NCBI RefSeq assembly: GCF_011758645.1
Contig: NZ_JAAMOZ010000001.1
Span: 2,480,001 to 2,544,000, forward strand
Origin: Brooklawnia cerclae
Lineage (GTDB): Bacteria; Actinomycetota; Actinomycetes; Propionibacteriales; Propionibacteriaceae
Direction: 5' to 3'
Length of the DNA stretch: 64,000 bases
Shown here one piece after another: positions 1 to 64,000 of the stretch (positions are counted from its first letter, which is position 1; each line of letters starts with the position of its first letter). The notes under the pieces are model-generated. The model was not told the origin of the DNA, ran no database searches, and saw only the letters and a program-made list of their open reading frames with translations. The translations under genes were made by a program, and so were the position numbers.

Positions 1-966
1 AGCGAGCTCGACGAAACGCAGGACGACCCCACGACCGCATCCGGAACGACCGCTTGGGGATGGGGGCTGGCCAGCGTCCACACGTCGGGGCAGGTGCTCG
101 ACACATGGTTTCCCGAGCCCCGGCTCGGACGCCCCGATGCCGGCTCGGAGCCGCCCGCGATGCTGCGGGCCCATCGGAGCTTCGACCAGTCGCGCGAGGT
201 GACCACCCAGGTCATCGAGAAGGTCATCGAGTTGGACGCGCCGCCGGCCGACACCGTGGACGCCTACCTGCGTCTTCATCTGCTCAGCCATCGTCTGCGC
301 AAGCCGCGCAGCATCAACCTCGACGGCATCTTCGGCGCCCTGCCCAACGTGGTGTGGACGACAGCCGGCCCCTGCCACGCGGAGACCTTCGAGACCGTCC
401 GCGCCACCCTGCGGGGCCACCGCGGCGGCCTGACGGTGTTGTCGGTCGACAAGTTCCCCCGCATGCTCGACTACGTCGTCCCTGGTGGTGTACGTGTCGC
501 CGACGGGGCCCGCGTCCGGCTCGGTGCGCATCTGGCCGAGGGCACCACCGTCATGCACGAGGGATTCTGCAACTACAACGCGGGCACGCTCGGACGCTCG
601 ATGGTCGAGGGACGCATCAGCCAGGGTGTCGTCGTCGGCGAGGGCACCGACATCGGCGGCGGCGCGTCCATCATGGGGACGCTCAGCGGCGGCGGCAGGG
701 AGATGGTGACGATCGGGCGGGACTGCCTGCTCGGCGCGGAATCGGGCCTGGGCATCTCGCTCGGCGACAACTGTGTGGTCGAGGCCGGGCTGTATGTGAC
801 GGCCGGGACGAAGGTGGGGTTGCCCGACGGTGTCGTCGTCAAGGCTCGTGAGCTCAGCGGCGTCCCGAATCTCCTGTTCCTGCGCGATTCCCAGTCCGGA
901 GCTGTGGTCGTCAGGCCACGCCAGGGGCAGGGGATCGTCCTGAACGACGCGTTGCACAGCAACTAG
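1..966 (+). CDS. dapD: 2,3,4,5-tetrahydropyridine-2,6-dicarboxylate N-succinyltransferase, 5'-truncated
   Basis: Catalyses succinylation of tetrahydrodipicolinate with succinyl-CoA in the succinylase branch of lysine/meso-diaminopimelate synthesis (cytoplasm). The reading frame is open to the first base of the window, and the upstream codons (reading [20 protein letters not shown]) match the N-terminal part of the actinobacterial DapD family, so the true start lies outside; a GTG at 94 would cut into conserved sequence. The C-terminal half has the left-handed beta-helix hexapeptide pattern (for example [16 protein letters not shown] and [27 protein letters not shown]), and the end [13 protein letters not shown]-like..[11 protein letters not shown] is typical. 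321 residues are visible, close to full length for the family. dapC lies nearby on the other strand, so two steps of one pathway sit together. Confidence 0.95.
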
Positions 967-974
967 CGGCGACG

Positions 975-1850
975 ATGAGCAGCCAGCGCCGCGGCACGAC
1001 CTCCTTCAGCAGGTGGTCGGGGCTCGCGACGGTCGCGTTCTTCGTCGCGCTGGCCGCGATCATCGCCACTATCGTCACGCGCATGGCGAGCAACCAGACA
1101 CAGACCACTCCCTTCCTGCCGGAGCAGGGCTGCCAGGTCACCGTCGACGGCTTCACGACGTTCCTCAACCAGGAACAGGCCGCCAACGCCTCCATCATCG
1201 TCGGTGAGTCGATCCGGCGCGGGCTGCCGGCCCGGGCGGCGACGATCGCACTGGTAACCGCTTACCAGGAGTCCGACCTCCACAACCTCGACTACGGTGA
1301 CCGCGACTCCATCGGCTTGTTCCAGCAGCGGCCGTCGCAGGGCTGGGGCACCGTCGAGGAGATCATGGATCCCTGGTACGCCGCGGGGAAGTTCTACGAA
1401 GCCCTGGTCAAGGTGCCCGACTGGGACACCGGCGTCATCAACGACGTCGCCCAGGCGGTGCAGTTGTCGGGACATCCGGACGCCTACGCCCAGCACGAGA
1501 CCAAGGGACGCGCGTGGGCCAGCGCCCTCACCGGCTACTCCCCCGCGTCGGTCAGTTGCATCGACCGGTCGGAGACGCCGGCCGCCGCCTCGGAGATCAC
1601 GGACTTCCTCGCGCGCGTCTACGGTGAGGCCGTCACCTGGACGCTGGACGGCCTCACCTTGCAGCTGACCACGCCGGGAGACCCGATCACCTGGTCGGTC
1701 GCGCACCTGGCCATGCTCCGCGGGGCTCTGGCGGGCGTGGAGACCGTGCAGGTCGCCGACATGATGTGGATCAACGCGGACGGTGAGTACACCATGTGGC
1801 AGACGGTCGAGCCCGCCGTCGCGTCCGTCGTCATCACCTTGCGGGGTTGA
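975..1850 (+). CDS. Actinobacterial membrane-anchored conserved protein with lysozyme-like region
   Basis: 291 residues. The gene starts 9 bases after dapD stops, so it is probably co-transcribed. One N-terminal membrane segment (about residues 15-36, LATVAFFVALAAIIATIVT) is followed by an extracytoplasmic domain. The stretch ALVTAYQESDLHNLDYGDRDSIGLFQQRPSQGWG, at about residues 90-125, resembles the glutamate-containing core of goose-type lysozyme/transglycosylase folds (E in YQESDL, then SIGLFQQR). A second, less distinctive domain occupies the C-terminal 100 residues. The architecture is common in actinobacteria next to cell-wall genes. A peptidoglycan-cleaving role is an inference; binding without catalysis is possible. 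Confidence 0.75.
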   Translation: MSSQRRGTTSFSRWSGLATVAFFVALAAIIATIVTRMASNQTQTTPFLPEQGCQVTVDGFTTFLNQEQAANASIIVGESIRRGLPARAATIALVTAYQESDLHNLDYGDRDSIGLFQQRPSQGWGTVEEIMDPWYAAGKFYEALVKVPDWDTGVINDVAQAVQLSGHPDAYAQHETKGRAWASALTGYSPASVSCIDRSETPAAASEITDFLARVYGEAVTWTLDGLTLQLTTPGDPITWSVAHLAMLRGALAGVETVQVADMMWINADGEYTMWQTVEPAVASVVITLRG

Positions 1851-1870
1851 GCCCGGCCCTTCGGAAATCA

Positions 1871-1914
1871 TTGGGGTGGATCGTAGGTCGACTACGACCC
1901 ACGATCCACCCCAA
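1871..1914. terminator. Bidirectional hairpin between convergent genes
   Basis: A nearly perfect 44-base palindrome. Outer arms TTGGGGTGGATCGT and ACGATCCACCCCAA enclose an inner GGTCG/CGACC stem with a 4-base loop, giving about 19 paired bases with one unpaired base on each side. It lies between the stop of the gene ending at 1850 (+) and the stop of dapC (1936, - strand). Each strand ends with only two T residues, so it is a strong structure with a weak T-tract. Position and symmetry argue for a shared terminator. Confidence 0.75.
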
Positions 1915-1935
1915 TGTCTGTGAGAGCCTTTGCCG

Positions 1936-3042
1936 TCAGCCCTTGAGCCGGTCGGCGGCGGCATCGACGCGCTCGTCGGTCGCCGTCAGGGCCACGCGCA
2001 CGTGCTGCGTGCCGGACGGGCCGTAGAAGTCACCGGCCGCCACGAGAATGCCGCGTTCCGCGAGCCATTGGACGCTGGCGCGGCAGTCCTCGCCGCGCGT
2101 CGCCCACAGGTAGAGCGAACCCTCTGAACGGTCGATTCGGAATCCGGCGGTGGAAAGCGCTTCCCCAAGCACCTGGCGTCGGCGCAGGTAACGGGCGCGC
2201 TGCTCCTCCACGTGAGTTTGGTCGCCGAGGACGGCGACCATCGCGGCCTGCACCGGCGTCGGCACCATCAGCCCGGAGTTGCGCCGCACCTCGAGCAGCT
2301 CGGAGACCGCGTCGCCGTCACCGACCACGTATCCGGCGCGGTAGCCGGCGAGGTTGGACCGCTTCGACAGCGAGCCGACCACCAGGAGCCCCTCGGGTGA
2401 GCCCTCGCACAGGTCGGCGCGGAGCACGGACGACGGCTCCGCGTCCCAACCGAACTCGGCGTAGCACTCGTCACTGGCCAGCAGTGCGCCGTCGGCGCGG
2501 GCGCGGGCGATCCAACGCGCGAGCAGAGTGTCGTCCGCCATAGCCCCATGGGGATTGCTGGGGTAGTTGATCCAGATCAGGGACGCTCGGCCCTCGACCT
2601 CGTCGGGGTCGTCGCACAGTTGGACGCGGCATCCGGCGATGCGGGCGCCGACGTCATAGGTCGGGTAGGCGACGGTGGGGATGACGACCAGGTCGTCGGG
2701 GCCGAGACCGAGTTGGCTGGGCAGCCAGGCCACGACCTCCTTCGTCCCGATCACGGGCAGCACGCTGCGATCGGGCAGGTCGACCGAGCCCCAGCGATTC
2801 GTCATGTACGAGGCGATCGCGGTACGCAACTCGGGGGTTCCCCAGGTCGCCGGGTACCCGGGGGCATCGGACGCGGATGCCAGGGCTTCTCGTGCGATCG
2901 CCGGGGTGGGATCCACGGGCGTCCCGACGGACAGGTCCACCAATCCGTCGGGATGCGCCGCAGCGGTTGTCTTCGCCCCTGCGAGAGTGTCCCAGGGGAA
3001 GACCGGTAGTTTCGCCGAGACCCTCGTCCAGCGGCTGGTCAC
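1936..3042 (-). CDS. dapC: Succinyldiaminopimelate transaminase
   Basis: PLP-dependent fold-type I aminotransferase, 368 residues, converting N-succinyl-2-amino-6-ketopimelate to N-succinyl-diaminopimelate in the lysine pathway. Visible hallmarks are PGYPATWGTPELRTAIA, the NYPSNPHG motif that contacts the substrate/PLP, DECYAEFGW with the PLP-ring aspartate, and GSLSKRSNLAGYRAGY with the Schiff-base lysine. The start chosen is GTG at 3042, overlapping the ferredoxin stop as GTGA; a longer in-frame extension to 3159 would translate low-complexity arginine-rich sequence inside the ferredoxin gene. Overlap with fdxA is a recurrent actinobacterial arrangement and implies translational coupling. 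Confidence 0.93.
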   Translation of the reverse strand: MTSRWTRVSAKLPVFPWDTLAGAKTTAAAHPDGLVDLSVGTPVDPTPAIAREALASASDAPGYPATWGTPELRTAIASYMTNRWGSVDLPDRSVLPVIGTKEVVAWLPSQLGLGPDDLVVIPTVAYPTYDVGARIAGCRVQLCDDPDEVEGRASLIWINYPSNPHGAMADDTLLARWIARARADGALLASDECYAEFGWDAEPSSVLRADLCEGSPEGLLVVGSLSKRSNLAGYRAGYVVGDGDAVSELLEVRRNSGLMVPTPVQAAMVAVLGDQTHVEEQRARYLRRRQVLGEALSTAGFRIDRSEGSLYLWATRGEDCRASVQWLAERGILVAAGDFYGPSGTQHVRVALTATDERVDAAADRLKG

Positions 3043-3359
3043 TCGCCCTGGGGCGGCAGCGCCGCGACCCGTGGCTCGTCGGATCCGGTCGGGCCGAGCT
3101 GGGCGGCACCACCGGGAGAGCCGAGATCGGTGAAGAACTTGGCGTTGATATCGCGCCAATCACGCATCTCGGAGGGCAGGTCGTCCTCGTAGTAGATGGC
3201 CTCGGTGGGGCACACCGGCTCACATGCGCCGCAGTCGACGCACTCGTCCGGATGAATGTAGAGGGTGCGGTCTCCCTCGTAGATGCACTGCACTGGACAT
3301 TCGTCCACGCAGGCGCGATCCTTCACGTCTACGCAGGGCAAAGTAATGACATACGTCAT
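3039..3359 (-). CDS. fdxA: 7Fe ferredoxin (3Fe-4S/4Fe-4S)
   Basis: 106 residues, soluble electron carrier. The sequence has two cluster-binding segments: C..KDRACVDECPVQCIYEG near residues 9-28, and CVDCGACEPVCPTEAI near residues 40-55, the second being a complete CxxCxxCxxxCP motif. In the first, the spacing C(x7)C(x3)CP is that of the seven-iron ferredoxins of mycobacteria and streptomycetes. The C-terminal 50 residues are low in cysteine. It is the probable electron partner for low-potential enzymes such as the PFOR at 49.9-55.0 kb (inference). dapC overlaps its stop codon. Confidence 0.95.
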   Translation of the reverse strand: MTYVITLPCVDVKDRACVDECPVQCIYEGDRTLYIHPDECVDCGACEPVCPTEAIYYEDDLPSEMRDWRDINAKFFTDLGSPGGAAQLGPTGSDEPRVAALPPQGE

Positions 3360-3470
3360 CTCGGGCTCCTGAAGTCATTGGCCTGGACCCCCGTCCACCC
3401 GGGGATTGGCATGCACTCTAGCGCTCTCGTTTTACGGCCCGTGTACGAGTGGTCGCCCGTTGGAACAACT

Positions 3471-3486
3471 CTGAAGCGCACTTCAG
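3471..3486 (-). terminator. Short hairpin overlapping the vanW-family stop codon
   Basis: Arms CTGAAG and CTTCAG with a CGCA loop include the stop codon of the VanW-family gene. It is only six base pairs with no real T-run, so termination by this structure alone is uncertain. Confidence 0.3.
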
Positions 3487-5240
3487 GATGCCGTACACGT
3501 GATCTGGTCGATCGGCGAGTAGCGCCAGAAGTAGTCCTCGGTGCTTTGTTGCCCTCCCAGCACCAGAATTCGCTGGTAACTGACGTCGAAGCCCGGCGCG
3601 GCGCTCTGGGGGACGCATTCGGCACTGTCGGAGGTCTTGGTGGTGCCGTTGACGTAGTTCCACGTCTCGGGCGTGGTCGCCGTCACCGAGTCGTAGTACT
3701 GGGTCGACCACACGCGGACGGTGATCGAGCCCTCACCGGGTATGGACGGTGTGATCCACGCCTCCATGAGGACGCCGTAGGGCGTGTCGTTGCGGAACTG
3801 CAGGTCGAGGACGCCCTCGTAGACGGTGGCCTCGCGTCCCGCGGGGTAGCGGCTGAAGTACTGCGTGTGCGGGTGATGCTCGATGTCGGTCATGCCCGCG
3901 AAGAACGCCGCGTTGTAGGTCGTCGTCGCTACCTGGGAGACCCCGCCACCCACCACGTACTCCAGGTGGTCGCCCACCAGCACCGCGCCGTCGACATAGC
4001 CGGTGGACGCGTCGCGCGGGCCTGTGGCCTCCGCGAGGCTGAACGTCTCGCCGGGTTTCACGAGGGTGTTCATGATGCCTGCGGCTGCCAGCCCGAGGTT
4101 GGTGTTGCGGTACTGCGAGGCCGGGAAGTAGGTCGTGAACTCCCCCACCACCTCGCGGATGCCGAGGTTCTCGGCGTCCTGGGTCGTGAATCCGGCGGGC
4201 ACGCCGGTCACTTCGAGCGCGACCTCGCGCGGCTCGGGATCGTCCGACACGCCTTCGAGGCCCTGGACGAACGCCTCCCTGGTCACCGACTGGCCGTCCA
4301 CCGCCGGCACCACCGTGGGCACGCCGTCGCGGAGTTCGACGGACGCGTCCTGCGGCTCGACGACGGTGAGCTCGTCGGTGATGACGGTGTCGGTGTCGTA
4401 GAGCTTCCCGAGGTCGACGGTGGCGCTCAGCGCGCCGTCGGTCGCCGTGACATCGGTGACGGACGCCAGCTGCTCCGCCGTGACGGTCACCTGGCCGTGC
4501 GGGGTCGTCACCGTGATCGGCCTGAGCGTCGTTGCGAGATCCGCTGCCACTTCGTCGGCGACCTCGTCGGTGATCCGCGGCGTAGCCGTCGCCAGCTCCG
4601 CCCCGACACTGAAGGGCTCGCGCGGGTCGGTCACCGGACGATCCACGGCGGCCCGCCAGGCATCCTCCACCGTCTGCGCGGTGGCATCGTCGTCGAGGGC
4701 GGTCCCGGGCACGGCAGGGGTGCGGACGACCTCGGTGCCGGCGAGCGAGAGCCCGGCGTCCACGGGCTCGCGGACGAAGGCGTCCGCGACGCCGGCGAGC
4801 GCCGAGGAGAGCTCGTCTTGTTCGACGGTGACCACCGGCGAGGTCTCGCCGCCGCCGGTCAGCACGTGAATGAGGTCGCGGGGGTCCCAGCCGGCACCGA
4901 CGCCGGCGTGGCGCACCGTTGCCCGGTAGTCGACGGTCAGCCCGGCATCGGCCGGGACGATGGTCGCGCTCTGGCCGTCCTGGCCGGTGAGAGTGAAGGC
5001 TGCGGAGTCGGCCGGGCCCAACTCGGCTGTGAGCTTGCTGACGGCTTCGTCGCTCGTCAGGCCGCCGATGGCCACGCCGTTCACACTGGCGTTGCGCGGG
5101 GCCGCGCTCTGCGCGAGGACGTGGGCGACGACATAGGCGATTCCCAGCAGGACGATGAGGCTGCCCGCGATGATCGACGCGATCACGACCGGGCGGCGCC
5201 CGCGTGATCGGCCGGGGTGGGTGGATGTGGTGGCCGGCAT
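3483..5240 (-). CDS. VanW family protein with putative peptidoglycan-binding repeats
   Basis: 585 residues, predicted single-pass membrane protein. An arginine-rich cytoplasmic start is followed by a membrane segment at about 19-44 (VVIASIIAGSLIVLLGIAYVV). The extracytoplasmic part has two beta-rich modules of the putative peptidoglycan-binding type (NGVAIGGLTSDEAVSKL is the typical opening), then a VanW domain in the C-terminal third (LGLAAAGIMNTLVKPGETFSLAEATGPR, VGGGVSQVATTTYNAAFFAG, HPHTQYFSRYPAGREATVY). The enzymatic role of VanW is not established; a link to cell-wall metabolism is inferred from domain composition. It lies upstream of fdxA on the same strand with a 123-base gap, so probably has its own transcript. 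Confidence 0.9.
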   Translation of the reverse strand: MPATTSTHPGRSRGRRPVVIASIIAGSLIVLLGIAYVVAHVLAQSAAPRNASVNGVAIGGLTSDEAVSKLTAELGPADSAAFTLTGQDGQSATIVPADAGLTVDYRATVRHAGVGAGWDPRDLIHVLTGGGETSPVVTVEQDELSSALAGVADAFVREPVDAGLSLAGTEVVRTPAVPGTALDDDATAQTVEDAWRAAVDRPVTDPREPFSVGAELATATPRITDEVADEVAADLATTLRPITVTTPHGQVTVTAEQLASVTDVTATDGALSATVDLGKLYDTDTVITDELTVVEPQDASVELRDGVPTVVPAVDGQSVTREAFVQGLEGVSDDPEPREVALEVTGVPAGFTTQDAENLGIREVVGEFTTYFPASQYRNTNLGLAAAGIMNTLVKPGETFSLAEATGPRDASTGYVDGAVLVGDHLEYVVGGGVSQVATTTYNAAFFAGMTDIEHHPHTQYFSRYPAGREATVYEGVLDLQFRNDTPYGVLMEAWITPSIPGEGSITVRVWSTQYYDSVTATTPETWNYVNGTTKTSDSAECVPQSAAPGFDVSYQRILVLGGQQSTEDYFWRYSPIDQITCTAS

Positions 5241-5380
5241 CCGTCTCCTTCAGTGCACGATCCCCTGCCCGGGGTTGCCTCCCCGGATCTGCGCTGGAAC
5301 ACGACCGGCCCAACTCTACGTGACCAGGCGAAGTGGATCGAGCCTTGCGGACGCGTCGGCTGCAGACGCTCCCCGAGCCC

Positions 5381-5526
5381 ACCCAACCGCTCTCTGAGCC
5401 TGTCCACCGCTCCCAGAACCCACCTAACCGGTCCCTGAGCCTGTCGAAGGGACCTCCACAAGCCCCCACACTCCCTTCGACAACCTCAAGCACCACCAGA
5501 CCGGCCCCTGAGCCTGTCGAAGGGAG
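5381..5526. repeat. Dispersed TTCGACAGGCTCA-type intergenic repeats
   Basis: The 344-base gap between the VanW-family gene and fumC holds no gene. It contains at least three intact or degenerate copies of an element reading CCCTGAGCCTGTCGAAGGG or its reverse complement (clear copies near 5430-5450 and 5506-5524; partial near 5392 and 5478). The element ends in CCCT/AGGG, so it is itself imperfectly palindromic. The same family recurs near 28.7, 35.0-35.2, 41.5-41.7 and 46.7-46.9 kb. Confidence 0.85.
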
Positions 5527-5572
5527 CCCTCGCACCACCCCCACCCCCGCGTCGAACCAGGAGGCGTCTCGA

Positions 5573-5584
5573 TAGCATTGGGCC
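5573..5584 (+). promoter_or_regulatory. -10 box of fumC, probably leaderless
   Basis: TAGCAT at 5573-5578 fits the actinobacterial TAnnnT -10 and ends six bases before the fumC ATG. No Shine-Dalgarno-like sequence lies in between, so transcription would begin at or beside the start codon. No good -35 is visible. Confidence 0.55.
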
Positions 5585-6991
5585 ATGTCCAGCCGCATAG
5601 AGAAGGATTCCATGGGCACCATCGAGGTGCCCTCCGATCACTACTGGGGCGCACAGACTCAGCGCAGCGTGCAGAACTTCGACATCGGCCGTCCGACCTT
5701 CGTCTGGGGCCGTCCGATGATCAAGGCTCTCGGTGTGCTCAAGAAGTCTGCCGCCCAGGCCAATGCCGACCTGGGTGAGCTGCCCCACGACATCGCCGAC
5801 CTCATTGTCCAGGCGGCCGACGAGGTCATCGAGGGCAAGCTCGACGCCGAGTTCCCGCTGGTCGTCTTCCAGACGGGCTCGGGCACCCAGTCGAACATGA
5901 ACAGCAACGAGGTCATCAGCAACCGCGCCATCGAGATCGCTGGAGGCGAGCTCGGGTCGAAGACGCCCGTGCACCCCAACGACCACGTCAACCGCGGCCA
6001 GAGCTCCAACGACACGTTCCCGACGGCCATGCACATCGCCGTGGTCACGCAGATCAACGAGAAGCTGTACCCCGACGTGACCAAGCTGCGCGACACTCTG
6101 GCCGCCAAGGCGGAGGCCTACAAGGACGTCGTGATGGTCGGCCGCACCCACCTGCAGGACGCCACCCCGGTGACCCTCGGCCAGGTCATCAGCGGCTGGG
6201 TCGCCCAGATCGACTTCGCGCTCGAGGGCATCCGGTACGCCGACTCGCGGGCGCGTGAGCTCGCCATCGGCGGCACCGCCGTGGGCACGGGCCTCAACGC
6301 CCACCCGGAGTTCGGCAAGCTGACCGCGAAGAAGATCTCGGAGCAGACCGGCATCGAGTTCGTCCAGGCACCCAACCTCTTCGCGGCCCTGTCGGCCCAC
6401 GACGCGCTGGTGCAGGTGTCGGGCGAACTGCGCGTGCTGGCCGACGCGCTGATGAAGATCGCCAACGACGTGCGCTGGTACGCGTCCGGCCCCCGCAACG
6501 GCATCGGCGAACTGCTCATCCCCGAGAACGAGCCGGGCAGCTCGATCATGCCGGGCAAGGTGAACCCGACCCAGTGCGAGGCCACGACCATGGTGGCCAC
6601 CAAGGTGTTCGGCAACGACGCCACCGTCGGCTTCGCCGGCAGCCAGGGCAACTTCCAGCTCAACGTGTTCAAGCCCGTCATGGCCTGGTGCTGCCTGGAG
6701 TCGATCCAGTTGCTCGGGGACGCCTGCGTGTCGTTCAACGACCACTGCGCCGTCGGCATCGAGCCGAACCCTGTGAAGATCAAGGCCAACCTGGACGCGA
6801 ACCTCATGCAGGTGACCGCCCTCAACCGCCACATCGGCTACGACAAGGCCTCCACGATCGCGAAGAACGCCCACCACAAGGGGCTGACCCTGCGGGAGTC
6901 GGCGCTGGAGACGGGCTTCCTGACCGCCGAGGAGTTCGACAAGTGGGTCGTGCCCGTCGACATGACCCATCCGAGTGCCGCCTCTGAGTAG
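5585..6991 (+). CDS. fumC: Class II fumarate hydratase
   Basis: 468 residues, iron-independent fumarase interconverting fumarate and malate in the TCA and methylmalonyl-CoA (Wood-Werkman) cycles. Signatures visible are [17 protein letters not shown], the [13 protein letters not shown] segment, [15 protein letters not shown] with the active-site histidine, and the fumarase/aspartase superfamily loop [15 protein letters not shown]. The start [22 protein letters not shown] aligns with the usual N-terminus. Length is standard. Monocistronic by layout: leaderless promoter upstream, terminator downstream. Confidence 0.97.
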
Positions 6992-7009
6992 AGCGCCAGT
7001 TTGGAGCTT

Positions 7010-7044
7010 GCGGGCCGTCTGCCATGGGGTGGGCGGCCCGCTTT
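7010..7044 (+). terminator. fumC intrinsic terminator
   Basis: GCGGGCCG (7010-7017) pairs perfectly with CGGCCCGC (7034-7041), followed by TTTG. It lies 18 bases after the fumC stop and isolates fumC from the CRISPR locus downstream. Confidence 0.75.
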
Positions 7045-7191
7045 GTAGTGTCCCGCGGGCGTCGCGACTTGCGCACGGAATTGCAGGACTGGCAGCTGCT
7101 TCGGCAGCGCCCCGCGCGGCACGAGGCAGTAAAGCTCCGACAAGACTTCGTGGGAACATGGCAAGCTGGGAGCACAGGCCGGAATCGGTCG

Positions 7192-7290
7192 CTGCTCCCC
7201 GCAGTGCGGGGATGATCCGTTGGTGGTCAGTGGGTGGGAGTGCAAACGAACCTCACACGGAGAGTGTTCCCCGCTATGCGGGGCGTAATG
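7192..7290 (+). ncRNA. Candidate crRNA-like cas-regulating RNA (CreR/CreA type): two degenerate CRISPR repeats and one spacer
   Basis: Degenerate repeat 1 (7192-7218) matches the array repeat in its first part (TGCTCCCCGC) and last part (GCGGGGATGATCC), but has a 3-base loop AGT instead of GTAG. Degenerate repeat 2 (7264-7290) starts GTGTTCCCCGC, has loop TAT, continues GCGGGG and then diverges (CGTAATG). Both still fold into the Cas6e-type CCCCGC/GCGGGG hairpin. Repeat 1 retains an intact crRNA handle (ATGATCC plus G7219). Between them lies a 44-base spacer-like segment (7220-7263). Orientation is the same as the main array and the cas genes. The segment partly matches 7363-7387, just upstream of the cas3 promoter (separate entry). 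Known CreA/CreR RNAs have this arrangement. The promoter of this RNA was not identified. Confidence 0.7.
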
Positions 7291-7304
7291 GGCCGCATCT
7301 TCAC

Positions 7305-7343
7305 TCCCCTTGGGGGACGCTCCCTCTGTCGGTCGGAGGGCGC
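7305..7343 (+). terminator. Two small hairpins between the crRNA-like element and the cas3 promoter
   Basis: TCCCC/GGGGA (7305-7317, 3-base loop) is followed by GCTCCCTC/GAGGGCGC (7319-7343, one mismatch, 9-base loop). They may end the short upstream RNA or separate it from cas3. There is no clear T-tract (ACTTTAG follows 10 bases later), so termination is only a possibility. Confidence 0.3.
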
Positions 7344-7359
7344 TGTCGAACAACTTTAG

Positions 7360-7395
7360 AACTTGGTTGTGAGGGGGTGAGAGTGGAGGTATGGG
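7360..7395 (+). promoter_or_regulatory. Predicted Cascade/crRNA-like RNA target upstream of the cas3 promoter
   Basis: Bases from 7363 match the spacer-like segment starting at 7220. The identities are 1-5 TTGGT, 7-8 GT, 10-11 AG, 13-17 GGGTG, 19-23 GAGTG, and 25 A. Mismatches are at 6, 9, 12, 18 and 24; similarity ends after 25. The three bases before it are AAC (7360-7362), close to the AAG type I-E PAM. A 32-base protospacer would end at 7394, 16 bases before the -35 hexamer; a complex on the full 44-base segment would reach 7406, next to it. Partial matching would favour binding without cleavage. Both sequences are G/T-rich, which weakens the statistics. Confidence 0.6.
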
Positions 7396-7410
7396 GGTGA
7401 GAGAGGGGGA

Positions 7411-7453
7411 TTGACGGCAACGCTACCGGAGCACTAGCCTCTCTTTCAGGAGG
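7411..7453 (+). promoter_or_regulatory. Promoter and ribosome-binding site of the cas operon
   Basis: TTGACG (7411-7416) and TAGCCT (7435-7440) are separated by 18 bases and fit a primary-sigma promoter. AGGAGG (7448-7453) lies eight bases before the GTG start of cas3 at 7462, so the leader is only about 15 bases. An ATG at 7460 is immediately followed by TGA and cannot be the start. Confidence 0.75.
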
Positions 7454-7461
7454 TATCCGAT

Positions 7462-10323
7462 GTGAAGGACATCACTTGTCGCGAGGCGCCTAAAGTAGAG
7501 AACGCCACTGACCCGTTCTATCTGGTCCCTCCGACAGTTTTCGCAGTTTGGGCCAAGCACGATCGGCAAAGCGGCAGCTACATGCCGTTGCCGCAACACT
7601 GCGCCGATGCAGCTGCTGTAGCCCGCATCCTCTGGGACGAGGGTTTGGCTCCCGCCACACGTGGAATCGTCGAACGGGCCCTCGGCGATTCTGCCGAACT
7701 AGCACAGAAACTAGCGGTGTTCCTTGCTTCTGCGCACGACATCGGAAAAGCATCACCCGCGTTTGCAGGCCAACTGCCGTCACAGCGCGACCGCATGGAA
7801 GCGGCGGGGTATATCTTCACTCCGACCCTCAGCGAGTTGGAACGCAGACGACTACCCCATTCCCTCGTGTCCCACATTCATCTCACGTCATGGCTCAAGA
7901 AGAAGTTCCCTGATGCCCGGCTGCCCATAATCTCGTCGATCGCGATTGTGCTCGGCGGGCACCACGGAGTATTCCCCGCACCGGAAGGGGTGCAGGCGCT
8001 CACAGTAGCAAGCAGAGGTTTCGGAAACAAGCAATGGTATGCGGCGCGGGAATCCCTCCTCGAGAAGGCACAACTCACAGCCCGACTCAGTGACAAGGAA
8101 CTCCACGAAATCGTAAGCACTGGTCTTGACCAGCCTAGCCAACTCGTTCTAACCGGCTTTGTGATCCAGTGCGACTGGATCGCATCCAACGTCGACCTTT
8201 TCCCCTACCAAGGCACCAGCGCGTTCACGGGCCATCACCTGCAGAACTCCTCCGAACGCGCCCTTCGCGCTCTGCACGAGCTCGACCTCCCGCAACCTTG
8301 GCGGCCCAACGCCCCTGACGCCGACAAAGTGTGGGCGGCCCGATTCAATCTGCCGCCGAAAGCTCTCCCCCGACCCATCCAGCGAGCGATGCTCGATGTC
8401 GCGCGCAAGGCAACAACCCCCGGATTCTTCATCCTCGAAGCGCCGACAGGTGAGGGTAAGACCGAGGCTGCGCTGGCCGCAGCTGAGGTCCTTGCCCAAC
8501 GATTCGGTTGCGGTGGGCTGATGATCGCCTTGCCCACTCAGGCCACAAGCGACGCTTTGTTCGCGCGTACCTTGGCTTGGCTGAGGCGAACGGTTCCGCC
8601 CGAGGAGTCCGCGTCGGTCGCGCTCAGCCACGGAAAAGCGGAGTTCAACGAGGACTACACGCACCTTCGCTTCCCCAACACCCGGGATGTATACGACGAC
8701 TCGCTTCCCAGTCAGCCAGCTCTGCGGGCGCATTGGTGGCAGTCAGGCCGGAAAAAGTCGGTACTAGCCGACTTTGTCGTCGGCACGATCGATCAGGTGC
8801 TCTTCGCAGCGCTCGTCTCACGCCACCTGATGCTGAGATACCTAGGCCTCAGCGGCAAGGTAGTGATTCTCGACGAGGTCCATGCTGCAGACGAGTACAT
8901 GCAGATCTACCTCGATCGTGCCCTCGAGTGGCTCGGAGCACTCAATGTGCCGGTGATCGCGTTGTCAGCAACGCTACCGCCCCACCGTCGTGCGGCCATG
9001 CTTAACGCTTACCAGTGCGGCCGCGGTGATGCCCTTGAAACGCGCAACCAAACAGCGTCCGTTGCCGAGACGGCCACCCAATACCCGATCATCACAACCA
9101 CCGACACCGCATCGATCACTCCCGAGCGCTCCAGCCGCTCCATCGCTGCCCGAGTCGAACTCTTTGACGAGGACCCCGCTGGACTTGCCGACCTAGCGAT
9201 TAAGCGCACGACTTCGGGCGGCTGCGTCGCGATCATCCACAACACCGTCGACCGTGCTCAGCAGACCTACCTACGTCTTCGTGAGGCACTAGGCGACGAC
9301 GTGGTGCTGCTTCACTCGCGGTTTATGACGGAAGATCGGCTCGCGCTCGAAACTGCCTTGCGCAAGAAGCTCGGCCCACTCACCACCGGGGAACAACGGC
9401 CCCAACGCCTCGTTGTCGTCGCGACCCAGGTGATCGAGCAATCGCTGGATCTCGATTTTGATCTCATGATTAGCGATCTGGCTCCCATCGATTCGCTAAT
9501 TCAGCGCTTGGGGCGCCTTCACCGGCACGATCGTCCTTCATCCGACCGACCCGCTGGAATGGCTGAGCCGGAACTGATCGTGACGGGCCTAAGCACAGCT
9601 GACTCGGTTCCCACCTTCGTCACCGGCTCTTCTCGGGTATATGGAAATGCCCTCCTGTTTCGCACGCTTGCGGTGCTTGCCAACCGCATCGGGCCTGGCG
9701 GCACGCTGACCAGCCCTGACGATGTGGCGTTACTTGTGCGTGATGCCTACGATCCCGAACTCTCTTGCCCATCCGGGTGGGAGGAATCGTGGCAAGCTGC
9801 CGAACTGGACCGTTCTACCCGGTTGGCCGAACAGCACCAGCGCGCATCCAGCGGATGCGTCCAATCTCCCAGGAAAGGTGCCCGAGCTCTGCTCGGGTGG
9901 TCCGACTCCGCATCGGATGCCTCGGATGACCAAACAGCCAGGCGAGCGGTCCGCGACACCGACGACGCAATCGAGGTCGTGCTCGTCCAGCGTGGCAATG
10001 ACGGGCGCGCAATGACTCTGCCCTGGCTTGATAGGCACGCAAGCGAGTACGTCGATCTTGGTCCCCAAATTGCACCCGATCTTGCCCGGGCCATCGCGCG
10101 GTGCACCCTGCGTCTTCCTGGGTGGGTCTCATCCGGGCGGCTGGGCGACCAGATAATCGAAGAGCTCGAGGACAACTTCTTCAGTACATGGCAGGACTCA
10201 CCGTGGCTGAAGGGCGTCCTCGCCCTCGTTGTCAGCCCTGACCTGACGGCAAAGGTCGCGGGACAGGTTTTCCGATATGACCGACATCTCGGTCTGGTCA
10301 TTGAGAAGGGAGAGAAAGCTTGA
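7462..10323 (+). CDS. cas3: Type I-E CRISPR-associated nuclease-helicase Cas3
   Basis: 953 residues; degrades target DNA processively after Cascade binding. An N-terminal HD nuclease domain carries SAHDIGKASPAF (HD at 92-93), with H46 (PLPQHC) upstream and LGGHHGVF further on. The SF2 helicase domain has EAPTGEGKTE (about 326-335), DEVH (about 471-474), LSATLP (about 502-507), and QSLDLDFD..QRLGRLHRHD (motif VI, about 681). Length is usual for the family. It is the first gene of the operon; its TGA overlaps the TTG start of cse1. The cas genes are visibly less GC-rich and have more mixed third positions than the flanking housekeeping genes, consistent with horizontal acquisition. Confidence 0.97.
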   Translation: MKDITCREAPKVENATDPFYLVPPTVFAVWAKHDRQSGSYMPLPQHCADAAAVARILWDEGLAPATRGIVERALGDSAELAQKLAVFLASAHDIGKASPAFAGQLPSQRDRMEAAGYIFTPTLSELERRRLPHSLVSHIHLTSWLKKKFPDARLPIISSIAIVLGGHHGVFPAPEGVQALTVASRGFGNKQWYAARESLLEKAQLTARLSDKELHEIVSTGLDQPSQLVLTGFVIQCDWIASNVDLFPYQGTSAFTGHHLQNSSERALRALHELDLPQPWRPNAPDADKVWAARFNLPPKALPRPIQRAMLDVARKATTPGFFILEAPTGEGKTEAALAAAEVLAQRFGCGGLMIALPTQATSDALFARTLAWLRRTVPPEESASVALSHGKAEFNEDYTHLRFPNTRDVYDDSLPSQPALRAHWWQSGRKKSVLADFVVGTIDQVLFAALVSRHLMLRYLGLSGKVVILDEVHAADEYMQIYLDRALEWLGALNVPVIALSATLPPHRRAAMLNAYQCGRGDALETRNQTASVAETATQYPIITTTDTASITPERSSRSIAARVELFDEDPAGLADLAIKRTTSGGCVAIIHNTVDRAQQTYLRLREALGDDVVLLHSRFMTEDRLALETALRKKLGPLTTGEQRPQRLVVVATQVIEQSLDLDFDLMISDLAPIDSLIQRLGRLHRHDRPSSDRPAGMAEPELIVTGLSTADSVPTFVTGSSRVYGNALLFRTLAVLANRIGPGGTLTSPDDVALLVRDAYDPELSCPSGWEESWQAAELDRSTRLAEQHQRASSGCVQSPRKGARALLGWSDSASDASDDQTARRAVRDTDDAIEVVLVQRGNDGRAMTLPWLDRHASEYVDLGPQIAPDLARAIARCTLRLPGWVSSGRLGDQIIEELEDNFFSTWQDSPWLKGVLALVVSPDLTAKVAGQVFRYDRHLGLVIEKGEKA

Positions 10324-11936
10324 CTAACCCAGTTTTCAACGCAGTGGACGATCCGTGGATCGTCGTCAGGAACGTTCGGGGCGACACCGAGACCGTGGGT
10401 ATCCGCGATCTTTTTCGCCGCGCCCACGAGTTCAGAGACCTCGCCGGAGAACTGCCCTCACAGGACTTCGCCGTTTTCCGGGTACTGCTCGCTGTGCTCT
10501 ATCGCGCGCTCGATACCGAGCCGTGGGACGAACCGGAGGAGCAGTGGGCAAAGTGGTGGAACGCTGAGACGCTCCCTCTCTCGCCGATCGAGGCATATTT
10601 GGACCATTGGCGTCATCGGTTCGAGCTATTCGACCCGGTACAGCCGTGGTTCCAGGTAGGTGGGCTTGAGTCGGTCAGCGGCGATACACGTCCGGTCGAT
10701 CTCCTGGTGCCCGATTGTCCCGCTGCTGGCGGCTTGTTCTCCATGCGAAGGGGATACCAGTCCCTGTCGCCCGCCGAAGCAACCAGATGGATCGTCCACT
10801 GCCAGGCATACGACAGTTCTGGGATCAAGACAGGCGCAAAGGGTGATCCACGCGTCAGCGGAGGCAAGGGGTACCCCATTGGTACGGGCTGGGCAGGCTG
10901 GTTCGGCGGGCTCACCGTTGTCGGCGACAACCTGCGCGAGACCCTGCTTCTCAACCTTGTGCTCGATCGACCACGCGACGACTCTGACATCCCGATCTGG
11001 GAGGAGCCATCACTCGGAGCGGCACCCCGAACTGCGGTCGTGGTGCGCGGTCCCCTCGCCCTGCTCACCTGGCCGCAGCGGCGCATCAGACTGTTTCCCT
11101 CGGCGGATGGCACTGTCACGTCGATACTCATCTGCAACGGCGACCCAGTTCCCTACCAATGGCTGGACGAATACGAACTGATGAGCGGCTGGCGTTTCAG
11201 TGAACCTCAGACGAAGAACTTCAAGAAAACCGTGTACATGCCGCGAGCGCTCGATCCCTCACAGGCACTGTGGCGTGGATTGACAGCACTACTGCCTACT
11301 ACGGGCTCGCAAGCTGGTAAACCAGACAGGTTCAAGCCGTGCCAAGTCATACGATGGTCATCCAAGCTTGCACTTGCCGAAGCTCTCCCAACCGAGCGCA
11401 GAACGCGCATCAAGGCTGTCGGTATCCAGTACGGCCCGCAGTCCGCTTCCTGGGACGAGGTGTTCAGCGACCGACTGGCCTTCAACGTGCTGCTGGCCAT
11501 CGAAGGCAACAGCGCCGCCAAGGAAACCGTGTACGCAGCTGCTGACCGCTCCAACGACGCGGTGCGCGCCGTCGGTCAACTGGCTGCTAACCTGCAACGC
11601 GCCGCCGGAGGAAGTCCCGAGGCAGCGTCGGAGACGGCTCAAGCCCAAGGCTTCGCACGCATTGACGCCCCATTCCGACGCTGGCTCGAGGACCTCAGCG
11701 CCAGTTCCGACACCGAACAGGGTTTGACGCAGTGGACGCAGACTCTGCGGGAAGTCGTGCTGGAACTCGGTGACCAACTCTTGCACGAGGCAGGCCCGGC
11801 AGCGTGGGTCGGGCGAACAGCCGTCGTCAGCAACACCGAGCGAGTCATAAGCACCGGGCAAGCAGCTGCCTGGTTCCGCAGCGCCGTATCGAAGGTGCTG
11901 CCCCAGCCAGCAGTTCCGAAAGGAGAACCAGCATGA
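10320..11936 (+). CDS. casA: Cascade large subunit Cse1 (CasA/Cas8e)
   Basis: 538 residues. In type I-E Cascade this subunit recognises the PAM and recruits Cas3. The opening NPVFNAVDDPWIVVRNVRGDTETVGIRDLFRRA is diagnostic of Cse1, as are FELFDPVQPWFQV and GWAGWFGGLTVVGDNLRETLLLNLV; the C-terminal third is the helical bundle. The start is TTG at 10320, overlapping the cas3 stop as TTGA; GGGAGAG lies just upstream as a ribosome-binding site. Its stop overlaps the cse2 ATG. Confidence 0.95.
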   Translation: MTNPVFNAVDDPWIVVRNVRGDTETVGIRDLFRRAHEFRDLAGELPSQDFAVFRVLLAVLYRALDTEPWDEPEEQWAKWWNAETLPLSPIEAYLDHWRHRFELFDPVQPWFQVGGLESVSGDTRPVDLLVPDCPAAGGLFSMRRGYQSLSPAEATRWIVHCQAYDSSGIKTGAKGDPRVSGGKGYPIGTGWAGWFGGLTVVGDNLRETLLLNLVLDRPRDDSDIPIWEEPSLGAAPRTAVVVRGPLALLTWPQRRIRLFPSADGTVTSILICNGDPVPYQWLDEYELMSGWRFSEPQTKNFKKTVYMPRALDPSQALWRGLTALLPTTGSQAGKPDRFKPCQVIRWSSKLALAEALPTERRTRIKAVGIQYGPQSASWDEVFSDRLAFNVLLAIEGNSAAKETVYAAADRSNDAVRAVGQLAANLQRAAGGSPEAASETAQAQGFARIDAPFRRWLEDLSASSDTEQGLTQWTQTLREVVLELGDQLLHEAGPAAWVGRTAVVSNTERVISTGQAAAWFRSAVSKVLPQPAVPKGEPA

Positions 11937-12580
11937 CAACAGTCACTTCGCCGATTCCGGATCGCCGACGGCCCGGCGAATCGAGCCAATTGCTCGCAGC
12001 GTACGTTGGGCGGCGTGCGACCCAGCTTCAGTCGCGCTATCTTGCGCAGGATCCGCGTGCCCGCGCCGACCTCGCACGACTGCGGCGCGCGGTTGGCCGC
12101 AGTCCCGGGAGTGATCCGGCGGCCTGGGATGTTATTTTCCGCGATTTTCCGCCCGAGCTGATGGGCCGGAACGATGCTCCCTCGCCGGCTGAGCTTGCCG
12201 TAAATGCAGCACTCTGTCTGTTCGGTGTGCATCTGCAATCCGCTGACAAACCCATGCACGTCCAGGATCAAGGTTTGGGCCGCGCAGTCCGCTTGCTATC
12301 ACGACCCGAGGATACCGAGACGTTCTCGGCTCCGACGATGCGCCGCTTCCACGCTCTCGGCACAGCGACATCGCTGGTCGAGGTATTGCACCACGCTCGC
12401 GGCTTGATCCAGCAGTTTCGAGCGGGTGGCATCGGCCTTGACTACGGGCGTCTCGCTGACGATTTTTACTGGCTTCAACGCCCGGCCTCTGCAGACAACG
12501 TCCGATTGCGTTGGGCGCGTGACCTTTACCGAATCGACCCACAAACCGAAAATAGTCCCGAAAAGGAGATTTCCGAATGA
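11933..12580 (+). CDS. casB: Cascade small subunit Cse2 (CasB)
   Basis: 215 residues, mostly helical. Two copies per Cascade line the target-strand path. Recognisable family features are the C-terminal half (GRAVRLL, RRFHALGTATSLVEVLHHARGLIQQFRAGGIGLDYGRLADDFYWLQRPASADNVRLRWARDLYR). The start is ATG at 11933, overlapping the casA stop (ATGA) and preceded by AAAGGAG; in-frame sequence upstream belongs to casA. Its stop overlaps the cas7e ATG. Confidence 0.93.
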   Translation: MTTVTSPIPDRRRPGESSQLLAAYVGRRATQLQSRYLAQDPRARADLARLRRAVGRSPGSDPAAWDVIFRDFPPELMGRNDAPSPAELAVNAALCLFGVHLQSADKPMHVQDQGLGRAVRLLSRPEDTETFSAPTMRRFHALGTATSLVEVLHHARGLIQQFRAGGIGLDYGRLADDFYWLQRPASADNVRLRWARDLYRIDPQTENSPEKEISE

Positions 12581-13692
12581 CCACCTTCATTGATCTGCAC
12601 ATTCTCCAAACCGTTCCGCCGAGCAACATCAACCGCGATGACACAGGTAGCCCGAAAACTGCCATATACGGCGGAGTCCGCCGCGCTAGGGTATCTAGCC
12701 AAGCATGGAAGCGCGCTACACGCCGAGAGTTCAGCAAGTACCTTGATGAGAGCGAATTGGGCGAACGGACCCTGATCGCCGCCGAACGCATCGCGGAAGT
12801 GATAACCGAGTTGAAGCCAGAGCTACGAGACCGCTCGCTCGAACTCGCCACGAACGTTCTCAAGGCTGTAAAGATCAAGGTCACCATCCCCAAGGTGAAG
12901 GACGGAACCGAATCGGCAGAAAAGGCGAAGACTGGGTACCTGCTGTTCGTTAGCAACCCTCAGGTGCGCGCGTTGGCCGAACTGGCTATCGCCAACCTCG
13001 ATGGTTCCATCTCAGCCAAGGACGTTAAGAAAGCCCTGACAGACGGCGTGTCTATCGACATCGCTCTGTTCGGCCGAATGATCGCTGATGCGCCGGATCT
13101 CAATGTGGATGCCAGCGCTCAGGTTGCTCACGCCATCAGCGTCCATGGTGTTGACAACGAATTTGACTACTTTACTGCCGTTGACGATCATGCCCCCGCC
13201 GATAACGCCGGCGCCGGCATGATTGGAACAGTCGAGTTCAACTCCTCCACGTTGTACCGATACGCCACAGTCAACGCGGACCAACTCGCCAAAGTGCTGG
13301 GGTCACCGAAGGCTGCTGCAGCCGCAGTGGAAGCATTCGTTCGCGCGTTCATCGTCTCGATGCCAACGGGCAAGCAGAATACATTCGCCAACCGGACGCT
13401 GCCGGACCTCGTCGCACTGATCGTCCGCGATGACCAGCCTGTCAACCTCGTGGGTGCATTCGAGCACCCGATCGAGTCTGAGAACCGCGTTGTTGACGCC
13501 ACTCGAGCACTCCTACGCCGGGCTGAGGAGATCGACATCGCATTTTCCGTTAGCCCCGTCTTACGGAAAGCCCTTGCTGTCGGCGAAGCCCGCGAAAGGG
13601 TGACTGAGGCTGGCATCGAGCTTGCAGACCTCGACGGACTGGTCGTCTCTGCCCGAGACACTGTGGCAGGGCTGTCAACGGTGGCGCAATGA
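12577..13692 (+). CDS. casC: Cascade backbone subunit Cas7e (Cse4/CasC)
   Basis: 371 residues, RAMP-fold protein that polymerises along the crRNA (six copies in E. coli) and kinks it every sixth base. The N-terminus FIDLHILQTVPPSNINRDDTGSPKTAIYGGVRRARVSSQAWKRA is the strongest family signature; ALFGRMIADAPDLNVDASAQVAHAISVHGV and FNSSTLYRYATVN are also typical. It is translated through ATGA overlaps with both neighbours. The six-base periodicity it imposes underlies the interpretation of the crRNA-like element upstream of cas3. Confidence 0.96.
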   Translation: MTTFIDLHILQTVPPSNINRDDTGSPKTAIYGGVRRARVSSQAWKRATRREFSKYLDESELGERTLIAAERIAEVITELKPELRDRSLELATNVLKAVKIKVTIPKVKDGTESAEKAKTGYLLFVSNPQVRALAELAIANLDGSISAKDVKKALTDGVSIDIALFGRMIADAPDLNVDASAQVAHAISVHGVDNEFDYFTAVDDHAPADNAGAGMIGTVEFNSSTLYRYATVNADQLAKVLGSPKAAAAAVEAFVRAFIVSMPTGKQNTFANRTLPDLVALIVRDDQPVNLVGAFEHPIESENRVVDATRALLRRAEEIDIAFSVSPVLRKALAVGEARERVTEAGIELADLDGLVVSARDTVAGLSTVAQ

Positions 13693-14387
13693 GCACGCTG
13701 CTCTTGAGACTCGCGGGCCCGTTACAGTCGTGGGGCGATTCCAGCCGGTTCAACCACCGGCGCACACGCGAGGAGCCTACGAAGAGTGGCGTGCTGGGAC
13801 TGTTGGCCGCAGCGGATGGACGACGGCGTACCGATCCGATTGAAGACCTGCTGGCTTTGAGATTCGGCGTGAGGACCGATCAACAGGGAACTTTGATCCG
13901 TGATTTCCAGACCGAAATTGATTGGAGATCGGGCCGCTCCATGCCGCTGACTCACCGGCACTACTTGGCAGATGCAGCTTTCCTCGCGGCACTAGAAGGT
14001 GATTCGAGTTTGATCGAAGCACTGAAGGATACGTTGACGCACCCAGCGTTCCCGCTCTACCTGGGACGCCGTGCCTGTCCTCCGGATGGGAAATTGGTCA
14101 TCGGCGTCCGCGAGACTTCGTTCCTTGATGCGTTGGTTTCGGAGCCTTGGCTAGCCTCGCCATGGTACAGGCGTAAACAGTCCCGAATAGGAGTGCGGCT
14201 ACCCATTTGTCGTGACGCGCTTCCGGGCGATCCTGTGCACGACACAGTCCATGATGTCCCGGTCTCGTTCGATCCACGAAACCGCGACTACGGCTGGCGA
14301 GATGTCGTCCACGAGTACACGCCGCCGATCGACAATCCGGTTGGCAAAGCGCCCCAACATGATCCGATTGCCCTGCTTGAGGAGTGA
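13689..14387 (+). CDS. casD: Cascade subunit Cas5e (CasD)
   Basis: 232 residues, RAMP protein that caps the crRNA 5' handle. LLLRLAGPLQSWGDSSRFNHRRTREEPTKSGVLGLLAAA is the classic Cas5e N-terminus. GRRACPPDG and the C-terminal region (VSFDPRNRDYGWRDVVHEYTPP) also fit. ATGA overlap with cas7e; the cas6e ATG follows its stop by two bases. Confidence 0.95.
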   Translation: MSTLLLRLAGPLQSWGDSSRFNHRRTREEPTKSGVLGLLAAADGRRRTDPIEDLLALRFGVRTDQQGTLIRDFQTEIDWRSGRSMPLTHRHYLADAAFLAALEGDSSLIEALKDTLTHPAFPLYLGRRACPPDGKLVIGVRETSFLDALVSEPWLASPWYRRKQSRIGVRLPICRDALPGDPVHDTVHDVPVSFDPRNRDYGWRDVVHEYTPPIDNPVGKAPQHDPIALLEE

Positions 14388-14389
14388 GC

Positions 14390-15049
14390 ATGTATCTATC
14401 GCGCATCGACCTGAACCCTATGCGCCGCCAGGCACGCTGGTTATTGGGCAATCCCCAGGCTATGCACGCCACGGTCATGGGCGTATGTACCCGCGAAGAG
14501 CCCTCTCCGAGCAGCGGAGGGCGCATTCTTTGGCGAGTTGACGAGGACGGCGACAACGTTTGTCTCTACATCGTTAGTCCCCAGCGACCCGATCTCGCCG
14601 ATCTCAGTGAAACCATCGGCTGGGATGGTGCCACGGCTTCGGTCGCAGACTATGACCCGTTCTTGGAACGCCTTGAGATCGGGCGGGCCTATGCATTCAG
14701 GTTGACTGCCAACCCCACGCACGTGGTCACTATGGATGACGGGCGAAAGCGTCGGCTTGGTCACGTCACGGTTGAATATCAGAGATCCTGGCTACTTGAG
14801 CATGCAAACCGGATGGGACTCCAGATACCCACCACCGAGACCGGCCACCCGGATGTCGTCGTCCATGATCGGCAAGTCCGAACCTTCCAGCGACAGCATC
14901 GTCCGGTGACCCTTACGATCGCCACCTTCGATGGACGTGGCGTCGTGGCCAACGTCGAGGCTCTCTGCAAAACACTTGTGGACGGGATCGGGCCAGCTAA
15001 AGCCTATGGCTGCGGACTTCTCACCCTGGCTTCACCTGCACCACGATGA
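14390..15049 (+). CDS. casE: CRISPR repeat endoribonuclease Cas6e (CasE/Cse3)
   Basis: 219 residues; cuts pre-crRNA at the base of the repeat hairpin. MYLSRIDLNPMRR is the typical start. NPQAMHATVM carries the histidine equivalent to the catalytic His of known Cas6e proteins. The glycine-rich C-terminal segment GIGPAKAYGCGLLTL binds the repeat. I chose ATG 14390, five bases after GAGGAG, over GTG 14384, which overlaps the casD stop but has no spacing to a ribosome-binding site. The repeats of the array and both degenerate repeats upstream of cas3 keep the hairpin this enzyme would need. Confidence 0.95.
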   Translation: MYLSRIDLNPMRRQARWLLGNPQAMHATVMGVCTREEPSPSSGGRILWRVDEDGDNVCLYIVSPQRPDLADLSETIGWDGATASVADYDPFLERLEIGRAYAFRLTANPTHVVTMDDGRKRRLGHVTVEYQRSWLLEHANRMGLQIPTTETGHPDVVVHDRQVRTFQRQHRPVTLTIATFDGRGVVANVEALCKTLVDGIGPAKAYGCGLLTLASPAPR

Positions 15050-16062
15050 CAAAGCCAATTCCAGGGGTCCGGCCCAGCAGGGTACGGGAGCTTACCCGCG
15101 CGGAAGACAGGTTGTCATTCCTCTATCTCGAGCACTGCGTCGTCGGCCGTGATTCGAATGCAGTCACCGCGACCGACGAACGGGGCATCGTACACATCCC
15201 GTCGGCTTCATTGGGAGTGCTGCTGCTCGGACCTGGAACCAATCTCACACATCAAGCCATGGTGCTACTCGCCGACAGCGGGGCTGCCGTGGTCTGGGTC
15301 GGTGAGCATGGCGTGCGTTGCTACGCATCTGGACGATCGCTCGCCCGATCATCCAGGCTCGTGGAGGCCCAAGCGAAACTCGTATCGAACAGGCAGACGC
15401 GCCTGGCCGTGGCCCGAGCGATGTACGACATGAGATTTGAAAGTGACGACGACACAAGCAGCCTAACGATGCAGCAACTCCGCGGCCGTGAGGGAGCCAG
15501 AGTGCGTGCCATCTATCGTGACGCCTCACGCGAGCACAGCGTCCAGTGGTCGGGACGTGAATACAGCCCGACAGACTTTGCTGCGAGTGACACGATCAAT
15601 CAGGCGCTATCAGCAGCACACGCGTGCCTGTACGGCGTTGTGCACGCTGTCATCGTCGCTCTTGGTTGCTCGCCTGGACTCGGCTTCGTGCATACGGGCC
15701 ACGAACTGAGCTTTGTCTACGACATCGCCGACCTCTACAAGGCGGAAATCACTATCCCCATTGCTTTCAGATGCGTCGGAGAGTTCGAGGGAGCATGGAG
15801 TAGCGCCGATCCGTCTGCTCCGCCAGATGACCCAATCGACGATCTCGCGTCGTACACACGTCGCCGAGTCCGCGATGCCATAAGCGATGGACATATTCTG
15901 ACCCGGTGTGCGCATGACATCCGGCGACTACTGCTGCCTGACGAACCGACAACGGGTGAAGAGAAAGACGCCGTCGTCTTGACCCTTTGGGACGACAAAG
16001 TCGGTCGGGTAGCCGCAGGCGCCAACTACTCGCCCGATGATCTCGATGAGGTGGACTGGTGA
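15046..16062 (+). CDS. cas1: CRISPR integrase Cas1 (type I-E)
   Basis: 338 residues. With Cas2 it integrates new spacers at the leader end. Metal-binding residues are visible: E149 in LRGREGARVRAIYR, H216 in GFVHTGHELSF, and D229 (with D226) in VYDIADLYK. The N-terminal beta domain reads RLSFLYLEHCVVGRDSNAV. The C-terminus is about 30 residues longer than in E. coli and acidic. ATGA overlap with casE and GTGA overlap with cas2. All catalytic residues are present, so adaptation should be functional, in agreement with the very long array. Confidence 0.97.
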   Translation: MTKPIPGVRPSRVRELTRAEDRLSFLYLEHCVVGRDSNAVTATDERGIVHIPSASLGVLLLGPGTNLTHQAMVLLADSGAAVVWVGEHGVRCYASGRSLARSSRLVEAQAKLVSNRQTRLAVARAMYDMRFESDDDTSSLTMQQLRGREGARVRAIYRDASREHSVQWSGREYSPTDFAASDTINQALSAAHACLYGVVHAVIVALGCSPGLGFVHTGHELSFVYDIADLYKAEITIPIAFRCVGEFEGAWSSADPSAPPDDPIDDLASYTRRRVRDAISDGHILTRCAHDIRRLLLPDEPTTGEEKDAVVLTLWDDKVGRVAAGANYSPDDLDEVDW

Positions 16063-16403
16063 CAGTAATCGTGCTCACAGCCTGCCCAGTCGGGTTACGG
16101 GGCCAACTCACGCGCTGGCTGCTTGAGATCAGCCCCGGCGTATTCGTCGGGCACATCAGCAAGCGAGTCCGTGAGGCCCTCTGGGAACAGATAGGTGAGC
16201 TTGTCAAGGACGGAAAGGCTATTATGGTGAGTTCTTCGTCGTCTGAACAGCGGCTGGAGTTTCGAGTACATCGAAACGAATGGGAGCCCGTTGATATGGA
16301 CGGCATCACGCTTATTCGCCGCAACAGCACGAGCGCAGTCACGTCGCACCGTGTGCGCGCGAACTGGAGTACCGCCAGTCGAATGCGGCGACGACGAACA
16401 TGA
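16059..16403 (+). CDS. cas2: CRISPR adaptation protein Cas2 (type I-E)
   Basis: 114 residues, structural partner of Cas1. VIVLTACPVGLRGQLTRWLLEISPGVFVGHISKRVREALWEQI is typical of the I-E Cas2 (CasE-neighbour type, not the I-A/I-B type). The C-terminal tail after about residue 90 is basic and serine-rich. GTG start overlaps the cas1 stop. The gene ends 57 bases before the first repeat. Confidence 0.94.
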   Translation: MTVIVLTACPVGLRGQLTRWLLEISPGVFVGHISKRVREALWEQIGELVKDGKAIMVSSSSSEQRLEFRVHRNEWEPVDMDGITLIRRNSTSAVTSHRVRANWSTASRMRRRRT

Positions 16404-16460
16404 GCATCAGAAGTGAAGCAGAACCAGCAGGGCTGACCGCATGATCCGTAGTCAATTAGT
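16404..16460 (+). promoter_or_regulatory. CRISPR leader (very short)
   Basis: The 57 bases between the cas2 stop and the first repeat are the leader. It is not strongly A/T-rich and I see no convincing promoter. ATGATCC (16441-16447), the last seven bases of the repeat, recurs 13 bases before repeat 1. Array transcription may depend on read-through from the cas operon or on an unrecognised promoter. Confidence 0.6.
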
Positions 16461-26777
<10,317 letters not shown>

Positions 26778-27044
26778 GGCCTCCCATCCCCAGCCGCTGC
26801 CAGAACAGTTCGGCTTGTCGCAACGTCGTAGACCGCCACAGCGGCTCCCTCCGGCCGGGGACCCGGGCCGGATCCCGCTTGACCGCGCGGCGGTTGCCCA
26901 CGGCCGGGTCTTCCCTGGAGGGCACCGGAGCGGGTCCGGTTGCCGAGCGGTCAACTCCAGAGGGTTGACGACCGCTTCTCTTGACCTGCCGACGATCCTC
27001 CCAGACGCCTACGACACAACACGATGCCGGACTTGACCGCCCGG
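26778..27044. other. Array trailer region, no gene recognised
   Basis: 267 bases between the last repeat and the stop of the aminotransferase-like gene. Short open frames exist on both strands, but none shows family features. An imperfect inverted repeat (GCGGTCAAC / GTTGACGACCGC, about 26949-26977) could terminate transcription from either side. Confidence 0.5.
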
Positions 27045-28256
27045 CTAGCGGTGTTCCTCCCGCGCCCAGCGCACCAGCAGCGGCACGTATCGTCCGGCGA
27101 ACTCCTCCAGATCGCCTGCGGTGTTGTAGGCGTGCACCGAGATCCGCAGGTATCCGCGTCCGCCGAAGCTGGTGAAGGCGGCCTCGGCATCGGTCTCGGC
27201 GACGAAACGGTCGCGCAGCGCATCGGCCGAGTCGTGGTCGGTGGCCATTCCGCTGGGCAGCCGGATGAGCCGGATCGCGTTGACCGGCTGTCCCACGTCG
27301 ACCCGGTGATCTTCGCCGGTCGCCTCCGCGAAAGCGTCCGCGATGATCCTTTCGCCGTAGTCAGCCAGATGCCGCTGATACTCGAGGAGCACACCCCATC
27401 CCCAGGTCTGCTCGAGGAGTTCCCAGCTGTGGGCCGCCGTGAGGTACGAGGTCAGATCGAGGGTCCCCTGCCAGTCGAAACGCTCCGGGAACGGCAGCGG
27501 CGTCCCCCAGCTGTCGACCACCGGATACAGTCCGTCGCGCCGGTCGTCCCTCGCGACGATGACAGCTGTGCCGCGCGGCGCGCAGGCGAACTTGTGGAGG
27601 TTGCCGACCCAGTAGTCCCACGGCCCGTCGGCGACCCAGTCGTTGTACAGGCCCGGCACGTGGGCGCCGTCCACCAGCGTGAGCACGCCCCGCTCGGCGG
27701 CGCGAACGGCGATCTCCCGTACCGGGAACGACCGCGCCGTGGACGAGGTGATGTGGTCGACGACGAGCAGCCGCGCCGCAGGGGTGAGCGCGTCGACGAC
27801 GGCATCGGCCGCGGCACCGGCGTCCGCGTCCAGGCCGACGTGTGCGGTCACCAGGCGCCCGCCCCATCGCTGGGCGAGCCGCTGCGCACCGTAGGTCACC
27901 GCCCCGTACCCGTGGTCGGTGACGACGACGTCACCACCCGGGCACTCGGGCAGGCTGCGGAACACCGCGCTCGCCCCGGCCGTCGCATTGGGGACGAAGG
28001 CCAGCGCACGCCGGTCGACGCCGAGCAGGTCGGCGACATGCTCCCGGGCCGCACCGATTCGCTGCGGCAGGGTGGCGAACCACGCCACCGGGTCGGCGTC
28101 CATCGAAGCCCGCAGGCGATTCTGATGTTCCTGCACCTCTCGGGGCACAGCCCCGAACGACCCGTGATTGAGATGGACGACCCCCTCCGAGAGCGTCCAC
28201 ATGTCCCGTGCGAGCCGACCGTCCAGCAGACGGAGTGGTGCCGGAATGTCTTCCAC
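27045..28256 (-). CDS. Class V aminotransferase-fold PLP enzyme (isopenicillin-N epimerase-like)
   Basis: 403 residues. Resembles the branch containing isopenicillin N epimerase and cysteine desulfurase-like proteins. Visible features are VVHLNHGSFGAVPREVQEHQ near residue 25, ALAFVPNATAGASAVFRSL, VDHITSSTARSFPVREI with the PLP-binding aspartate, LVDGAHVPGL, and NLHKFACAPRGTAV with the Schiff-base lysine. C-terminal LRISVHAYNTAGDLEEF is also typical. GTG start has AGGAGG five bases upstream. The substrate cannot be deduced; neighbours are cell-surface glycan genes and do not help. It lies head-on to the CRISPR array. Confidence 0.88.
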   Translation of the reverse strand: MEDIPAPLRLLDGRLARDMWTLSEGVVHLNHGSFGAVPREVQEHQNRLRASMDADPVAWFATLPQRIGAAREHVADLLGVDRRALAFVPNATAGASAVFRSLPECPGGDVVVTDHGYGAVTYGAQRLAQRWGGRLVTAHVGLDADAGAAADAVVDALTPAARLLVVDHITSSTARSFPVREIAVRAAERGVLTLVDGAHVPGLYNDWVADGPWDYWVGNLHKFACAPRGTAVIVARDDRRDGLYPVVDSWGTPLPFPERFDWQGTLDLTSYLTAAHSWELLEQTWGWGVLLEYQRHLADYGERIIADAFAEATGEDHRVDVGQPVNAIRLIRLPSGMATDHDSADALRDRFVAETDAEAAFTSFGGRGYLRISVHAYNTAGDLEEFAGRYVPLLVRWAREEHR

Positions 28257-28386
28257 GAATGCCTCCTAGTGGACGCCGCCGTCCCGATGGGCCCGCCGCG
28301 ATTCGAGCGGCGCCCCACCATCGGCAGGGCCATGCGGCGAGCCTGCCGCCCGAGTGTATCGGCCCGGACGCCGGCATCCCGCGTCC

Positions 28387-29796
28387 TCACCCTCGCGCGA
28401 ACACGAACCGCCGCTGCACCACGTACGAGGTCACCCACAACGTCGCGTCGGTGAGCACCTTGGCCGCCAGCAGTGGCACGCCGACGCCGGTGAGCACCCA
28501 CAGCCCCACATACCCGGCCGCCAGCAGCGGCACGGCCAGTGCCGCATACCGCAGGGCCTGACGCACGATCGGCGGCGAGAAGCCTGTTCCGTGGGCTGAG
28601 TCGTTCGAAGGGGCGCCGCGAGTCGCAACGGTCCCTTCGACAGGCTCAGGGACCACATCGACAGACCCAGGGACCACTTCGACAGGCTCAGGGACCACAT
28701 CGACAGACCCAAGGACCACTTCGACAGGCTCAGGGACCACATCGACAGACCCAGGGACCACATCGGCAGACCCAAGGACGGCATCGGCAGGCTCAGAGAC
28801 CGAATCGACAGATTCAGGGACCACATTGCCGACAGACCCACGGGTCTCCCCCTCCCGATGCGCTCCGAACACCACACGGCGGTTGACGAGGAAGTTCACC
28901 GCGGAGCTCACGATGCGCGCACCGATGACCGCCACCAGCAGGCTTCCCGACACGGCTTCGAGGACGAGCACTCCCAGCGTGTCCACGCCGAACGCCACCA
29001 GTCCCGAAGCTGCGAACAGCACCAGGGGCACCATCACCCGCAGCGAGTCGGCCACCGGCCGGAAGTGGGACGATGCGTTGTCGTCCAGGTAGACGGTGGC
29101 GATGCCCACCTCGACGACCGGGCGTCCCATGCGTATGGCTTCCAGCAGGACGCGCAGTTCGTAGGCGAACCGTTCGCCGGGCACCCCCACCACCCACGGC
29201 AGCATGGCGGCCGGGTAGCCGCGCAAGCCAGTCTGGGTGTCACCGATCCATGTGCCGGTGGCCAGCGCCATCAGGGCCGTGGTCATCCGGTTGCCGAACC
29301 GGGAGCGCAGCGGCACGTCGCCCACGAACCGCCTGCTGCCCAGCACGATGGCCTGAGGCTCGCCGGCCTCGGCCCGCCCGGCCAGCGTCCGGGCCACCCT
29401 GGCGATGTCGTCGGGGCGGTGCTGGCCGTCACTGTCGGCACAGACGACGTCGCTGCCCGGCGCGTGGGTCAGGATCCACCGTGTCCCGGTGCGCAGGGCC
29501 GCCGCCTTGCCCCGGTTGACCTGATGGGTCAGCACCGTCGCCCCGAGCCGCGCCACCGCGTCGAACACCAGCACATATGCCGGCCCCGAGCCGTCGTCCA
29601 CGACGACGATCCCTGCGAAAAGGCCCTCGTCCGGCACATCGCGGAGCGCGGCGACGAGCTCGACGAGCCGGTCGTCCGGTTCGTAGGCCGGGATGAGGAC
29701 CCATGCGCTCGCCCCGACCGGCCGATCGTCCTGCCGGACGCGCGCCTGCGCGGGAATCTCCCCTGCTCGGGCAGGTCGGGTGTGCATGCCGCTCAC
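28387..29796 (-). CDS. Glycosyltransferase family 2 fused to a GtrA-like membrane domain
   Basis: 469 residues. A GT2 domain occupies about residues 30-240: WVLIPAYEPDD, VVVDDGSG, the DSDGQHRPDD metal-binding motif, and DTQTGLRGYP. A GtrA-like four-helix membrane domain follows; helices 1-2 lie around PLVLFAASGLVAFGVDTLG and RIVSSAVNFLVNRRVVFG, and helices 3-4 in the last 65 residues, ending VVQRRFVFARG. Between helix pairs 2 and 3 is an insert of about 85 residues that includes nine heptads made from the dispersed genomic repeat (28636-28824). It is probably involved in lipid-linked sugar transfer for surface glycans. GTG start overlaps the stop of the upstream gene (GTGA); an ATG at 29787 is an alternative. 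Confidence 0.88.
   Translation of the reverse strand: MSGMHTRPARAGEIPAQARVRQDDRPVGASAWVLIPAYEPDDRLVELVAALRDVPDEGLFAGIVVVDDGSGPAYVLVFDAVARLGATVLTHQVNRGKAAALRTGTRWILTHAPGSDVVCADSDGQHRPDDIARVARTLAGRAEAGEPQAIVLGSRRFVGDVPLRSRFGNRMTTALMALATGTWIGDTQTGLRGYPAAMLPWVVGVPGERFAYELRVLLEAIRMGRPVVEVGIATVYLDDNASSHFRPVADSLRVMVPLVLFAASGLVAFGVDTLGVLVLEAVSGSLLVAVIGARIVSSAVNFLVNRRVVFGAHREGETRGSVGNVVPESVDSVSEPADAVLGSADVVPGSVDVVPEPVEVVLGSVDVVPEPVEVVPGSVDVVPEPVEGTVATRGAPSNDSAHGTGFSPPIVRQALRYAALAVPLLAAGYVGLWVLTGVGVPLLAAKVLTDATLWVTSYVVQRRFVFARG
28636..28824 (-). repeat. Nine in-frame 21-bp tandem repeats within the GT2-GtrA gene
   Basis: 189 bases equal nine units of 21, encoding heptads alternating VVPEPVE and VVPGSVD with drift toward the N-terminal end (VVPESVD, SVSEPAD, AVLGSAD). 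The unit contains TTCGACAGGCTCAGGGA, the core of the family found in intergenic regions. Because 21 is a multiple of 3, the reading frame is kept. Confidence 0.9.
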
Positions 29797-30881
29797 CCCT
29801 CGTCCGCGACGATGTAGAGGATGTCGGAGGTGCCGCGCTCCTGCCCCTTGCCGAGCGGATCGTTGACCAGCCCGTCCTCGTAGACCATGGTCGAGGAGCC
29901 ACCGCCGTCGAGGTTGTATGCCTCGGTCGCGCCCAGGCTCTGCATGATCTCGGCCAGTTCGGTGACCGAGACGCCGGCGCTGTCGTCCGAACGGCCGTCG
30001 ACCACGACGAACACGAAGTGGTTGGCCTCGATCATCCCGATCGCCGTGCGCGGCTGGTCACCCTGGATGGAGTGGTTGCCGATGTTGGTGTCGACCTCCA
30101 CCTGGTCGATCCCGTCGACGATCTCGCCGTCGTCCACGAGCGCGGGCCCGAACGACAACGTCTGCCACACGCCGTCGGCGAGAAGCTGCTCGCCGCTCGT
30201 GGCGGTCTCGTCGTAGACGGCCATCGTCCCGTCGCTGTAGATCGCCAGGCCCTCGCGAGCCCCCTCGTCGCGGTAGAGGACGCCGTTGCGGATGACGATG
30301 CCGGTGTCGCGGAAGCCGTAGTAGTCGCCGTTGATCGCCAGCAGGGCGTTGTTGTCGGCTGCGATGGACGACGTGTTGGCGACGATGTTCTGCCCGAAGG
30401 CATTGTCGGCGAAGGCCGCACGCAGCTGCGTCACGTCGGAGACCACGATGTCGGCCACGTAATAGGTCGCGGCCTGGTCCCCCTCACCGTAGGTGTGCGT
30501 GGTGATCGTCACCTGCGGAGATGCCGACGCGTCGTCCTCGCTCGTGCCCGACGTGCCCGTGTCGTCCGCCTCGTCCGCGCTGTCGTCGTCCGACGCGCTG
30601 CTCTCGGCCCCCGCACGCTCGGCCTCGTAGGCGGTCACGTCGGTGATCTCCACATGCTGGACGACGAAGCGGTTGAGGGCCCATGCCGCGCCACCCCCGA
30701 GCAGGAGCAGCACAGCCAGAACGGTCGCGACCACGACGCGCCTCCACCGGGGTCGCGATCGCGTCGCGGTGGCCGTCGCCTGGGTGGCCGACTCCGGCTG
30801 GTCTGCCGGGGTGACGGACGAGGAAGTATCGGGGTTCATGGTCGCCATGGAATGCGTCCAGCCCGTGAGCATCCGAGGCAT
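29793..30881 (-). CDS. Membrane-anchored phosphodiester glycosidase (NAGPA-like) family protein
   Basis: 362 residues. One membrane helix (about residues 48-70, VVVATVLAVLLLLGGGAAW) follows a basic cytoplasmic tail; then comes a Ser/Asp-rich linker (about 90-120) and an extracytoplasmic domain. Features of the NAGPA/phosphodiester glycosidase family are LLAINGDYYGFRDTGIVIRNGVLYRD, RTAIGMIEANHFVFVVVDGR, and AYNLDGGGSSTMVYEDGLVNDP. The family removes GlcNAc or acts on exopolysaccharide phosphodiesters; the exact substrate here is unknown. AGGAG lies about 12 bases before ATG 30881; ATG 30848 is possible. Operon with the GT2-GtrA gene. Confidence 0.85.
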   Translation of the reverse strand: MPRMLTGWTHSMATMNPDTSSSVTPADQPESATQATATATRSRPRWRRVVVATVLAVLLLLGGGAAWALNRFVVQHVEITDVTAYEAERAGAESSASDDDSADEADDTGTSGTSEDDASASPQVTITTHTYGEGDQAATYYVADIVVSDVTQLRAAFADNAFGQNIVANTSSIAADNNALLAINGDYYGFRDTGIVIRNGVLYRDEGAREGLAIYSDGTMAVYDETATSGEQLLADGVWQTLSFGPALVDDGEIVDGIDQVEVDTNIGNHSIQGDQPRTAIGMIEANHFVFVVVDGRSDDSAGVSVTELAEIMQSLGATEAYNLDGGGSSTMVYEDGLVNDPLGKGQERGTSDILYIVADEG

Positions 30882-31055
30882 GCTCTGTGAGTCTCCTGTG
30901 GAGGCGCCTGCTCAACCGGCCCGACGACACCCGGTCCGCGGCGTCGGGGACGCGTCCCCAAGGGGTGCAGCCGCGACCTCACGAAGGCGGCCCGCTATCG
31001 TCACCCTTCGGAGACGGATCGCCGAAGTCCCCACCCATCGCTCGAAGGAGCAGAC

Positions 31056-31580
31056 ATGTCACTGTCCGACCGCCGACCCGACCGCGCGACTGGTTCGCCC
31101 GTGTCAGCACGCAAACTGGCCATCATGGCGATCTTCATCGCCGTGAGCGCGGTCGGCTCGCTGATCAAGATCCCCAGCCCGCTGGGCACCGTCGCACTCG
31201 ACTCGGCGCCCGGCTTCTTCACCGCTGTCGCCTTCGGGGGCTGGCCCGGCTTCGTCGTCGCGGCGATCGGGCATCTGCTCACCTCCGCGCTCGTCGGCTT
31301 CCCGCTGACCCTCCCGGTGCACATCGCGATCGCCGCCGGGATGGGCGTCTGCGCACTGGTGTTCTCCTGGTTCGGCCGCAAAGGCCTGGCCTGGATGATC
31401 GCCGGCGTGGTCGTCACCACCGTCCTCAACAGCTTCGCGCTGGGCCTGATCGTCCTGCCCATCGGGGGCTGGGCCATGTACGCCGCATCCGTGCCGTCGC
31501 TGCTGGTGGGCGCAGTGGTGAACATCGTGATCGCCGCGGTCGCCTACTACGCGGTACGCAACACCAGGCTGGTGAACTGA
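31056..31580 (+). CDS. ECF transporter substrate-binding (S) component, CblT-like
   Basis: 174 residues with five or six hydrophobic helices. The S component gives an ECF importer its substrate specificity. IKIPSPLGTVALDSAPGFFTAVAFGGWPGFVVAAIGHLLTSALVGFPLTLPVHI is very similar in pattern to S proteins encoded beside AIR-synthase-like genes, as in Gram-positive CblT (alpha-ribazole uptake) loci. It is followed within 7 bases by the ATPase gene, then the T component and the CblS-like gene. AAGGAG precedes the ATG. Alpha-ribazole as substrate is inferred from context; another B12-related compound is possible. No cobalamin riboswitch was recognised in the 174 bases upstream. Confidence 0.75.
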   Translation: MSLSDRRPDRATGSPVSARKLAIMAIFIAVSAVGSLIKIPSPLGTVALDSAPGFFTAVAFGGWPGFVVAAIGHLLTSALVGFPLTLPVHIAIAAGMGVCALVFSWFGRKGLAWMIAGVVVTTVLNSFALGLIVLPIGGWAMYAASVPSLLVGAVVNIVIAAVAYYAVRNTRLVN

Positions 31581-31586
31581 CCACCC

Positions 31587-33434
31587 ATGCGCGGTTCGCT
31601 GGAGGTCGTCGGCCTGACCTATCGGTATCCGAAGGCCGAGGACGATGCGCTCCGGGGCGTGGACGCCGACTTCCCGGCGGGCACCTTCACCGTGGTGATG
31701 GGCCCGACGGGCGCGGGAAAGTCCACGCTGCTCATGGCCCTCAACGGCGTCATACCGCAGCTCAAGGAGGGCACTGTCCACGGTGATGTCCTGCTGGACG
31801 ACGCCAACCTGGCCGACTACCGCGTCTCGACCATCACCGAGCACGTCGGGCTGGTGCTCCAGGACCCCGACGCGCAGGTGCTCGGACGCACGGTCGCCGA
31901 CGACGTGGCCTTCGGCCCTCGCAACTACCTGGTGCCACGCGCGGAGATCCGGCGGCGCGTCACCGACGCCCTGGCCGAGGTGGGGCTGACCGGCTTCGAG
32001 GACAGGAAGACCGCCCTGCTCTCCGGCGGGCAGAGACAGCGCCTGGCCATCGCGGGAATCCTGGCGATCGGCCCTCAGGTGCTGTGCCTGGACGAGCCCG
32101 CGTCCGAGCTCGATCCGCAGGGACGCGCGGAGATCTACGCGGCCCTCGATCGAATTCGCCGCGACGGGCGGACCACCGTCATCGTCGCCGAGCACGAGGC
32201 CACCGACGTGGTCGGCCGGGCCGACCAGCTGATCGTCCTGCACGAGGGACGCGTCGCCTGGCAGGGACGACCGGAGGAGTTCTTCCGCGACCCCCGGCTG
32301 ACCAGGGAGCATCTGGTCAAGCCGCTGCCCGTCGCCGTGGTCGGGGCCGCACTGGCCGACGCCGGGCTCATCGGCCCGCACGAGGTGCCGCTGACCGTGG
32401 ACGACGCCGCCGCGATCGTCGAGAAGCTGCGGGGCGACCATCCCATTCCCGCTCCCACGGCTCCCGCCTCCGGCACTCCCCCGCCGGGCGCTGCCGCCGC
32501 CGAGCCCGCGATCAAGTTGCGCGACGTCGTCCATGCCTACCCGGACGGCCACCGGGCGCTGTCGGGGGTGAGCCTGTCGATCGGACGCGGTGAGTACGTC
32601 GCCCTGATCGGGCGCAACGGCGCCGGCAAGACGACCCTGGCCAAGCACCTGAACCGCCTCCTCGACCCGACCTCGGGCGTCGTGCTCATCGACGGCGCCG
32701 ATGCCGCGCGACTGCAGCCCTGGGAACTCGCCCGCCGCGTCGGATACGTCTTCCAGAACCCTGATCACCAGATCTTCAACCGCACGGTGGCCTCGGAGAT
32801 CGGCTACGGGCTGAGGGCGACCGGCCTGACCGCCGCCGAGATCGACCACCGGGTGGACGAGGTGCTCGGCCTCACCGGGCTGGCGGGTGTCCGCGACGAC
32901 CACCCGCTCTCGCTCGGCAAGGGAGAACGCCAGCGGGTCGCCGTGGCCTCGATCCTCGCCTTGCGCCCGCCCGTCCTCGTGGTGGACGAGCCGACCACCG
33001 GGCAGGACTGGGCGGGCGTCCGCACGATGATGGGCCTCATCGACCGGCTCAACGCACGAGGGACCACGATCCTCATGATCACCCACGACATGGACGTCGT
33101 CGCCCACCACGCCCGCCGGGTGATCGTGATGGACGACGGGCGCGTCCGTGCCGACGGGCCCACCGCGGAGGTCCTCGCCCGGCCCGGCATGCTGGCCGAG
33201 GCGGGTATCACCACCACCCAGACCGCGGAGCTGTGCCTGCGACTGTGGCCCGGCACACCACCCTTGCTGGACGAGGCCGATCTCGGCCGTCATCTCGTCA
33301 CCGCACTGACCGGCGGAGACGAGACGGCCGGGGACGTGCCAGACGGGAACGAGACGGGACGAAGCTCGGCCGGACGAGGCGAAATGCGCGGCGACAAGGC
33401 AGAACAGCGTGCACCGGGAAGCAACCCGGCATGA
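31587..33434 (+). CDS. ecfA: ECF transporter ATPase, fused EcfA1-EcfA2
   Basis: 615 residues with two complete ABC domains. The first has Walker A GPTGAGKS (about residue 40), LLSGGQRQRLAIAGIL and CLDEPASELDP. The second has GRNGAGKT (about 345), a modified signature SLGKGERQRVAVASIL instead of LSGGQ, and VVDEPTTGQD. Fused A subunits are frequent in actinobacterial ECF systems. About 40 C-terminal residues after the second domain are low-complexity (ETAGDVPDGNETG). The stop overlaps the start of ecfT (ATGA). Second-domain signature degeneracy suggests asymmetric ATP sites. Confidence 0.93.
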   Translation: MRGSLEVVGLTYRYPKAEDDALRGVDADFPAGTFTVVMGPTGAGKSTLLMALNGVIPQLKEGTVHGDVLLDDANLADYRVSTITEHVGLVLQDPDAQVLGRTVADDVAFGPRNYLVPRAEIRRRVTDALAEVGLTGFEDRKTALLSGGQRQRLAIAGILAIGPQVLCLDEPASELDPQGRAEIYAALDRIRRDGRTTVIVAEHEATDVVGRADQLIVLHEGRVAWQGRPEEFFRDPRLTREHLVKPLPVAVVGAALADAGLIGPHEVPLTVDDAAAIVEKLRGDHPIPAPTAPASGTPPPGAAAAEPAIKLRDVVHAYPDGHRALSGVSLSIGRGEYVALIGRNGAGKTTLAKHLNRLLDPTSGVVLIDGADAARLQPWELARRVGYVFQNPDHQIFNRTVASEIGYGLRATGLTAAEIDHRVDEVLGLTGLAGVRDDHPLSLGKGERQRVAVASILALRPPVLVVDEPTTGQDWAGVRTMMGLIDRLNARGTTILMITHDMDVVAHHARRVIVMDDGRVRADGPTAEVLARPGMLAEAGITTTQTAELCLRLWPGTPPLLDEADLGRHLVTALTGGDETAGDVPDGNETGRSSAGRGEMRGDKAEQRAPGSNPA

Positions 33435-34192
33435 GGTTGGAGCGCCTGGACGTCCGGGTCAAGATCGCGTCGTTCGTCGCGGTCATGGTGGCGCTGTTCG
33501 CGATCACTCATCCCCTGGGCAACGGTCTGCTCCTGCTGGGAATGCTGCTTGCCCTTGCCGCTGCGGGAACGCCGCTGCGCGGCCTGTGGGCACCGCTTCA
33601 GCCACTCCTGCCCCTGCTCCTGTTGATCGTCGCGGTCACCATGGTGACCAGCCCACGCGCCGAGTACTCGCGGCTGCTCTTCGCCGTGGGTGGCGTGCAC
33701 GCCACTGTCGGCGGGCTGCTGGTGGGCCTGAACCTCGCGATGCGGATCCTCGTGATGGTGGTCGCCACCTATGCGTTCACGATCAGCACGCCCGTCGACG
33801 ACCTGCTGGCGGCCATGGCGCAGGTGCACGCACCGCCGTGGCTGTCGATCCTGGTGAGCACGGCCATCTCCTTCATCCCCACGATGACCCGCGTCCTCGA
33901 TCGCATCGTCGAGGCCCAGCGGGCACGCGGCGCCCGCGCCGGGGGCAGAGGGCCGGTGGGCCGGGTCGCCGCCCTCGTCCCGATCATGGTGCCGCTGATC
34001 ACGAGCTCGATCCTTCTGGCCGACAACCTCGCCGTCGCCATGACCAACCGCGGCTACGGGGCGCGGAAGTCGATGACCCAGCTGCGCGATCTGAGCTTCC
34101 GGCGCTCCGACCTCGTCGTGCTGGCAGTCGTCCTGGTGCTCCTGGTAGCGACCCTCTGGCTACGCTACGTGCGTGGGTACGGGGTCCTGTGA
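33431..34192 (+). CDS. ecfT: ECF transporter transmembrane (T) component
   Basis: 253 residues, polytopic. Coupling motifs of EcfT are visible as AQRARGARAG (the first Ala-Arg-Gly helix) and TNRGYGARKSMTQLRDLSF near the C-terminus. The protein begins MRLERLDVRVKIASFVAVMVALF. I start it at ATG 33431, which overlaps the ATPase stop, rather than at an earlier in-frame codon inside the ATPase gene. It links the ATPases with the S component. Confidence 0.9.
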   Translation: MRLERLDVRVKIASFVAVMVALFAITHPLGNGLLLLGMLLALAAAGTPLRGLWAPLQPLLPLLLLIVAVTMVTSPRAEYSRLLFAVGGVHATVGGLLVGLNLAMRILVMVVATYAFTISTPVDDLLAAMAQVHAPPWLSILVSTAISFIPTMTRVLDRIVEAQRARGARAGGRGPVGRVAALVPIMVPLITSSILLADNLAVAMTNRGYGARKSMTQLRDLSFRRSDLVVLAVVLVLLVATLWLRYVRGYGVL

Positions 34193-34225
34193 CGACGCGC
34201 AGCACGACCAGGGTGGGGGCCGCTG

Positions 34226-35002
34226 ATGACGGACGCGATGATATCGCCGTTTGACAAGCCGGTTCGCCGGTTTCGTGATCTGCTGGTGCTGGACGACGGC
34301 ATCGTCGTGGCCACCGACTCCATCGGCGGGATCGGGCCCAAACCCGCCGACACGGTGGCCAGCGACCCTGTCACCGTCGCCCACTTCGCCCTGCGTGTCC
34401 CGCTCCTGGAGATCATCTGCGTGGGCGCCCAGCCGATCGCGGTGATCGACGACCTGTGCGTGGAGCTGCACCCGACCGGCGAACCCATGATGGCGGAGAT
34501 CAGGAGACTGGCCGCCGAGGCCGGGGTCCCCTCCGACGCCGTGACAGGCAGCACCGAGGAGAACGTCGCCACCAACGCGACCGGCATCGGCGTCACCGTG
34601 CTCGGGCGCCTGCCCGAGGGCAGTCGCGTCGAGGCACAGTCACAGCCCGGCGACGTGGTGCTCTGCGCCGGCCTGCCGGTCTCGGCGCCCCGCGACCGCA
34701 TTGTCGTCGGTCACCCCGCCCAGGTACCGGTCGCTTCGGTCCGCGCCGCGATCGCTTCCGGGCTCGTCCACGACGCCGTGCCGGTGGGATCGAAGGGCCT
34801 GGCCTGGGAGGTGCCCCAGCTCGCCGACCCGGCCGGGCTTCGTCCCGTATGGGTGGACGACACCCCGGTCTCGCGCACCGACTCGGGCGGGCCCTCCAGC
34901 TGTGTGCTCCTCAGCTGCGCCCCGGCCTCCGTCGACCGGTTGCGCACGATCATCGGCGCGGCGGTTCCCCTGCACCGGGTCGCGCGCCTGGTAGCGCGCT
35001 GA
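34226..35002 (+). CDS. AIR synthase (PurM)-like protein, probable alpha-ribazole kinase (CblS-like)
   Basis: 258 residues. Resembles PurM/AIR-synthase-related proteins: FRDLLVLDDGIVVATDSIGGIGPKPADTVASDPVTVAHFALRVPLLEIICVGA, and NATGIGVTVLGR. CblS of Geobacillus and Listeria has this fold and phosphorylates alpha-ribazole for cobamide salvage; it is encoded with an ECF S protein (CblT). The same gene pairing is seen here, after S-A-T. The function is therefore inferred from family plus context, not from catalytic residues I can verify. The last 14 codons lie in a tandemly duplicated segment (34961-35226). Confidence 0.7.
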   Translation: MTDAMISPFDKPVRRFRDLLVLDDGIVVATDSIGGIGPKPADTVASDPVTVAHFALRVPLLEIICVGAQPIAVIDDLCVELHPTGEPMMAEIRRLAAEAGVPSDAVTGSTEENVATNATGIGVTVLGRLPEGSRVEAQSQPGDVVLCAGLPVSAPRDRIVVGHPAQVPVASVRAAIASGLVHDAVPVGSKGLAWEVPQLADPAGLRPVWVDDTPVSRTDSGGPSSCVLLSCAPASVDRLRTIIGAAVPLHRVARLVAR

Positions 35003-35226
35003 GCGTCCCTTCGACAAGCTCAGGGACCGATTATTGAGCCTGTCAACCGGTCGTTGAGCCTGTCGAAACGACCCGCGCCCGAACGACGCGTCCTCAGCTC
35101 GGCGGTTCCCCTGCACCGGGTAGCGCGCTGAGCGTCCCTTCGACAAGCTCAGGGACCGATTATTGAGCCTGTCAACCGGTCGTTGAGCCTGTCGAAACGA
35201 CCTGCGCCCGAACGACGCGTCCTCAG
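34961..35226. repeat. Tandem duplication of a gene end plus dispersed repeats
   Basis: The segment 34961-35097 is repeated at 35102-35226. It begins GCGGTTCCCCTGCACCGGGT (the end of the CblS-like coding sequence), includes its stop, and two or three TTCGACA(A/G)GCTCA elements, and ends GACGCGTCCTCAG, which is also the start of the MFS gene end. The second copy lacks 11 bases (CGCGCGCCTGG). It is a recent local duplication that makes up the entire gap between the convergent genes. Confidence 0.85.
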
Positions 35227-36554
35227 CGCTGCAGTTCGGCGGTCTCCGGGTCTCCCGACGGCGTCCAAGTGTGGATGCGCGGCGGCCATCCCCGCTCGAC
35301 CCGTAGCCGGACACCACGGTGGAAGCGGAAGAACGCCATCACCGCCAGGCACGTCAGGCCGATGAGGATGCACCCGATGAGGATCGACCACCGGGGGCCC
35401 GCGACGTCGCCGACCCAGCCGACGATGGGTGCGCCCAGCGGCGTCCCACCCATGTTGATGGCCGCGTAGACCGCCATCACACGGCCGCGCATCGAGGGCT
35501 CGGTCGTCATCTGGATCGTCGAGTTCGCGCTGGTCATCACGGTGAGCATGCACAGGCCGGTCGGCACGAGCCAGAACGCGTACATGACGTAGCTGGGCGC
35601 CAGAGCGAGCAGCGCGGAGAACACGGTGAACCCGATCAGGCCGATGAGCAGGGTCGTGACGCGCGGATTCCGGCGCCGGGCGGCGATGATCGCGGCCCCG
35701 AAGGTGCCGATGGCCATGATCGTCCCCAGGGCACCGTACTCGGAGGCCCCTCGTCCGAAGACCATGGTCGCCATCGTCGCGTTGTAGATCTGGAAGTTCA
35801 TGCCGAAGGTGCCGAGCATGAACACCATCACGAGGATGATGACGATGTCGGGCCGGTGCGCGATGTACACCAGTCCCTCGCGAGCCGACCCTCGTCCCGT
35901 GCGTGGGGGTGCGGGATGCAGGCGCCGAGGATCCATGACGAGCAATGCGACGAGCATCGCGACGAAGCTGAGGGTGTTCACGAGCATGCCCGGCGCCACA
36001 CCGAAACCGGCGATGATCAGGCCGGCCGCACCCGGGCCGATGAGCCGGGCCGCGTTGAACGACATCGAGTTCAGGCCCACGGCGTTCGGGATCAACTCGT
36101 CAGAGACCATCTCGGAGACGAACGACTGCCTCGCCGGCATGTCGAAGCTCGCCACAATGCCCTGCATGAACGCGAACGCGTAGACATGCCACAGCTCGAC
36201 CGTGTTGGTGACGACGAGCAGCCACAGCAGCAGGCTGTTGAGCCCCAGCAGGGTCTGGGTGATCAGGAGCACCCTGCGCTTCGGATAGCGATCGGCGATG
36301 GCTCCGGCGAAGGGCGCGAGGAACGGGATCGCGAGGAACTGCAGCGCCGACACGTAACCGAGCGCGGTGGACGAGTGGTCGGTCAACTGCGTGAGCACCA
36401 GCCAGTCCTGGCTCGTCCGCTGCATCCACGTGCCGGTGTTGCTCACCAGGGCGCCGGTGAAGTACCACCGATAGTTGGGCTGCGCCAGGGACGCGAAGGT
36501 GCGTGACCCGGCGCTCGGACGATCGGGAGTCATGCGCGCGGTCGTCGCGGTCAT
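35223..36554 (-). CDS. MFS transporter, drug/siderophore exporter-like (DHA3/EntS type)
   Basis: 443 residues with about 12 hydrophobic helices. YRWYFTGALVSNTGTWMQRTSQDWLVLTQLT and FAGAIADRYPKRRVLLITQ (the loop 2-3 motif of MFS proteins) are typical of the EntS/DHA3 subfamily. The central cytoplasmic loop is basic (DPRRLHPAPPRTGRGSAREG). ATGA overlap with the upstream marR gene suggests an exporter controlled by its own MarR repressor; the ligand is unknown. Confidence 0.88.
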   Translation of the reverse strand: MTATTARMTPDRPSAGSRTFASLAQPNYRWYFTGALVSNTGTWMQRTSQDWLVLTQLTDHSSTALGYVSALQFLAIPFLAPFAGAIADRYPKRRVLLITQTLLGLNSLLLWLLVVTNTVELWHVYAFAFMQGIVASFDMPARQSFVSEMVSDELIPNAVGLNSMSFNAARLIGPGAAGLIIAGFGVAPGMLVNTLSFVAMLVALLVMDPRRLHPAPPRTGRGSAREGLVYIAHRPDIVIILVMVFMLGTFGMNFQIYNATMATMVFGRGASEYGALGTIMAIGTFGAAIIAARRRNPRVTTLLIGLIGFTVFSALLALAPSYVMYAFWLVPTGLCMLTVMTSANSTIQMTTEPSMRGRVMAVYAAINMGGTPLGAPIVGWVGDVAGPRWSILIGCILIGLTCLAVMAFFRFHRGVRLRVERGWPPRIHTWTPSGDPETAELQR

Positions 36555-37027
36555 CGCCGCGGCTCACTGTCGACGAACTCGATCAGCAGGTCGGTGGCGC
36601 GGCGCAGCAGAGCACGCTGTTCCTCGTCGAGGGGATCGAGCCGCCTCAGCATCCACGTGTCGCGGGCCTCGATCGTCCTTCGCGCAAGGTCGCGGCCGCT
36701 AGGGGTGAGATCCACGAGCACCTGGCGCCCGTCGTCCGGGTGGGGCGTGCGGGCGACGTATCCCTTCTCGGCCAGGCAGTTCACCGTCCGGGTCATGCTC
36801 GGCGTGCTCACGCGCTCATGGTCGGCGAGCTGCGTGGGGGTCTGGGCGCCGATCCGGTTCAGGCGCAGGAGCACACCGACCTGATGCGGGGGGACGTCCT
36901 TGTTGCTCTCGAACCGCACCCGCCGGGCCAAGCGCTGGCAGGCCATGCGCAGATCGCTGGCCAGCACACTCACCTCGTCCTCGCCGTGGGCTGCTGGTTG
37001 TTCTCGTGGAGATTCGATCGACGTCAC
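36551..37027 (-). CDS. MarR family transcriptional regulator
   Basis: 158 residues, winged helix-turn-helix. QVGVLLRLNRIGAQTPTQLADHERVSTPSMTRTVNCLAEKGYVARTPHPDDGRQVLVDLTPSG covers the recognition helix and the wing (DDGR). It is translationally coupled to the MFS gene. An AT-rich inverted repeat immediately upstream (37034-37059) is the obvious candidate operator, so autorepression relieved by a small molecule is likely. Confidence 0.92.
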   Translation of the reverse strand: MTSIESPREQPAAHGEDEVSVLASDLRMACQRLARRVRFESNKDVPPHQVGVLLRLNRIGAQTPTQLADHERVSTPSMTRTVNCLAEKGYVARTPHPDDGRQVLVDLTPSGRDLARRTIEARDTWMLRRLDPLDEEQRALLRRATDLLIEFVDSEPRR

Positions 37028-37033
37028 GTCTAG

Positions 37034-37059
37034 TTAGCTTAGCTCATTACTCAAGCTAA
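37034..37059 (-). promoter_or_regulatory. Candidate MarR operator
   Basis: TTAGCTT (37034-37040) and AAGCTAA (37053-37059) form an inverted repeat, centre-to-centre 19 bases, inside a distinctly AT-rich tract (37031-37075), 7 bases before the marR start. TAAGCT on the minus strand within it could be a -10 box. Confidence 0.6.
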
Positions 37060-37097
37060 TTAACATAGCTAGCGATGCACGTCGGGCGAATCGTTCC

Positions 37098-37190
37098 GCT
37101 GACGGGAATCGGGATCTCGCTGCACTCGGCATCGGCGTGCCGACCAGACACGCCGGCAGGCCCGCGGACGGCATCCCGATTCCCGTCAGC
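37098..37190. repeat. Perfect 18-bp inverted repeat with nested hairpin
   Basis: Arm GCTGACGGGAATCGGGAT at 37098-37115 is exactly complementary to 37173-37190. The 57 bases between contain a second hairpin (CGGCGTG / CACGCCG). It lies between transketolase's end and the marR promoter. It could be an mRNA-end structure, a small mobile-element remnant, or an inverted duplication. No coding function is apparent. Confidence 0.8.
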
Positions 37191-37237
37191 CGCCGCCTGT
37201 TCCGGCATCGCACCCGCCGCTCCCCGGAAACGCGAAC

Positions 37238-37266
37238 GGGGCGGCCCGCGCAAAGCGGACCGCCCC
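37238..37266 (-). terminator. Transketolase terminator
   Basis: GGGGCGG(T)CCGC pairs with GCGG(G)CCGCCCC on the minus strand (one mismatch, 5-base loop), 12 bases after the tkt stop. The tail reads GTTCGCGTTT, so T-tract quality is low but the stem is strong. Confidence 0.7.
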
Positions 37267-37278
37267 GAAGAACGTGAC

Positions 37279-39351
<2,073 letters not shown>

Positions 39352-39512
39352 GGTTCGTCCTTTGCGTGCAATGGCACCTCTACCTCGAGTTGTGCCGACG
39401 TCTGTATCGCACCCAATCCTAGTACCGGGCCGTCGGCCGCCAGCCAGTGCGCATCCGCCCTGCGGACCCTTCCACGCGCCGCACCGTGCATAGCATTCGG
39501 GGAGGTCATCGG

Positions 39513-39525
39513 TACTATTTCCCGC
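39513..39525 (+). promoter_or_regulatory. -10 box of the phosphoribosyltransferase gene, probably leaderless
   Basis: TACTAT (39513-39518) ends seven bases before the ATG at 39526 and no ribosome-binding site fits between. Another TAGCAT lies at 39491. Confidence 0.5.
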
Positions 39526-40071
39526 ATGACGGCCTATCACGCGGATTCCAGCAACCTTGCCGACAAGGAGATCCTCACCTGGGACGGTTTCGCACGAGCC
39601 TCGCGCGAACTCGCCGAGTCGGTCGCGCGCTCGGGGTTCGAGGCCGAGATCCTCATCGGGGTCGCCCGCGGCGGCCTGATCCCTGCCGGAGCGCTCACCT
39701 ACGCGCTGGGCATCAAGCTCACCGACGCCATCAACGTCGAGTTCTACACCGACGTGTCCCAGACGCTGCCCGACCCCATTCTGCTGGCCCCGATGCTCGA
39801 CACCGAGTCGATCCAGGGCCGCCGCCTTCTCGTGGTGGACGACGTGGCCGACTCGGGACGCACACTGGCGCTCGTCCTCAAACTCCTGCGCGGCTTCGGA
39901 GCCCAGGTCCGCAGCGCCGTCCTCTACGCCAAGCCGACCACCGTCGTCGAGCCCGATTTCGTGTGGCGCCGCACCGACAAGTGGATCGTCTTCCCCTGGT
40001 CGGCCGAGCCCCCGGTCTCCGGCCGCCCCGCGCTGGACGACCAGGGATTTGCGCCGCAAGAGCACAGTTGA
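39526..40071 (+). CDS. Phosphoribosyltransferase family protein
   Basis: 181 residues. The PRPP-binding loop LLVVDDVADSGRTLALVL, GVARGGLIPAGALTYALG, and KWIVFPWS near the C-terminus match the purine PRTase-like (xanthine/hypoxanthine-related) subgroup frequent in actinobacteria. The base used cannot be deduced. It diverges from tkt. Start ATG 39526; frame continues upstream without conserved sequence. Confidence 0.88.
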   Translation: MTAYHADSSNLADKEILTWDGFARASRELAESVARSGFEAEILIGVARGGLIPAGALTYALGIKLTDAINVEFYTDVSQTLPDPILLAPMLDTESIQGRRLLVVDDVADSGRTLALVLKLLRGFGAQVRSAVLYAKPTTVVEPDFVWRRTDKWIVFPWSAEPPVSGRPALDDQGFAPQEHS

Positions 40072-40148
40072 TGTGACAACCACCCCGCGGCCGACGGGCC
40101 GGTTAGGGTGAGAGCACGCAACGTTGCATGCGGGAAGGGGTTTCGATT

Positions 40149-41450
<1,302 letters not shown>

Positions 41451-41451
41451 C

Positions 41452-41735
41452 CCCACCGAAACGCCCGTTGAGCCCGTCGAAACGACCGTTGAGCCTGTCG
41501 AAACGACCCTTCGACAAGCTCAGGGAACCTACACGCCCGTTGAGCCCGTCGAAACGACCGTTGAGCCCGTCGAAACGACCCTTCGACAAGCTCAGGGGGC
41601 CTACACGCCCGTTGAGCCTGTCGAAACGACCCTTCGACAAGCTCAGGGGGCCTACACGCTCATTGAGCCATCCGACAAGCTCAGGGACCACCCTTCGACA
41701 AGCTCAGGGACCGCCCTTCGACAAGCCCAGAGATT
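41452..41735. repeat. Cluster of TTCGACAGGCTCA-type repeats
   Basis: The 407-base gap between gltA and the M20 gene contains about a dozen copies in both orientations (TTGAGCC(C/T)GTCGAAACGA and CCCTTCGACAAGCTCAGGG). Pairs in opposite orientation can form hairpins. No gene is present. The region 41736-41857 is otherwise plain, with TAGCAT (41814-41819) as a possible -10 for the next gene. Confidence 0.9.
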
Positions 41736-41857
41736 GCCCGCCAAATCTCCCGGCGACACCGCCGACGTCACCCCGAGCCGGGAAGCTCGTGGCCTCGGCT
41801 CGATCGACGCGCCTAGCATGGGGCCGAGGAAGCCTCACTGCGGCGAAAGGACTCACC

Positions 41858-43081
41858 GTGACCCCACCCTCCCGATTCGAACCCACCGGTGACCAGTTCG
41901 AGCGTCTGCTCGCCGACTACCGGTACCTGCACGCCCACCCCGAGTTGAGCCTGCACGAGTTCGAGACCGCGGCGTGGTTGGAACGTCGGCTGGAGGCGCT
42001 CGGTTTCACGACCCAGCGCATCGCCGAGACAGGCGTCGCGGCCGTGCTCACCAACGGCGACGGCCCGGTCGTGGCGTTCAGGGCTGACACCGACGGCCTG
42101 CCCGTGTCGGAGGACACCGGGGTCGAGTGGGCGTCCCGCACGGTCTGGGAGGACGCCGACGGCAACCGGACCCCGGTGATGCACGCCTGCGGCCACGACA
42201 TCCACATGACCTGCGCGATCGCCGCAGCCGAATGGCTCGCCTCCCACAAGGACGAATGGTCGGGCACTCTGGAGTTGATCCTGCAGCCCGCCGAGGAGAT
42301 CGTCCAGGGTGCTCGCAACATGCTGAACGCCGGGCTGTGGGACGCGATCCCGCACGCCGAGGCGGTCTACGGGCAGCATGTCTGGCCCATTCCGGCCGGC
42401 CAGGTGTGGGTGAACCCCGGCCCGTTCTTCGCAGCGGTCGACACCTACCGCATCGAGGTCTTCGGACGCGGCGGCCACGGCTCGATGCCGGAGACGACGA
42501 TCGACCCGGTCGTCCTGACCGCGGCCATCACCCTGCGGCTGCAGACCATCGTCAGCCGTGAGGTCGGGCTGCACGAGCGGGCCGTGCTCACCGTGGGCTC
42601 CATCCACGCGGGAAGCAAGGAGAACGTGATTCCGTCGTCCGGCGAACTCCTCGTCTCCACCCGCACCTACTCGCCCGACGTGCAGCGGCGCATGGCCGAG
42701 GCCATCGCCCGCATCGCACGCGCCGAGGCTGCGGCCAGTGGCGCACCGGAGCCGAACATCGTCCCGATGTACAACGCCTCGTGCGTGGTCAACGACGCGG
42801 ACGAGACCGCCACCCTGCTCGGGCTCCTCGGGGACGAGCTCGGCGAGGATGCGGTGCTCGTCCCCGAGAACCCGATGACGGCCTCGGAGGACTTCGGCTA
42901 CCTGGGGGCCGCGATCGGCGCACCCTCGGTGTTCTGGGTGTTCGGCGGCTACCGCGGCATGCATCCGGGCGACGCGGTGCCCACCAACCACTCCCCCCAC
43001 TTCCTGCCCGACCCCGACAGCTCGATCCGCACGGGAACGTCCGCGGCCCTCACCGCGCTGATGTCGCGCCTGGGACGCTGA
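41858..43081 (+). CDS. M20 family metallopeptidase / amidohydrolase
   Basis: 407 residues, zinc-dependent hydrolase related to hippurate hydrolase, N-acyl amino acid amidohydrolases and IAA-amino acid hydrolases. Metal-site motifs are FRADTDGLPVSEDTG, MHACGHDIHMTCAIAAAEWL and LQPAEEIVQGARNML (catalytic and metal glutamates). The dimerisation (lid) domain begins VFGRGGHGSMPETTIDPV. TASEDFGYLG near the end is typical. GTG start, preceded by AAAGGA and a TAGCAT box at 41814. The substrate is uncertain. Confidence 0.93.
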   Translation: MTPPSRFEPTGDQFERLLADYRYLHAHPELSLHEFETAAWLERRLEALGFTTQRIAETGVAAVLTNGDGPVVAFRADTDGLPVSEDTGVEWASRTVWEDADGNRTPVMHACGHDIHMTCAIAAAEWLASHKDEWSGTLELILQPAEEIVQGARNMLNAGLWDAIPHAEAVYGQHVWPIPAGQVWVNPGPFFAAVDTYRIEVFGRGGHGSMPETTIDPVVLTAAITLRLQTIVSREVGLHERAVLTVGSIHAGSKENVIPSSGELLVSTRTYSPDVQRRMAEAIARIARAEAAASGAPEPNIVPMYNASCVVNDADETATLLGLLGDELGEDAVLVPENPMTASEDFGYLGAAIGAPSVFWVFGGYRGMHPGDAVPTNHSPHFLPDPDSSIRTGTSAALTALMSRLGR

Positions 43082-43084
43082 GGC

Positions 43085-44305
43085 TCACCGGTTCGCACGG
43101 GCGGCCGACACCAGTTCGAGATCGGCCGACAGCAGGGCGCGCGCCCGGCTCTCCTGCTCACGACTGGTCCACGGCACCCTGTCGAACCCGGCGACGGTCT
43201 CGTCCACGACAGCGTCCAGCGCGTTGTCACTGATCAACCCGAGCCGCCGGACGACGACCGCGGCCTGTGCGTACGTGTCGAAGAACTCGACGCCGTCGGC
43301 CGCATGCCGGAGGCGTTGCTCCGGCGGGGTGCCCACCACGTCGTGGATGAGCGCGGCGTCGACCGCACCACCCAGCTGCGTCCGCAGCCGTGTGGCCACC
43401 CGCACGTCCCCCTGCCCGGAGTCGCCGATGAAGACGATCCGGTACTCGGGGAACAGCTGGTGGTAGTGGGCGATGTTGCGCAACTTGCGATCGGCCATGC
43501 CGCCATGGCTCAGCAGGCTGACGAACGAACCGGTCAGGATCGCGCCGTGACCGATGCCCGCCGCGCGCAGCCGTGAACGGGTCAAGTCCTCGATGATCCC
43601 CATGACGTCGGTCGGCCGGGCGGTGACGAACGTGAGATCACCGATGGTCCGCCCTGTGCCGGTGGGCCCCTCGTCCAACGCCTTCCACAGGGCCAGGACG
43701 CCGGGGTAGAGCGTCCCCTTGGGAAACCGGGTGTCTTTGAGGGTGCAGATCGCGGTGTCGTCGATGTCCGAGAGCACTTTGGCCTCGGTGCCGGCGGCGC
43801 CGGCTCGCTCCGCGTCCACCCGGACGGCCTTCGCCTCCACCGCGATGTGGGCGAGGATCTCCTGCCTGAGGACGGCGGAACCGACGTCGCGGAAGACCAA
43901 CTTCTCCAGGTCGTCGTGGTCGGCCCCGGCGTCGACAAGGTTCTTCAGTGCGGTGAGGTCGCCCCCGTGCAGTTCGGTGATCAGGTCGCGGACCAGCCGC
44001 TCCTCGCGAGGCCCGAGGCGCCGCTCCTGGATGGCCCGGATGAGCCCGGCCCGCGCGGGAATGCCGAGCTCACCACGGCGCCCGGACCCCAGCAACTCGA
44101 ACAGGGCGGCGCGGTTGTCGGGCCCGCCGAAGGGGCGGTCGTTCAGGCTGGACACGAGCGAACGGGCCAGGTCCTGATCGGCGAGCACCTCGTTGAGGTC
44201 ACCGGGAGATGCGCCCTCCAGCAGGCGCAGGATCATGGCCTCGTCCCCGGCATCGGTGGATGACGAGACCAGCCGGCGAACCAACTGCGCCGTCGTCCCG
44301 CTCAC
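43085..44305 (-). CDS. App1-type phosphatidate phosphatase domain protein (DUF2183)
   Basis: 406 residues. The HAD-like phosphatase core is in the C-terminal half: KVLSDIDDTAICTLKDT with the DxDxT nucleophile motif, DLTFVTARPTDVMG, GHGAILTGSFVSLL, ADRKLRNIAHYHQLFPEYRIVFIGDSGQGDVRVA. The N-terminal 170 residues are helical and less recognisable. Yeast App1 is a phosphatidate phosphatase; the bacterial substrate is unproven. It is translationally coupled to the adjacent lipid-kinase-like gene (GTGA), which suggests both act on phosphatidate/diacylglycerol. Confidence 0.85.
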   Translation of the reverse strand: MSGTTAQLVRRLVSSSTDAGDEAMILRLLEGASPGDLNEVLADQDLARSLVSSLNDRPFGGPDNRAALFELLGSGRRGELGIPARAGLIRAIQERRLGPREERLVRDLITELHGGDLTALKNLVDAGADHDDLEKLVFRDVGSAVLRQEILAHIAVEAKAVRVDAERAGAAGTEAKVLSDIDDTAICTLKDTRFPKGTLYPGVLALWKALDEGPTGTGRTIGDLTFVTARPTDVMGIIEDLTRSRLRAAGIGHGAILTGSFVSLLSHGGMADRKLRNIAHYHQLFPEYRIVFIGDSGQGDVRVATRLRTQLGGAVDAALIHDVVGTPPEQRLRHAADGVEFFDTYAQAAVVVRRLGLISDNALDAVVDETVAGFDRVPWTSREQESRARALLSADLELVSAARANR

Positions 44306-45279
44306 GCCGGGCCACTTCGTGGAACACAGACGGCCAAGCCACGATGCTCTACCCGGACTCGCAGCTCCGTGACACCCTGGACGACGTCGCCGTCGAGTTG
44401 CACCGGCAGCGGCCAGCTGGGGTGGACGGCGATGCGGCGCCCCTGGGCGTACCTCAACGCCCGCGCCTCACGGTCGTAGTGGACGAGCCCCTTGTCGGCC
44501 ACGGCCAGCCACTCCCCCATGTGCCGGATCGGTACCTCCAGCACATCGAGGACGCCGTCGTCGGGCCGGGCATGCGGCCAGATCCGGATGCGACCGGGGC
44601 CGGCGGGGGTGTTCCCGACGAGCACGGTCCAGGTCAGCACGTCGCGTGGCTCCTCGTCGTCGATCTGGACGCGCATCGGCAGGGCGCGGCGCCTGGCCTC
44701 GGCGAGCCCGGAGACGCCGTAGGCCCACCAGCCGAGTCTTCGTTTGTCACTGAGCCCCGTGCAGGCGACGGTTCGCGCGTCGCGGCCGATTCCCGCCATC
44801 GTGACGAATGGTTCCTCACCCCACGGGCCATGCGTCGATTCTCCGGACGCCCACCCCACGTCGATGCGGACGACCGATCCGCCGATCACCGCCGCTGCCT
44901 GATCGTGGGCACCTCGTCGTGGCAGTCCGAGGTTGTGGGCCAGAAGGTTGCCGGTGCCGCAGGCGATGACCCCCAGGGCGACCTGCGTGCCTGCCAGCGC
45001 GCGCACGACCTGGCGGATCGTCCCGTCACCCCCGACGACGACCACGAGGTCGGCGCCCGCGGCGACCGCTCGTCTCGCCTGTCCGTAGCCGGGGTCGGAC
45101 ACCGAGGTCGTCAGGTTGGACAGGACCGGCAATCCGAGCCTGCAACATTCACGGACGACGGCTGTCACGCAGCGACCGGAGTCCCTGGCGATCGGGTTGC
45201 CGATGATCGCCACGTTCCTCGGCGGCTTCGGGCGCGGAGCGGACGCCTCTCGCGTCCCGCTGTGTCCCGTCGTGCTCAC
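44302..45279 (-). CDS. Diacylglycerol/lipid kinase family protein
   Basis: 325 residues, DAGK catalytic fold. Nucleotide-binding motif VVVVGGDGTIRQVVRAL and GVIACGTGNLLAHNLGLP are diagnostic; the C-terminal beta domain ends in a typical PLPVQLDGDVVQGVTELRVRV segment. Start GTG 45279; the longer open frame upstream to 45411 is poorly conserved in character. Phosphorylation of diacylglycerol or a related lipid is the likely role, consistent with the phosphatase partner. Confidence 0.9.
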   Translation of the reverse strand: MSTTGHSGTREASAPRPKPPRNVAIIGNPIARDSGRCVTAVVRECCRLGLPVLSNLTTSVSDPGYGQARRAVAAGADLVVVVGGDGTIRQVVRALAGTQVALGVIACGTGNLLAHNLGLPRRGAHDQAAAVIGGSVVRIDVGWASGESTHGPWGEEPFVTMAGIGRDARTVACTGLSDKRRLGWWAYGVSGLAEARRRALPMRVQIDDEEPRDVLTWTVLVGNTPAGPGRIRIWPHARPDDGVLDVLEVPIRHMGEWLAVADKGLVHYDREARALRYAQGRRIAVHPSWPLPVQLDGDVVQGVTELRVRVEHRGLAVCVPRSGPA

Positions 45280-45405
45280 ATCCCCATTCTGCCCACCGCG
45301 GGGCTCCGACGCCGGTCTTGACGGCCGTGGCGCGCCTGTTCGCGCCCGGTCGGCCAGGAGTCCGGCGTATCGATCGTCCCTTTCCCGCCCCACACATAAA
45401 AGTGA

Positions 45406-45411
45406 TAGCAT
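45406..45411 (+). promoter_or_regulatory. Candidate -10 of the SPFH gene
   Basis: TAGCAT within an AT-rich patch (45395-45425) 34 bases before the ATG. The -35 is unclear. GAGGAAGGA lies 7-15 bases before the start codon. Confidence 0.45.
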
Positions 45412-45445
45412 TTTGATATCTCATCTCCGTGAGGAAGGAACCCCG

Positions 45446-46423
45446 ATGGACCCCTCGACCGACATCGCAGCCGGCACCGGCACCGAGTCCCCCGCCACCG
45501 AACCCGCAGGCCACCCCGTCGGCTTCAGCGGCACCCGCGTCAACGTCCGCGAGCACAGCGCCTGGCATACCAGCGGCGCTCTCGGCCTCCTGGCCAGCCT
45601 GGTCCTCCTGATCGTCGGGATCCTCCTGATCGTCAGAGCCATCACCACCTCCGAGACCGGCAGCATCGGCGCGCTCATCGTCGGCGGCGTGCTCGTCGTG
45701 ATCATCGGGTTCGTGCTGATGTCGGGCCTGGTCATCGTCCAGCCCGGCGAGACCAGCGTCGTCCAGTTCTTCGGCAACTACATCGGCACCGTGCGACGCG
45801 CCGGGCTGCTGCAGACCGTACCGCTGAGCAGCAGGCGCAAGGTCTCCGTGCGCGTCAACAACTTCGAGACCAACGAGTTGAAGGTCAACGACGCGGAGGG
45901 CAACCCCGTCAACATCGCCGCGATCATCGTCTGGCAGGTGGCCGACACCGCCAAGAGCGTGTTCGCGGTGGAGGACTACCAAGCGTTCGTCGCCGTCCAG
46001 TCCGAGGCCGCCCTGCGCCACGTCGCCACCAGTCATCCGTACGACAACGCCGCCCCCGGCGAGGAGACCCTGCGCGGATCCACCGAGCTCGTCGCCGACG
46101 AGCTGGCGCACGAGGTGGCCGACCGTATCGCGATCGCCGGGCTCGAGGTGGTCGAGGCACGCATCTCGTCCCTGGCCTATGCCCCCGAGATCGCCCAGGC
46201 CATGCTGCAGCGTCAGCAGGCCTCGGCGGTCATCGCCGCACGCGAGAAGATCGTCGAGGGCGCGGTGTCGATGGTGCAGAACGCGCTGGAACGGCTGGAG
46301 GCCGACGACGTCGTCACCCTGGACGACGAGCGCAAAGCGTCCATGGTCAGCAACCTGCTGGTCGTCCTGTGCTCCGATTCCCGTGCGACCCCCGTCGTCA
46401 ACACGGGCAGCCTCTACAACTGA
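45446..46423 (+). CDS. SPFH/Band 7 domain membrane protein
   Basis: 325 residues. Two hydrophobic segments (about 45-66 and 73-95) are followed by an SPFH domain starting VIVQPGETSVVQFFGNYIGTVRRAGLLQTVPLSSRRKVSVRVNNFET; ADTAKSVFAVEDYQAFVAVQSEAALRHVAT and EARISSLAYAPEIAQAMLQRQQASAVIAAREKIVEGAV are typical of the slipin-like branch. These proteins form membrane scaffolds. A downstream small RHH gene starts 5 bases after its stop, so they form an operon. Confidence 0.92.
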   Translation: MDPSTDIAAGTGTESPATEPAGHPVGFSGTRVNVREHSAWHTSGALGLLASLVLLIVGILLIVRAITTSETGSIGALIVGGVLVVIIGFVLMSGLVIVQPGETSVVQFFGNYIGTVRRAGLLQTVPLSSRRKVSVRVNNFETNELKVNDAEGNPVNIAAIIVWQVADTAKSVFAVEDYQAFVAVQSEAALRHVATSHPYDNAAPGEETLRGSTELVADELAHEVADRIAIAGLEVVEARISSLAYAPEIAQAMLQRQQASAVIAAREKIVEGAVSMVQNALERLEADDVVTLDDERKASMVSNLLVVLCSDSRATPVVNTGSLYN

Positions 46424-46428
46424 TCGCC

Positions 46429-46653
46429 GTGGCCACGCGCAAGCAGATACTCCTCCGGCTCGACCCGGCCGTGCACGATGCCCTCCAGCGATGGGCGGCG
46501 GACGACCTGCGATCGGTCAACGCCCAGATCGAGGTGCTGCTGCGGAAGGAGCTCAAGGCAGCGGGCCGGTTCCCCAGCCAGGCCGGCCCGCTGGCGCGCC
46601 CCGGGCGTCCCCGCAAGGAGGGCGCCACACAGGAAGCCGACGAGACCCTCTGA
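46429..46653 (+). CDS. Small ribbon-helix-helix (Arc-type) protein
   Basis: 74 residues. ATRKQILLRLDPAVHDALQRWAADDLRSVNAQIEVLLRKELKAAGR fits the Arc/MetJ ribbon-helix-helix fold: beta strand QILLRLD, helix A, and the SVNAQIEVLLRKEL helix B. The C-terminus is charged and probably disordered. GTG start, directly after the SPFH gene. Antitoxin-like in form but no toxin gene adjoins; it may instead regulate the SPFH operon. Confidence 0.75.
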   Translation: MATRKQILLRLDPAVHDALQRWAADDLRSVNAQIEVLLRKELKAAGRFPSQAGPLARPGRPRKEGATQEADETL

Positions 46654-46687
46654 CCGTAAGGTCTCGGAGCTTGTGGAGGGAGAGGTC

Positions 46688-46910
46688 GTCGTTTCGACAG
46701 GCTCAACGAGCATCCGAACAAACGGTCCTTGAGCCTGTCGAAAGGACCGTTTGCCCTCCTCGTTTCGACAAGCTCAACGAGCGTAACAGTGCCCGCCGAA
46801 AGGAACCTCGCTTCGACAAGCTCAACGACCATCCGAGCAAACGCTCCCTGAGCCTGTCGAAGGGAACCTCGTTTCGACAGGCTCAACGAGCGTAACGGTG
46901 CCTGTCGAAA
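46688..46910. repeat. Cluster of TTCGACAGGCTCA-type repeats
   Basis: The 392-base gap before the NfnBA-like gene (46654-47045) contains seven or eight copies in both orientations, often as GTTTCGACA(A/G)GCTCAACGA. They alternate with CTTGAGCCTGTCGAAAGG. No gene is seen in this stretch; two terminator hairpins are listed separately. Confidence 0.88.
46720..46752 (+). terminator. Repeat-derived terminator after the SPFH-RHH operon
   Basis: AAACGGTCCTT (46720-46730) pairs perfectly with AAGGACCGTTT (46742-46752), enclosing a repeat core in the loop, followed by GCCC after the TTT of the stem. An A-rich 5' arm and T-rich 3' arm end make it a plausible bidirectional terminator. Confidence 0.6.
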
Positions 46911-46954
46911 GGACCCAACGACCGCTCGACGAGCACAGAGGCCGCAGACGCAAA

Positions 46955-46985
46955 GCAGTCGGCAACCGCGATGGCTGCCGACTGC
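46955..46985 (-). terminator. Terminator of the PFOR/NfnBA-like operon
   Basis: GCAGTCGGCA and TGCCGACTGC form a perfect 10-bp stem with an 11-base loop. On the minus strand it is followed by TTTGCG, 61 bases after the stop at 47046. Confidence 0.7.
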
Positions 46986-47045
46986 TCGTCCGCAGGGCGC
47001 TGCCCGAGCCGGGGTGACGGTGACCGACCCGGGCAACTCCATTGG

Positions 47046-49874
47046 TCAGGCCAAGCCGTGCTTGACCTTGCTCTCCTGTTCCTGGGCCTTGAACAGGTTG
47101 AACCTCGGTAGGAACTTGTCCCAGTCGATCGCATGTGAATCCAGCTCGGGACCGTCCACGCACGCATGCTTGCGCACGAGCCTGTCTCCCTCGACGACCG
47201 GCACCATGCAGGCCCCGCACATGCCGGTCGCGTCCACCATGATCGAGTTCAGCGAAGCCACGGTCTTCGTGCCGTAGCCCTTCGTCAGATCGGACACCGA
47301 GCGCATCATCAACGGCGGCCCGATCGTGGTCACCTCGGCGACCGGACGGCCCTCGCCCCGCTGGTTGGCGTCCAGCAGATCCTTGAGCGGCACCGTGACG
47401 AAACCCTTGATGCCGAACGAGCCGTCGTTGCTGGTGTAGATCATCTCCAGCTGATCGCCGAACTCGGCCTGCAGGGCGTCGACCCGCTCACCCTCACCCA
47501 CCCAGAACAGCAGATCGGCGCTGCGGAACCCGGCTATCAGGGTCACGTGGTTGCCCAGCCGCAGGTTCTCACGCGCGATCGGGTAGACCGGTGGAAGCCC
47601 GACGCCGCCGGCGGTGAACACGATCGTCTCGTCGTCGCGCAGCCGGTGCAGCTCACTCGGCTGCCCCAGCGGCCCCGCGATGCCCTCCAGCCGATCGCCG
47701 ACGGCCATCGCGTTGATCTTCTTCGACGTGGTCCCCATGCCCTGGACGACCAGCACGATCGTGCCGGCCTCGGCATCCCAGTCGGCCAGGGTGAGCGGGA
47801 TCAGCTCGCCGGTCGGCTCGGCGAGGACGCGGACGAACTGTCCCGCCCTGGCGGCCTTGGCGATCACCGGCGCGTTGACGGTGAGTTCGACGATGCCGGG
47901 CCCGAGTTCGCGGCGCGCCACGATCGTGTTCGGCGCACCCGCCATGTCGGTGTACCGCTTGGCGCCGAGCACCATCTCGCGGATCTTGGCCGCAGGCAGC
48001 AGGGATGCGTCCCTGATCTCGCGAGCCGCCGCCTGGCCGTCACCGGCGGCCTTGACCGCCGTCGATCCACCGCGCGCCGCGTCGCCACCCGAGTAGACGC
48101 CGTCGATCGAGGTCGCCTGGCTGCCCTCGGTGAGCTCCAGCGCACCCGCGGTCGTCACGGTCAGCGCCGGCTCGGAGTCCCGGATGATCGGGTTGGCCGA
48201 GTTGCCCAGCGCCATGATCACCAGGTCGACGTCCACGGTCTCGCTGCGCCCGGTCGATGACGGCCGACGACGGCCGGACGCGTCGGGTGCACCCAACTCC
48301 ATGACGTCCAACACCGCGGCCCGGACGAAGCCGGTCTTGTCGTCCCCGATGAACTCGCTCGGCGAGCGCAGGGTGGCCAGTTCGATGCCCTCCTCGAGCG
48401 CGTGGGCCAACTCCTCGACTCGGGCAGGCATCTCCTGACGGGTGCGCCGGTAGACGATCGTCACCTTGCCGCCCAAGCGGCGGGCGGTGCGAGCCGCGTC
48501 CATCGCGGTGTTGCCACCGCCGACGATGATGACGCGCCTGCCCCGGCAGATCGGCAACGGCGTCTCGTAGTCGCCGCGATGCCCCTGCATGAGGTTGACG
48601 CGGGTGAGGAACTCGTTGGCGCTCATCACATTGAGCAGATGCTCGCCCGGCACGTTCATGAACCGGGGCAGACCCGCACCCGATCCGACGAAGATGTGCG
48701 AGAACCCGGCCGCCTTCAGCTCGGCGAGCGTGGCCGTCTTGCCGACGACGAAGTTGGTGACGAACCGGCCACCCAGCGCGCGGATCTTCTCCACGACGTC
48801 GTCGATCAGAGAGTTCGGCAGACGGAACTCCGGAATGCCGTAGCGCAGCACGCCCCCGAGGCGGTGGAACGCCTCGAACACCGTCACCGGATGTCCCTCG
48901 GCCGCGAGCAGGAAGGCGTTGATCAGGCCGGACGGGCCCGATCCCACGACCGCGACCGGCGGCTTGGTCGCCACCTGCCAGGGGTCGGGGACGCCCGCGT
49001 AGCGCGTGGTGTTCCCCTCGGGATCGACGACCCGCTCGCGCTGCGGCAGGAACCACTCGAGTTGGCCGATCTCGATCGGCCTGCCCGAATGCGCGCACAC
49101 CGACTGGCACTGCAGTTCCTGGGGGCAGACGCGGCCGGTGACGTTGGGCAGCGGGTTGATCGACTCGATCAGATCGAGCGCCTCCCGGAAGTGGCCGGTG
49201 CCCAACAGGCGCATCATGTCGGGAATGTGCACCTGAACCGGGCAGCCACCGCGCGGCTCCTTGCGTCCGCTCAGCAACTCGCCGAGCTGACAAGGACGAT
49301 CAGCGCACTGCTTGTCGCGCAGCGCCTCCAGCCACACCAGGAGATCGACCTCCCGCTGGCTGTAACCGACCGACATGTAGCCGAGGTACCCCTGGTTGAC
49401 CAGCTCGAAGTCCTCGCTGCGCTCCTCGGGGGTGCGGATGAAGGGCGGGATCGAGGAACCGGCCGGCCAGTTCACCGACAGCCCGCGCAACACCGGGTAA
49501 CGGTCGGACAGGTGGACGTCCAGCGCCTTGATGAACTTGCGCTTGGCGCCCAACGGCAGGTTCCACACGAACCGCATGAGCACCATGGACGCGTCGTTGC
49601 CGGCCAGCAGCTTGTCCCACAGCGCCTGGATGAACTCCTCCGACAGCTCGGGCTGCCGGAACTCGGCGGCGACAGCCCCCATGCCGTCGGAGATGAACAT
49701 CTCACGGAAGGCTCGGGGGTTGGTCTGCAGCCGGCGCCCGAGCAGATCCATCTGACGCCGGTAGGTCTCCACCGCCTCCGAGCGTGCCAACTCCTCGACC
49801 GCGTTCGCGGTCTCGGTCAGCGCCTGCGACGCCGAAAGGTAGCGCGTCAGGTCGTCCTGGGTTCCAGTGCTCAT
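47046..49874 (-). CDS. NfnB-NfnA-like fusion: GltD-type NADP oxidoreductase fused to FNR-type flavoprotein
   Basis: 942 residues. The N-terminal 190 residues are helical and unassigned. Residues about 190-270 form a GltD-type ferredoxin domain (GCPVQVHIPDMM, INPLPNVTGRVCPQELQCQSVC). FAD motif VAVVGSGPSGL (about 306) and NADP motif VIIVGGGNTAMDAARTARRLG follow. The C-terminal 270 residues are an FNR/PyrK-like unit: ELTVNAPVIAKAARAGQFVRV, FTAGGVGLPPVYPIA, and a 2Fe-2S motif DATGMCGACMVPVVEG..HACVDGP. This equals the L and S subunits of NADH-dependent ferredoxin:NADP oxidoreductase (or sulfide dehydrogenase) in one chain. ATG 49874 has TGAGGAAA at the PFOR stop, 10 bases away. Electron bifurcation is an inference. 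Confidence 0.82.
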   Translation of the reverse strand: MSTGTQDDLTRYLSASQALTETANAVEELARSEAVETYRRQMDLLGRRLQTNPRAFREMFISDGMGAVAAEFRQPELSEEFIQALWDKLLAGNDASMVLMRFVWNLPLGAKRKFIKALDVHLSDRYPVLRGLSVNWPAGSSIPPFIRTPEERSEDFELVNQGYLGYMSVGYSQREVDLLVWLEALRDKQCADRPCQLGELLSGRKEPRGGCPVQVHIPDMMRLLGTGHFREALDLIESINPLPNVTGRVCPQELQCQSVCAHSGRPIEIGQLEWFLPQRERVVDPEGNTTRYAGVPDPWQVATKPPVAVVGSGPSGLINAFLLAAEGHPVTVFEAFHRLGGVLRYGIPEFRLPNSLIDDVVEKIRALGGRFVTNFVVGKTATLAELKAAGFSHIFVGSGAGLPRFMNVPGEHLLNVMSANEFLTRVNLMQGHRGDYETPLPICRGRRVIIVGGGNTAMDAARTARRLGGKVTIVYRRTRQEMPARVEELAHALEEGIELATLRSPSEFIGDDKTGFVRAAVLDVMELGAPDASGRRRPSSTGRSETVDVDLVIMALGNSANPIIRDSEPALTVTTAGALELTEGSQATSIDGVYSGGDAARGGSTAVKAAGDGQAAAREIRDASLLPAAKIREMVLGAKRYTDMAGAPNTIVARRELGPGIVELTVNAPVIAKAARAGQFVRVLAEPTGELIPLTLADWDAEAGTIVLVVQGMGTTSKKINAMAVGDRLEGIAGPLGQPSELHRLRDDETIVFTAGGVGLPPVYPIARENLRLGNHVTLIAGFRSADLLFWVGEGERVDALQAEFGDQLEMIYTSNDGSFGIKGFVTVPLKDLLDANQRGEGRPVAEVTTIGPPLMMRSVSDLTKGYGTKTVASLNSIMVDATGMCGACMVPVVEGDRLVRKHACVDGPELDSHAIDWDKFLPRFNLFKAQEQESKVKHGLA

Positions 49875-49884
49875 CGTCGTTTCC

Positions 49885-52800
49885 TCAGTGGATGATCTCG
49901 GCGTCACAGTTGGCCACGACTTTGGCGATCCGCCGACGCAACTCGTCGGTGGGTTGCACTCGATCGAGCGCCCCGGGGATCAGACGGGCGGCATTGCGGG
50001 CCTGACCGTCGACGATCACCTTCGTCCGCTCGAACAGCTCCGGCAGCTCCTGCCAGCAGTTCTTGCAGTCGGTGCACTTGACGATGTCGTCGGCGTCGAG
50101 CCGGACGATGGGCTGCCCCTGCTCGGTCTGTTCGGGTGCGGCCGACGGGGCCGGCGCGCCGAATCCTCCGAACCCTCCACCGAACGAGGTGACCGGCTGG
50201 GCGGCGGTCGAGGCCGCCAGTTCGCTCATCGCCCGCGCGATCTCGTCCATCGACGTCTCACGCGCCACCATCGCCTGGTCGTAGCGGGTCTGAAGATCGG
50301 CGAGATCCTCCTCGTGCAGAGCACGGAGCTGGTCGATATCGATGCCCGCGAGATACTGCAGCAGCTGCCAGTTGCGGCGGCGGTGCTCCACCATCGCGAC
50401 GATCGTCCGGCTCACCTTGATCTTCACGAGCCGGTCGGCGTTGTCGGTCGACCAGATGAACGGCACGTGCGTGGCGCGCTCGGCCTCCGGCAGGTCGATG
50501 TACTCGTCCACCGGGACGGCGACCGCGTCCTGGTCGATCGGCAGCTTGCCGAACTGCTTCTTGAAGCGCGCCTCACCCATCGCGAAGTGGGCCGGGGTCA
50601 GCGGGAACTCCTTCAGCTGGAGCCTGCCCTGCTCGTCCACGTACTCGATCGTCTGAGTCGTCCAGACCTTGTCCGGGTCGGGGTTGCCCTCGAGGTCGAA
50701 CCAGTCGTGCAGGCTGTCGCCACGACGCGGATCATGGACGAACACGGGGGCGATCCGCGACTCGACGGCGAGCCGACCACGGCGGTTGGCCATGTTGTCG
50801 CCGATGCCGTTCTCGCCCTGGCAAGGCGTGTAGACGTCCATCACGGCCGGCCCGTCGGGGTAGTCGAGCATGTCCATCGTCGCGCGCAGGAAGTGCCCCT
50901 GCATCGCCGTGGCCGTCGCCACCACATAGGTGTTCGGATGGAACGCCGCCAGGATGCCCAGCTCTTTGCGGTCCTCGACCTTACCGGTGTGCGCCGATCC
51001 GACACGAGCGAGGTCGGCGTCCTGGCCGGTGTAGCTCGCGGTGGACGCCTGGCCCCCGGTGTTCGAGTAGGCGCCGGTGTTGAGCACCATCATCTTGAGC
51101 GGGGTGTTGGACGCCAGGATGCGCGACATCGCTCCGAAGCCGATGTCGTAGTTGGCCCCGTCACCGCCGATCGTCAGCACGGCCGGCAGGTAGCCCAGCT
51201 CCTCGTCGGTGAAGTCGGACCAGGCCAGGGTGGCGAGTTCGCGATCGTGCAGCCCGGGCTCGTAGGCGTCGTCCAGTTCGAGACGGGCGACGCGCACGGC
51301 CTTCACCAGGTCGGCCGCCTTGGCCGCGAGCCCCTCGTAGATGCCCTTCGCGAGCGCTTGCGCGTCCTGGAACAGGCTGTTCACCCAGGGATCGGTGAAG
51401 GCGTTGTACGGCATCGTGGACGCGTACACGCTGGAGCAGCCCGTGGAGTTCGCCACGACCGTGGTGGCCGGGGCCTTGCCGGTGGGGCCGCCCTCCAACA
51501 GGTAGAGGCCCTTCTCCAGCTCACCGAGCGCGGTCTCGATGCGTGCGCGGCGTGCGGACGACCCCTCGTCCACGACGGCGAGCTTGGCGGTCAGGTCGTC
51601 GACCAGTTCGGAGAGCAGCGTCCGCTGCTCCGCCTGGCGCTTGGCGCCCAGGGCGTGGCTCGTGGCCACCACCATGCGGGTGCTCGTCACCTCACCACAG
51701 CCCCGGCACCCGCCGTGGCCACCGGTGACCGAGTAGTAGTTCGCCCGGTCGAGGAAGAGCCGCTTCGTGTCGCCGCCGGGCTCCACCGCCCCGGCCGTGA
51801 ACCGCGACGGGGTGTTCGGCGTCTTCGACAAGAACTCGAACCCGCTCTCCAGCTTCTCCTCGATCACCTCGGTCTGGTCGAAGGCGGTGAGGGCGTGCGG
51901 GCCGCAGACGTCGACGCACTCGAGACAGCCTGTGCACTTCCAGGGGTCGATGGTCACCGAGTACAGGCCACCGTTGCCCGGGGTCTCGCGCTCGATCGCG
52001 TCGAAGAACGGGCGGGTCCGGGCCACCGGGAACGTGCGCAGCACCTCGACCACCGCGCCGAAGTTGCGGCGCAGGTACGAGCCGGAGGTCGCCGGGACGA
52101 GTTCGTCCACCGCCATCGCCACGAGGTCGGCCAGCGGCCCCGCGTCCTTGTCGGCACGGTAGCGTTCGCGCACCCGCGCGGCGATGCCGTAGATGTGGTC
52201 GCGCATGGCCGCGCGCTGCGGATCGTTCACCTCGATCATCTCGACCGCGGTGGCCACCAGCGTGTGGATCTCGTGAACCGCGTTCGGGATCGCGGCGTCG
52301 GGGCAGGCCAGCGTGCACTCCATGCAGCCTGTGCACAGGGACGCGTCGAACTGCGGCACGGTGCGCCGGAACATGCCCTTGTCCTTGCCTGCTGCCGTGC
52401 CCGACGGCACGAACAGCCCGGATCCCGGGAACACCGGGGCCCGGTCGACCGTGCCCTCGCGGAACGGCCGACCCATGATGCGGTCGTAGTACTCCGCGTC
52501 GAACAAGTTGGACGCACCACAGGCACTCGGGCACATTGCCGACGACAGCGCCAGCCCCCGGGAAGCCACGTGCGCGGGCTCGTCCTCGACGGCCAGGTAG
52601 GCGTCTTCTTCGTAGGGGACGGGGACGAGCGCCGTGAGCCCGTCCTCGATCACCGCCATGTTCGACGAGACGATGGCGGCACCCTTGGTGCCGAACTTCT
52701 TGCTGATCTGCTGGTACACCTTCTCGCGGAGGGCGTCCACCGAGGTGCCGCGGGCCACACGATCCACACCGCCGACGACGGCGCCGATGAACGCGATGCC

Positions 52801-55005
52801 CATCATGCGCGTCTGCAGCTCCGGGGTCGGGGCGTGCTCGGCCGCGACGGAGAACGCGTCGATGATCGAGAACCGGATGCCCTTCTCGCGGATCGTGCGC
52901 CGTGCCTTGGCGGGCAGGGCGCGCCAGGTCTGCTCGGGGGTCAGGCTCGACTGCAGGATCAGCGTGCCACCGGGGACCAGGCCCTTCAGCGGATCGGTGT
53001 GCTGGAACACCTTGTGGTCGGGCGACAGGACGACCTCGACGTCCTCCAGCTCGGCGTTGGTGACCAGCACCGGCTCGGGGCTCAGCGTGATGTAGTAGTT
53101 GGTCGGCGCGCCCGACTTCTCGGAGCCGTACTTGGGCGCCGACTTCGAGTACAGGCCCAGGGCACCGGCCAGGATGTCGGTCATCAGCTTGCCGGTGGCG
53201 ATCGTGCCGTACCCGCCCACGGAGTGGAAGCGGATGCGCAGCGCCCCGTCGGGCAGCAGGTCGGGATTGGCACCCGTGGGCAGCGACATCAGCGTCGTCT
53301 CGGGGTACGCGGCAGCCAACCGGGACTCCAGCTCGCTGAACGACCCCTCGGCCTCGTCACTGAAGAAGGTCGAACCCAGGTAGACCAGCGGGGACGCGTT
53401 GTCGCCGGCCATGTTGCGCGCGGCGGCGATCAGGTCGCGCGGCTGCAGGTCGTGGCCGCCCAGGCCGAAGATGGCGCTGGTCAGCGCGGGAAGTTCCTCC
53501 ACGGGTTCCACGTCGATGAACCGGCCCGGGTGCGAGGCGTTCGCCGCCCCCTTGAACATGGCCTGGGTGACGAACTGGGTCAGGGCCATCTGGTCGGAGC
53601 GCTCCATCACGGTGACGGCCTTCTTGCCGCGCAGCGCCGCGACGACCTCGGCCTCGGGGAACGGCTGGAGGAGCTTGATCGCCACCAGTCCCGCCTTGAT
53701 GCCCTGGCTGCGCAGGTACGGGAGCACCGCGCGGATGTCGTCGCAGACCGAGCCGAGCCCGACGAACACGTAGTCGGCGTCCTCGACGTCGTAGGTCTGC
53801 ACCGGCGAATACGTGCGGCCGGTGAGCTTCGAGTACTCGTCCATCGCCTGGCGGGCGAGCCGGGGAACCTCGGCGACGAAGTGGGTGCGATGGTCGACGA
53901 TGCCGGCCTGGAAGTCGGGCTGGTTCTGCACCGGACCCGTGAGACCGGGGTTGCTCGGGTCGACAAGGGCGGGCACAAGCTGGCGGGTGCCCTTCTGCCA
54001 GGCACCGAGCCACTGGCGACGCCACTGGGCGGCCAGGTCGTCCGGGACGAAGCGGAGGGTCTCGTCGACCAACTGCCCCTGATTGTCGGCCTCGACGGCT
54101 TCCGCGTGCCGGGCCAGCCAGTCACGCACCTCGACCAGTTCACGCACGCCGAACTCGGCGGCCCTGCGGTCGATCCAGCGGCCCAGCTGCCAGACCCGGC
54201 CCTTGGCGCCGTAGACGATCTCCTGCGCGACGCTGGGACACTCGATGCGTCCGGCCGGATCGCCGAGGTACTCCTTCAGCAGCGCGGGCTCGGGCAGCCT
54301 GGCCTCCGACAGCATGTGGCTCGTCGCGAACCCGTCCATCGCGTTGGCCACCGGGATCAGCGTGAGCGCCGAGGTGCGGTAGCTGATGGCCGCCAGGTCT
54401 GCGGCCTCCTGCGGGTTGGAGCCGAAGAACACGGTGTAACCGGACGGCAGCAGCGCGTAGACGTCGTCATGGCCGGCCATCACGTTGAGCGAGTGCTTGC
54501 TGACCACGCGGGCCGCCACCTGCAGGACGAAGCCGCCGACCTTCTTGCCGACGGTGACGAAATGCGACTCCATCGCGTAGAGGATGCCCTGGCTCGACGA
54601 CGCGTTCGACACGAACTGGCCACCGGTCAGCGCTGCGCCGAGCGCGCCCGACTGGGCCGAGTGCTCGCCCTCGGGCTCGAAGAAGAACGGGTGCTTGCCC
54701 CAGACGTTGAGCTGGCCCTCGGCCCGGGCGGCCTCGTAGATCTCGCTGATCTCGGTGGACGGGGTAATCGGGTAACCGATGACGCCGCCGCAGACGTGCT
54801 TCATGACGTGCGCAACGGCACCGTTGCCGTTGATGACGGTCGGGGTGCCGGGGAATTGCGGCTGTGCGCCCGGCCCCTCGTTCTGCTCACGTGACGCGGG
54901 CGCGTCGTGCAGCAACCCGGATACGTCGAGCCCGGAGGCGTCCAACTGAGTAGCGCCATCCAAACGTGTTGTGGTCACGGAATCCTCCGTCGCGTTGTCT
55001 TCCAT
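49885..55005 (-). CDS. Pyruvate:ferredoxin (flavodoxin) oxidoreductase, long form
   Basis: 1706 residues, about 500 longer than typical NifJ. Order seen: domain I with GVIGYPITPSTEISEIYEAA and SSSQGILYAMESHFV; domain II and gamma-type domain FHSVGGYGTIATGKLM; ferredoxin-like domain with CTGCMECTLACP and CTGCLECVDVCGP; TPP-binding domain GGHGGCRGCGE and GGDGANYDIGFGAMSRILASNTPLKMMVLNTGAYSNTGGQ. After a Gly/Pro/Ala linker the C-terminus carries VKCTDCKNCWQELPELFE. It oxidises pyruvate to acetyl-CoA and reduces ferredoxin. It is directly upstream of the Nfn-like fusion and almost surely co-transcribed, so pyruvate electrons may pass to NADP. Start ATG 55005. Confidence 0.93.
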   Translation of the reverse strand: MEDNATEDSVTTTRLDGATQLDASGLDVSGLLHDAPASREQNEGPGAQPQFPGTPTVINGNGAVAHVMKHVCGGVIGYPITPSTEISEIYEAARAEGQLNVWGKHPFFFEPEGEHSAQSGALGAALTGGQFVSNASSSQGILYAMESHFVTVGKKVGGFVLQVAARVVSKHSLNVMAGHDDVYALLPSGYTVFFGSNPQEAADLAAISYRTSALTLIPVANAMDGFATSHMLSEARLPEPALLKEYLGDPAGRIECPSVAQEIVYGAKGRVWQLGRWIDRRAAEFGVRELVEVRDWLARHAEAVEADNQGQLVDETLRFVPDDLAAQWRRQWLGAWQKGTRQLVPALVDPSNPGLTGPVQNQPDFQAGIVDHRTHFVAEVPRLARQAMDEYSKLTGRTYSPVQTYDVEDADYVFVGLGSVCDDIRAVLPYLRSQGIKAGLVAIKLLQPFPEAEVVAALRGKKAVTVMERSDQMALTQFVTQAMFKGAANASHPGRFIDVEPVEELPALTSAIFGLGGHDLQPRDLIAAARNMAGDNASPLVYLGSTFFSDEAEGSFSELESRLAAAYPETTLMSLPTGANPDLLPDGALRIRFHSVGGYGTIATGKLMTDILAGALGLYSKSAPKYGSEKSGAPTNYYITLSPEPVLVTNAELEDVEVVLSPDHKVFQHTDPLKGLVPGGTLILQSSLTPEQTWRALPAKARRTIREKGIRFSIIDAFSVAAEHAPTPELQTRMMGIAFIGAVVGGVDRVARGTSVDALREKVYQQISKKFGTKGAAIVSSNMAVIEDGLTALVPVPYEEDAYLAVEDEPAHVASRGLALSSAMCPSACGASNLFDAEYYDRIMGRPFREGTVDRAPVFPGSGLFVPSGTAAGKDKGMFRRTVPQFDASLCTGCMECTLACPDAAIPNAVHEIHTLVATAVEMIEVNDPQRAAMRDHIYGIAARVRERYRADKDAGPLADLVAMAVDELVPATSGSYLRRNFGAVVEVLRTFPVARTRPFFDAIERETPGNGGLYSVTIDPWKCTGCLECVDVCGPHALTAFDQTEVIEEKLESGFEFLSKTPNTPSRFTAGAVEPGGDTKRLFLDRANYYSVTGGHGGCRGCGEVTSTRMVVATSHALGAKRQAEQRTLLSELVDDLTAKLAVVDEGSSARRARIETALGELEKGLYLLEGGPTGKAPATTVVANSTGCSSVYASTMPYNAFTDPWVNSLFQDAQALAKGIYEGLAAKAADLVKAVRVARLELDDAYEPGLHDRELATLAWSDFTDEELGYLPAVLTIGGDGANYDIGFGAMSRILASNTPLKMMVLNTGAYSNTGGQASTASYTGQDADLARVGSAHTGKVEDRKELGILAAFHPNTYVVATATAMQGHFLRATMDMLDYPDGPAVMDVYTPCQGENGIGDNMANRRGRLAVESRIAPVFVHDPRRGDSLHDWFDLEGNPDPDKVWTTQTIEYVDEQGRLQLKEFPLTPAHFAMGEARFKKQFGKLPIDQDAVAVPVDEYIDLPEAERATHVPFIWSTDNADRLVKIKVSRTIVAMVEHRRRNWQLLQYLAGIDIDQLRALHEEDLADLQTRYDQAMVARETSMDEIARAMSELAASTAAQPVTSFGGGFGGFGAPAPSAAPEQTEQGQPIVRLDADDIVKCTDCKNCWQELPELFERTKVIVDGQARNAARLIPGALDRVQPTDELRRRIAKVVANCDAEIIH

Positions 55006-55138
55006 AGATATCGCAACTGTCGTGTCGATCAGCCCGCGATCCGAACCGCTCCTGTCCGATCACGCAGGTCGTGGCGACAGCCTATACACGAGCATTGGCC
55101 ACCAATCGCGGGGGGCCGGAATTCAGGATCGCCCGCTG

Positions 55139-56854
55139 TCAGAGCCGAGGCGGAACCTGGATCCCCCCGGGCCTGCGGCGGAGGAAGTCGAAATCGGCCC
55201 CCTGGTCGGCCTGTGTCACGTGCTGCTCGTACAGGCGGCGATAGCCGCGACTGGCGAGATCGGGGTCGAACGAGTACTCCGAGCGGCGCCGAGCGAGCTC
55301 CCCGGCGTCCACGAGCAGTTCGAGCCGGCGCTCGGCGGCACTCAACCGGATGGTGTCGCCGTCGTGCACCAGCCCGATCGTCCCGCCGCGGGCGGCCTCC
55401 GGGGCACAGTGGAGGACGATCGTCCCGAAGGCCGTGCCCGACATGCGGCCGTCGGAGATGCGCACCATGTCGTGCACCCCCTGCGCGGCGAGCTTGCGCG
55501 GGATCGGGATGTAGCCGGCCTCGGGCATGCCGGGCGCCCCCACAGGGCCGATGTTGCGCAGCACCAGCACGTCGTCGGGTCGCACGTCGAGATCCGGGTC
55601 GTCGATCCGGGACGCGAGGTCGGCGCTGTCGGCGAAGACGACGGCCCGTCCCGTGTGTTCCAGCAGTTCGGGGCTCGCCGCGGACTGTTTCAGCACCGCA
55701 CCGTCGGGAGCCAGGTTCCCCCGCAGGACGACCAGGCTGCCGCCCGTGTGCACCGGACGCTCACGCGAGCGTATGACGTCGTCCCCCGGGACGGGCGCGA
55801 TGGCATCGAGTTCGGCGCCCAGCGTCTGCCCCGTGACGACCGCTGCCGACAGATCGAGCAGGTCGGCGATGCGGCGCATCACCTCGGGCACTCCCCCGGC
55901 CCGGTGCAGGTCGGACATGTAGTGGACGCCGGCCGGGCGCAGGTCGACCAGCACCGGGGTGTCGCGCAGGATGGCGTCCAGCGCATCGAGGTCGAAGCCG
56001 AACCCCAGCCTTCCCGCGAGGGCCGCGAGATGCACGGCCGCGTTCGTCGAACCGCCGATCGCGCCCAGCAGCCGTACCGCATTGTGGAAGGCGGCGGGCG
56101 TCAGGATCGAGTCGAGCGTCGTCCCCGACGACGCCAGCGCCACCGCCGTCCGCCCCGTCGCCTCGGCGATGCGCCTGCGCGCGGCGGTCGTGGCCGGGGC
56201 GGACGCGCTCCCCGGAAGCGCCACTCCGAGGGCCTCGGTGAGGCAGGCCATGGTGGAGGCGGTGCCCATCACCGAGCACGTGCCCACCGAGCCGACGAGT
56301 TCGTTGTTGGCCTCCCAGACCCCTGCCTCGTCCAGCTCACCGGCGCGGTACTGCGCCCACAGCGATCGGCAGTCCGTGCACGCGCCGACCGTGCGTCCCC
56401 GGAACGACCCGGTGAGCATGGAGCCGGTGACGAGCTGAATCGCCGGGACTCCAGTCGAGACCGCGCCCATCAACTGGGCCGGCACGGTCTTGTCGCAGCC
56501 CCCGATCAGGACGACGGCGTCCATCGGCTGCGCGCGGATCATCTCCTCGGTGTCCATCGACATGAGGTTGCGCAGATACATCGTGGTCGGCGCGGTGAAC
56601 GACTCGTGCAACGAGATGGTCGGGAAGTCGAGCGCGAGCCCGCCCGCCAGCTCGACGCCCCGCCGCACCGCGTCGATCAGCTGCGGCACGTTCCCGTGAC
56701 ACGGGTTGTATGCAGAATACGTGTTGACAACGCCGATCAATGGTCGCTCAAGAGCTTCGTCCGAATAGCCGGCGCCTTTGATGAAAGCCCTGCGCAGGTA
56801 TTCGGAGAACCCGGCGTCCCCATAGTTCGGCAGCCCTGAGGTCAGTCCCGGCAT
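55139..56854 (-). CDS. IlvD/Edd family dehydratase, sugar-acid type
   Basis: 571 residues, Fe-S dehydratase. NPCHGNVPQLIDAVRRGVELAGG, GGCDKTVPAQLMGAVSTGVPAIQL, RTVGACTDCRSLWAQYRAGELDE, and SVGTCSVMGTASTMACLTEALG supply the conserved cysteines; the last one resembles pentonate/sugar-acid dehydratases more than IlvD. IRISDGRMSGTAFG-like text near the end is also standard. It may act in pentose or gluconate breakdown rather than in branched-chain amino acid synthesis. ATG 56854 has AAAGGAGG upstream. An operator-like inverted repeat lies 80-200 bases upstream. Confidence 0.88.
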   Translation of the reverse strand: MPGLTSGLPNYGDAGFSEYLRRAFIKGAGYSDEALERPLIGVVNTYSAYNPCHGNVPQLIDAVRRGVELAGGLALDFPTISLHESFTAPTTMYLRNLMSMDTEEMIRAQPMDAVVLIGGCDKTVPAQLMGAVSTGVPAIQLVTGSMLTGSFRGRTVGACTDCRSLWAQYRAGELDEAGVWEANNELVGSVGTCSVMGTASTMACLTEALGVALPGSASAPATTAARRRIAEATGRTAVALASSGTTLDSILTPAAFHNAVRLLGAIGGSTNAAVHLAALAGRLGFGFDLDALDAILRDTPVLVDLRPAGVHYMSDLHRAGGVPEVMRRIADLLDLSAAVVTGQTLGAELDAIAPVPGDDVIRSRERPVHTGGSLVVLRGNLAPDGAVLKQSAASPELLEHTGRAVVFADSADLASRIDDPDLDVRPDDVLVLRNIGPVGAPGMPEAGYIPIPRKLAAQGVHDMVRISDGRMSGTAFGTIVLHCAPEAARGGTIGLVHDGDTIRLSAAERRLELLVDAGELARRRSEYSFDPDLASRGYRRLYEQHVTQADQGADFDFLRRRPGGIQVPPRL

Positions 56855-56935
56855 TGGTCGTCCTCCTTTGGCGCGCCCTACGACGAATTCAACCACCAGC
56901 CCGACCATCGGCGGCCCTCCGGGGTCGCGGGCGGT

Positions 56936-57053
56936 TGTGTCACGTCGGGGCCCCGTGACACAGTTCCTTGAAAATGCCGCCGCTGGTGCACCGGAACGGC
57001 GCGCTGAGCGTGGCGATTGCCCAGGCGGGCCGAATTGAAGGAACTGTGTCACG
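56936..57053. promoter_or_regulatory. Inverted GTGTCACG sites upstream of the dehydratase gene
   Basis: TGTGTCACG (56936-56944) and CGTGACACA (56954-56962) form a perfect 9-bp palindrome with a 9-base spacer. In addition CGTGACACAGTTCCTT (56954-56969) is perfectly complementary to 57038-57053, 68 bases away. Either a repressor operator with a distant site or a 100-bp element with 16-bp terminal inverted repeats. Confidence 0.6.
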
Positions 57054-57068
57054 CCGGGACGAGGCGCC

Positions 57069-58436
57069 TCAGTCTCCGATCACCCTGCGGCCCGCCACCC
57101 ACACCCCGGCGATGTGCTCGGCGCCCGAGACCAGCAGGATGGCATCCAGGACATCACGCGAATCCCGGACGTCGAACAGCGGCAGGCCCCCGGCAGCGGT
57201 GGTGTCGACGAGTTGCGCGTCCCATGCGTATCCCTGGGCCAGACGCCCGATCGGCAGCGACAGCGCCTCGCCTCCTCCCGCGGTGGCGAGCCAGAACGCT
57301 TCTTCCAGCACGATGTGGCCGTCGTGGGTGCCCCGCTCGGGTGCCGGTCTGCCCGGATCGGCGCCGTGATCCAACGTCCGCGACTGCACCAGGGCCTCCC
57401 GCAGGGCCGTGCGAACCGACGGTGCGAAACCACCCGATATGTCGGTGCCCAGGCCGATCTCGAGCCCCTCGTCCAGGCGGCGGCGCAGCGGCAGCACCGC
57501 GTCGGCGAAGAACGCGTTCGACACCGGGCAGTGCGCGATCGCCGTGCCCGACCGCGCGAACAACTCGGCGTCCCGATCGGAAAGGTGGACGCAGTGTGCC
57601 ATCACCGACCTGCCGGTGAGCAGCCCGAACCCGTCGAGGGACTCGGCGTCCGAACGTCCGTAGCGGTCGAAGGCGCACTGGTGCTCCCAATCGCTCTCGG
57701 AGCAGTGCGATTGGACGTGAACGCCGTAGCGGGCGGCGATCTCTCCCAGCCCTGCCAGCGCGCGGTCGGTGCAACTCGGTATGAATCTCGGCGTCACGAC
57801 GGGAAGCACGAGCCCGCCGGAACCCAGCCCGTGCACACGCTCGATGAACTCGACGACCCCGTCGAGCGCCGAGGCCGTGTCCGCGTCCCAGTAGAAGTCG
57901 GGGTTGGACGACCGGTCGTCCATCGTGACCTTGCCCACCAGCGCCCGCTGTCCGCGGTCGGCGCATATCTCGGCGAGTACGACGCTGGCCTGCGTGTGAA
58001 CCGTCGCGAAGTACATCGCGGTCGTCGTCCCTTGCCGCAGGAGGTTCTCGACGAGTTGTGTGTACACCTGGCGGGCGAAGACGGGGTCTGCATAACGCGC
58101 CTCCAGCGGGAACGTGTAGTTCATCAGCCAGTCACCGAGCGGACGATCCAGCGCCCGCCCCAGTTGCGGCCACTGCGGCGCGTGAACGTGGAGGTCGACG
58201 AACCCCGGCAGGAAATACTGCCCCGGCGCCGCCTCGGTCAGCGTCCCGGCCGCCCGGTGGTGCGCCAGCAGTTCCACGGCCTCCGGGTCGTCGGCCGCCA
58301 GCACGCGGGCGACCGTGCCCGCGGGGTCGACGCAGAACAGGTGGTCGTCCAGCACCGCGACCTCGGTCGGCGACACCGGGGTGAACGCGGGGCCACGGAA
58401 GATGCGCGCGAACCCCGCGCGGGGTGCTTCGTCCAT
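57069..58436 (-). CDS. guaD: Guanine deaminase
   Basis: 455 residues, zinc amidohydrolase converting guanine to xanthine. Motifs: PGFVDLHVHAPQWPQLGRALD (metal-binding HxH and the typical APQ of guanine deaminase), HVQSHCSESDWEHQCAF, VMAHCVHLSDRDAELFARSGTAIAHCPVSNAFFADAVLPLRRRLDEGLEIGLGTDISGG with metal ligands. The C-terminal end VSGAEHIAGVWVAGRRVI is typical. It ends close to the meaB gene start on the same strand (4 bases between meaB stop and guaD start). Confidence 0.92.
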   Translation of the reverse strand: MDEAPRAGFARIFRGPAFTPVSPTEVAVLDDHLFCVDPAGTVARVLAADDPEAVELLAHHRAAGTLTEAAPGQYFLPGFVDLHVHAPQWPQLGRALDRPLGDWLMNYTFPLEARYADPVFARQVYTQLVENLLRQGTTTAMYFATVHTQASVVLAEICADRGQRALVGKVTMDDRSSNPDFYWDADTASALDGVVEFIERVHGLGSGGLVLPVVTPRFIPSCTDRALAGLGEIAARYGVHVQSHCSESDWEHQCAFDRYGRSDAESLDGFGLLTGRSVMAHCVHLSDRDAELFARSGTAIAHCPVSNAFFADAVLPLRRRLDEGLEIGLGTDISGGFAPSVRTALREALVQSRTLDHGADPGRPAPERGTHDGHIVLEEAFWLATAGGGEALSLPIGRLAQGYAWDAQLVDTTAAGGLPLFDVRDSRDVLDAILLVSGAEHIAGVWVAGRRVIGD

Positions 58437-58440
58437 GTGC

Positions 58441-59460
58441 TCAGTTTGCCGGACGAGCCCAATCCAGGGTCGGCACTTCGGCGGCGAACTCTCTCAGAAC
58501 GGTGGTCGCCGCGTCCAGGGCGTTGACCTGGCCGTTGCCGACCTTCTCCTCCAGCTCGTCGGCGAGCCTGCGCATCGCATGGGTGCCGTGCAGCGAGTCG
58601 AGCACGGATGCCTCGACCTGCGACCACATCCATTCCACCTGCTGCTTGGCGCGATAGCTGTCGAGCCCGACCGACTTCTCCAGGAATTCGCGATGATCGA
58701 GCACGGCCTTCCAGACGTCGGCCAACCCCACCTTGTGCAGCGCGGAACACGTCAGTACGGGGACGCGGCGCTCGGCCGACTGCGACGAGATCAGCCTCAT
58801 CGCGATCGACAGCTCCCGTGCCGTGACCCTGGCCTCGCCCGCGTTGTCACCGTCGGCCTTGTTGACCGCGATGACGTCGGCGAGTTCGAGAATGCCCTTC
58901 TTGATGCCCTGCAACTGGTCACCCGATCGCGCCAGCATCAACACGAGATACGTGTCGACCATGCCGGCGACTGCGACCTCCGACTGGCCGACGCCGACCG
59001 TCTCGACGATGACGACGTCGTAGCCCGCGGCCTCCACCAGCAGCATCGCCTCCCGGGTCGCCCGGGCGACGCCGCCCAGATGCAGGCCGGTGGGCGAGGG
59101 GCGGATGAACGCGTCGTCCGACTGGGCGAGCTCCCCCATACGGGTGCGATCCCCCAGCACCGAACCGCCGGACACGGAACTGGACGGGTCGACAGCGAGC
59201 ACCGCGATCCGGTGCCCCTCCTCGATCAGCTGGCAGCCCAGGGCATCGATGAACGTCGACTTCCCCGCGCCCGGAACCCCCGACAGGCCGACCCTGATCG
59301 AGTTCCCGGACAACGGCGCAAGCTCTCGCAGGAGTTCCCGGGCCAGCGCGTGATGCGCCGGCAACCGGGACTCCACGAGGGTGATGGACCGGGCCAGTGC
59401 GGCCCGGTCCCCACCCTTGACGCCCTCGACGAGGGCGGGAACATCGACAGGCCTAGGCAT
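58441..59460 (-). CDS. meaB: Methylmalonyl-CoA mutase-associated GTPase MeaB
   Basis: 339 residues, G3E-family GTPase that guards cofactor loading and repair of methylmalonyl-CoA mutase. Walker [19 protein letters not shown] (about 57-74), [37 protein letters not shown], and [13 protein letters not shown] are all visible. The ATG overlaps the mutB stop by 8 bases. Third gene of the mutA-mutB-meaB operon. Confidence 0.96.
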
Positions 59461-61663
59461 TGCCCTCGCGTGCGGCCTTGATCAGCCCCTGCAGCAGTTC
59501 CTTGGCCGCAGCCTGGATGTTGGTGCCCGGCGGGTAGATCGCAGCTGCCCCGTCACGGCGCAACTCATCGAAGTCCTGCTCGGGGATCACGCCACCCACG
59601 ACGATCTCGATGTCCTGACGTCCCTGCTTGTCGAGCTCTTCACGCAAGGCAGGGACCAGCGTGAGATGACCGGCCGCCAGCGACGAGACGCCGACAACGT
59701 GGACGTCACCCTCGATGGCCTGCCTGGCGGCTTCCTCGGGGGTCTGGAACAGCGGGCCGACATCGACATCGAACCCGAGATCGGCGAAGGCGGTCGCGAT
59801 CACCTTCTGACCACGGTCGTGACCGTCCTGACCCATCTTGGCGATCAGGATGCGCGGACGGCGTCCCTCGATCTCGGCGAACTCGTCGACCAGGGCCCGG
59901 GTTTCGTCCATGAGCTCCGACTTTCCGGCCTCCTTGGAGTACACGCCGCTGATCGTGCGGATCTGCGCCGTGTAGCGTCCGAAGACCTTCTCCAGGGCAT
60001 CGGACATCTCGCCCACGGTTGCCCCCGCGCGGCCCGCGTCGATGCACAGCTTCAGCAGATTGCGCTCGGGATCCGACGAATCCGGGTTGCCCGCAGCCCA
60101 CGTGATCTTCTCGAGGGCCTTGGCGCAGGCCTCGGCGTCCCGCTCGGCGCGCAGCTTGTTCAGCTTGGCGATCTGCTCCTCGCGCACCGCCCGGTTGTCG
60201 ATCTTGAGAGCCTCGACCGGGTCGTCCTGATCCAGCACGTACTTGTTGACGCCGATCACCGGCTGACGACCGGAATCGATACGGGCCTGGGTACGGGCCG
60301 CGGCCTCCTCGATGCGCATCTTGGGGATGCCCGCCTCGATGGCCTTGGTCATGCCACCGGCCTGCTCGACCTCCTGGATAAGATCCCAGCCCTTGCGCGC
60401 CAACTGCTTGGTCAGCGACTCGACATAGGCCGATCCGGCCCACAGATCGATGCTGCGCGTGGTGCCCGACTGCTGCTGCAGGAACAGCTGCGTGTTACGG
60501 GCGATACGGGCGCTGAAGTCGGTCGGCAGCGCGATGGCCTCGTCCAGTGCGTTGGTGTGCAACGACTGGGTGTGGCCCTGCGTGGCGGCCATGGCCTCGA
60601 CACAGGTGCGCACGACGTTGTTGTAGACGTCCTGGGCGGTCAGCGACCACCCGGAGGTCTGCGAGTGCGTGCGCAGGCTCATCGACTTCGGGTTCTTCGG
60701 GTCGAACTGGCGGACGAGACGTGCCCACAGCATGCGAGCCGCGCGCATCTTCGCCACTTCCATGAAGAAGTTCATGCCGATGGCCCAGAAGAACGACAGC
60801 CGCGGAGCGAACTGGTCGACCTGCAGGCCGACCGACTCACCGGCGCGGATGTACTCGACACCGTCGGCCAGCGTGTAGGCCATCTCGATGTCGGCGGTCG
60901 CCCCGGCCTCCTGCATGTGGTAGCCCGAGATGGAGATCGAGTTGAACTTCGGCATGTTCGCGCTGGTGAACGCGAAGATCTCCGAGACGATCCGCATCGA
61001 TGGAGCCGGCGGGTAGATGTAGGTGTTACGAACCATGAACTCCTTGAGGATGTCGTTCTGGATCGTCCCCGCGAGTTGCTCGGGCTTGACGCCCTGCTCC
61101 TCGGCGGCCACCACGTACAGCGCCAGGATCGGCAGCACCGCGCCGTTCATCGTCATCGAGACGCTCATCTGGTCGAGCGGGATGCCCGCGAACAGTTGAC
61201 GCATGTCGAGGATCGAATCGACGGCCACACCCGCCATGCCGACGTCACCGGCCACGCGCGGGTGGTCGGAGTCGTAGCCACGGTGCGTGGCGAGGTCGAA
61301 CGCGATCGACAGGCCCTTCTGGCCGGCGGCCAGGTTGCGGCGGTAGAAGGCATTCGACTCCGCGGCGGTGGAGAAGCCCGCGTACTGGCGGATCGTCCAC
61401 GGACGCGAGGTGTACATCGTCGAGTACGGCCCGCGCAGGTACGGCGCGATGCCGGGCATCGTGTGCAGGAAGTCGATGCCCTCGTAGGCCTCGTTCCCGT
61501 AGAGGTGGCCCACGGGCAACTGCTCGGGGGTCACCCACTCCTCGGTCTGCTGGGACGCGAGGGCCTGCTCGAACGCCTTCTGGGCGTCCGGGGCAGGGGT
61601 TGCGTCCCCCAGCTCGATCTGGTCGAAGCGAGGCAGCGTCCCCACTTGATCGACGGCGGTCAC
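59453..61663 (-). CDS. mutB: Methylmalonyl-CoA mutase large (alpha) subunit
   Basis: 736 residues, adenosylcobalamin-dependent conversion of (R)-methylmalonyl-CoA and succinyl-CoA, the core of propionate fermentation. The barrel domain has [33 protein letters not shown] and [23 protein letters not shown]. The C-terminal B12 domain reads [41 protein letters not shown] with the cobalt-ligating histidine (DGHDRG), and [20 protein letters not shown]. Start GTG overlaps the mutA stop (GTGA). Length agrees with Propionibacterium MutB. Confidence 0.97.
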
Positions 61664-63564
61664 TTTGTCACCCCCAGGGTCTCCAGAACACCGGTGAGCC
61701 CGGCGACGACATCCATGCCCATGGCGATGGCGCCGTCGATGACTCCCTCGATGTTCACGTCTCCCAATTCCTTGATGTTCCCGGCGAGGAGCACCTTGCT
61801 CGCTCCGGCGTCCTTCAGTGCCTTCGCGACCTCGAACCCGCTGGTCGCGTAGACCTTCGGGGACGAACAGACGCACGCGACAGGAGTGCCGGACGCCTTC
61901 CAGGCTGCCACGATCTCATCGGTGGTTCCGCCTTCGACCAACGGGGTCGTAAGGCCCGCGATGTGGAAGTAGTTGGACGCGAATCCCTCGCGGCCACCGA
62001 AATCACGGCGTGTGCCGATGCAGGCCAGGAAGACCTTGGCATCCTTGCCGCTCGTGGCGTCGCGCAGCTTCTCGAACGGCTCCGCGTCACGTACCCAGGA
62101 CAGGCCCGCGCGAGCGGGCACCTCGGGACGAGGAGTCCGGCCCTCGATCGGGGCCTCGCTCGGGTTCGGGAACTCCGAGACGCCGGTGATCGGCTGCTTG
62201 CGCGTCGCGAGACGCTTGGCCCGCTCCGCGTTCAGCCCCGCAAGGGCTTCGGCCACATAGCCACCGGCCAGTGCCGCGGCCATGCCGCCGGCGGCCTCGA
62301 CCTTCTGGAACTCGGCCCAGGCGGCCTCGGCGATCTGCCGGGTCAGCGACTCGATGTACCAGGCACCACCCGCGGGATCGTTGACACGCCCGATGTTCGA
62401 TTCCTCGGCCAGCACCACCTGCGTGTTGCGGGCGACGCGCCGGCTGAAGTCGTTGGACAGGCCCCAGACGGCGTCGAACGGCAGCACCGTGATGGCCTCC
62501 GCCCCGCCGATGGCGGCGGAGAAGGTGCTGATCGTGCCGCGCAGGATGTTGACGTAAGGATCGTCGCGGGTGATCTCGCGCAGCGAGGTGACTGCTTGCT
62601 GACGGGCACCGCGCTTGTCGGCGGGTACCTCGAAGACCTCTCCCACCCGGTTCCAGGCCAGACGCAGCGCGCGCAGGCGGGCGATGGTCGCCACCTCGTC
62701 GCACGTGGCGGTGACACGGAAGTTGATGGCGTCGAAGGCATCGGACGCCGAGACACCCTGCTCGATGAGAGCCCGGACGTACTCGACCGCCGTGGCCAGC
62801 AGCCAGGCGGCTTCGTGCACGTCGCCTGCGCCGGCGTTGTGGTAGATCGTGCCGTCGACGACGAGCGCCCGCGACTTCTTGTAGCCGGCGAGGCGCTTGA
62901 CCCACCCGGACAGGCCCGACAGGTCGGCGGGAGCGCCGGTGAGCGCCGCGAGCCCGATCGGGTCGAGGCCCAGGTTGAGCGAGAGCTCGGCCTTGTCCTT
63001 GTCGGAAGCCTCGAAGATACCCAGCAGGGCCTCGGCGGCAGCCACCTGGTCGGTGCGGCTGGAGACGTCGACCTTGGCCAGATCCAGCAGCACGTCACCG
63101 AGCGCGGAAGCCAGGTCGGACGCGGACACCGCGTCCGGGTCGACCCGCAGCCAGACGCTCGTCGCGCCGCGCTCCAGGTCGGTCAGGATCGCCTTGCGGT
63201 TGACGCTCGCGTCGGGGTCCTCGTGCAACGTGCGCACGTCCCAGGCGTCCATCTGCCCGGTGCGCACCGTGGTGCCCCGAGTGAACGGCGCCGCGGCGGG
63301 TGCTCCCAACTCGCCGACCGCATCGTCCACTGTGTAGACAGGCTCGATCACCAGGCCATCCACGGTCCTGATGCGCAGGCGGTCGACCGCCTGCTCCGGG
63401 CTCAGCAGCTTGTTCTCCGGACGCCCCTTGTTCAACACCTTTGCGACGTCTGCCGCCCACTTGTCATAGCTGGGTGCTTCGAAATCGCCGGCGAGAACGA
63501 GGTCGTCGGGTACTGTGTCCGCGACGGCCGTTGACGCGCCCGCTGGCGGAGTCGGTGTCGTCAT
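61660..63564 (-). CDS. mutA: Methylmalonyl-CoA mutase small (beta) subunit
   Basis: 634 residues. Homologous to the large subunit but lacks the DxHxxG cobalamin motif, as expected for the non-catalytic subunit of the heterodimer. Text includes [89 protein letters not shown]. The C-terminal flavodoxin-like part reads [30 protein letters not shown] chose ATG 63564 (GGGAGGAG upstream) over further in-frame codons. First gene of the operon. Confidence 0.96.
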
Positions 63565-63676
63565 CGGTTCACTCCTCCCATGTGATCGGCTCTCGTGAAG
63601 CCTTCCTTGCGGGCTCCCGTCCGACCCGACTCGGTCGCTCGGGGGCGTTGGTGGCGGCTTGCGCCCGGGGCCCGAA

Positions 63677-63709
63677 AGCGGGCTGGATGGGCTTGCCACA
63701 CAGCCCGCT
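63677..63709 (-). terminator. Hairpin downstream of the partial dehydrogenase gene
   Basis: AGCGGGCTG and CAGCCCGCT form a perfect 9-bp stem with a 15-base loop, 24 bases after the stop at 63734 on the minus strand. On that strand it is followed by TTCGGG. It separates this gene from mutA. Confidence 0.5.
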
Positions 63710-63733
63710 CAGGATATCAGGGGCGGTTCCCGG

Positions 63734-64000
63734 TCATTCGGCGGCCTTGATCTCGATGCCGTTGAGCTTGGCCTGCGCCTTCGTGAGGGACGCGCAGAAC
63801 TCCCCGCCGAAGCCGAGGGCGCTGGCGGCGCTCAGTGCCTCGTACACCCCACCGCCCACCATGGTCGGAATGCTCAGGTCGCCGGCGAGCCGGTTGTAGT
63901 ACCGGACGTCCTTGCGGGCGTTGTCGAGCTGGAACGGCAGGGCGTCGAAGTTGCCCTTGAGGGACTCCCCCATGATGTTGAGGGTGCCGCCGTTGGCGAA
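63734..64000 (-). CDS. NAD(P)-dependent beta-hydroxyacid dehydrogenase, C-terminal part
   Basis: 88 residues are visible and the frame runs off the window (63974-64000 reads FANGGTLNI ahead of the in-frame Met at 63973). GNFDALPFQLDNARKDVRYYNRLAGDLSIPTMVGGGVYEALSAASALGFGGEFCASL fits the C-terminal helical domain of 3-hydroxyisobutyrate/tartronate semialdehyde reductases, in which the lysine of NARKDVRY aligns with the usual LxxKD motif. The N-terminal Rossmann domain is outside. Substrate uncertain. Confidence 0.7.
   Translation of the reverse strand, partial: FANGGTLNIMGESLKGNFDALPFQLDNARKDVRYYNRLAGDLSIPTMVGGGVYEALSAASALGFGGEFCASLTKAQAKLNGIEIKAAE

What the first reader, a model, noticed from the sequence alone, without database searches (positions are those of the whole stretch)
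7192..7395. A crRNA-like RNA that matches its own cas promoter with mismatches at every sixth base
Two degenerate I-E repeats (7192-7218 and 7264-7290, both with 3-base loops instead of GTAG) flank a 44-base spacer upstream of cas3. If the handle ends at G7219, as in 8-nt I-E handles, spacer bases 1-25 (from 7220) align with 7363-7387 with 20 identities. The mismatches are at 6, 9, 12, 18 and 24. Type I-E Cascade does not read positions 6, 12, 18 and 24, so 20 of 21 informative bases match. A near-PAM AAC precedes the site, and the -35 TTGACG begins 16 bases after a 32-base target. This is the design expected of CreR/CreA RNAs, which guide Cascade to repress its own operon without cutting. Caveat: both stretches are G/T-rich.
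Basis: partly seen in the sequence, partly recalled or inferred. Interest (0 to 1): 0.92.

Follow-up and report, generated by a model that had tools for sequence, protein, structure and literature searches.

The report
Self-repressing guide RNA beside CRISPR genes
Just upstream of a bacterial CRISPR immune operon lies a tiny two-repeat CRISPR unit whose guide matches the start region of that same operon at the bases the CRISPR complex reads, and related bacteria carry the same design with different but still matching sequences, so it is very probably a built-in dimmer for the immune system, of a kind (CreR) already described.

Summary
A two-repeat mini-CRISPR (7192-7290) upstream of a complete type I-E operon has a 44-nt spacer matching 7363-7387 at 20 of 25 bases (mismatches 6, 9, 12, 18, 24) behind AAC; 0 of 5000 shuffles with an AA PAM equal it. 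Relatives carry the element with different spacers and correspondingly different targets. A scan treating 18 positions alike gave 28 pairs: 21 loci of 108 regions and 7 of 54 in a weaker replication. Positions 6, 12, 18 mismatch in 62 of 84 cells (random), the others in 47 of 420: the footprint of Cascade, which ignores every sixth base. AAC is a real PAM here.

Best explanation: a type I-E CreR that guides Cascade to its own cas3 promoter and represses it without cutting. The kind is known (PMC13131331, passage). No RNA or repression data exist here.

Possibly new: spacers fall into length classes of 20-22, 32-34, 38 and 44 nt (33 measured), as if fitted to whole Cas7/Cas11 modules. The two primary CreR papers are not held, so novelty of this is unverified.

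The parts
7010..7041 (+). terminator-like site behind fumC, so the mini-CRISPR probably has its own promoter in about 7046-7190 (no promoter was found there by the scanner)
   Evidence: 14-pair stem, then TTTGTAGTGT; fumC; promoter position inferred
7192..7218 (+). repeat 1 (R1), degenerate I-E repeat with intact Cas6-type stem 7197-7202/7206-7211 and 3-nt loop
7212..7219 (+). 8-nt 5' handle ATGATCCG of the expected mature guide
   Evidence: cut site inferred from type I-E crRNA processing
7220..7263 (+). 44-nt spacer of the CreR-like RNA (32+12)
7264..7290 (+). repeat 2 (R2): intact stem 7269-7274/7278-7283, decayed handle (3 of 7 as in R1); mature RNA expected 7212-7283
7360..7362 (+). PAM AAC of the target
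   Evidence: AA PAM enrichment, array base 29
7363..7387 (+). target: 20 of 25 match, pairing in segments 1-5, 7-11 (not 9), 13-17, 19-23
7388..7406 (+). PAM-distal rest of a 44-nt protospacer, 4 of 19 bases matching
7411..7440 (+). putative cas3 promoter: TTGACG 7411-7416, 18 nt, TAGCCT 7435-7440
   Evidence: by eye; TTGACA-17-TACCTT at the corresponding place in L002; not called by the scanner
7448..7453 (+). Shine-Dalgarno-like AGGAGG
   Evidence: by eye
7462..10323 (+). cas3 (type I-E), first gene of the operon
   Evidence: TIGR01587, TIGR01596
10320..11936 (+). cse1/casA
   Evidence: TIGR02547
11804..12580 (+). cse2/cas11 (ORF as listed; true start probably further in)
   Evidence: TIGR02548
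12577..13692 (+). cas7e
   Evidence: TIGR01869
13689..14387 (+). cas5e
   Evidence: TIGR01868
14384..15049 (+). cas6e
   Evidence: TIGR01907
15046..16062 (+). cas1e
   Evidence: TIGR03638
16059..16403 (+). cas2e
   Evidence: TIGR01873
16461..26777 (+). main CRISPR array, 166 exact repeats, period mostly 61; source of the competing crRNAs

Best explanation
The element is a type I-E CreR: a mini-CRISPR whose RNA (expected 7212-7283) is cut out by Cas6e, loaded into the cell's own Cascade, and guided to an AAC-flanked site that starts 48 bases upstream of the putative -35 box of the cas3 operon (a 44-base protospacer ends 4 bases before it). Pairing in four 5-base segments (one internal mismatch at 9), with hardly any pairing PAM-distally, lets Cascade sit and hinder the promoter but should not give the full R-loop for Cas3 cutting. 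Repression then falls when array crRNAs, or anti-CRISPR proteins, take Cascade away, so the operon sets its own dose. Shown by sequence: the element, the match, the PAM, the conservation by covariation, and the every-sixth-base rule. Inferred: transcription, processing, loading, promoter position, repression, and relief by competition.
For: Match beyond shuffles. Covarying spacer and target in relatives: L002/L003, L004, L011, L010 and others. Position-neutral scan of 108 upstream regions: 22 AA-PAM hits at 13/18 or better in 21 loci from 9,901 pairs, against 95 from 374,910 non-AA pairs. Same-genome 22 against other-genome mean 1.5, maximum 4 in 30 re-pairings, whose mismatch profile is flat. 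Combined 28 pairs: mismatches at 6, 12, 18 in 62 of 84 cells and elsewhere in 47 of 420; 6/12/18 is the top of all 816 position triples. Match rate falls to about 0.3 after position 18 in the 20-22 and 32-34 length classes. The target starts within about 570 bases of the Cas3 match in 27 of 28 pairs (the exception is L035). R1 stems of 5 pairs or more flush with the handle in 26 of 34 candidates, with changed but paired stems such as CTCTGC/GCAGAG, while the R2 handle, not part of the mature guide, agrees with the R1 handle at 5 or fewer of 7 bases in 30 of 34. Complete I-E operon and array present.
Against: No expression data. In E. coli, off-target Cascade binding did not affect transcription, and repression is said to drop with as few as 6 PAM-distal mismatches (PMC5904413, passages). 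The window pair has about 20 paired bases and that paper puts the need for interference and priming at more than 18 bp, so some priming or cutting cannot be excluded. The mismatch at 9 lies in the seed. The cas3 promoter is weak by consensus and was not called; in relatives I did not establish promoters: a TTGAC/TTGTC/TTGCC string lies within 140 bases downstream of the target start in 9 of 19 plus-strand strict pairs, and TTGAC near the target in 1 of 9 minus-strand pairs. Folded alone, R1 and R2 pair with each other rather than as two hairpins. Replication in other families was weaker: 9 hits in 8 loci of 54 regions, one of them an array spacer, AA 10.1 per 10,000 pairs against 7.0 for CC; re-paired mean 1.1 but maximum 6. 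About half of the family's regions (21 of 43, four of them short contig ends) show no such element.
Confidence: 0.86

Rival explanations
1. Remnant of an ordinary array: two decayed repeats round a spacer once captured from the cas promoter (autoimmune scar), now inert.
For: Repeats are degenerate; the match is imperfect; self-derived spacers occur (general knowledge).
Against: Decay would put mismatches anywhere; in the 28 pairs they concentrate at 6, 12, 18. Spacers of 20-22 and 44 nt differ from the array's usual length. The design recurs upstream of cas3 in several genera and families with changed but matched sequences.
Confidence: 0.06
2. CreA of a CreTA-like addiction module: the guide represses a toxin whose promoter lies at 7363, and any effect on cas3 is secondary.
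For: CreA uses the same design in type I-B with an 11-bp seed (PMC10989794, passages).
Against: Only about 70 bases lie between the target and the cas3 start, with the one promoter-like pair seen by eye; in 27 of 28 pairs the target lies within about 570 bases of the Cas3 match. No toxin was specifically searched for, here or in relatives.
Confidence: 0.04
3. Guided Cascade at this site primes spacer acquisition or helps recruit Cas1-Cas2 rather than repressing.
For: Partially mismatched targets can prime in E. coli, including mismatches across 25-32 (PMC5904413, passages).
Against: Priming on one's own chromosome should be harmful; in the two main length classes pairing falls to background after position 17-18, below the more than 18 bp reported for priming.
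Confidence: 0.02
4. Chance similarity of two G/T-rich stretches.
For: Both stretches are G/T-rich; 9/11 without PAM is met in 189 of 5000 shuffles.
Against: 0 of 5000 for 14/18 with AA PAM and for 20/25; matched pairs in relatives of quite other composition, e.g. AT-rich L004.
Confidence: 0.01

Closest known systems
CreR, cas-regulating RNA (type I-B, I-E, V-A; Liu et al. 2023, recalled and not held; named in PMC13131331 and PMC12737573, passages read)
   Same: crRNA-like RNA with partial complementarity to the cas promoter; predicted autorepression by the cognate effector; here from a mini-CRISPR beside the operon.
   Different: Nothing found that excludes membership. The 44-nt spacer and the length classes could not be compared because the primary paper is not held.
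CreA of CreTA (type I-B, Haloarcula hispanica; PMC10989794 passages; PMC9458426 abstract start in a listing and six search terms without hit)
   Same: One or two ectopic repeats, short seed match (11 bp), Cascade used as repressor without interference.
   Different: Its target is a toxin promoter; here the target precedes cas3.
Altered-stoichiometry E. coli Cascade with shortened or extended spacers (Kuznedelov 2016, Luo 2016; not held; titles seen in the reference lists of PMC6828817 and PMC12235044, result described in PMC7296934)
   Same: Spacers changed by 6 or 12 nt still assemble.
   Different: Those are laboratory constructs, and I-E complexes truncated by 6 or 12 still support Cas3 cutting at reduced rate (PMC7296934); so shortness alone would not make a guide harmless.
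Racr solitary-repeat RNA anti-CRISPRs (PMC10651486, abstract start in a search listing)
   Same: Repeat-like RNA outside arrays.
   Different: Racrs are viral; this lies in front of its own cas operon, with a matching target.

Membership tests
CreR (type I-E) | mini-CRISPR of cognate, degenerate repeats beside the cas operon | tested here: met
CreR (type I-E) | guide partially complementary to the cas promoter region next to a valid PAM | tested here: met
   the promoter boxes are by eye only, scanner negative
CreR (type I-E) | pairing conserved while sequences change | tested here: met
CreR (type I-E) | complementarity too limited for interference | tested here: inconclusive
   pairing ends at 25 of 44 but counts about 20 bases; E. 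coli needs more than 18 bp (PMC5904413)
CreR (type I-E) | RNA is processed and Cascade-dependent repression occurs | not testable with these tools
   needs RNA and reporter data
CreTA | guide represses a toxin gene | tested here: inconclusive
   target lies about 70-100 bases before the cas3 start; no dedicated toxin search was made
Ordinary CRISPR array | canonical repeats and 32-33-nt spacers | tested here: not met
   two degenerate repeats and a 44-nt spacer against period 61 of the main array

The most novel reading that the evidence does not exclude
CreR guides of actinobacterial type I-E systems come in length classes stepped by about 6 or 12 nt (20-22, 32-34, 38, 44), so cells build dedicated regulatory Cascades with other than six Cas7 subunits (about 4, 7 or 8, with Cas11 changing per 12 nt). 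Their pairing code is three to four 5-base blocks with free sixth bases, which reads Cascade's base flipping out of evolution. The window's 44-nt guide is the longest natural case found here.
Probability: 0.45. Interest if true: 0.75.

Novelty: new member of a known kind. Interest (0 to 1): 0.6.

Why it matters
It gives a type I-E CreR candidate with strong comparative support, and shows that the design is common in one actinobacterial family (about half of the cas3 upstream regions examined) and occurs in others. Because the sequences vary so much, the set of 28 pairs works as a natural mutagenesis experiment: it indicates which guide positions are under constraint (1-5, 7-11, 13-17) and that 6, 12 and 18 are free. 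The length classes make a testable prediction that natural Cascades of non-standard size exist for regulation.

Tried and rejected
Scan of genome contigs with Cas3 gave only three distant lactobacilli, which were left in set 1 as L024-L026 and gave no strict hit. Rfam gave only a SAM-IV riboswitch. The promoter scanner found no sigma-70 promoter at 6985-7500. RNA folding of 7185-7350 favours R1-R2 pairing, z -2.0, and does not discriminate. A genome-wide pattern search found only the cas3 site, but the reversed control pattern also gave one match, so it shows only that there is no second site as good. Targets without PAM restriction gave many array- and tandem-repeat hits, so repeat-like and N-containing pairs were filtered; the filter was made. 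Considered and rejected: chance, scar, CreTA, priming (see rivals). A second site at the tandem copy 7383 was considered and dropped: its PAM is AGA and positions 1 and 5 mismatch (by eye). A tie between spacer length and distance to a -35 box was looked for by eye and not seen.

Full report
What was claimed. A crRNA-like RNA upstream of cas3 matches the cas promoter with mismatches at nearly every sixth base, and so could be a CreR.

What is there. The window holds a complete type I-E operon, cas3-cse1-cse2-cas7-cas5-cas6-cas1-cas2, at 7462-16403, followed by an array with 166 exact repeats at 16461-26777, period mostly 61. Upstream of cas3, behind a terminator-like site at 7010-7041, lie two degenerate copies of the repeat with intact 6-bp stems and 3-nt loops, at 7192-7218 and 7264-7290, round a 44-nt spacer. 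The expected mature RNA is 7212-7283 (inferred from type I-E processing).

The match. Spacer bases 1-25 match 7363-7387 at 20 positions, mismatching at 6, 9, 12, 18 and 24; of the 19 bases beyond, 4 match. With an AA PAM, none of 5000 dinucleotide shuffles of 7291-7461 reaches 14/18, and none reaches 20/25 with or without a PAM. Short matches alone would not be convincing: 9/11 without PAM is reached by 189 of 5000. The PAM AAC is not a near-miss: base 29 of the array repeats, which type I-E adaptation takes from the PAM (recalled), is C in 65, G in 57, T in 38 and A in 5 of 165 repeats. In the 3.79-Mb genome one site fits the degenerate seed pattern with up to one mismatch, the cas3 site; the reversed control pattern also matched once.

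Relatives. Two genomes of the same genus (L002, L003; Cas3 57% identical) carry the same architecture with another spacer, TTGTTACTCGGAGCAGG, and another target, TTGTTTCTGGGAGCAGG, behind AAT. L004 (52%) has ACTCGATATTTCGAT against ACTCGATATTTAGAT behind AAT. L011 (40%) has GTTTTGTTAGT against GTTTTATTAGT behind AAG. This is covariation of guide and target.

Survey. From Cas3 searches of relatives (57 genomes), family (198), order (391) and class (394; the sets overlap) and three loci I assembled 109 upstream regions; weak and some partial matches in those lists were not fetched or used. After dropping the twin L003, 108 were scanned for handle, one base, an 18-base spacer, and a target within 350 bases on either strand, scoring all 18 positions alike. 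AA-PAM pairs gave 22 hits at 13/18 or better in 9,901 pairs (21 loci); non-AA pairs gave 95 in 374,910, 34 of them from three repeat-rich loci (L048, L055, L107). Re-pairing each guide with another genome's region gave mean 1.5 and maximum 4 hits over 30 re-pairings. Within the window's family, 16 strict loci plus the twin L003, and five more outside the strict scan (L011, L031, L034, L039 below threshold; L048 scored 15 but was removed by the repeat filter), make 22 of 43 regions; four of the 43 are short contig ends.

Replication. The hypotheses were written down first, after hits in these families had been seen in set 1. 54 new regions from two other families (250 and 150 genomes; not all matches fetched) gave 9 hits in 8 loci. 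One, L167, is an array spacer by eye and was set aside. In the other seven, mismatches fall at 6 in 5, at 12 in 4, at 18 in 6, and in 10 of 105 other cells. The AA enrichment is weaker here, 10.1 per 10,000 pairs against 7.0 for CC; of the 22 CC hits many are repeated array spacers. Re-paired controls gave mean 1.1, maximum 6, against 9. In one of these families (f20) the target lies on the other strand 89-112 bases upstream of the guide in 8 of 9 strict loci of both sets, best target each.

The sixth-base rule. In the 28 strict pairs the mismatch counts for positions 1 to 20 are 0,2,2,0,0,21,0,1,7,5,1,20,1,4,7,10,7,21,17,20. Positions 6, 12 and 18 match in 22 of 84 cells, the random quarter (p 0.80), against 47 mismatches of 420 elsewhere; they are the top triple of 816. 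The re-paired control profile is flat. Some rows are related and rows were chosen by score, so the Fisher p of 6e-31 is descriptive. That Cascade flips out or does not read every sixth base is known (PMC5904413 and PMC12871591, passages). In the E. coli work position 6 was matched above chance at binding sites (45%), unlike here. Pairing drops to background after position 18 in the 20-22 and 32-34 classes; the two long guides (window and L010) pair through 19-23 (0.9, n=2).

Lengths. By an automatic rule, spacers of 33 of 34 candidates (28 strict plus L011, L031, L034, L039, L048, L049) are 20 (5), 21 (11), 22 (2), 32 (10), 33 (2), 34 (1), 38 (1) and 44 (1, the window); L138 failed the rule and is 20 by eye. 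The pattern was noticed on the 27 set-1 candidates; the seven set-2 loci fell in the predicted classes, six by rule and L138 by eye. All 33 are 2-4 modulo 6. A period of 11-12 fits as well as or better than 6; only the 38 speaks for 6 rather than 12. The rule may be off by one, and related loci share lengths. The reading that 6 nt is one Cas7, and 12 nt two Cas7 plus one Cas11, is recalled from work on laboratory constructs (described in part in PMC7296934) and inferred here.

Anatomy. R1 keeps a stem of five or more pairs flush with the handle in 26 of 34, often with both arms changed; the R2 handle, which is not in the mature guide, agrees with the R1 handle at 5 or fewer of 7 bases in 30 of 34. 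The R1 handle and R2 stem were search criteria and so say nothing by themselves. This is what a guide under selection for processing and loading would show.

Mechanism. The RNA is cut by Cas6e, loads Cascade, binds behind AAC upstream of the putative -35, and hinders transcription; Cas3 should not be properly recruited because pairing stops at 25. Relief by competing crRNAs or anti-CRISPRs follows the published CreR model (PMC12737573, passages). Against: E. coli data suggest that partial R-loops repress poorly, and the promoters of most relatives were not established. [quoted passage not shown]

Known or new. CreRs in type I-B, I-E and V-A with partial promoter complementarity are in print (PMC13131331, passage). 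So this is a new member of a known kind. I saw nothing on CreR length classes or on a sixth-base pattern in CreR pairs in the listings or in the passages read, but the two primary papers are not held, so I claim no priority.

Noticed in passing
16461-26777: Very large type I-E array with 166 exact repeats; a few irregular spacings (45, 56, 62, 122) suggest variant repeats or odd spacers.
   Followed up: partly
26870-26986: SAM-IV riboswitch on the minus strand just behind the array.
   Followed up: no
7364-7403: Imperfect tandem duplication of 20 bases in the target region (family D10).
   Followed up: partly
L035:558-1417: ORFs 558-899 and 701-1417, transposase-like by eye (no search), lie between the guide plus target (about 254-450) and cas3 (1474), apparently separating the promoter from the operon.
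   Followed up: no
L053, L057, L062, L132, L138, L157, L163, L175: In another family the target lies on the minus strand, 89-112 bases upstream of the guide: a different layout of the same design.
   Followed up: partly
L053: One guide has two AAC-flanked targets 45 bases apart (14/18 and 13/18).
   Followed up: no
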